From: Balneolaceae bacterium
GTDB lineage: Bacteria; Bacteroidota; Rhodothermia; Balneolales; Balneolaceae
Length of the DNA: 33,555 nucleotides
Assembly (NCBI GenBank): GCA_007134085.1
Contig: SLLL01000150.1
Location: 1 to 33,555, forward strand
Direction: 5' to 3'
This document shows, piece after piece, positions 1 to 33,555 of the stretch. Made by a program: the position numbers and the translations under genes. Numbering within the stretch: the stretch's first letter is position 1; every line of letters begins with the position of its first letter. The notes under the pieces were generated by a model that saw only the letters and a program-made list of their open reading frames with translations, did no database searches and had not been told where the DNA came from.

Positions 1-534
1 TCAAAAATTGACCGAAGGGAAGCCATTAAACGCAGCGCGGCCCTGCTCGGGTTTACCGGCAGCGCGCCTTTGCTCACAGCTTTACTGAAAGGATGCAGCA
101 ATATTTCTGATGAATCATGGAAGCCAAAAGTACTTACTAGTGATCAGTTACAGGCTGCTGCAGATTTGGCTGAGGTTATTTTCCCCCGGACGGAAACTCC
201 GGGTGCAAAAGATGCAAAAGTGGAGCGATTTATCGACAGCCTGGCCGATGGATATTTTTCTCCGGAAGAGAAAGAGTACATGCTCCACGGCCTCAACAGC
301 CTGGTTAGTGATAACTTCACCGGAATGAGCTTTGAAAAGCAAAATGAATTTGTGAAAGAGTGGATTCAACAGCCCAATGGAGAATCATTTTTCCGTTTTT
401 TTAAGCAGTTCGCATCTCTCGGTTTCTTCTCATCTGAGCCGGGAGCCACACAGGTTCTGAATTACATTCCCATACCGGGTTATTATTCCGGCTGCCAACC
501 GTTGGATGCCGTTGGTGGCAGAACGTGGGGGTAA
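1..534 (+). CDS. Gluconate 2-dehydrogenase subunit 3-like protein, Tat-exported (5' end cut)
   Basis: The reading frame is open from the first base and starts SKIDRREAIKRSAALLG, a twin-arginine signal, so probably only the start codon lies outside the window. The signal ends in LLKGCSN, so the mature protein may be a Tat-exported lipoprotein. The rest (about 150 residues) has the pattern of the gluconate 2-dehydrogenase subunit 3 family (AAADLAEVIFPRTETPGAKDAKV, helical, then a YFSPEEKEYML segment). Members of that family are small periplasmic partners of membrane-associated FAD-dependent GMC-type sugar or alcohol dehydrogenases. No GMC oxidoreductase follows in this window, so the partner, if linked, is upstream. 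The family call is from recognised sequence pattern and the partner is inferred. Confidence 0.75.
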   Translation, partial: SKIDRREAIKRSAALLGFTGSAPLLTALLKGCSNISDESWKPKVLTSDQLQAAADLAEVIFPRTETPGAKDAKVERFIDSLADGYFSPEEKEYMLHGLNSLVSDNFTGMSFEKQNEFVKEWIQQPNGESFFRFFKQFASLGFFSSEPGATQVLNYIPIPGYYSGCQPLDAVGGRTWG

Positions 535-667
535 CTGAGTTTGTAAAAATCTCTTTCATGATGCTTATGATTAGAAATAATTTATATGATATAAACTCGA
601 AAATTATGATCACGGCCCTGATAAAAAGTGCCTCTCGGCATTACGTATTTACCCTTAATTGAAATTG

Positions 668-685
668 ATATAGATTGAGCTATAT
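668..685. promoter_or_regulatory. Short perfect inverted repeat upstream of the hydrolase
   Basis: ATATAG and CTATAT form a perfect 6-bp inverted repeat with a 6-nt spacer, about 80 bp before the hydrolase start. It could be a weak operator or chance in an AT-rich gap. The rest of the 232-bp gap (535-766) shows no other clear element. Confidence 0.2.
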
Positions 686-766
686 GAGGTTACGAAAGTC
701 TTGGGTCATCACGATATTTTAAATAATTCAAAGACTTCACATATCAAAACAAATTCTCTTTTAACA

Positions 767-1522
767 ATGCCCGAATTCATCACAACACCCGATAACCAGC
801 GAATTGCCTATCGCCATCTGGCCGGTTCGCTGCCAACCATCATTTTTCTTCCCGGATTTTTTTCGAATATGGAGGGCACCAAAGCCACATTTTTTGAAGC
901 GCAGTGCAGAAAACGCGGGCAGGCCTATGTGCGGTTCGATTATCGAGGACATGGTGCCTCGGATGGCCGGTTTGAAGATGGAACCATAACCGACTGGCTG
1001 AATGATGCGCTTCTGGTTATCGGCCGGATTGCTAAAAAACCGGTGCTGGTTGTGGGTTCTTCGATGGGCGGGTGGCTGGCACTGCTGGCTGCCCTGATGC
1101 GCCCGAATAAAATACGTGGCCTTGTAGGAATTGCATCATCACCAGATTTCACAAAATCCATTTATGAGGAGAGGTTGAATGATGAGCAGAGAGCTATGAT
1201 AGACCGCCAGGGATACATCTTATCGCCATCTGAGTACCGAGAGGAGCCAGTCAAAATCACAAAAAGACTCCTTGAAAGCGGGAATGAGCATTTGCTGTTG
1301 AACCGCGATTCACTCGATTTGGACATACCCGTTTGCCTGGTCCATGGAGAAATGGATGCGGATGTACCCTGGCAAAAATCTCAAGAGTTGTATGATAAAA
1401 TTGGAGAGGGGCACAGTGAACTGATTCTGATACCGGATGGTGACCACCGGCTTTCACATCCTCAGCATCTCGAGCTTTTGGATGAATGCATTCAAAAAGT
1501 GATATCTAAAATGAGGGCTTAA
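767..1522 (+). CDS. Alpha/beta hydrolase, ABHD10-like serine esterase/thioesterase
   Basis: A 251-residue cytoplasmic alpha/beta hydrolase. I chose the ATG at 767 over an upstream TTG at 701 because the protein then begins MPEFITTPDNQRIAYR, the usual first strand. The segment around residues 27-68 (LPGF..NMEGTKA, then RFDYRGHGASDG) matches the ABHD10 branch, whose animal members hydrolyse acyl-glucuronides and S-acyl groups. The nucleophile elbow is GSSMG (Ser99), the acid is Asp197 in HGEMDADVP, and the base is His227 in GDHRL, so the catalytic triad is complete. There is no signal peptide. It converges with the LamG lipoprotein gene, and their stop codons overlap on a TTAA. The substrate is unknown. 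Confidence 0.85.
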   Translation: MPEFITTPDNQRIAYRHLAGSLPTIIFLPGFFSNMEGTKATFFEAQCRKRGQAYVRFDYRGHGASDGRFEDGTITDWLNDALLVIGRIAKKPVLVVGSSMGGWLALLAALMRPNKIRGLVGIASSPDFTKSIYEERLNDEQRAMIDRQGYILSPSEYREEPVKITKRLLESGNEHLLLNRDSLDLDIPVCLVHGEMDADVPWQKSQELYDKIGEGHSELILIPDGDHRLSHPQHLELLDECIQKVISKMRA

Positions 1523-2385
1523 TCCAATAAATCTCCCAATGGATTTTCGAGTAAGTAGATGCGTTTAATCTCTGATTTACTCAATTCCCTGTTAAAAATT
1601 GCCAGTTCATCCATATATCCCCTGAAATTGTATCCTAACCAGATGGCTAATAGCTCAGGGTTCCAACTGATGGTTTGATCTCTTCCTGATAACGTACCGA
1701 CAAGCCTCCCGTTGATATATCCGAGTGCTTCACCATCTGGTGCTGCGGAATTGAAATTTCTGAAGGTGAACGCCACATGTGTCCACTCATCACTGCTGAA
1801 AACAGGCTCTGAAAATTCTATCATAGGCCGTTCTTCAAAAGGTACATCATCCCAGTCGCGTAGTTCAGGGTCCCAGATTTCTCTGTCAGCAAAAAAGGCA
1901 AACCGGAAAATGCGTTCTTCATCATCCGTAAAGTCAACAAACAGTGCGCCGTCGTTCCAGCCTGAGTCTGTTAGTAATAGTGGATCGGAAAATCCGTCAG
2001 GCAGGCATTCATCAGGGGTAAGCCTCATCCAGAATGATACGGTTCCGCTCCAGTCAGTATCCCGGTGTTGAATATTATTCTCCCCTTTGTAGAAGTATAC
2101 GGGTGTCCAGGAGTTGTCTATCCAAAGCGCATTGCCATATTTACCCTCATTTTCATGGATCGCAACATGTTCATTGCCGGCCTGCATCAAAACTGGTTCA
2201 TTCCGGCCCGCCCAGGTTGGCGACATATAAAAGTTGGGGTCACCATTTGCAAAATCGGCTTCGAGTCCGTCATCAAATGACGCATAAAAAGTGAGTGATT
2301 CGATGAAATCTACCTGATTGCTATTTCCGGTGCAAGCGGATAGGTTAATGGCGAATAAAATGGCCAAAAAGTGTTTGAAGTTCAT
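1519..2385 (-). CDS. LamG/concanavalin A-like domain lipoprotein
   Basis: A 288-residue lipoprotein. The signal ends in LSAC (Cys18). From about residue 30 the sequence reads FYASFDDGLEADFANGDP, then VSFWMRL, DEWTHVAFTFRN, GYINGRLVGTLSG and GYMDELAIFNRELSKSEIKRIY. This is the hallmark order of LamG-like (laminin G type 3) jelly-roll domains, including the C-terminal 'DE[LV]..[FY]NR.Ls..EI..iY' strand. Such domains usually bind polysaccharide or act as adhesive modules. No catalytic residues are visible. It should be anchored in the outer membrane or its periplasmic face. Transcription runs away from abgT out of a 183-bp divergent gap. Confidence 0.8.
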   Translation of the reverse strand: MNFKHFLAILFAINLSACTGNSNQVDFIESLTFYASFDDGLEADFANGDPNFYMSPTWAGRNEPVLMQAGNEHVAIHENEGKYGNALWIDNSWTPVYFYKGENNIQHRDTDWSGTVSFWMRLTPDECLPDGFSDPLLLTDSGWNDGALFVDFTDDEERIFRFAFFADREIWDPELRDWDDVPFEERPMIEFSEPVFSSDEWTHVAFTFRNFNSAAPDGEALGYINGRLVGTLSGRDQTISWNPELLAIWLGYNFRGYMDELAIFNRELSKSEIKRIYLLENPLGDLLD

Positions 2386-2568
2386 ACATCCGGTTTTTGG
2401 TGAGTAAATGATAGCTGCTATGTTTGAACGATAGTATTATTTTTTTTCGAGTTTTTCATGATTTTTGATCTGCTAAGTTTTACAACTAAAGTTTTTTCTT
2501 GCAAAGCAACCCGAAAGCCTTATTTTCAGCAATTGAATGATTTCAACCTGTAACTAATCCTGAAAAGC

Positions 2569-4164
2569 GTGACAGAAGAGGCCAAAGAGACAGAAAATGA
2601 GATGCCCCAGAGTGAGGGCAGAGGAACACTGTTTGATAAGTTTCTCAATGTAATTGAAACATTAGGAAATAAGCTGCCCGATCCGGCGATGCTTTTCTTC
2701 TTCCTGATGTTAATTGTATGGGCGGTTTCAGCAATTTTGGCTCCATTCAACTTCACAGAAATTGATCCGCGCACCGGTGAACAGCTGGTTGTGCAAAATC
2801 AGCTTACCGGAGAAAGCCTTGCCGATTTCCTCGCAGGAATGATTCAAACATTTGTGCTTTTTGCACCGCTGGGCATTGTTTTAGTTGCAATGCTTGGTGT
2901 TGGGGTGGCAGAACACTCCGGCTGGATTGATGCCGGCCTGAAAAAACTTCTTGGCTTTACGCCGGTTTCATTTTTAACCCCAATGCTCATTTTTATTGCA
3001 ATCGTCAGCCATACTGCGGCTGATGCAGGTTATGTTTTGGTAATTCCTTTGGGAGGGGTGATTTTTTATGCGGCGGGCAGGCATCCGCTTGCCGGTATTG
3101 CAGCTGCATTTGCGGGTGTTAGTGGTGGCTTTTCTGCCAACTTTGTTCCCTCAGCGATTGACCCGCTTTTGTCGAGTATTACGCTTGAAGCTGCGAGAAT
3201 TGTTGATCCTGAATTTGTGATAAACCCTATCAATAACTGGTACTTTACATCTGCATCATGTTTGTTGATTGTAGCAGTTGGCTGGTATATAACGGATAAA
3301 ATTGTAGAGCCCAGATTGAGCGGAATCGAAGTGGATGGCGACGAAGATGAGATGCCACAAATGGAAAAAGTAACAGAACAGGAGAGCCGTGCTTTCTGGT
3401 ATGGTTTTATTGCTATGATGCTTGGGCTTATTGGTTTGATTGCATGGGCGTGGCCTGAAACATCCGGGCTTAGAGACCAAAACTGGGAAAACCCTGAAGT
3501 AAGCTCTCTGTTCTCACCAAATGCAGCACTGATGCAAGCTATTGTACCGCTTATATTTGTACTCTTGCTGATACCGGGCGTGGTTTATGGATATGCATCC
3601 GGCAAGTATAAGAGTTCGAAGGATATGATCGACAATATGACGAAGTCGATGCAAAGTATGGGTTACTACATAGTGATGGCTTTTTTCTGTGCTCTCTTTA
3701 TTGATGCGTTTAACCAGTCGAATGTAGGGCTCTTGATCGCTGTAAAAGGTGCAAACTTACTTGAATCTCTTGCGTTGCCAGGGCAGGTTACGATTGTTGG
3801 GATCATTTTTCTGAGTGCATTTGTGAACCTGCTGGTGGGCTCTGCATCTGCCAAGTGGCTTCTCATCGCTCCGATTTTTGTGCCAATGCTGATGCAGCTT
3901 GGAATCTCTCCTGATTTAACTCAGGCCGCCTACCGTGTTGGTGATTCTGTATCAAACATTATTACACCGCTGCTGCCTTATTTCCCGCTTGTTGTGGTAT
4001 TCTGCCAGCGATATGTAAAGAACACTGGAATTGGAACACTGATCTCGATGATGCTGCCTTACTCAATTATCTTCCTAATTACTTGGACGATATTCCTGCT
4101 GGGATATTGGGCTCTTGGAATTCCTCTGAGTTTCGAGGCACATTACGTATATCCGGCTCCTTGA
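2569..4164 (+). CDS. AbgT-family transporter
   Basis: A 531-residue inner-membrane protein with 11-13 hydrophobic segments. Family signatures are clear: SHTAADAGYVLVIPLGG and GRHPLAGIAAAFAGVSGGFSANF in the first half, and NLLVGSASAKWLLIAPIFVP with YRVGDSVSNIITPLLPYF in the second. These are the two re-entrant hairpin and unwound-helix regions of AbgT/MtrF/YdaH transporters. Characterised members import p-aminobenzoyl-glutamate or export sulfonamide drugs by ion-coupled transport; the direction here cannot be read from sequence. The start taken is GTG at 2569; an ATG at 2602 is possible and would remove an acidic N-terminal tail. There is no abgA/abgB amidohydrolase neighbour. It converges on hisE with a palindrome between them. 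Confidence 0.88.
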   Translation: MTEEAKETENEMPQSEGRGTLFDKFLNVIETLGNKLPDPAMLFFFLMLIVWAVSAILAPFNFTEIDPRTGEQLVVQNQLTGESLADFLAGMIQTFVLFAPLGIVLVAMLGVGVAEHSGWIDAGLKKLLGFTPVSFLTPMLIFIAIVSHTAADAGYVLVIPLGGVIFYAAGRHPLAGIAAAFAGVSGGFSANFVPSAIDPLLSSITLEAARIVDPEFVINPINNWYFTSASCLLIVAVGWYITDKIVEPRLSGIEVDGDEDEMPQMEKVTEQESRAFWYGFIAMMLGLIGLIAWAWPETSGLRDQNWENPEVSSLFSPNAALMQAIVPLIFVLLLIPGVVYGYASGKYKSSKDMIDNMTKSMQSMGYYIVMAFFCALFIDAFNQSNVGLLIAVKGANLLESLALPGQVTIVGIIFLSAFVNLLVGSASAKWLLIAPIFVPMLMQLGISPDLTQAAYRVGDSVSNIITPLLPYFPLVVVFCQRYVKNTGIGTLISMMLPYSIIFLITWTIFLLGYWALGIPLSFEAHYVYPAP

Positions 4165-4165
4165 T

Positions 4166-4231
4166 AGTCTTAAGATGTGAGTCTTGAGTCGTGAGAGTTA
4201 TTTAATTCCTCACGATTCACGACTCACGACT
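4166..4231. repeat. REP-like palindrome, copy A (hisE end/abgT end)
   Basis: Two arms (about 4172-4195 and 4208-4231) pair over more than 20 bp with few mismatches around an AT-rich loop. The left arm contains GTGAGTCTTGAGTCGTGAG (4177-4195), identical to the reverse complement of 11512-11530 in copy B. The arms are built from GAGTC[TG]T-like heptamers. The hisE stop codon (4230-4232) lies at the outer edge. The element separates convergent abgT and hisE and may serve as a bidirectional terminator or mRNA stabiliser, though no T-tract follows on either side. Confidence 0.75.
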
Positions 4232-4529
4232 ATTTTTTACTTCTCAGCATCATCTCCTGGATAACCGTATCGAGCGGGATCTCTCTTTCAACGAGCAGTA
4301 CAAGCAGGTGATAAAGTACATCTGCAGCTTCGTTTACAACTTCAGACTGTTTTTTGTTTTTAGACGCAATAATTGTCTCAACGGCTTCTTCACCTAATTT
4401 TTGAGCTATTTTGTCAATTCCTTTTTTGAACAGCCGGGTAGAGTAAGAGCCTTTAGGAAGGTCTTTCTTTCGCTCAATGAGCAGCCGTTCGAGGTCGTAT
4501 AAAAAAACAATTTCTTCTTTCGTAGCCAT
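4230..4529 (-). CDS. hisE: Phosphoribosyl-ATP pyrophosphatase (HisE), stand-alone
   Basis: Catalyses the second step of histidine synthesis, hydrolysing phosphoribosyl-ATP to phosphoribosyl-AMP and pyrophosphate in the cytoplasm. The 99 residues are the all-alpha MazG-like HisE domain only: GSYSTRLFKKGIDKIAQKLG, EEAVETIIA and NEAADVLYHLLVLL carry the acidic metal-binding residues. Many Bacteroidota fuse this domain to HisI (phosphoribosyl-AMP cyclohydrolase). Here no HisI domain precedes it and only 8 nt separate it from hisF, so HisI must be encoded elsewhere. It is the last gene of the his block, and its stop codon touches palindrome copy A. Confidence 0.95.
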   Translation of the reverse strand: MATKEEIVFLYDLERLLIERKKDLPKGSYSTRLFKKGIDKIAQKLGEEAVETIIASKNKKQSEVVNEAADVLYHLLVLLVEREIPLDTVIQEMMLRSKK

Positions 4530-4537
4530 AAATAGTT

Positions 4538-5311
4538 TTAGTCTGTTTGTTCTCTGATAAAGCGGACCGGAATACCGGCCTCCGCCATACTCTTTTTCAA
4601 TGTTTCAATTTCTATTTCTCTGAAGTGAAAAATACTTGCGGCAAGCACTGCATCGGCTTTTCCCAGAAGAACGGCATCTCTGCAATGTTCCATAGTGCCG
4701 GCTCCGCCACTCGCAATTACGGGAATAGTTACGTGATTGTTTACTTCATTCAGAAGATCCAGGTCGAAACCGGCTTTTGTACCGTCGCGGTCCATGCTTG
4801 TGAGAAGTATTTCCCCCGCACCAAGCTCTTCTGTTTTCTTAATCCACTCAAGCGCGTTGATACCGGTTGGTTCTGAACCGCCTTTTACAAAAACCTCCCA
4901 ATGGCCGTTCGTCTTTTTTGCATCAACAGCTGCCACCACTGCCTGCGAGCCAAATGCAACAGATGCACGTGTAATCAAATCGGGGTCACGAACAATAGCG
5001 CTGTTCAGAGAAACCTTGTCGGCCCCGGCTTTCAGAATCTCCTCAATCTCATCGACCGATCGGATGCCACCCCCAACAGTAAACGGTATACTTATCTCTC
5101 TCGCAATATCTTCCACAAGTTTTACAAGAGTTCTTCGTTTTTCTTTTGTAGCGGTTATGTCGAGAAAAACAAGTTCGTCGGCACCCTCGGTAGTGTAGCG
5201 CCGGGCAAGTTCAACGGGATCGCCGGCATCGCGAAGGCCGATAAAGTTTACCCCTTTAACGGTTCGGCCGTCTTTAATATCGAGGCATGGTATAATTCGT
5301 TTTGTGAGCAT
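4538..5311 (-). CDS. hisF: Imidazole glycerol phosphate synthase, cyclase subunit (HisF)
   Basis: The cyclase half of IGP synthase. It uses ammonia delivered by HisH to convert PRFAR to imidazole glycerol phosphate and AICAR. The 257 residues form a complete beta/alpha barrel. Asp11 (in [10 protein letters not shown]) and Asp130 (in VVAAVDAKK) are the known catalytic pair, and the phosphate-binding glycines are in FTVGGGIRS and [10 protein letters not shown]. It is followed 8 nt later by hisE. Upstream the cluster is interrupted by the oppositely oriented serpin, so hisF-hisE must either use a promoter in 5312-5430 or depend on transcription reading through antisense to the serpin. Confidence 0.97.
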
Positions 5312-5430
5312 CTTTTTGAGAGCTCATAAGATAAAAAGAATATTCACAAAGAAAGTATATTGTTTCTAAGTAACTGCATTAAGAATTAGTAAAAAATCAG
5401 AAAGAAAAAATGAGGAATGAGGTGACAGGA

Positions 5431-6690
5431 ATGAGAGTACTCACACATATAAAACCCCTACTGTTTATACTCGCGGCCATATTAGTAAGCGGTTGCAATA
5501 ACGGTATTGTAGGCCCCGGCCTGCCAAAAGGGGAGTTGCCCCGTGAGTTAACACCTCAAGAAAAGATACTCATTGAGGCCGACAGCAAATTCAGTTACGA
5601 GATCTTTAAAAGAACGGTTGCTTTTGATAGTGACGAAGAGAACCTGATGATATCTCCGTTGAGCATATCTATGGCACTGGCGATGACTCTGAATGGAGCA
5701 AAAGAAGATACGTTCGATGAGATGCGCGAGGCTCTCTATTTAACCGATCTTGATATTGACGACATCAACAACGCCTTCAAATCGCTGACGGAACTGTTAA
5801 CCACAGCAGACCGCAGCGTTACGCTGAAAATTGCCAACTCCATTTGGTACAGAGAAGGTTTGCCGGTCGAGGAAGAGTTTCTTAGCTCCGTGCGAGATTT
5901 CTTCGATGCCCGTATTGAAGGGCTCGATTTTAATGATCCCGCAGCGCCTGATATTATAAACGCATGGGTTGAAGAAAATACGGAAGGCTTGATAAAGGAG
6001 ATCATCGAAGAAATTGAGCCGCATATGGTTATGTATTTAATCAATGCGCTCTATTTCAAGGGTGACTGGCTGCGGCCATTCGATATCGACGATACCCGGC
6101 GGGCAAATTTTCATCTTGAATCCGGCCGAACCACTCAGGTAGATATGATGCATCAGGAAGGGAAATTTGCGCTCTATTTTTCGGAAGATGTGCAGATGAT
6201 TGAAATTCCGTACGGCGACAGCCTCTTTTCGATGACTGTTCTGATGCCGGCAGATCCCGACATGCCAATCACTCAGTTTGTCGATGAAAAACTATCTGCC
6301 GCAAACCTCAACTCATGGCGGTCAAATATGTTTGTGGATTCGAGGGATATCACACTGCAGCTTCCAAAATTTGAATTTGAGTACGAACTCGAATACAACG
6401 ACATCCTTAAAGCAATGGGAATCAGAAAAGCGTTTGATGAGTGGGAAGCCAACCTTAAGGGAATTGCTGATGTATCACCACAGAACCTTTTCATCGACGA
6501 AGTAAAGCACAAAACATTTATCAGAATTGATGAAGAGGGAACCGAAGCTGCCGCTGTTACAAGTATTGGGATTGGTATAACGTCCATGCCACCGCAAATG
6601 ATTGTTGACAGGCCTTTTGTCTTTATCATCCACGAACGGGAAAGTGGCACAAACCTCTTTATGGGCAAAGTGATGAATCCTGCTCTGTAG
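5431..6690 (+). CDS. Lipoprotein serpin, inhibitory-type hinge, within the his cluster
   Basis: A 419-residue serpin (serine protease inhibitor fold) with a lipoprotein signal ending LVSGC. I prefer ATG 5431, behind GAGGTGACAGGA, over ATG 5410, which adds seven residues. Serpin signatures are present: NLMISPLSISMALAMTLNGA, LINALYFKGDW, and the C-terminal DRPFVFIIHE..SGTNLFMGKVMNP. The reactive loop has the inhibitory hinge EEGTEAAAVT. By alignment with alpha-1-antitrypsin the scissile bond is Thr384-Ser385, followed by MPP, which suggests a protease with a small or beta-branched P1 preference (inference). It is probably tethered on the envelope facing the periplasm or outside. It lies on the strand opposite hisA and hisF, with 11 nt to the hisA stop. 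Confidence 0.93.
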   Translation: MRVLTHIKPLLFILAAILVSGCNNGIVGPGLPKGELPRELTPQEKILIEADSKFSYEIFKRTVAFDSDEENLMISPLSISMALAMTLNGAKEDTFDEMREALYLTDLDIDDINNAFKSLTELLTTADRSVTLKIANSIWYREGLPVEEEFLSSVRDFFDARIEGLDFNDPAAPDIINAWVEENTEGLIKEIIEEIEPHMVMYLINALYFKGDWLRPFDIDDTRRANFHLESGRTTQVDMMHQEGKFALYFSEDVQMIEIPYGDSLFSMTVLMPADPDMPITQFVDEKLSAANLNSWRSNMFVDSRDITLQLPKFEFEYELEYNDILKAMGIRKAFDEWEANLKGIADVSPQNLFIDEVKHKTFIRIDEEGTEAAAVTSIGIGITSMPPQMIVDRPFVFIIHERESGTNLFMGKVMNPAL

Positions 6691-6701
6691 CGGCTGCAAG
6701 G

Positions 6702-7418
6702 TTAGCCATTTAGTTGTTTCATTTCGTCAAGGCGTATGTGCCCTTCATAATACGCCTTGCCTACAACTACTCCATACATTCCGATATTCTGAACATTCAC
6801 AAGATCACTGAGTTTTGAAACCCCACCTGATGCAATCCAGTTGAGCGATGGAAACCGAGTTTGCAAATCGCGGTACATCTCAATATTTGGCCCGCTGAGC
6901 ATCCCGTCTCTCGCAATATCAGTACTTAGCACGGTTTTGAGCCCGGCATCAATCATGGGGTTTAGAAATTCTTCTATCGGTTTGTCGGAAGTTTCCAGCC
7001 AGCCGCCAAATGCGAGTTTCCCATCTTTCAGATCGAGCCCAAGTATCATCTTGTCGGGGTGATCGGTAATTGCCTGCAGCCACTCCCCGGGCTTTTTCAC
7101 AACCATGGATGAGCAGATTACACCATTTAAACCCGCATCCAGAAGAGTGTCAATATCCTTGCGCGAACGCACCCCACCCCCTGTTTGCACCGAAAGGCCA
7201 ATCTCATTGATGATACTTCTGATGATTGGCAGATTTTCGAAACGTCCGCTTTTTGCACCATTCAGGTCCACCACGTGGATATGGGAAAATCCCGCTGCTT
7301 TAAATTTTGCAGCTTCATCAAGTGCATCGTGATTATAGATTGTTTTTTTTGCATAATCGCCTTTTTGCAGGCGAACTACCTGCCCGTCAAGAAGGTCAAT
7401 AGCGGGGATGATATTCAT
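6702..7418 (-). CDS. hisA: ProFAR isomerase (HisA)
   Basis: Isomerises the aminoaldose ProFAR to the aminoketose PRFAR by an Amadori rearrangement, feeding HisF-HisH. The 238 residues are a beta/alpha barrel homologous to HisF. Asp8 (MNIIPAIDLLDG) and Asp129 (ILGLDLKDG) are the catalytic acid/base pair. QTGGGVRS and WIASGGVS carry the two phosphate-binding loops. A 91-nt gap separates it from hisH upstream. Its 3' end faces the serpin gene, which breaks the hisA-hisF adjacency usual in bacteria. Confidence 0.96.
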   Translation of the reverse strand: MNIIPAIDLLDGQVVRLQKGDYAKKTIYNHDALDEAAKFKAAGFSHIHVVDLNGAKSGRFENLPIIRSIINEIGLSVQTGGGVRSRKDIDTLLDAGLNGVICSSMVVKKPGEWLQAITDHPDKMILGLDLKDGKLAFGGWLETSDKPIEEFLNPMIDAGLKTVLSTDIARDGMLSGPNIEMYRDLQTRFPSLNWIASGGVSKLSDLVNVQNIGMYGVVVGKAYYEGHIRLDEMKQLNG

Positions 7419-7509
7419 AAAAAGTGATTGCTTTTAGCCTGATTTTTCAGTGGAATCAAAAATACAAAAACCGCACTCCAAAACCTGATGAAAGCAGCTC
7501 GGAAGAGAA

Positions 7510-8133
7510 CTAAGAAGTGCCCGATTGTTTTATCTCTTCGGGTTTATAGACAAGATTAAGAAAGTTTTGAAGAAGTAGTGAGCCAACCTGGCCTGATTTT
7601 TCAGGATGAAATTGAACTCCCATAAAATTGTCTTTGGCAACTACGGCAGCAAAATCTTTGATATAGTTGCAGGAGGCAAGAGTATGTTCATTAGTGGGGG
7701 CGTAGTAGCCGTGTACATAGTACAGAAATTGCTTGTTGCCAATACCTGTAATAAGCGGATGATTTTGAAGGGGGTTAAATTGATTCCATCCCATGTGAGG
7801 GACTTTGGCTTTTGATGAATCAAATTTTTTAAGCCGGCCGGGAATAATACCCAAGGTTTTACAATCGCCCTCTTCTGATGACTCAAACAGAAGCTGCATA
7901 CCAAGACAGATACCCAGAACTGGTTTTGTGGTATTCTTAATCCAAACATCCAGGTCTTTCGCGCGCAGGTCGTCCATAGCGGCGGCGGCATGCCCAACCC
8001 CGGGAAAGATGATGGCATCAGCTTTTTCGAGCTCTTCTGTATTGTCGGATACAAAAAATTTTGCACCCAACCGCGACAATGCGTTTTCTACGGATGCCAG
8101 GTTACCAGCTTTGTATTTAATGATTCCTATCAT
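7510..8133 (-). CDS. hisH: Imidazole glycerol phosphate synthase, glutaminase subunit (HisH)
   Basis: The glutamine amidotransferase half of IGP synthase. It hydrolyses glutamine and channels ammonia to HisF. The 207-residue class I glutaminase has the nucleophile Cys76 in GICLGMQLL and the His176/Glu178 pair in VQFHPEKSG. It begins MIGIIKYKAGNLASVENAL, the usual first strand and oxyanion region (IIFPGVGHAAAAM). It lies 64 nt downstream of hisB, so it is probably in the same transcript. Confidence 0.96.
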   Translation of the reverse strand: MIGIIKYKAGNLASVENALSRLGAKFFVSDNTEELEKADAIIFPGVGHAAAAMDDLRAKDLDVWIKNTTKPVLGICLGMQLLFESSEEGDCKTLGIIPGRLKKFDSSKAKVPHMGWNQFNPLQNHPLITGIGNKQFLYYVHGYYAPTNEHTLASCNYIKDFAAVVAKDNFMGVQFHPEKSGQVGSLLLQNFLNLVYKPEEIKQSGTS

Positions 8134-8197
8134 TGGTATTGAGTAACAAACTTACATTGAATTGAGAGCTTTGATTCAAACCCTTCGTAATCAATAC

Positions 8198-9076
8198 TCA
8201 AATTGTTCCTTTGGTTGAGGGGAGAATGCCCATAATTCGTTCATTTCGGCTTATGGAAAAGCGTAGAGCTTTTGCAAAGCCTTTGAACACTGCTTCAATA
8301 ACGTGGTGTTCATTTTTTCCATCGGCTTTAACATGGAGTGTAGCTTTGGCGTTCATTGCCAGCGTATAAAAAAAGTGTTCCAGCATTTCTGTAGGAAAGT
8401 CGCCAACATATTCACGCTTCAGGGGCACCTCCCACACAAGGTAAGGCCTGTCTGAAAGATCTATTGCTACGGTAGCCTGTGCTTCATCCATCGGCAATAC
8501 AAAGCCATAGCGTTGAATACCGGCTTTATTGTCAGAAATTGCCTGCCGGATAGCCTGTCCAAGTGCAATTGCTGTGTCTTCAATGGTGTGGTGCTCGTCA
8601 ACTTCAAGGTCGCCGTCGCAAGTAAGTTCAATATCGATCAACCCGTGGCGTGCTATCTGGTCGAGCATGTGGCCGAAGAAATGGATGCCGGTTTTTATGG
8701 AGCTTTTTCCTGTTCCATCAAGATTAATGGATACCTCAATCTTTGTCTCTTTTGTATCTCTTTTGATGCGAGCTTTACGAACCGGGAATAGAATATGCTT
8801 TGCGAGCTCGCGCCAGTTTTTTCCAGATGCAATTGTTACTCCGTCAGAAATCAACTCAAAGCTGCTGTTTTTTGTGATGGTGCCATCCACCGGGCCATCT
8901 GTGCTTGCCAATTCATCCCCGTCAAGCAATTGCTTTTGCGCGGAGGATAGATTTGCAGCTTCAAACTGAAATGTATAACCGTGCTGAGCCAAATAATTCA
9001 ACGCGAAAAGTGTGAATGGTGGGAGTGAATCGGGGCTGCCTTCGGAAAAGGCACTTTTTTCGATACGGATATTCAT
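8198..9076 (-). CDS. hisB: Imidazoleglycerol-phosphate dehydratase (HisB) with novel N-terminal extension
   Basis: Dehydrates imidazole glycerol phosphate to imidazole acetol phosphate. Residues about 101-283 are a complete dehydratase domain: the two manganese-binding motifs are EHHTIED (His162, His163, Glu166) and NEHHVIEAVFK (His257, His258, Glu261), with His136 in FFGHMLDQ. The first ~100 residues are not the HAD-type histidinol-phosphatase of bifunctional HisB: they are too short and lack a DxDGT motif. I do not recognise them. The start is well supported because its ATG overlaps the hisC stop as ATGA, and there is no better internal start near the domain edge. The extension looks like an alpha/beta segment of unknown role. 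Confidence 0.95.
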   Translation of the reverse strand: MNIRIEKSAFSEGSPDSLPPFTLFALNYLAQHGYTFQFEAANLSSAQKQLLDGDELASTDGPVDGTITKNSSFELISDGVTIASGKNWRELAKHILFPVRKARIKRDTKETKIEVSINLDGTGKSSIKTGIHFFGHMLDQIARHGLIDIELTCDGDLEVDEHHTIEDTAIALGQAIRQAISDNKAGIQRYGFVLPMDEAQATVAIDLSDRPYLVWEVPLKREYVGDFPTEMLEHFFYTLAMNAKATLHVKADGKNEHHVIEAVFKGFAKALRFSISRNERIMGILPSTKGTI

Positions 9077-10131
9077 GAAAGAACCTCTTTGAGTGTTTTT
9101 AAGAAACGGATGTTTTCATCGGGCATGCCAATGGTTACACGCAGGCAATTTTCACAGTGAGGTTCATTGCCTCTGTAGCGCACAATCACCCCTTTCTCAG
9201 CCAGCTTTCGATAGATCTCTTCGGCATTTTTTATTCTGAAAAGCAGAAAGTTTGCATCCGATGGGAAAACCTTTTCAACGTCTGCAGCGTGGCTCAGTTG
9301 TTCGGCAACATAACCGCGCTCCTCAAGAATTTTCTCCAAGTTGAACTTCATAAGTTCCATGTTTTCAAATGCCTTTATGGCAACATCAGCAGTAAGTTTG
9401 TTGATGTTGTATGGGGCTTTTACTTTAAGCATGTAACTTATAATCTCGGGGTTGGCTATGGCAATACCAAGACGAATACCTGCAAGCCCAAATGATTTCG
9501 AAAACGTTTGCAGAACAACCAGATTCGGGTACTGCTGAACCAGTTCAGCCATCGACTCCTGCCTGCTGAAATCAATGTAAGCCTCATCCACAACAACAAT
9601 TCCTGGAAAAGCCGCAATAAGTTTCAGCATGTCTGTCTGCTTAAGGCTGTTTGATGTAGGATTGTTGGGCGAACACAAAAACAGAAGCTTGGTGTTTGAA
9701 TCTGCTGCCGCAAGAACCTCAGCGGTTCGAAGCTGAAATTTTTCGTTGAGCAACACCTCTTTTACAGCCACATCATTGACGGAGGCAGAAACCATGTACA
9801 TGCCATAGGTTGGCGGGGTGGTGATGATGGCATCTTTTCCTGGGTTGCAGAAAATTCTCATCAAAAGGTCTATCGGTTCATCACTGCCCACCCCAAGAAA
9901 GATATTCTCGAAATCTACGCCCCGCCACTCTGCAATTTTTTTCCGGAGTTCGTTTTGAACCGGGCTGGGATACCGATGAAGATGCAGGGAATTTCGAACC
10001 GGCGCACCGAGCCCATTTTCATTGGCATCAAGGAGCAGCCCTTTATCAAAATCGTCGCGGGCACTGCGGTAAGGTTTCAGGTTTTTGATGTTTTCCCGAA
10101 CCAGGGATGAGATTGTGTCGAAATTCGGCAT
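9073..10131 (-). CDS. hisC: Histidinol-phosphate aminotransferase (HisC)
   Basis: A PLP-dependent class I/II aminotransferase that converts imidazole acetol phosphate and glutamate to histidinol phosphate and 2-oxoglutarate. It is 352 residues long, typical for HisC. Landmarks are LLLDANENG near the N terminus, FLGVGSDEPIDLL, CSPNNPT, VVVDEAYIDF, and the PLP lysine Lys212 in TFSKSFGLAGIRLG, with the C-terminal arginine in CLRVTIG. Its stop overlaps the hisB start by 4 nt, indicating translational coupling. hisD ends about 50 nt upstream. Confidence 0.96.
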   Translation of the reverse strand: MPNFDTISSLVRENIKNLKPYRSARDDFDKGLLLDANENGLGAPVRNSLHLHRYPSPVQNELRKKIAEWRGVDFENIFLGVGSDEPIDLLMRIFCNPGKDAIITTPPTYGMYMVSASVNDVAVKEVLLNEKFQLRTAEVLAAADSNTKLLFLCSPNNPTSNSLKQTDMLKLIAAFPGIVVVDEAYIDFSRQESMAELVQQYPNLVVLQTFSKSFGLAGIRLGIAIANPEIISYMLKVKAPYNINKLTADVAIKAFENMELMKFNLEKILEERGYVAEQLSHAADVEKVFPSDANFLLFRIKNAEEIYRKLAEKGVIVRYRGNEPHCENCLRVTIGMPDENIRFLKTLKEVLS

Positions 10132-10182
10132 GTATGTTTAATTGATGCGAATCAGGTTAGTGGTTTTGAACTGATAAGCAGC

Positions 10183-11472
10183 TCAGTTCTCTAATTTTTT
10201 TAAGCGTATGGATACCGCTTGTTTATGGGCTTCAAGGCCTTCAATCTCAGCGAGAGTTTCTACAGTTGGGCCAAGATTTTTAATGCCGGTTTTACTCACT
10301 TTTTGCATGGTAATAAATTTCTGAAAACTTTGAAGAGATACGCCACTGTACATCCGAGCATAGCCATATGTTGGCAGGGTATGGTTGGTGCCTGAGGCGT
10401 AATCGCCCATGCTTTCCGGTGTCCACTCGCCAATAAATACGGAGCCGGCATTTTCTACGTTTTCTGCCAGCTTTTCGGCATTTTTGGTGTTGATGATAAG
10501 GTGCTCCGGCGCGTATAAGTTTGAAAATTCCATCGCCTGTTTTGTGGATTCTACAATCACGGTAAAGCTATTTTTCAGGGCGGCTGAAGCAAACTCTTTT
10601 CGGGGCAGCTTTTCAAGCTGTTGCGTTACGGCTTGATTGATGGAGTCGAGATCTGTCTTTTCTGTAACCACCAGCACAACCTGGCTGTCGGCGCCGTGTT
10701 CAGCCTGTGAAAGCAAATCGGCTGCTATAAATTCGGGATCAGCAAATTCATCAGCTATAACCAGAACTTCAGACGGGCCCGCGGGCATATCAATGGAGGC
10801 CATTGCTTCACTGTTTTGCAGAATCATTTTTGCCGCTGTTACATATTGATTGCCCGGGCCAAAGAGTTTATCCACTTTTGGGATGGTTTCAGTGCCAAAG
10901 GCCATTCCCGCAATAGCCTGTGCGCCGCCTGCTTTTACCACTTTGGCAGCACCAATTTTTTTTGCGATGTACATTATGCTTTCCGGAATGTTGCCATCAT
11001 TACCCGGAGGAGTGGCAATGACAATCGTTTTGCAGCCGGCAACCAATGCAGGCACACCAAGCATCATAGTGGTGGATGGCAGCGGAGCCGTGCCGCCGGG
11101 GATGTACAAACCAACACGCTCAATCGGTTTCGCAACACGGCTGCAAATAACCCCCTTCATGGTTTGCACTCTAAGGTTAGCAATGAACTGCTCCCGGTGA
11201 AACTTAAAGATGTTGCTTAAGGCGCGGTCAATTGCCTCTTTGATTGTAGGGGGAAGCGCAACTTCAACATCTGCCGGGTTAATGGTTAGCGGATCAGGAT
11301 CAAACCCATCGAATTTTTTTGTGTATTTCCTGATTGCATCATCTCCGTTTTTTTCAACATCATCAAGAATAGGCTGTACCTGGTTAAAAACAGAGCTGAA
11401 ATCCATCTTTGGCCGTTTACAGAGAGCTTCTATTTGCGATGGAGTCAGGTTTTTGTAGTCATAAGTTTTCAT
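10183..11472 (-). CDS. hisD: Histidinol dehydrogenase (HisD)
   Basis: Catalyses the last two steps of histidine synthesis, oxidising histidinol to histidine with two NAD. From the start chosen it is 429 residues, the usual family length. Zinc ligands include Gln256 and His259 in LLSQAEHGADSQ and the histidine of EGLEAHKQA near the C terminus. The substrate loop is GDYASGTNHTLPT, and the nucleotide region includes PGGTAPLPSTTMM. The frame stays open upstream to 11523, but that adds a low-complexity translation of the GAGTC-type palindrome, so MKTYDYKNLT at 11472 is taken as the start. That start codon lies at the base of palindrome copy B. Confidence 0.96.
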   Translation of the reverse strand: MKTYDYKNLTPSQIEALCKRPKMDFSSVFNQVQPILDDVEKNGDDAIRKYTKKFDGFDPDPLTINPADVEVALPPTIKEAIDRALSNIFKFHREQFIANLRVQTMKGVICSRVAKPIERVGLYIPGGTAPLPSTTMMLGVPALVAGCKTIVIATPPGNDGNIPESIMYIAKKIGAAKVVKAGGAQAIAGMAFGTETIPKVDKLFGPGNQYVTAAKMILQNSEAMASIDMPAGPSEVLVIADEFADPEFIAADLLSQAEHGADSQVVLVVTEKTDLDSINQAVTQQLEKLPRKEFASAALKNSFTVIVESTKQAMEFSNLYAPEHLIINTKNAEKLAENVENAGSVFIGEWTPESMGDYASGTNHTLPTYGYARMYSGVSLQSFQKFITMQKVSKTGIKNLGPTVETLAEIEGLEAHKQAVSIRLKKLEN

Positions 11473-11537
11473 AGTCATGAGTCTTGAGTCTTGAGTCTCG
11501 AGGTGTGATTGCTCACGACTCAAGACTCACGACTCAT
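11471..11537. repeat. REP-like palindrome, copy B (between hisG and hisD)
   Basis: The left arm (about 11474-11502) and right arm (11512-11537) pair over about 22 bp around a short loop. The right arm holds the reverse complement of GTGAGTCTTGAGTCGTGAG (11512-11530), identical to copy A. The left arm shows tandem GAGTCTT heptamers. The element fills the 73-nt hisG-hisD gap and abuts the hisD start codon, so in mRNA it would form a long hairpin right before hisD. It could reduce hisD initiation or stabilise the upstream hisG message (inference). Confidence 0.75.
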
Positions 11538-11545
11538 ATCTAAAT

Positions 11546-12424
11546 TCATACAATCATCGATTCTATTGGCAGCATTACAATTCCCGTAGCACCTGCTTCT
11601 TTTAGTTGTTCCATCACATCCCAGAAAGTGGAAAGGGGTATCACAGTGTGGATGGCAACCATGCCGTTATCAGCAAGAGGCATTACAGTTGGGCTTTTCA
11701 GCGAGGGAATAATTTCTTTGATTTTTGGCACCGATTCCTGCGGAGCATTCATCATGATGTACCTGCTTTCAGCGGCTTTTTTGTATCCTTCAATCCGCTG
11801 CAGAATTTTTTCAATCAGGTGTTTTTTGCCATCAGAAAGCGGCTTGTTGGTTTGAATGAGTTGTGTTTCTGAATCAAAAATGTTCACCAGCTCTTCAAGC
11901 CCGTTTGCTTTTAGTGTGCCGCCGGTTGAGACGAGGTCAGAAATAGCATCGGCAATTTCAAGGCGGGGGGCTATTTCAACTGAGCCGGAAAGTGTGATGA
12001 TGTCCACATCAACCCCTTGAGATTCGAAATATTTCCGAGTTAAAACGGGGTAACTTGTGGCAACTTTTTTACCGGCAAAATCGGCTGGTTTATTGATGTT
12101 ACCATTTTTAGGCACTGCAAGCGATAACCTGCAAACACCATATCCCAGCCCGCGCAGAACGGTTACATCCGCTTCATCTTCAGCTACAGTGTTTGCCCCA
12201 ACAAAGCCAAGATCGCAAACGCCATCTTCAACATATTCAGGAATATCGTCATCGCGAATTAGCAGAAGTTCAACATCAAAATTGAGGCATTTTATGAGCA
12301 GGCTGCGTTTGTAGTCGTCAAATTTCAGCCCGATACCATCAAGCAGGTTCAGGGTTTTATCAGTCAGGCGGCCACTTTTTTGAACCGCTATTCGTAAAGA
12401 GGTAGTAGAATCGAGTGTTCTCAT
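11546..12424 (-). CDS. hisG: ATP phosphoribosyltransferase, long form (HisG)
   Basis: First and committed step of histidine synthesis: condenses ATP and PRPP to phosphoribosyl-ATP. At 292 residues it is the long form with a C-terminal ACT-like regulatory domain (about residues 215-292, ending GATGIVMLPIESMIV), so it should be histidine-inhibited and need no HisZ. The catalytic part has RIAVQKSGRL, DLGFVGANTV, KVATSYPVLTRKYF and the PRPP loop DLVSTGGTLKANGL. It heads the his cluster. A His-rich candidate leader peptide and a C-rich stretch lie just upstream. No strong Shine-Dalgarno site precedes the ATG. Confidence 0.96.
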   Translation of the reverse strand: MRTLDSTTSLRIAVQKSGRLTDKTLNLLDGIGLKFDDYKRSLLIKCLNFDVELLLIRDDDIPEYVEDGVCDLGFVGANTVAEDEADVTVLRGLGYGVCRLSLAVPKNGNINKPADFAGKKVATSYPVLTRKYFESQGVDVDIITLSGSVEIAPRLEIADAISDLVSTGGTLKANGLEELVNIFDSETQLIQTNKPLSDGKKHLIEKILQRIEGYKKAAESRYIMMNAPQESVPKIKEIIPSLKSPTVMPLADNGMVAIHTVIPLSTFWDVMEQLKEAGATGIVMLPIESMIV

Positions 12425-12497
12425 CGTAAAAAATAGGTATTAAAATTGTAAGTAAAGAGTGTGGAATGGCAATGTGGCGGGGGAAGGTGCAAAAATT
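12425..12497 (-). promoter_or_regulatory. Candidate attenuation/rut-like leader segment before hisG
   Basis: On the transcribed strand the 40 nt from 12490 to 12451 contain 19 C and only 3 G, a C-rich, G-poor bias typical of Rho loading sites. A run of six T (12433-12428) follows but no GC-rich hairpin precedes it, so a classical intrinsic terminator is not evident. Alternative pairings are visible: UUGCAC (about 12493-12488) can pair with GUGCAA at the leader start (12572-12567) or GUGCA at its end, and AUGGC inside the leader can pair with GCCAU upstream or downstream (12470-12466). The role in regulation is inferred. Confidence 0.45.
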
Positions 12498-12572
12498 TTA
12501 ATGCACAAAATAGCCATGATTGCTATGATGGCAGTGGGGATGATGGGAAGTATGTGTATCTCTGTATTGCAC
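12498..12572 (-). CDS. Candidate histidine-rich leader peptide of the his operon
   Basis: A GTG-initiated 24-codon frame ends in TAA 73 nt before the hisG start. Eight of its 24 residues are histidine (positions 7, 10, 11, 13, 15, 16, 19, 24), with the core HHPHCHH. An in-frame TAA sits four codons before the GTG, so the frame is bounded. No strong Shine-Dalgarno site is visible. A His-codon cluster directly ahead of the first gene of histidine synthesis is the hallmark of ribosome-mediated attenuation, as in enterobacterial hisL, though this peptide is not a sequence homologue. The chance alternative is a biased ATG/CAT-rich stretch; the frame and place argue against it. Confidence 0.65.
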   Translation of the reverse strand: MQYRDTHTSHHPHCHHSNHGYFVH

Positions 12573-12610
12573 GGATGAAATTTATGAATTCAGTAAGGTA
12601 AATACCAATC

Positions 12611-12622
12611 GTTTGTGCAAAC
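12611..12622. promoter_or_regulatory. Palindrome GTTTG-TG-CAAAC upstream of the his leader
   Basis: A perfect 5-bp inverted repeat with a 2-nt spacer lies about 40 bp upstream of the leader peptide and downstream of the DUF4382 terminator, the interval where the his promoter must lie. On the minus strand it includes TTGCAC, a possible -35-like hexamer. It may be an operator or part of the promoter. Confidence 0.3.
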
Positions 12623-12646
12623 AGTTTGGGCAGCAGAAATAATTCC

Positions 12647-12679
12647 AAAAAAAGCCGGCACTGTTTAGAGTACCGGCTT
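12647..12679 (-). terminator. Intrinsic terminator of the DUF4382 gene
   Basis: On the minus strand AAGCCGG and CCGGCTT form a perfect 7-bp stem, extendable by a G-T pair, followed directly by a run of T (seven A on the plus strand at 12647-12653, two of them in the stem). It lies about 30 nt past the DUF4382 stop and separates that gene from the his operon, so hisG needs its own promoter between about 12573 and 12646. Confidence 0.85.
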
Positions 12680-12706
12680 GTAACAATAAATATGCATCAT
12701 TGGGCA

Positions 12707-13507
12707 CTAATCAAGCGAAACAGTTCCAATGTTGGTGGTATCTGTGGAGCTTACTTCAACATTAGAGATTACCGTCATACTGTTTTCGCCGTTCATTGGC
12801 ACAACGGATACCTGGTACGAGCCAGGGAGAAGGCCGATCATAAGAAAATCTCCGTTAGCTTCTGCACGGGTTCCCGCAAGGGTGTCGCCATCGGCAATAG
12901 CATAAACCCATGGCTCAATACCTGCCGGCTCAATAGAACCTTCAATAGCACCAGATTGCTCAAGGCGTGCAGTGCTAATTACGGGCCTTAGATTATACCT
13001 TCCTGAATTACCAGCCCTTACGATTGATCTGGAAGCATCGAAATCGAGAAGAAGAGTGTACATTTCACCACCCTCAATATCAGCGTTAATTTGAAGCTTT
13101 AAGCCTGATTGCTGGGCACTTGGAGTGTTAAGTGCTTGGGTTTCGCCATCTATTACAACTTCATTATTATCACCAAGTATTAGCCGTAGCTGGCTGTATC
13201 GCCCGGGTTCAAGGTCAATTTCACCAAGTACTTCAAACCTTCCGTTAGTAAGTTGCAGAAGGTCAACAATTACTGGTTCTGTTGGGATATCTATCCAACC
13301 GCTTTCTCCTTCCCCTGCATCACCACTTCGATGTATTCTTACAGCCTGGATGTCAATATATACTGCTTCGAAGTCTCCCGGTGCATCTGTCAGCACTACT
13401 CTCAAAGTTCCATATTCGGAATCTGTATCACCCGAAGTATTATCGCTGCAGCTCACGAAAACCAGAGTGCTAAGTGCAGCTAAATGTAAAAATTGTAAGA
13501 CTCTCAT
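12707..13507 (-). CDS. DUF4382 domain lipoprotein with carboxypeptidase-regulatory-like domain
   Basis: A 266-residue lipoprotein with signal ending FVSC. Residues about 33-180 match the DUF4382 pattern: GTLRVVLTDAPGDFEAVYIDIQAVRIHR, IDLLQL-like VDLLQLTNG, LEPGRYSQLRLIL, and LLLDFDASRSIV. The C-terminal 75 residues (GAIEGSIEPAG to TVSLD) look like a small carboxypeptidase regulatory-like beta-sandwich (GDFLMIGLLPGSYQVSVVP). DUF4382 proteins are cell-surface or periplasmic lipoproteins of unknown function. The gene has its own terminator and is divergent from the small thiamine-binding-like gene across a 106-bp gap. It is monocistronic and unlikely to be functionally linked to his. Confidence 0.85.
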   Translation of the reverse strand: MRVLQFLHLAALSTLVFVSCSDNTSGDTDSEYGTLRVVLTDAPGDFEAVYIDIQAVRIHRSGDAGEGESGWIDIPTEPVIVDLLQLTNGRFEVLGEIDLEPGRYSQLRLILGDNNEVVIDGETQALNTPSAQQSGLKLQINADIEGGEMYTLLLDFDASRSIVRAGNSGRYNLRPVISTARLEQSGAIEGSIEPAGIEPWVYAIADGDTLAGTRAEANGDFLMIGLLPGSYQVSVVPMNGENSMTVISNVEVSSTDTTNIGTVSLD

Positions 13508-13613
13508 AAGTAAAGAATTTTTGATTTAACGTTATGGGCACTGCAATTTTAGCGGATTTGATATATTTTGTTTCAAATAAAAATTTAACGAAATCTTCTC
13601 TAAGAGAACAGAT

Positions 13614-13859
13614 ATGAAAACCATTGCTCAAATTACATTTATACCTTTATATACAGACCATCCTAAAGAAAAAGTTCAGGATATCATCGAATTTTTGGCT
13701 CAGCACGATGTTGAGGTAGATGTAAACTATCTCTCAACAACCGTTATCGGGACAACCGATGTTGTTTTTGATTTGATTCGCGAAATTTACGATGAGATGG
13801 ATTTAGAGGGGCAAAAATTCCGTTTACATGTGGAGCTGCTCAGCCCAACGAATGATTAA
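13614..13859 (+). CDS. Small thiamine-binding-like (MTH1187/YqgV-type) protein
   Basis: An 81-residue cytoplasmic protein. The pattern AQITFIPLYTDHPKEKVQDIIEFLAQHDVEVD, then STTVIGTTDVVFDLIREIYDEM and a final strand FRLHVELLS, fits the ferredoxin-like MTH1187/YkoF thiamine-binding superfamily, a beta-alpha-beta-beta-alpha-beta fold that binds thiamine or related compounds in some members. It is shorter than the usual ~95 residues, and the typical TxxEG motif reads TTVIGT. A TATATTTTG at 13562-13570 resembles the Bacteroidota -7 element (TAnnTTTG) at a sensible distance. recN starts 54 nt downstream, so the two may be co-transcribed. Family call is moderate. Confidence 0.6.
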   Translation: MKTIAQITFIPLYTDHPKEKVQDIIEFLAQHDVEVDVNYLSTTVIGTTDVVFDLIREIYDEMDLEGQKFRLHVELLSPTND

Positions 13860-13913
13860 TCTCTAACCCATTATGTATAATCACCTTAAACCTGGTTTTA
13901 TAAAATTTGAAGT

Positions 13914-15620
13914 ATGATTAAATCGCTGTACATCAAAGATTTTGCCTTGATTGATGAACTCGAAGTGAGCTTTGAGTCCGGTTTAAATGTACTCACAGGG
14001 CAAACGGGGGCTGGGAAATCCATCATAATAGGTGCACTGAACATGATTCTGGGTGAGCGTGCTGATACAGAGGTGATCAGGCAGGGAGCCGATAAAGCTA
14101 TTGCAGAAGCAACCATTCAGGTAGGGCAGAATCACTTTCTTCAATCTTTCCTTGAAGAGAATGCTGTTGATTTTTCGCCTGAGCTTATTCTGCGACGGGA
14201 AATTCGGCAAAGTGGCAGCCGGGCATTCATCAATGATACACCGGTTAATATCTCTGTTTTGAAGCAGGTGGGTGATCAGCTTGTGGATCTTCATGGACAG
14301 CATGATCATCAGATGCTGCTGAAGGATGAACATCATCTTGGAGTGATTGACCAGTTTGATTCTGTGAAGCCTTTTATTACAGCGTATCAGCAGGAGTATA
14401 AACTGATGGCAGAGCTTCAGAAAGAGTTGCGCGATCTGCGGCGAAGAGAGCGTGAGCTTAAAGAGAAGACAGAGCTTTATCAGTTTCAGGTAAAAGAGCT
14501 GGAGGCAGCAGAGCTCGATGTGTACGAAGAGGAAGAGCTGATGGCAGAGATGAACCTGCTTGATAATGCCGAGGATCTCGATCAAAAAGCAGCCGCCATT
14601 GCTGAAATTGGCAATGGAGATGATGTTAGTCTTATGGAGATGATCAACTCCATAAAAATCCATCTGGAGGATATGGCGCGGATTGAGCCGGAGTTTCAAT
14701 CCTACCTTCAGGAGATTAATACAGCACGAATAAGTATCCAGGAAACCATTCAGTTTGCCGAGCGATACCGCGATAGAATTGAGTTTAATCCCGATCGCCT
14801 CGAAAAACTGCGAAGACGGCAGTCAGAGCTGAACCGGCTGCAGAAAAAATATCAGCGATCGGTACCGGAGCTCATCAGTTACTACAATGATATCAGGGCA
14901 GAGCTGAACATCGCAGAAAATTTTGATCTGGAGATTGAGCGTATCAACAAGAAAATTTCCGATCAGTCAGAAATATTGAAAAATCGTGCCGTTCAGCTGC
15001 ACAACAAACGGGATGCCACCGGCAAGCAGTTATCGGCAGATATTGTTGCAGCACTCCAAAATCTGGGTATTCTTCATGGGCAGTTCAGGGTTGATGTGGC
15101 GTGGAGAAAATCTGAAAGAGGTTGGTTCGCCCACGAAGGAATGGCGATTGAGTGCGCCGAGGATGGCTGTGATGATGTGCGCTTTTATATTTCAACCAAC
15201 AAAGGGGAAGATCCCAAGCCGCTTGCCAAAATTGCATCCGGCGGGGAGGTGAGCCGCGTAATGCTTTCGCTGAAGTCGATACTTGCAAGGGAACACCATC
15301 TGCCTGTGATGATTTTTGATGAGATTGATACCGGAATAAGCGGGAATATTTCTGAAAAGGTTGGGCGGGAGATGAGAAAATTGTCTGAATATTGTCAAAT
15401 TATAGCGATAACGCATCAGCCGCAAATTGCAAGCCAGGCGCATAAACACTATCGCGTGGAGAAAGCAGAGGAGAGCGCCCGCACCACTACACGTATTTTA
15501 CCACTCTCTGATGAGCAGCATATCCGTGAAATTGCAAGCCTGATGAGTGGGGAAGAGATCACCGAATCGGCTCTGATGAGCGCCAGGGAACTGGTTGAGC
15601 GTGGCGCGATGAGAAACTGA
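13914..15620 (+). CDS. recN: DNA repair protein RecN
   Basis: An SMC-like ATPase that acts early in recombinational repair of double-strand breaks, tethering DNA ends. The 568 residues match the family length. Walker A is GQTGAGKS (residues 29-36; E. coli has GETGAGKS), the ABC signature region is ASGGEVSRVMLSLKSIL, and Walker B is MIFDEIDTGISG, followed by the switch histidine in AITHQPQIAS. A central coiled-coil region (about 155-370) is rich in Glu, Lys, Leu and Arg. The rhodanese gene begins 15 nt after its stop, suggesting one transcript. No LexA-like box was identified upstream. Confidence 0.97.
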   Translation: MIKSLYIKDFALIDELEVSFESGLNVLTGQTGAGKSIIIGALNMILGERADTEVIRQGADKAIAEATIQVGQNHFLQSFLEENAVDFSPELILRREIRQSGSRAFINDTPVNISVLKQVGDQLVDLHGQHDHQMLLKDEHHLGVIDQFDSVKPFITAYQQEYKLMAELQKELRDLRRRERELKEKTELYQFQVKELEAAELDVYEEEELMAEMNLLDNAEDLDQKAAAIAEIGNGDDVSLMEMINSIKIHLEDMARIEPEFQSYLQEINTARISIQETIQFAERYRDRIEFNPDRLEKLRRRQSELNRLQKKYQRSVPELISYYNDIRAELNIAENFDLEIERINKKISDQSEILKNRAVQLHNKRDATGKQLSADIVAALQNLGILHGQFRVDVAWRKSERGWFAHEGMAIECAEDGCDDVRFYISTNKGEDPKPLAKIASGGEVSRVMLSLKSILAREHHLPVMIFDEIDTGISGNISEKVGREMRKLSEYCQIIAITHQPQIASQAHKHYRVEKAEESARTTTRILPLSDEQHIREIASLMSGEEITESALMSARELVERGAMRN

Positions 15621-15635
15621 TTGGGATTATTATTT

Positions 15636-16010
15636 ATGGCCGGAAAGCACTCTGAAAAATTTGTACAACTTGTTGATGATGCGCTAACGCGTGTGCCGGA
15701 AATTTCAACCACTGAGCTGCAAAGGATGCTTGATGCAGGCGCAAGTTTTATCTTGATTGATACCCGCGAAAAAGATGAGTTTGATGAAGGCAGGCTGCCC
15801 GGTGCCATGCATCTTAGTAAAGGGATAATTGAACGGGATATTGAAACGGAAGTGCCCGAATACGGCCGTGAAATTGTGCTTTATTGTGGTGGAGGTTACC
15901 GTTCGGCACTGGCAGGAGATAATCTGCAAAAAATGGGATACACAAATGTAAAATCGCTGGCCGGAGGCTGGCGGGAATGGAACGAAAAGGGATTTGAAAC
16001 AGAATCGTAA
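15636..16010 (+). CDS. Rhodanese-like sulfurtransferase domain protein
   Basis: A 124-residue single-domain rhodanese in the cytoplasm. The active-site loop is CGGGYRS with catalytic Cys84, preceded by REIVLY and followed by the GYTNVKSLAGGWREW strand-helix. The first half has the ILIDTREKDEFDEGRLPGAMHLSKG signature. Such proteins carry persulfide sulfur or act in thiol chemistry; the acceptor is unknown. I chose ATG 15636 rather than the TTG that directly follows the recN stop. It lies 15 nt behind recN and 49 nt before the Tat-exported isomerase-like gene. Confidence 0.92.
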   Translation: MAGKHSEKFVQLVDDALTRVPEISTTELQRMLDAGASFILIDTREKDEFDEGRLPGAMHLSKGIIERDIETEVPEYGREIVLYCGGGYRSALAGDNLQKMGYTNVKSLAGGWREWNEKGFETES

Positions 16011-16059
16011 ACATCGATTGCTTATATTAATAAGCGGCGATAACAAAAAAAGAAGAATC

Positions 16060-17034
16060 ATGAATACCATAACCAGCGAAAACCAGCGACGCAATTTTCT
16101 TAAAAAACTGGCTGCAGGAGTGGCAGCGGGAACACTGATCCCCTTATCAGCAGTTGCTGAAAAGGCAAAATCAAAAAAGCGAATGAACAACGCAAAAAGC
16201 CCCTTTCACGTGAAGCTAGGTATTTCGAGCTATTCGTACTGGCATTTTAGCCCCGAGCGTACGCCAATTCGCCACGTTATTGAAGAAGCATCCCGGCTGG
16301 GAGTGTATGGTGTGGATATTCTGCACCGGCAGATGGAGAGTGAAGATCCCGATTATATCAAATCGCTGAAAAAGCACGCCCTCATTCACGGTGTGCACCT
16401 GAACTGCCTCTCTACCCATCAGGATTTTGTGAACCCAGATCCCGAAGAACGCCAAAAAAGTATTGACGACACAAAACGGTTTATCCGTCTTGCCCGCGAT
16501 TTGGGCGTTCCCTGCATCCGGATAAGTGCTGGGCGCTGGAATACATCCGGCTCATTTGCAGAGCTGATGGATAATCGCGGCATTGAACCGCCCATTGAAG
16601 GATATACCGAAGAGGATGGCATGAAATGGGCAATCGATTCCATCAACGAAATTATGCCAGTTGCTGAAGAGCATGGCGTAATGCTTGGCCTCGAAAACCA
16701 CTGGGGCATGACCCGCACAGCAGAAGGCCTCCTTCACATTATGAATGCTGTTGATTCACCCTGGCTGCGCGTACTGATGGATACCGGTAATTTTCTAGAT
16801 GATAAATACGAGCAATTAGAAGCTATTGCACCATATACTGTATTTATTCAGGCTAAAACCTATTACGGCGGCGGACGATTCTACACGCTGGATCTTGATT
16901 ATGATCGCATTGCAAAGATTTTGCATGATGTGGATTACAAAGGGTATATCTCCATCGAATTTGAGGGGCATGCACCATCCGACGAAGCCGTTGCCGAGAG
17001 CATTGACCTGTTGAGGAATGCGTTTTCGGTTTAG
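16060..17034 (+). CDS. Tat-exported sugar phosphate isomerase/epimerase-like TIM barrel
   Basis: A 324-residue protein beginning with a twin-arginine signal (QRRNFLKKLAAGVAAGT, cleavage probably near AVAEKA), so it acts in the periplasm. The body is the xylose isomerase-like TIM barrel family: KLGISSYSYWHF, LGVYGVDILHR, VMLGLENHWG (metal Glu), RVLMDTGNF (metal Asp), FIQAKTYYGGG, and YKGYISIEFEG (metal Glu). These residues typically bind a divalent metal for sugar isomerisation or epimerisation. The frame is open upstream to 15994, but that extension overlaps the rhodanese gene and hides the Tat signal, so ATG 16060 with AGAAGAA upstream is preferred. Substrate unknown. Confidence 0.9.
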   Translation: MNTITSENQRRNFLKKLAAGVAAGTLIPLSAVAEKAKSKKRMNNAKSPFHVKLGISSYSYWHFSPERTPIRHVIEEASRLGVYGVDILHRQMESEDPDYIKSLKKHALIHGVHLNCLSTHQDFVNPDPEERQKSIDDTKRFIRLARDLGVPCIRISAGRWNTSGSFAELMDNRGIEPPIEGYTEEDGMKWAIDSINEIMPVAEEHGVMLGLENHWGMTRTAEGLLHIMNAVDSPWLRVLMDTGNFLDDKYEQLEAIAPYTVFIQAKTYYGGGRFYTLDLDYDRIAKILHDVDYKGYISIEFEGHAPSDEAVAESIDLLRNAFSV

Positions 17035-17056
17035 TTTTGGTTGATAAGGCAAAAGT

Positions 17057-17173
17057 AAAAGTGAAACGGCAGACATGAGATACGTATTCCTATAATTAAG
17101 TCCTGATAAATAATTCTAAATGAAGTTCAGAAATACGTACGATTAAATTTTTCACGTCTGCCGTTTCACTTTT
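17057..17173. repeat. 117-bp element with 18-bp perfect inverted ends
   Basis: GTCTGCCGTTTCACTTTT (17156-17173) is the exact reverse complement of 17057-17074. Inside, TACGTATT (17081-17088) and AATACGTA (17132-17139) form a second inverted pair. It fills the gap between two convergent genes. It could be a small miniature inverted-repeat element or a remnant of one, or a structured 3' UTR. I saw no clear target-site duplication and no second copy in this window. Confidence 0.65.
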
Positions 17174-17190
17174 TCCGTTATTCCCACTGT

Positions 17191-18606
17191 CTAAATCGTT
17201 GGCCTTGCAATCTGAAAAGGGATGTCCTGATATGCCGGTTCAATCAATAAAATATTGCCAGACGGGCATCCGCTTCCCCTGTTTCCACTTGGGCCGTTAT
17301 ATGTTGCAATGGAAACAGATCTGTCTCTCGACCACCGTAGAAATGATATTTCTCCACCAACATTTATTGCTGCTCCCAGAGATGATGACATACACCATTC
17401 GGCATCGGTATTAAAAGTAACATTAAATACAAGTTCTGCACTCGCGGTACCAAATATTGCGGCAGTAGCTACGCCCGGGCGACCAATCCCAAATGTAATT
17501 CGGGGTGCATCAAAGTCGAATCCGATACCGGACGTGTTGGAGGCTTCAAATCGTAATTCAGGGCCATCAGTTGAAAACCGTTTGATCTCTCCCTGGGCGG
17601 CGAAAGCACCATCAGGATTACGTCCCACCGCCACATCGGCTGTTGCTGAGAATCCGGCTGTAGCTTCAAGCTCGGCACTGGCACGCGTAATGGATGAGCG
17701 TACCTGATAGCGCACAGTAACCGCAGCAAAAGCAGGTATTGGGCCAATTGTAAACGGGAAAACAAGGAGTGCATTGGGATTGATAGTGTCTGACCCACGT
17801 GAACCGGAAATTTTTAAACCGCTGGTTACATCCATCTGAATATTGTTAAAGAAAACTCCAATGGCTGGATCGGGATCTTCTGCATCGCGGGTAAGCTGAA
17901 TGGCACCATCAGCAGTTAGGCCTGAAACAACACCTGATAAGGAAGCTTCCACTGCGCCAACAGTTGAGGTTAAACCGAGATTTACTGTGCCTCCGGAGCT
18001 GGCAGACATTTTAAAATTATAGCCATCGGCACCAGTGGAGAAATCAAACCCGTTTTCAGTGATTGTAAATGTGGTGCTTCCTGCCAAAACACCGTAATAG
18101 TCATCATCTGCATATTTGTTGGCATTTGGGCCAGATGGGGTAATACCAATCGCCCTGCCTCTTGATCCGGCAGTGAGATCGTGCCGGAATTGTATATCGG
18201 CCTCATCAATAGCATCAGAAAATCGAGCCCACTCTGTAGTAACAGCTACTACACTGCCCTGCTCTTGTATGGCCAGTATATTAAAGATACCAAGCTGAGG
18301 CCAAACAACGATGTCGCCAACGCTAAGCCCGTCAAGAAGAGGTGAGCCTGAGGCAATTCTGTAAACACCATCCAACACATCGAGATCTTGTACATCGCTT
18401 AACACGTCGGCTTCTTCTGCAACCACAGTGCCCGGCGCCCATTCCACATCAAACACAAGATCATCGGCCGGTGAAATCGGACCCAGTGTATCGATTACGG
18501 GGCCAATATCGAAATCAAGGTCATCAGAGCTAACGCTGTCATCGCTGCAGCCGGAAAATAGGAAGATCAAAAAAAGTGAAAGGTAAATGGGTAAAAATCG
18601 GTTCAT
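17191..18606 (-). CDS. Uncharacterised 471-residue lipoprotein
   Basis: The signal peptide ends FLFSGC (Cys20), followed by an acidic, Asp/Ser-rich linker (about 21-50). Residues about 55-150 look like a small beta domain (GVYRIASGSPLLDGLSVGDIVVWPQLGIFNILAI). The remainder is beta-strand-rich, with long alternating Gly/Ala/Ser/Thr strands such as VEASLSGVVSGLTADGAIQL and TAGFSATADVAVG. Only two cysteines lie in the mature C-terminal part (AEWCMSS and GSGCPSG), possibly forming a disulfide. I do not recognise a named family. It is probably outer-membrane anchored. The gene is single, preceded by a tandem 11-bp repeat and convergent with the isomerase-like gene. Confidence 0.75.
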   Translation of the reverse strand: MNRFLPIYLSLFLIFLFSGCSDDSVSSDDLDFDIGPVIDTLGPISPADDLVFDVEWAPGTVVAEEADVLSDVQDLDVLDGVYRIASGSPLLDGLSVGDIVVWPQLGIFNILAIQEQGSVVAVTTEWARFSDAIDEADIQFRHDLTAGSRGRAIGITPSGPNANKYADDDYYGVLAGSTTFTITENGFDFSTGADGYNFKMSASSGGTVNLGLTSTVGAVEASLSGVVSGLTADGAIQLTRDAEDPDPAIGVFFNNIQMDVTSGLKISGSRGSDTINPNALLVFPFTIGPIPAFAAVTVRYQVRSSITRASAELEATAGFSATADVAVGRNPDGAFAAQGEIKRFSTDGPELRFEASNTSGIGFDFDAPRITFGIGRPGVATAAIFGTASAELVFNVTFNTDAEWCMSSSLGAAINVGGEISFLRWSRDRSVSIATYNGPSGNRGSGCPSGNILLIEPAYQDIPFQIARPTI

Positions 18607-18679
18607 GACGAAGAGTCTTTTGATTATTGGCTTTTGTGTGAGTTAAAATCCCGGGTTTAAAAAAGTACTTTAAGTTTTA

Positions 18680-18701
18680 GCAGTGCAACTGCAGTGCAAC
18701 T
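18680..18701. repeat. Tandem 11-bp repeat upstream of the lipoprotein gene
   Basis: GCAGTGCAACT occurs twice without spacer, about 75 bp upstream of the start at 18606. The period is close to one helical turn, as in paired regulator sites. The other 240 bp of the gap (18607-18867) show nothing I can name. Confidence 0.4.
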
Positions 18702-18867
18702 AAAGTGAATTTAAACCATGGTGTAAGAATCACGAAAAAATTGAATCAAAGAGATCAAATTCGCCGATAATTTCTATAAAAAGGGTAAGCGGAAAAGATT
18801 TTCATAAAAAGTTTACAACTATTTTGATGTAACTCACATAAAAATCTTTAACAAAGGTATATTCGGA

Positions 18868-20484
18868 TTAATCCTGCTTGTACTTAAAAAGATTCTCCGC
18901 ACCCACTTTCTCTTCGGCCTGGCTAAGGGCATAAGCACTGTCGAAAAGTACAATGGGGTTCTCTTCCATATCTTTGGTGATATGAGTAGAGTAACTTGTT
19001 TCAAGCTTTTTGATGATCGCTTCACTCTCATTGGGCAGCCAGCGAGCTGCGAAATAGGATACGGGCTGCTGATGAAGCTCAACACCATATTCGGCAAGCA
19101 TCCGGTGGGTAACCACATCAAATTGGAGTGCACCAACTGTACCGAGCAAAAGCTCGTTGCCAACTCCGTTTGGCACCTCAAATACGTGAACCACTCCCTC
19201 TTCAGATAACTGCTTTAATCCCTCGCGAAGCTGCTTTCGTTTGAACGGATCTTTGGTCGACACTTTCATAAAGTGCTCGGGGGTAAAGAGTGGTATCACA
19301 TTAAAGTTTACAGGTTTATCGCCGTACAGGGTAGAACCAATTCTGAAAAAACCGGGATTAAACAGGGAGACAATATCTCCGGGGAATGCTTCTTCCATAA
19401 TATGGCGCTCATCTCCCATAAGCGTGTGAGGGGTAGACATGCGCACTTTTTTTCCCGTGCCTGCATGAATTACTTCAAGCCCGCGCTTAAACTGGCCTGA
19501 TGTTATGCGAACAAAAGCCGCGCAATCCCGGTGGTCGGGATTCATATTGGCCTGCAGTTTAAATACAAAACCGCTGAATGGTTCATTTAGCGAGTGACTC
19601 TCTCCACTTTCATCACTGTACGCCTGAGGGCTTGGGGCCAGATTTTTAAAATAGTTCAGGAAAACATCCAGGCCGAAATTATTCAGTGCCGATCCGAAAA
19701 ATACAGGTGTAGCGGTGCCGGTTTTGAAAGCATCTTCATCCATAGTGGAGAACATATCTTCAATCAACATAATCTCTTCGGTGAGCTGTTCTTTTTCTGC
19801 CACAGAGAGTGAACTGTTGGCTAAACCCTCGTCAAGGGTATAGATTTCAGCGGCAGCTTTTTTTGCACCGTGTTCTTCCTTTTCGTAGAGGTGCAGCTCT
19901 TTACCGATCAAATCATAAATACCTTGAAACTTCTGGCCGTAGCCAACCGGCCAGTTAGCAGGTATCGCTTCAATACCCAGGCGGGATTCAATATTGCTTA
20001 GCACTTCAAGTGGCTCCATGCCGGGGCGGTCGCACTTGTTTACAAAAGTGATTACGGGTACCTGACGCAGTTTGCAAACTTCAAACAGCTTTTCGGTTTG
20101 ATCTTCCACGCCTTTGGCAACGTCAATCACCATAAGGCCACTATCGGCTGCAACAAGTGTGCGCAGGGTGTCTTCAGAAAAGTCTTTGTGCCCGGGTGTA
20201 TCCAGCAGGTTGTACTTGATGCCATCTTTCTCAAAACGAAGAACGGATGAGGTGACAGAAATACCCCGCTCTTTTTCGATAGCCATCCAGTCGGAAGCAG
20301 CATAGCGTGCTGCTTTTCTCTGGCGGATGGAGCCGGCTTCGTGAATGGCGCCTCCGTAAAGCAACAGCTTTTCAGTAAGAGTTGTTTTACCGGCATCAGG
20401 GTGTGAGATAATAGCGAACGTACGGCGTTTTTTCGCTTCACTGATGATTTTTTCGGGCTTTGTAATGGTATCGCTCTGGGCCAT
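18868..20484 (-). CDS. prfC: Peptide chain release factor 3 (RF3)
   Basis: A translational GTPase that removes RF1/RF2 from the ribosome after termination. The 538 residues match the family. GTPase motifs are SHPDAGKT (27-34), the switch I region GISVTSSV, DTPGHKDF (from residue 96) and NKCD (150-153). RF3-specific stretches include RQRKAARYAASDWM, ANWPVGYGQKFQGIYDL and GVVHVFEVPNGVGNELLLGTVGALQFDVV, which distinguish it from EF-G and TetM-type proteins. It is monocistronic here. A perfect 10-bp inverted repeat lies 12 nt before its start codon. Confidence 0.97.
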   Translation of the reverse strand: MAQSDTITKPEKIISEAKKRRTFAIISHPDAGKTTLTEKLLLYGGAIHEAGSIRQRKAARYAASDWMAIEKERGISVTSSVLRFEKDGIKYNLLDTPGHKDFSEDTLRTLVAADSGLMVIDVAKGVEDQTEKLFEVCKLRQVPVITFVNKCDRPGMEPLEVLSNIESRLGIEAIPANWPVGYGQKFQGIYDLIGKELHLYEKEEHGAKKAAAEIYTLDEGLANSSLSVAEKEQLTEEIMLIEDMFSTMDEDAFKTGTATPVFFGSALNNFGLDVFLNYFKNLAPSPQAYSDESGESHSLNEPFSGFVFKLQANMNPDHRDCAAFVRITSGQFKRGLEVIHAGTGKKVRMSTPHTLMGDERHIMEEAFPGDIVSLFNPGFFRIGSTLYGDKPVNFNVIPLFTPEHFMKVSTKDPFKRKQLREGLKQLSEEGVVHVFEVPNGVGNELLLGTVGALQFDVVTHRMLAEYGVELHQQPVSYFAARWLPNESEAIIKKLETSYSTHITKDMEENPIVLFDSAYALSQAEEKVGAENLFKYKQD

Positions 20485-20496
20485 CTGTAATATGTG

Positions 20497-20532
20497 CTGA
20501 ATTTTGCAAAGTCTTAAAGATACAAAATTCAG
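20497..20532 (-). promoter_or_regulatory. Perfect 10-bp inverted repeat in the prfC 5' leader
   Basis: CTGAATTTTG (20497-20506) and CAAAATTCAG (20523-20532) are exact reverse complements with a 16-nt spacer. The inner arm ends 12 nt before the prfC start codon, so in mRNA the hairpin would sit over the ribosome-binding region; on DNA it could be an operator. Confidence 0.45.
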
Positions 20533-20789
20533 GATTTTGCTACATCAATAGTGAATTATTTTTCTGTTAGGCGGCAAAACGGGCAGATAATAATCTATTT
20601 TCAGATTCTTAAAAAAATTTACATTCAGGGTAATATACCTGTATTTCATGCAGGAAAGCAGAATTGATTAAAAAGTCGTAAAATTATAGGCTGTAAAAGT
20701 GTATGTATAAATATATAAATTTTCTATTTACAAACATGTTTAATATACTTAAAACATATCGAAAATAATAACTTAAACAAATAAATATT
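20533..20789. other. Gene-free AT-rich gap between prfC and the fasciclin gene
   Basis: This strongly AT-rich interval separates divergent genes, so it must hold both promoters. Candidate but unproven promoter words near the fasciclin gene are TTGATT and TATAGG around 20663-20692. CCTG/CAGG half-sites recur near 20625-20655. I saw no small gene. Confidence 0.3.
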
Positions 20790-21212
20790 ATGTATTTAAA
20801 AAATAAAGTTTCAGCGATATTTGCAACACTGTTTGCCATGTTATTTATGGCAGGTATCAACGTAGCAGTTGCGCAGTCTGGCAACATAGTTGATGTCATT
20901 AACTCAAGTGAGGATCACACCATTTTTGCTGAATTGCTGGCTGAAACGGAGCTGGATAATGTAATTGCCCAGCAAGGGCCTTTCACTGTAGTAGCACCAA
21001 CTAATGAAGCATTTGAAGCGCTTGGAGCAGATCTCGATCAATTGAGAGCAAACCCCGATCAACTTCAAAATATAGTAATTGGGCACCTGTTTCAGGGAGA
21101 AGTTGAAGCAGCTGATGTGGAGCCGGCACTTGGTATAGCGATCGAAGAAGGTGATATTGCTGCAAGTAATGGCCTTGTGCACATTTCCAGTGAAGTTGTA
21201 ATGGGACAATAA
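20790..21212 (+). CDS. Secreted fasciclin (FAS1) domain protein
   Basis: A 140-residue protein with a cleavable signal peptide (to about AVAQS) and a single FAS1 domain. The H1 motif is GPFTVVAPTNEAFEAL, followed by the helical linker and the late strands NIVIGHLFQGEV and ASNGLVHISSEVV (usually NGxVHxIDxVLLP). FAS1 domains mediate adhesion or cell-surface interactions; single-domain secreted versions are common in Bacteroidota relatives. The domain is complete but on the short side. A strong intrinsic terminator follows about 30 nt after the stop, so the gene is monocistronic. Confidence 0.9.
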   Translation: MYLKNKVSAIFATLFAMLFMAGINVAVAQSGNIVDVINSSEDHTIFAELLAETELDNVIAQQGPFTVVAPTNEAFEALGADLDQLRANPDQLQNIVIGHLFQGEVEAADVEPALGIAIEEGDIAASNGLVHISSEVVMGQ

Positions 21213-21241
21213 ATTAGGTAGCAGCAGAATTTGATCCCACG

Positions 21242-21275
21242 AAGTCGTCTTTCCGAGAGGAAGGCGGCTTTTTCT
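21242..21275 (+). terminator. Intrinsic terminator after the fasciclin gene
   Basis: AAGTCGTCTTTC and GGAAGGCGGCTT pair over about 12 bp with several G-T pairs and a small loop, followed by TTTTTCTATTTT. Strand and position fit the end of the fasciclin transcript. Confidence 0.85.
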
Positions 21276-21280
21276 ATTTT

Positions 21281-21405
21281 GAGACAGGCTGAGCTTTATG
21301 TCTTCTCTTTTTCCAGGCTATTTCGGTATCAGAGATATTTCAATGAACTTTTCAAAAAGTCAGACGACGAACAAATTAGCGGTATTGTAAAGCCATTGGG
21401 TATGT
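21281..21405 (-). pseudogene. Decayed 3' fragment of a DUF72 gene
   Basis: About 65 bp from 21281 align without gaps, at roughly 70% identity by eye, to the 3' end of the intact DUF72 gene (from about 22038). Translated on the minus strand it gives IEIS-LIPK-stop-PGKREDIKLSL against IDVS-PMPE-W-PAERENKQLGL of the intact gene, the Trp codon having become TAG. Further upstream, in a shifted frame, IPNGFTIPLI resembles APDTFHAPAL. So a stop and a frameshift separate the remnants and no start remains. It is probably the tail of an old paralogue or duplicated copy. The alignment was done by eye. Confidence 0.55.
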
Positions 21406-21540
21406 AATTACATTTGGCTGACAAAAACCTCTTTTAATTTTAAAGTTATTACCCCTTACTTGTGATGATATATACACTTAATTTAAGAACAACTTATCAT
21501 CCAATAACTAAACTATTTCAGCAATAATATTCCTGCAATA

Positions 21541-21993
21541 ATGAAATGCTATTTAACGCTAATTGTAATTTTGATATGTAACGCATGCTCTCAATACACA
21601 GATCAGAATCCAGAAAATGGTGAACTTACTAACATAGTACATCAGGAAGACAGAGAAATGATTTCTGATGATTCAGATGTAACTATCACGAATCAATTGT
21701 TTCGTTCTGATGGGTTCAGGGCCGGCATATCAAGCGAGTGGATAGAAGCAGAAATTAATAGTGAGCTAAATTACATTTTAAACATAGAATATTGGAATAC
21801 GAATGATGAGAAACCTTTGCAATTCGAAATAATTAGTCAGGAATATTTTAATGATGAAATTGCAGGCTATTCAGGCACTTTAAAAATACCCGGCGATGAT
21901 TCAATATTCGAATTTGGATTAATTGAAGAGAGATTTAATTTGCTGTACAATGATGGGCTTTTTCAAGAGTTTTATTTTGAATGGGTGGATTAA
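21541..21993 (+). CDS. Small uncharacterised lipoprotein
   Basis: A 150-residue lipoprotein; the signal ends ICNAC (Cys16). The mature part is acidic (many Glu, Asp, Asn) and predicted largely beta (ELNYILNIEYW, PLQFEIISQEYF, DSIFEFGLIEERFNLLY). I do not recognise a family. Its base composition is more AT-rich than most neighbours. The gap before it (21213-21540) holds the fasciclin terminator and the DUF72 remnant, then about 135 bp of AT-rich sequence that must contain its promoter. Confidence 0.65.
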   Translation: MKCYLTLIVILICNACSQYTDQNPENGELTNIVHQEDREMISDDSDVTITNQLFRSDGFRAGISSEWIEAEINSELNYILNIEYWNTNDEKPLQFEIISQEYFNDEIAGYSGTLKIPGDDSIFEFGLIEERFNLLYNDGLFQEFYFEWVD

Positions 21994-22036
21994 TTCCTTT
22001 AGACGCATTAACAGAAAAGAATAACTGCAATTTGGG

Positions 22037-22903
22037 CTAAAACAGGCCGAGCTGTTTGTTTTCCCTTTCTGCCGGCCATTCCGGCATCGGTGAAACGTCA
22101 ATCAATCTTGAGAGTTCTTCATGGAAATACCTGGCTAACGCTGGTGCATGAAACGTATCGGGTGCGTGTATAAACATGTAAGGGTGCTTGGTATCTTTAA
22201 CCCAGTCAGCAATAATTATAGCCCACTCCTTTAAATAGGCTTCGTTGTTCAGCACATAGTTTGCTCCTACAAAACGAATAAAAGGATGCACTCCTGTAGA
22301 GTGAAAGCGAATCGGAGTTTTTGGTTTTTTGCGCTGAGCCTCTTTGATGGATGCATCCCCTGTTGATATTGAGTGAAGCTTGCGCGTGTCAAACACAACC
22401 CGGTTTATCCCATAACTTTTCAGTAGTGAGGTTAGATGATGCTCTTTCTTGCTCTTATCAAAATAATCGGGATGGCGAAGCTCTAAGGCGTAACTAAAAT
22501 GGTTAGGAAGCAGCTCAATTAGGTTTTCGAGCTTTTCAAATTCGTTGAAAGAGAACTGCGAGCTTAGCTGAATATGAAACGGGCCCAGCTTGGTGCGTAT
22601 TGGGTTGAAGAGTTCCAGAAATGAGAGCACATCATCATGCACATCCTTAAGCCGCTTGTAATGCGTAATACTTTGCGGGAATTTAAAACAGAATTTAAAA
22701 TCATCAGGTACCTGATCTCCCCATCTTAGAACCGTTTCGGCTGTGGGCACTCTGTAAAACGTAGTGTTCCCTTCAACAGAATTAAACACCGATGCATACT
22801 GCTGCAGAAATTGATCAGGTTTTGCATCGTGGGAGAAAAAGTTATTCGTCCACTCTTTATACCCCCAATGCGTTAAGCCGATATGGTATTTTTTTATGTA
22901 CAT
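22037..22903 (-). CDS. DUF72 family (YecE-like) protein
   Basis: A 288-residue cytoplasmic protein with the DUF72 TIM-barrel pattern: HIGLTHWGYKEWTNNFF, then FNSVEGNTTFYRVPTAETVLRW, FKFCFKFPQSITHYKRL, GPFHIQLSSQFSF, YALELRHPDYF, FIRFVGANYV, and the C-terminal FIHAPDTFHAPALARYF. The family is widespread, but no biochemical activity is firmly established. The gene is convergent with the small lipoprotein gene. A decayed fragment of a related gene lies about 630 bp beyond its 3' end. Confidence 0.9.
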   Translation of the reverse strand: MYIKKYHIGLTHWGYKEWTNNFFSHDAKPDQFLQQYASVFNSVEGNTTFYRVPTAETVLRWGDQVPDDFKFCFKFPQSITHYKRLKDVHDDVLSFLELFNPIRTKLGPFHIQLSSQFSFNEFEKLENLIELLPNHFSYALELRHPDYFDKSKKEHHLTSLLKSYGINRVVFDTRKLHSISTGDASIKEAQRKKPKTPIRFHSTGVHPFIRFVGANYVLNNEAYLKEWAIIIADWVKDTKHPYMFIHAPDTFHAPALARYFHEELSRLIDVSPMPEWPAERENKQLGLF

Positions 22904-23148
22904 AAAAATAAGTTGAGCAGGTAATTAACGAAATAATCCAGTTATTTCACTATAAATACATAATTATCTGCCCGGATAGTTCACAATAACAGGTTCTGCA
23001 CGTTTACTTTGGCTAATGAGAAATTCTATGGAGCGGTTAGGGCTTAAATTTGGTTGAAATTTAGAATAAAATAGCTCATACTACGTAGATTCTTTTTAAG
23101 CGCTGAATGGGCGTACAAGAAGTATTAAGATATAAATATCATAAGGCT

Positions 23149-23646
23149 ATGAACTCTGGCGTACTGGTTTTAAATCAGGATTATCAACCAATAAGTATCT
23201 GCTCTGTACAGAGGTCGGTAAAACTGGTTTTTCTGGAAAAAGCAGAGCTATTACATGATGCCCCCGATAAGGTTATCCGCACGGTTGATGATGAGTATTC
23301 CTATCCCTCCGTTATTCGCCTGAGAAGATATATCCGTCTGCCTTATGCCAGAATTGTGCTCTCCAGAAGAAATATTATGAAGAGAGACCATCATACATGC
23401 CAATATTGTGGAATAAAAAATGATCTTACAATAGATCATGTAATGCCAAGAAGCAGGGGTGGGCGCGACAGTTGGGAAAACCTTGTTACAGCCTGCAACC
23501 GCTGTAACGTAAGAAAGGGGAACAGAACCCCTGAGGAAGCCGGTATGCCGCTTAAAACCAAGCCGTATCGCCCGATACATATTACTTTTTTCAGAAACCT
23601 GAATGGCGGCGTTCAGGAAAACTGGAAACCTTATCTCTATATGTAA
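23149..23646 (+). CDS. HNH endonuclease family protein
   Basis: A 165-residue protein with a C-terminal HNH/beta-beta-alpha-metal domain: Cys84-x2-Cys87 (HTCQYCG) and Cys116-x2-Cys119 (CNRCN) form the zinc site, with His97 (IDHVMPRSRGG) and Asn111 (ENLVTACN) as HNH residues. The N-terminal part (GVLVLNQDYQPISICSVQRSVKLVFLEKAEL) is typical of a widespread stand-alone bacterial HNH family of unknown substrate. I prefer ATG 23149, since family members begin just before VLVLNxDYQP; ATG 23107 would add 14 residues. No restriction or phage genes are nearby. Confidence 0.9.
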   Translation: MNSGVLVLNQDYQPISICSVQRSVKLVFLEKAELLHDAPDKVIRTVDDEYSYPSVIRLRRYIRLPYARIVLSRRNIMKRDHHTCQYCGIKNDLTIDHVMPRSRGGRDSWENLVTACNRCNVRKGNRTPEEAGMPLKTKPYRPIHITFFRNLNGGVQENWKPYLYM

Positions 23647-23649
23647 TCT

Positions 23650-23700
23650 CCAGCTTTCGGTAGGCTGGCCAATTTCTGATATAATTCTTTTATAGAATTA
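23650..23700 (+). terminator. Two small hairpins after the HNH gene
   Basis: CCAGC...GCTGG (23650-23668) and a perfect 7-bp repeat TAATTCT...AGAATTA (23682-23700, 5-nt loop) follow the HNH stop. They could end its transcript, but neither has a clean T-tract, so the call is tentative. Confidence 0.35.
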
Positions 23701-23784
23701 CAGTCATTCCCAATATACAAGCTAATTATAACCTGTGGTGAGAATTAGCCCCTCGAACATGACCCTATTTATCATCCTTTTTCG

Positions 23785-23820
23785 TGTTTATGTGAACAAA
23801 GCCAAAAATTCACATAAACA
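23785..23820. promoter_or_regulatory. Perfect 12-bp inverted repeat before a lipoprotein gene
   Basis: TGTTTATGTGAA (23785-23796) and TTCACATAAACA (23809-23820) are exact reverse complements with a 12-nt spacer. The second arm ends 14 nt before the lipoprotein ATG at 23835. Likely roles are a two-fold operator or a 5' UTR hairpin. Confidence 0.6.
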
Positions 23821-23834
23821 AACGTACTGCATCT

Positions 23835-24296
23835 ATGAAAACAGTAAAATATCTGACAATCTTTCTGGCCGTATTAACACTTACTGCCTGCAGCAATGGA
23901 GAGAGTGAAACAAGAACTGTTGAAAGCACATCTGCTTCTGATGATAAGGGTTTTATAGAGTTTGAAGGTGCCTCACACGAAATAGAATGGGCAAACTGCA
24001 GGCTCAGCGAAACCCGCTGGCAGGCAGATACAGGAGATTCGGGCATATCCATTGATATTGACCAGCGAGCCAATGTAGGCTCTGAAGGATACAACTACTA
24101 TTTGTTTGTTAACCTGATAGAAGAGCCGGGTGGCCCAGTAACAAGGCGTTACTACAATCACTGGCTAACTACCGAGGGTGATGTACAGGTAAATGATGGT
24201 GGTATAAGCGCAGATATGTTTATCCATCCTCGCAATATCAATCAGGATGATGTTGAAAGTTTAAAGAAGCCGGTACGGTTTAGTATTCGGTGTTGA
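23835..24296 (+). CDS. Small lipoprotein, Cys-bounded beta-sandwich type
   Basis: A 153-residue lipoprotein; the signal ends LTAC (Cys19). After a Ser/Thr/Glu-rich linker the mature domain reads GFIEFEGASHEIEWANCRLSE, then WQADTGDSGISIDID, and ends in VRFSIRC. A Cys after the first strand pair and a terminal Cys suggest a disulfide closing a small beta-sandwich, as in mycobacterial LpqH-type lipoprotein antigens (architectural resemblance only). The lipoprotein at 25055 shares the pattern [FY]x-E-[FI]-EG-x3-E-[FI]-x4-C and TGD, so the two may be distant paralogues. Function unknown. Confidence 0.75.
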   Translation: MKTVKYLTIFLAVLTLTACSNGESETRTVESTSASDDKGFIEFEGASHEIEWANCRLSETRWQADTGDSGISIDIDQRANVGSEGYNYYLFVNLIEEPGGPVTRRYYNHWLTTEGDVQVNDGGISADMFIHPRNINQDDVESLKKPVRFSIRC

Positions 24297-24432
24297 TAAT
24301 ACTCCATGTTCAGTTAAAAAGAGGTCAAATTTTATCTGATCAGGTTTTTTCCAAGGGTTTAGATTTTTGTTGTGGGGCGGATGTTTGAAAACCTCAACAT
24401 CAAGCTCAAAAAATTAACATTAAGTAGAATTG

Positions 24433-24987
24433 ATGGACAAAATGAAAAAAATCAAACTCACTTTTTTTCTGTTTTTAATAATAGCAATCGGAAATGCATG
24501 TTCCGATAGTGCCAACGGGCCTGATTTAGACGAAAATGGCATTGGTGTTGGCAGGTCTGCAATAACCGTTACCGGTTCGGTGAATGATGAGCACGCGGGT
24601 GCGGCTCGTTACGTCAATTCAAATATTGAATTTACTATTTTGCTGGGCGGGCAGGATAACGATAATTTCGATGTGGATATAACCAGAATCGATCTCGACG
24701 GGGGTGTATCAGTTCCATCTCCCGGTACCTACACCATTGGTAATCTTGATAGTGAGGATTTTCGCGCAGACTATGTAAACCGCCGGTTGGGAGGCAGTTT
24801 TTTTGGAGATCACCATTACATCTCTGATGTAGCCGGAGCTACCGGTGTGCTGGTTATTGAATCCGTTTCCAATAATGTGATTACAGGAAGTTTTGAATTT
24901 ACAGCATCTCGCGGAGCCGATACTAACTTAAATCCCATTGATCCGCTTACTGTTACGGGGGAGTTTCGCGCGGTTCTGGATGATTAG
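24433..24987 (+). CDS. Small uncharacterised beta-rich lipoprotein
   Basis: A 184-residue lipoprotein with signal ending IGNAC. The start is ATG 24433; ATG 24442 (MKKIKLTFF) would also give a good signal. The mature part shows paired strands: SAITVTGSVND, NIEFTILLGGQ, PGTYTIGNLDS, TGVLVIESVSNNVITGSFEFTASRG, and a final LTVTGEFRAVLDD. The VITGSFEFTA...VTGEF ending resembles the late strands of Bacteroidota lipoproteins that form small beta-sandwiches, but there are no disulfide cysteines. I do not recognise a named family with confidence. It lies between the two Cys-bounded lipoproteins in the same orientation. Confidence 0.75.
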   Translation: MDKMKKIKLTFFLFLIIAIGNACSDSANGPDLDENGIGVGRSAITVTGSVNDEHAGAARYVNSNIEFTILLGGQDNDNFDVDITRIDLDGGVSVPSPGTYTIGNLDSEDFRADYVNRRLGGSFFGDHHYISDVAGATGVLVIESVSNNVITGSFEFTASRGADTNLNPIDPLTVTGEFRAVLDD

Positions 24988-25054
24988 CTTGGTACCAATA
25001 GTAATTAGGTTGAATGCTATCACAAAAGAGAATTCTTAAACAAAAACTAAATTC

Positions 25055-25639
25055 ATGAAAAATATAAATTGCAGTTTTTTATTCCTGATAATGCTATTCG
25101 TTGCAGCATGTGGTACCTCTTCTATGGAAGATGAAGATCAGGCTGCTGGCGACTTCCTCGATGAGCTCTATGCACCTTCTTTACATGAGGAAATTACACC
25201 TGCTGATCCGGGCACGGCCTATTTCGAAATTGAAGGCCATCGCTTCGAATTCACTGAAGTTGTGTGCACCATTCGCGACGAGCCCGGTGCGCAGCGCTTT
25301 CGAGTAGATGCTACTGGCGACACCGAAGGCGCAGGCCACTTGCTATATATCGACCGCCAGATCGGTGACAACATCGGGTGGAACTGGGAAGATGAACTCG
25401 TGCAGTTCGCACAGCGGTTGCCTCAGGAAAACGAAGGCGATCCTGCTATGTGGCATAGCTCGATGATTCAGCATGAACGCCCGCGCAATGGTGCCGTCCA
25501 GTGGGACCACGGTGGGGGTGCCAGCCCGGTAATCCGCGTTGTGGGAGAGCAGGCCACAGCCACCGGAACCATGACTGCCATGATGTTTCACACCGAGGCA
25601 TTTGAGGGTGAATTCATCGCTGCGGCAACCTGCCCCTGA
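25055..25639 (+). CDS. Small lipoprotein, Cys-bounded beta-sandwich type, GC-rich
   Basis: A 194-residue lipoprotein with signal ending FVAAC (Cys19). The mature domain begins AYFEIEGHRFEFTEVVCTIRDE, continues FRVDATGD, and ends ATGTMTAMMFHTEAFEGEFIAAATCP. The early and terminal cysteines and the late ATGTM...FEGEF...C strands parallel LpqH-type lipoprotein antigens (architecture only) and the protein at 23835. From about 25180 the DNA is visibly richer in G and C than its neighbours (codons such as GGC, CGC, ACC), which may reflect recent acquisition. Function unknown. Confidence 0.75.
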   Translation: MKNINCSFLFLIMLFVAACGTSSMEDEDQAAGDFLDELYAPSLHEEITPADPGTAYFEIEGHRFEFTEVVCTIRDEPGAQRFRVDATGDTEGAGHLLYIDRQIGDNIGWNWEDELVQFAQRLPQENEGDPAMWHSSMIQHERPRNGAVQWDHGGGASPVIRVVGEQATATGTMTAMMFHTEAFEGEFIAAATCP

Positions 25640-25878
25640 GGCAGGGAGCTGGCAATACTGAATTGTGTAAAAAACGAGATGATTAACAAAGAATACTAAC
25701 TGTGGGGTAAGGTTTTTTTCACTGTCCCGTCCCTCGGTGTTGCAAAGGGAACTAATAACAAGCAGTGAAATGACCAATGATCATAAAGTATCCAAAAATT
25801 ATGCAAATCATGGTGAGCTGTTTTTATAAGAAAATCCGTGATTAATCTACAATCAGCTATAACCTAACAGCTTTCAAC

Positions 25879-27615
25879 ATGACCCTGAGCTATAGAAACT
25901 CTATAGTAGCCCTGCAGCTTGGATTCTTTCTTGCCCTGGCAATCGGAGTGAATGCCCAGACAATCGGCGATACAGATATTGAAGCATACACACTTGATGG
26001 CAACATCCGCCTGCAAACTCATGCCTATACTACTTCCAGCGACAATCAACGAAGAGAGCCTTATGGAGGCATTCTCGAGGGCAATGTTCAGTACTCAGTT
26101 TTAGGGTTTAGTTCGGGACTTGATATCTACTACAACACAGATGACAACCGCTTCCGCCAGAACATGAACCGGATAGCATTTAACGGAAGCTGGCGATGGA
26201 TTGCACTTTCTGCGGGTGATGTAACCCCGGCCTACTCGGAGTTTGGGGTTCGAGGCACACAAATTCGTGGCGGCGAATTGCGGCTTACACCCGGTAATAT
26301 TTTTCTGAACCTAAGCTTTGGGCGTATAAACCGGGCGGTAACTGAGATTGAGGATGAACGCCCTCGCCAACTCGCCTATGAGCGATGGCTGTATGCTTTT
26401 GCATTTGGAGCGGGGAATCCATCAACAAACAACTTCGGGCTTTCCGGGTTTTACGGCCGCGACCTCCAGAGTTCATTTTCAGATTCACTTCGGGCATCGC
26501 TCAGAGAAGGCCTGGTAGGCTCGCAGATTCTCGCCGCTGAAAATTATGGCCTTACTCCAAAATTCCAACTTTCGTTTTTTGAAGAGGCATTTAAAATTGG
26601 TGCAGAAACCACAGTTTCTGCATATACAAGAGATTTAAACAGCCCGCTGCTCACGGTTGATGAAGCAGGTGTGCCGGGATTTGTTGTGGATCTGTTTTCA
26701 CCAAGAAACAGTACCCGTGTAACGTATGCCGGCAAAGCCCATACTATGCTAAATATCGACTATTTTTCCATGCGTGCCGAGTTTGAGCGAATCATGCCGG
26801 GCTTCGAAAGTATCGGCCTCAGGCAGTTACGGGATGATCAGCAGACAATATCTCTTCAACCGCGGTTTAACCTGCTAAGCGGAAGGCTCTCCATAGACGG
26901 AACTCTTTCCCTGAGCGAGGATAACCTGCTTGGGCACCGCCTCTCCACACAAAAACGAAATAATATTGGCGTAAATACTATTGCACGGATAACAGATACA
27001 TTTACCCTGGGTGGTGGTTACTCACGCTTTGAGGCGTATTCAGAAACGTCTGAAAGTGAAAGTGGCCAACGCGATCATGAGCAGATATCGCATATTTATC
27101 AGTTGTTTCCAAGCCTTGTAATTATGGGGAATAATGCCACGCAAAATATAACGGTATCCGGTATTTATCAGGAAATTGATGTGAGCTACCCTACGGCTGA
27201 TGGTGCCATGCTTGACGAGTCGCACACAATAACCGGCACAGTAAGCCATGCGGTGTCATTTACATCGGGAATATCGGTAAACAGCTCAGTGAATTATGTT
27301 ACGGGCGAATCACCCGGAAGCACCTTCACCACAATCGGTGCGTCATTGGGCGGTGGGTATGCTTTTCTTGAGGGGCGGCTCAATACAAATCTTACAATGA
27401 CGGCCAATTTCAATACCGTAGAGAGTGAATCTGCTTTTGATACCATTGTTACTGAAAATTCTCAGCTTAACGGCAGTTTTACGGCATCATACAGGGTCAC
27501 ATCCTCAACAAGTTTTCAGCTGAATTTGCGAACCCAGAATAATTCCATCATACAGGGAGACGGGCAGGGCTTTTCTGAGCTTGAAGGCCGGTTTCAGTTT
27601 CAGCAACGATTTTAA
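25879..27615 (+). CDS. Outer-membrane beta-barrel protein
   Basis: A 578-residue exported protein with a signal peptide ending VNAQ. The mature sequence is a succession of amphipathic strands with aromatic girdles (ALSAGDVTPAYSEFG, LNLSFGRINRA, WLYAFAFGAG, FGLSGFYGRDL, YRVTSSTSFQLNLRTQ) and short polar turns, ending in RFQFQQRF with a C-terminal Phe, the BAM recognition signature. This fits a large outer-membrane barrel; no Pfam family is certain. Its stop is 11 nt before the start of the giant TANFOR-type gene, so the two are almost surely co-transcribed and the barrel may anchor, export or assemble that protein (inference). Confidence 0.85.
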   Translation: MTLSYRNSIVALQLGFFLALAIGVNAQTIGDTDIEAYTLDGNIRLQTHAYTTSSDNQRREPYGGILEGNVQYSVLGFSSGLDIYYNTDDNRFRQNMNRIAFNGSWRWIALSAGDVTPAYSEFGVRGTQIRGGELRLTPGNIFLNLSFGRINRAVTEIEDERPRQLAYERWLYAFAFGAGNPSTNNFGLSGFYGRDLQSSFSDSLRASLREGLVGSQILAAENYGLTPKFQLSFFEEAFKIGAETTVSAYTRDLNSPLLTVDEAGVPGFVVDLFSPRNSTRVTYAGKAHTMLNIDYFSMRAEFERIMPGFESIGLRQLRDDQQTISLQPRFNLLSGRLSIDGTLSLSEDNLLGHRLSTQKRNNIGVNTIARITDTFTLGGGYSRFEAYSETSESESGQRDHEQISHIYQLFPSLVIMGNNATQNITVSGIYQEIDVSYPTADGAMLDESHTITGTVSHAVSFTSGISVNSSVNYVTGESPGSTFTTIGASLGGGYAFLEGRLNTNLTMTANFNTVESESAFDTIVTENSQLNGSFTASYRVTSSTSFQLNLRTQNNSIIQGDGQGFSELEGRFQFQQRF

Positions 27616-27626
27616 AACAAGGTGAT

Positions 27627-30600
27627 ATGAAGCGACAAAACATGAATAAAATAAAGGGAAGCGTACACATTTTCTCACTTCTGATGTTGATGATCTTTTC
27701 ACTCTCTATTGGAGCTCAGATCAGCATTGCCCAATCAACTGTTCAGGTTACCGTAACCGGTATTCCCCCGATTTTACCCTCGCCGTTCATCAGTGATTTT
27801 GAGCGAAATGTTTTCAACGGTAACTACATGGTTTCTGCAAATGTTACGGGAAGTAATTCTGTAAATGTAAGATTCCGAGTGCGATTACTGCTTGCAGGAG
27901 ATGTGTTGGTTGATGAAACGTCAGACCCAAGGCAATTAAACCCTGGCTTTAACAATCTTACCCCTTTTCCACAGGAGGTTTTTTTCCAGGCAACAGTGGC
28001 AGATATTCTGAATAATTTACCTTCAAACCGGATACGGCAGGCATATCAAACCGGTTCTTTTAATGAGGGGAACTATACGCTCACTATTGAACCACTTCTT
28101 GCATCGAACAATGCACCATTGGGAGCTCCGGGTTTTAGTGCATTCACGGTTATCTATCCGCAGCCGCCAATTTTGATTGCACCATTCAATAACACGGTTC
28201 TTGCCGAATCTATGGCCGTACCGGTTTTTTCATGGTCACCCGTTATGGGCCCACCGGGATCGTCATTCGAGTACGAATTTTTGATGGTTGAGCTGCATGA
28301 TGGCCAAAATCCAGGCGATGCCATGCTAAGCAACAGGGAGCACGCCCGTGTTACCCGAAGTAACAACCTCTTTCCCTACACGGCCGATAATTTACCGCTC
28401 GAGCTTGGGCGGAGTTACGTCTGGCAAATAACTGCCCGTGATGTGAATGGTGAGATTCCGCTAAAAAACGATGGCAGAAGTGAGATCCACGTTTTTACGT
28501 TTGGAACCGTGCCTGATGAAGAACCATTTACGGGTGTTCAGCCTCCGGGTGACCCCGATTTTGATCCTGATCCAATAACTGAAAATATTCCGGTTACCAG
28601 AATCAGCGGGAATGTTTCGTGGAAATACAGTGCAACAGAAGGGCATCTCAGTTCTATGCCCGTAATCCCCACAACCGCTGCCGGATTGGGTGCAATTTCG
28701 AACCCTTCATTGATTGCTTCAATCAACGACCCGAACTACCAGCCGGATATCGCATCGCTGGAAGGCCAGACTCTGCATACCGGGAATACGAATTTCAGGC
28801 AGAGCGGTTCACTCACAACAACAGGTGGTGCACTCACCGAAAATGCGGTTGTTCCGGTTTCCGGTGGCGGCCGTACAAATTCTATTCGGGTTGGCAATAT
28901 TTCGCAGGAACCGGCAGAAGTAACAACGCAGGTGAATAACATGCTTACTAATATGCCAAGCCTTCCTTATGAAAAAGCGAGGGTAAGGGCTGTATATGTA
29001 AAGCCGGACGGAACCCGGCATGTTCTGGCAACAACCTACTCAAATCATGAGGGTAATTTTGTGCTTACATTCGCTCCGTCCGAGCTGGCACAGTTTCAGC
29101 AAAGAGCTACGGGCCAACCCGCTTCATCGGGACTGCCTGCAGGAAGGTTTCAGCGCCCTTCACCGGGAGATATTGCGGCATCCGTTCAGGCGAGAGATTT
29201 TCAATCAGTTCAGGTTGCTCACACAGAAATTGAGATTGAAGTAACGTCGCCATACGCCGATTTTCCTGATGATAAAACCATCGCGGTGAGTACATCGTCT
29301 GCCAGAAATTATGATGTGGGAGCAATTGCAGGTACGGCATTAACTTTCCGGCTCGATGCAACCGTACTCGACTCCGAAACCAATGTTGAAATATCTGATG
29401 CAACAGTTGAGGTATTCAGAGAGAACCGGTTTTACAGGCAACACCCCGCTTTGCGATCGGAAGGCTTCCCCGATGTCTCAGATTCGGAGGAAGAAGAGAG
29501 TTTTAACGGTTCAACACTTGTGAAAGTAGCTGAGGCAGGGAGCGGAAGGCAGGTAACGAAACTCTTCACCCGGCAAAGCGGATTCAATGACCGTTACTTT
29601 TTGCGAATTTCTGCCCCGGGATATAGCAGCAGGATCATGCCTTTTTCAGCTCGTCCATCCATATTGCCGGGAGAGATTGTAATTATTGAGCAGACATTTG
29701 AGATAAACCGCGCAAATCCAATTGTGGAGGGCAGGGTACTCCGCCGCGATACGCAGTCTCCGGCGGCTAATGTGCCGGTTGCTTTAATATCGCCGGATTC
29801 AGATAACGATGTTTACGCAACGGTAACAGACAATGATGGCCGCTTCTCCATTTCAGATATTGAGCCGAAAGACGAAGACTACCTGCTGCGAATTTCCGGA
29901 TCCAGATTTGCCACCTACACCGAGGAGATTTCCCTCAGCCAACCCGGGGTAAAAGTTACCCGCGACCCGATTCTGCTGGACGCATCCCTTGTAACCGTAG
30001 TTGGGAGAATTGTAAGTGATAATGATACACCGGTTGCAAATGCAACGGTGAGATGGGCGGAAGGCGGCACACCGGTTCAGAGTGATTCGCATGGCCGTTT
30101 TGTAACAGCAAACACTGCCGGCACTCATCAGCTTCAGATACGAAAGATCGGCCATACTGATGTTGATACTACGATAACCATCACGCTCGATGAAAGTGAT
30201 CTTTCCGATACTGTGGATTGGTCGGCTTCATCCGGCATCGTGGCTGCTGGGGCTGTAGGGCAGTGGGCTAACTCCATCAACAGTACGCAATCGTTCACTA
30301 TCAATCAGCAGGCAGCAGGTACATTCAATCCCGTCAGCCTTGGGTTTACCGGAGATACACAAAGTAACCATGGCCTAACGAATACTGCTGCTCAAACGGT
30401 AATTAGTAATCAAAATCTAAATGTTTCGCAGGGCCAGTTCGACTCAATGGCTGCCTATTTCAACAATCTTTTAGGGGAAGATGCCTCCGTGTCAGAAGTG
30501 ATTGAAGACCTCGGCGATATTTTTATGAGCAAGGCAGTGGGCAGGTTGGAGGTAACCGTGCTTGCAGCAGATTCTCAAATGCCGCTTTCAGATATTACGG

Positions 30601-33539
30601 TAGAAGTTGGCGAAGATGGCTTGGCAGGGGTTACCAACGAAGAGGGTATTATCTATTTTGATGAATCACCCGGTGGCACGGTTCCGGTTCGGGCAAAAGC
30701 GGCGGAAGGTGTACTGATTGTGCCGGCCGCAACTGAAGTTACTGTGACTGATAATGGTGAGATTACATACGCAACCATTTTGCTCGAAGCAGGGGCAGCA
30801 GCTCAGGGAATTGTAACGGCAGCAGGTGAGCCTGTTGAAGGTGCAAGAATCAGAGTGGAGGGCAGGGAAGATATTACCACAACTACCGCTTCCGATGGAA
30901 GCTATCTGATTGCAGGTATTCCTGATGGTGAGTGGACGTTGGTTGCTTCGAAAACAGGATTTATCGGGGATTCACAGACAAGAAATTATGATGTAGGTGA
31001 AACAGGGGAAGTAAACTTCGACTTCACAGAATCACCATTCGATATCACAACGTTACTGGGCTTTGAGATTGAGGTAGATTATCTTGAGATTGGCCAAGAC
31101 ACAACAATTTCAGGTGCATTTGTCGGGATACAATCAAACGAACTTTTTTCTCTGCCAGAAGGTATGCGTATCCCATTCTATGATGTAAATGTTTATGTGG
31201 AAAATGGTGAGTTAAAACCGGTTGAAGAAACGGTAGAAACCATCGTAACAGAGATACGTGGCAGGTTATTCGGGTATCTGAATGTGAAGCTAATAAATAA
31301 CAATGGGCTGGAAGTGCGTGGGCGATCACAGCCTCACCAAATGGGAATCATTGCAGGGGAGGTACAGATTGATTATACAGGAGCTTTTCGCTCTGCACTT
31401 GGCTGGGAGGTAGAGGCAGGTGTAGTACACTATTTACGATTGCCTGATGCAGAGATACTACTTGATGAAGATGAACAGATTTTGCCGGATGACGAGGGTG
31501 ATGAAAACCATGTTGTATTGATTACCAGCGATGGGAGCTTTCCTCATCCCGACGAGGTCGCAGATTTTGAACTGAATATCTTCTCCGCAAGCACCGGTTT
31601 TAGTATTTATGGTTTCCCGATGCATATTTCACTTTCTGAAAGCATGGTGAGGATGAATGGTATCCATTTTAGAGGCAGTGTGTCAATTGCTAACATCCCT
31701 ATGCTGGATACTGTTGGGCTGCAATTGCAGGAGCTTTGGATTGGAACTGATGGTACCGTTCGTAGCGCGAGTATTAGGCTTGGCCAAAATCCAACAGTTC
31801 AACTCTCTAACTGGAGCTTTGAGATTGAAGCCGGATACTTATCAGAAACAGGATTTAATTTAGGGGGCAAGGTTAGCCTCTATATGCCAAACACAGCTCA
31901 GGCTCAGGCCACTTTTTCTGATCTCAACATTTCCTCAGAAAGATTATTTGGAGGGGTATTTCAATTTCCCGGTGGTGGGATAGATCTATATGATATTGTA
32001 AACATCAGAACCATGAGTAATAAGCCAATTACTTTTGGTAAGGTAGAAGATGAAGACGTTTACTTCTTAAAAGGAGGTGTTTTACTCAGATTACCCGACC
32101 TGATCGATGAGGAGATAGTTATTCCTGACTTTATTGTAAGAACGGATGGTGATTTTAGCATCACAGTAGCTCCTGATCTCTATGTGAACTTCGCAAGTAT
32201 TGCAGATTTCAGGCTGAATGCTGTCAGGTTCAGTAACATTGGTGAACCGCACGTAAAAGTTAACGGACAGTTCAGATTATACGGTATTCCGTTTATCCGG
32301 GCGCAGGCAGGCGGATTAACCTACCGACAGGGTGGTGGAGTAACGGTAGATCAGATAAATCTTGGGTTTAGCATTGGAGCTGTAGGTGAAGCTGCTGTGG
32401 GTATAGAGTTTATCAATACAGCAGAAGAGCAGGGCTTTAGGGGCAGCGGAATGATGAACCTCGCAAATTCACCGTTCAGTGCGGCCATAAACTTCTACTA
32501 CCTGAATGAGAATGATATGATTACACTGGGGGCAAATATCCAAACCGGCTTGCCACCTGTATTTCTTGGTTCGGTAGCAATTACATCCATTGGTGGGGGC
32601 TTTCAAATAAGTGATGCAACCGGAGGCCTGTCGGTAACCCTGAGTGGCGCTGTTACGGTGGCTCCCGGCACAGAAAGTGTATTGGCACTTGAGCCGTTTT
32701 GGGTAACAGTTTCACCCGGCCCGGTAATAACAGGGTACACGGCACTCACAGTTTTGGATCAGCAGATTGCTGAGGCCGATTTAATCATAGATTTGCCAGG
32801 AAGCCTGTTCGATATAGAGGCAAGGCTGGAGATGGATCAGTTGCAGGATGTAAACATTCAGGCAACCGGTAGGTCAAGAATTGTTTTAAGTGGCGGGGAT
32901 GACCCGTATTGGATGGTGGCAGCTCGCTTCCGGGCTCAGATGATCGACATTTTCAATGCAAATGCAAATATTCTGGCTGCATGGCAGGTACCGGCCGGCG
33001 CAGGAACCGATTACGTTTATTATACCAACTTCGTAGATAACCAATTTATCCGTAATGGTACAATTACAGGATTCCACCTGGATGTAGAGAGTGTTTTTGG
33101 CATACAAAGGCACGAGCAGGTGTGTGCCTCATTCCTGTTGGGTGCCATAACGGGCTGCGGTTATCTTTATAACCGAACGCAATGTCAGGTAAATTTCGAC
33201 CCAATTGGGAATACATTTGGATTCTTCATCGGCAGTGACTGGGCCGGTGGCGGCAGCGTAAGTGTTGCAGGGCTTGGTGATATTGGCGGTGCTCACGCTA
33301 CTGCCCAGGGATCTTTTTCCGGCAACTATGCAAACAATCGCTGGGTGCTTAGTGGAGTGGCAACTGGCCAGGTTTCAGGATATATCGGAAATTGTAATGT
33401 TGGATGCAGTACGCAACTCTGTTTCTTCGGGCCAGTACCAAATGGCGGCAGCCTATGTGCCGGGGCAAGGGTTACGGTAGACTATGCATCAAACCGTGGA
33501 TTAAATGCTTCACTTGAACTACTCGATGATGATGATTAA
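27627..33539 (+). CDS. Giant TANFOR-type surface protein with carboxypeptidase-regulatory repeats
   Basis: A 1970-residue exported protein (signal to about residue 36; ATG 27627, with ATG 27642 also possible). Residues about 37-177 and the following Fn3-like domain (about 178-292: PPILIAPFNN, VFSWSPV, VELHDGQNPGDAM, GRSYVWQITARDVNGE) match TANFOR-domain proteins of Bacteroidota. At least four carboxypeptidase-regulatory-like repeats follow, near 698-770, 790-850, 972-1045 and 1058-1135 (each with GRV..., TDNDGRF- or ASDGSY-type turns). Residues about 1138-1970 are beta-rich and unrecognised. Seven cysteines, the only ones in the protein, lie between Cys1833 and Cys1944. There is no type IX secretion C-terminal domain; the end is LLDDDD. 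Probably a large cell-surface or extracellular fibre partnered by the preceding barrel. Confidence 0.85.
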   Translation: MKRQNMNKIKGSVHIFSLLMLMIFSLSIGAQISIAQSTVQVTVTGIPPILPSPFISDFERNVFNGNYMVSANVTGSNSVNVRFRVRLLLAGDVLVDETSDPRQLNPGFNNLTPFPQEVFFQATVADILNNLPSNRIRQAYQTGSFNEGNYTLTIEPLLASNNAPLGAPGFSAFTVIYPQPPILIAPFNNTVLAESMAVPVFSWSPVMGPPGSSFEYEFLMVELHDGQNPGDAMLSNREHARVTRSNNLFPYTADNLPLELGRSYVWQITARDVNGEIPLKNDGRSEIHVFTFGTVPDEEPFTGVQPPGDPDFDPDPITENIPVTRISGNVSWKYSATEGHLSSMPVIPTTAAGLGAISNPSLIASINDPNYQPDIASLEGQTLHTGNTNFRQSGSLTTTGGALTENAVVPVSGGGRTNSIRVGNISQEPAEVTTQVNNMLTNMPSLPYEKARVRAVYVKPDGTRHVLATTYSNHEGNFVLTFAPSELAQFQQRATGQPASSGLPAGRFQRPSPGDIAASVQARDFQSVQVAHTEIEIEVTSPYADFPDDKTIAVSTSSARNYDVGAIAGTALTFRLDATVLDSETNVEISDATVEVFRENRFYRQHPALRSEGFPDVSDSEEEESFNGSTLVKVAEAGSGRQVTKLFTRQSGFNDRYFLRISAPGYSSRIMPFSARPSILPGEIVIIEQTFEINRANPIVEGRVLRRDTQSPAANVPVALISPDSDNDVYATVTDNDGRFSISDIEPKDEDYLLRISGSRFATYTEEISLSQPGVKVTRDPILLDASLVTVVGRIVSDNDTPVANATVRWAEGGTPVQSDSHGRFVTANTAGTHQLQIRKIGHTDVDTTITITLDESDLSDTVDWSASSGIVAAGAVGQWANSINSTQSFTINQQAAGTFNPVSLGFTGDTQSNHGLTNTAAQTVISNQNLNVSQGQFDSMAAYFNNLLGEDASVSEVIEDLGDIFMSKAVGRLEVTVLAADSQMPLSDITVEVGEDGLAGVTNEEGIIYFDESPGGTVPVRAKAAEGVLIVPAATEVTVTDNGEITYATILLEAGAAAQGIVTAAGEPVEGARIRVEGREDITTTTASDGSYLIAGIPDGEWTLVASKTGFIGDSQTRNYDVGETGEVNFDFTESPFDITTLLGFEIEVDYLEIGQDTTISGAFVGIQSNELFSLPEGMRIPFYDVNVYVENGELKPVEETVETIVTEIRGRLFGYLNVKLINNNGLEVRGRSQPHQMGIIAGEVQIDYTGAFRSALGWEVEAGVVHYLRLPDAEILLDEDEQILPDDEGDENHVVLITSDGSFPHPDEVADFELNIFSASTGFSIYGFPMHISLSESMVRMNGIHFRGSVSIANIPMLDTVGLQLQELWIGTDGTVRSASIRLGQNPTVQLSNWSFEIEAGYLSETGFNLGGKVSLYMPNTAQAQATFSDLNISSERLFGGVFQFPGGGIDLYDIVNIRTMSNKPITFGKVEDEDVYFLKGGVLLRLPDLIDEEIVIPDFIVRTDGDFSITVAPDLYVNFASIADFRLNAVRFSNIGEPHVKVNGQFRLYGIPFIRAQAGGLTYRQGGGVTVDQINLGFSIGAVGEAAVGIEFINTAEEQGFRGSGMMNLANSPFSAAINFYYLNENDMITLGANIQTGLPPVFLGSVAITSIGGGFQISDATGGLSVTLSGAVTVAPGTESVLALEPFWVTVSPGPVITGYTALTVLDQQIAEADLIIDLPGSLFDIEARLEMDQLQDVNIQATGRSRIVLSGGDDPYWMVAARFRAQMIDIFNANANILAAWQVPAGAGTDYVYYTNFVDNQFIRNGTITGFHLDVESVFGIQRHEQVCASFLLGAITGCGYLYNRTQCQVNFDPIGNTFGFFIGSDWAGGGSVSVAGLGDIGGAHATAQGSFSGNYANNRWVLSGVATGQVSGYIGNCNVGCSTQLCFFGPVPNGGSLCAGARVTVDYASNRGLNASLELLDDDD

Positions 33540-33555
33540 GCAGACGAAAAAAAAA

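Follow-up and report, generated by a model that had tools for sequence, protein, structure and literature searches.

A histidine leader peptide before hisG in Balneolaceae, with a probable leaderless start and a candidate Rho-dependent output

Results

The his locus and its short upstream frame

The DNA analysed here, which we call the window, is a stretch of 33,555 nt from a Balneolaceae bacterium, an organism that we take to be salt-loving. It carries a run of histidine biosynthesis genes that opens with hisG and is preceded by a very short reading frame (Table 1). Read from 12572 to 12498, this frame translates as VQYRDTHTSHHPHCHHSNHGYFVH, followed by a stop codon, and 73 nt lie between its stop and the hisG ATG at 12424. 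An earlier note had described it from the sequence alone, and the coordinates, strand, GTG start, stop, 8 His in 24 residues, core HHPHCHH and distance to hisG given there all proved correct on re-reading. The gene upstream of the leader ends in its own intrinsic terminator, the only terminator-like site within 12400-12760, and the his transcript therefore needs a promoter between that terminator and hisG. Within 12300-12800, Rfam 15 (4,227 families) gave two unrelated sub-threshold matches, with no T-box, riboswitch or His leader, and the loci of 10 relatives gave no match at gathering score.

Two further elements mark the layout of the operon. hisF lies apart from the hisG-hisA run, at 4538-5311 on the same strand as hisG, and a serpin gene (PF00079) on the opposite strand, at 5410-6690 (+), separates it from hisA. 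A REP-like palindromic repeat occupies 11462-11545, between hisG and hisD, and has 36 matches genome-wide, on several contigs.

Table 1. Coordinates of the his leader region and operon in the window
Feature	Position	Strand	Remarks
hisD, hisC, hisB, hisH, hisA, presumed co-regulated	6702..11466	(-)	NCBIfam matches
hisG, first gene of the his run	11546..12424	(-)	TIGR00070 and TIGR03455 above cut-off
C-rich, G-poor stretch, candidate Rho loading region	12426..12503	(-)	C minus G = 21 in 78 nt
P3, predicted helix across the leader stop	12475..12516	(-)	UGGC/GCCA outer, GUGCA/UGCAC inner; in the minimum-energy fold
Histidine leader peptide ORF	12498..12572	(-)	GTG start, 24 aa, 8 His
P2, predicted hairpin inside the ORF	12513..12532	(-)	GCCAU/AUGGC; weak in the window, -4.0 kcal/mol
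TAAATTTC, -7 box, TAnnTTTG type (5 of 6)	12577..12584	(-)	Ends 4 nt before the leader GTG
TTGG, candidate -33 element	12605..12608	(-)	Read by eye; TTGG similarly placed in many relatives
Intrinsic terminator of the upstream gene (12707-13507)	12652..12679	(-)	11-pair stem and T tail

Histidine codons are kept in frame across close relatives

Frames this rich in histidine were confined to hisG leaders in a chance scan of 433,555 bases, both strands, made up of the window and 20 stretches of 20 kb from a congener: with a cut-off of at least 6 His and at least 25% His in ORFs of 12-45 aa, 2 of 7,280 short ORFs passed, namely the window leader and the hisG leader of the congener. The earlier note had made its reading depend on His enrichment in close relatives and on conservation of the frame, and both were found. 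Among the best 80 loci of a HisG scan, the closest matches were Balneolaceae and Rhodohalobacter, and 48 of the closest 51 (L032-L082) had at least 220 nt upstream of hisG and could be judged; L047 (63 nt), L060 (136 nt) and L080 (no upstream DNA) were left out. All 48 carry a short His-rich ORF (4-13 His) that stops 56-111 nt before hisG, and the in-frame end of such an ORF is visible in the 136 nt of L060. These relatives are interdependent: the HisG of L032 is 98% identical to that of the window, and L065, L068, L069 and L081 are near copies.

Farther out, the leader becomes patchy. Among the 22 further Balneolales loci within the best 80 (L083-L104), 7 have a clear His leader (L086, L091, L094, L098, L100, L101 and L102), two are doubtful (L089, with no standard start, and L096, a long ORF) and 13 have none, including L092 and L104, which are recorded as Balneolaceae. 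A genome assigned to the window's own family (G031, locus L174) also lacks a His leader before hisG. In that locus a Trp-repressor-family gene (PF01371, E 1.6e-23; L174:353-607, +) stands directly before hisG, and frames that resemble it by eye precede hisG in several of L105-L111. Since HisR of Gram-positives belongs to the Trp-repressor family, according to the part of PMC9413887 cited here, one regulator may have been swapped for the other.

For quantitative comparisons we used a set of 55 leaders, composed of the window and 54 loci with a usable short frame (the 48 close ones and 6 of the further 7; the frame of L091 failed the length rule). CAY codons average 8.31 per leader in frame, as against 0.67 and 0.60 in the other two frames, and the true frame is the richest in all 55. 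Among 15 leaders of equal length from the window's clade, differences per codon position are 0.34, 0.38 and 0.43, and CAT and CAC are switched in 174 of 625 His-His comparisons; the residues other than His and the spacing of the His vary between relatives. The frame is thus kept while the peptide diverges. Together, the in-frame excess of CAY and the pattern of divergence argue for selection for histidine codons, not for C-rich sequence alone, and the idea that the His-richness is a by-product of C-rich RNA is ruled out by the frame test. The ORF is almost certainly a histidine leader peptide.

A promoter box next to the start codon

Across the 55 leaders, the best box of the TAnnTTTG type lies 4 nt from the start in 27 and 5 nt in 15, or 42 together. 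At gaps of 3-6 nt, a box that matches in 5 or more of 6 positions precedes 36 of 55 leaders and 11 of 217 control genes, and one with at least 4 matches precedes 51 of 55 and 44 of 217; in these comparisons the control genes, taken from long ORFs, were given their first ATG or GTG as start, which is wrong for some of them, and the leader starts were chosen by box score at any gap of 0-24, apart from 6 set by hand (L033, L037, L045, L049, L057 and L073). With starts chosen blind to the box, as the most upstream, the best box still lies at a gap of 4-5 in 38 of 54 leaders (L070, which has no ATG or GTG start, was left out), and 42 of the 54 have a single ATG or GTG candidate. When starts are optimised for the box in both sets, the best box has at least 5 matches at a gap of 3-6 in 32 of 55 leaders vs 333 of 7,517 background short ORFs. 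In four leaders (L076-L079) the box lies farther from the start, at 9-11 nt. Outside Balneolales, 24 of 31 Bacteroidota his leaders have a box with 5 or more matches, at gaps of 7-28.

In mapped promoters of Flavobacterium psychrophilum, as reported in the portion of PMC9723704 cited here, the -7 box spans -12 to -5. With a gap of 4, the same geometry makes +1 coincide with the start codon's first base, at about 12572; this is the spacing expected of a leaderless leader ORF. Judged from this box-to-start spacing, and by analogy with promoters of another class, the his mRNA is probably leaderless. Leaderless GUG starts are weak in E. coli but not in all bacteria, according to the section of the review PMC9031893 used here. 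A sigma-70-like match also occurs in the trailer, between the leader stop and hisG, at 12472-12445.

Terminators are missing from his leaders and present in trp leaders of the same order

As an intrinsic terminator we counted a hairpin of -8 kcal/mol or lower followed by a U-tract. None was found between the leader and hisG in the window. In the Balneolales set, 3 of 55 his leaders have one (L050, L059 and L086), the same rate as in mononucleotide shuffles (6 of 165). By the same measure, one is present in all 15 trp leaders tested from the order (shuffles 6 of 45) and in 31 of the 35 his leaders from other Bacteroidota, that is, 22 of 25 (shuffles 2 of 75) and 9 of 10 more. The four that fail (L114, L121, L136 and L149) come from two families (f29 and f13), so his leaders that lack a terminator may extend beyond Balneolales. 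The non-Balneolales test set derives from 58 loci of the phylum, a part of those found, and a putative His-rich short ORF precedes hisG in 37 of the 58; L144, which is doubtful, and L152, a near copy of L151, were left out. The earlier note named no well-described his leader in this lineage; at the level of the phylum, his leaders are common and mostly of the classical, terminator-bearing kind.

The trp leaders are short ORFs with WWW and precede trpE in 25 of 30 loci (L208-L237). The 15 that were tested were drawn from 19 plus-strand loci; 10 more, in 11 minus-strand loci, have a hairpin and T-run by eye. The genome of the window itself has a trp leader with a terminator (L233).

At the ilvB loci (L178-L201, with L189 from the window's genome), at least 11 of 24 have an Ile/Leu/Val-rich ORF. 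These ORFs end about 180-460 nt before the matched domain, and most are followed by a conserved hairpin (CCAGAGGUYA ... UGACCUCUGG) with no U-tract, which makes them a candidate for a second terminator-free leader design in the order. By eye, the ilv leaders combine this strong hairpin with no excess of C over G; loss of the classical terminator need not, therefore, mean Rho. Homoserine dehydrogenase loci were left out, the matched domain lying far from the gene start.

A C-rich, G-poor trailer

The excess of C over G in the window's stretch (Table 1) is reached by 0.05% of background windows. From leader stop to hisG, the trailer averages 0.30 C and 0.06 G in the window's clade (0.32 and 0.05 in the window), as against 0.18 and 0.15 in the upstream regions of other genes. 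A maximum C minus G of at least 15 in 78 nt occurs in 47 of 55 leaders; among three controls, it occurs in 0 of 20 his leaders of other Bacteroidota, in 3 of 13 hisG regions of Balneolales loci with no leader ORF and in 9 of 138 genes with free upstream DNA, the controls being 150 nt long and the leaders 131-220 nt, which gives a slight advantage to the longer ones. The C-richness of the leaders follows in part from their CAY codons. A rho gene scored above cut-off in all 21 genomes of the order that were searched. The two elements that a Rho-dependent attenuator calls for, a C-rich, G-poor, unstructured region after the leader and a rho gene, are thus both found.

A second, shorter Rho-like protein is encoded beside the normal Rho in 20 of the 21 genomes. 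In the window's own genome (L176, at G000:C239:233-1333) its product has the Rho RNA-binding and ATPase domains, and the N-terminal Rho region is unmatched.

Pairing between the last codons and the trailer

Consensus structures from RNAalifold on MAFFT alignments of the two big clades were weak, so we compared the pairing of each leader with its own partner against that with swapped partners. For P3, in which the last codons pair with the trailer, 64 of 5,000 permutations were as good in the window's clade (18 leaders) and 49 of 5,000 in the Balneola/Gracilimonas clade (13 leaders); in 5 Fodinibius leaders the figure was 530 of 5,000, which is not significant. We regard the reality of the P3 pairing, as predicted from these folds, as moderately supported. 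When a ribosome is placed on the early His codons in the model, 8.1 P3 pairs are expected vs 4.5 with shuffled trailers, and own pairs exceed shuffled ones in 48 of 55 leaders. A ribosome modelled at the stop removes P3 and raises trailer exposure from 0.65 to 0.81, a rise that is partly built in, masked bases being counted as unpaired. Because the 5' arm of P3 belongs to the ORF, P3 would stay folded when a ribosome stalls upstream of it; this is the wrong sign for a terminator and the right sign for a shield of the trailer.

In the window, the P2 hairpin shares bases with the outer part of P3, with no terminator to oppose, and comparable hairpins fold inside the ORFs of relatives. A pairing of the 5' end with the trailer, P1, was rejected as a general feature (3,404 of 5,000 permutations as good among 18 leaders of the window's clade), even though a P1 of six pairs is possible in the window itself. 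In the Balneola/Gracilimonas clade, where the partner is the 5'-terminal start codon, P1 is supported (8 of 5,000 permutations as good, 13 leaders), while 4 of the 13 (L058, L059, L063 and L075) do no better than shuffled sequences.

Discussion

We describe a short His-rich ORF before hisG whose role as a histidine-sensing leader peptide is strongly supported by comparative sequence evidence: its conserved frame, its His codons, its place and its own conserved promoter. The output of this leader is a separate matter. The absence of a terminator and a composition resembling a Rho site occur together, which is our main, correlative argument for Rho; Rho-dependent termination fits best, and on this basis we lean towards it.

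The scheme that we consider modestly probable is a histidine-responsive leader-peptide attenuator of a variant type, built from a leaderless start, P3 and Rho. Transcription of the operon from a sigma-A promoter would begin at the leader GUG, give or take about a base, and ribosomes would load on the bare 5' end of the mRNA. When charged tRNA-His is scarce, a ribosome would stall at the early or middle His codons, P3 would stay folded and part of the C-rich RNA would be covered; Rho could then not load, and RNA polymerase would continue into hisG. When histidine is plentiful, translation would run through to the stop codon; the ribosomes would open P3 and then depart, and the C-rich, G-poor trailer would become accessible. 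Rho would load there and end transcription before or early in hisG. Four parts of this scheme are inferred: the exact mRNA start, ribosome stalling, the involvement of Rho and which way the switch works. More tentatively, it is tempting to hypothesize that in the leaderless his switch of Balneolaceae a single RNA stretch, consisting of CAY codons and a nearly G-free trailer, could serve as both histidine sensor and Rho site, with stalled ribosomes masking the Rho site, P3 taking the place of the antiterminator and, in Balneola/Gracilimonas, P1 closing the start after a round of translation.

Control of translation or of mRNA stability is an unlikely alternative, in which the leader ribosome would alter access to the hisG start or shield the message from nucleases, with no termination involved. 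Such control has no need of a terminator, and the leaderless poly-Cys leaders of mycobacteria are attenuators of downstream translation, according to the passage of a review cited here (PMC9031893). The translational form sits poorly with our folds, in which no helix covers the hisG start and the start is not hidden, its median unpaired probability being 0.61 vs 0.54 with the upstream part shuffled. Also quite unlikely is classical attenuation of the hisL type through a weak or unusual intrinsic terminator, such as the inner part of P3 (UGUGC/GCACA) with the short U-run of some relatives. A short hairpin does lie near a U-run in L035, L044 and L082, and elsewhere in the phylum his leaders follow the classical plan, but terminators in the Balneolales set are no more frequent than in shuffled sequences, the window has none, and P3 would respond to stalling with the wrong sign. 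That the ORF encodes a small functional peptide or is non-regulatory, with hisG read from a promoter in the trailer, is very improbable: His-rich peptides can bind metals and the trailer does hold the sigma-70-like match, but the ORF keeps its place before hisG in every judged close locus, its other residues and His spacing vary, further amino-acid operons in the order are preceded by leaders enriched in the cognate residue, and a sigma-70-like promoter is not the type of this phylum as described in the source cited for its promoters (PMC7366714).

The usual picture of leader-peptide attenuation includes a 5' untranslated stretch and a terminator hairpin. Like hisL of Escherichia coli and Salmonella, the Balneolaceae leader ORF is short, abounds in His codons and immediately precedes hisG, with ribosome stalling as its presumed sensor, and its His codons are clustered and conserved in frame. 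It differs in that no intrinsic terminator was found and its start codon apparently stands at the 5' end of the mRNA; its His codons are spread over the ORF, whereas those of hisL form one run, and beyond His the two peptides are unlike. The earlier note had likened the locus to attenuation in enterobacteria: the His-sensing leader peptide stands, and the likeness appears to stop at the terminator and the 5' end. The Balneolaceae leader would work like known leader-peptide attenuators, minus the terminator of hisL and an Rfam match. The his leaders of other Bacteroidota belong to the same phylum and also place a His-rich short ORF before the same gene; they differ in their hairpins with U-tracts, their more distant boxes and their lack of C over G skew.

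Leader-peptide his attenuators are established in gamma-proteobacteria and predicted in some Firmicutes, as far as the cited parts of PMC9413887 and PMC2965389 extend, and for F. psychrophilum the cited portion of PMC9723704 gives clues for leader-peptide attenuation before amino-acid operons. Another parallel comes from mycobacterial cysteine operons, whose leaders were noted in 2005 to be without terminators, with Rho suggested (text cited from PMC1262725); later work on their leaderless poly-Cys ORFs is cited in PMC9031893. In the extracts cited, these ORFs share with ours the leaderless start (probable in ours), the cognate codons, the lack of a noted terminator hairpin and the suggestion of Rho, and they differ in amino acid and phylum. 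In the tnaC-type Rho-dependent leader of E. coli, too, ribosome position would decide the access of Rho beyond the leader stop. tnaC is reported to sense free Trp through an arrest peptide, whereas the tandem cognate codons of the Balneolaceae leader point to stalling by starvation, and its use of Rho is proposed. The literature searched, which lacked most subscription journals, yielded no paper on the Balneolaceae his leader. Lopatovskaya 2010 reportedly may treat attenuators of Bacteroidetes.

Leaderless mRNAs are rare in the phylum, at 5.5% of mRNAs in F. psychrophilum (PMC9723704) and, for 5' UTRs under 10 nt, about 3.7% in Bacteroides thetaiotaomicron (PMC7366714), in the parts of these studies cited. 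Screens based on terminators would miss regulators of the kind proposed here. The his leaders of the whole family seem to do without the 5' untranslated stretch and the hairpin, while the hairpin is retained in trp leaders across the order, and the two together offer a natural comparison for what replaces the terminator in a terminator-free attenuator.
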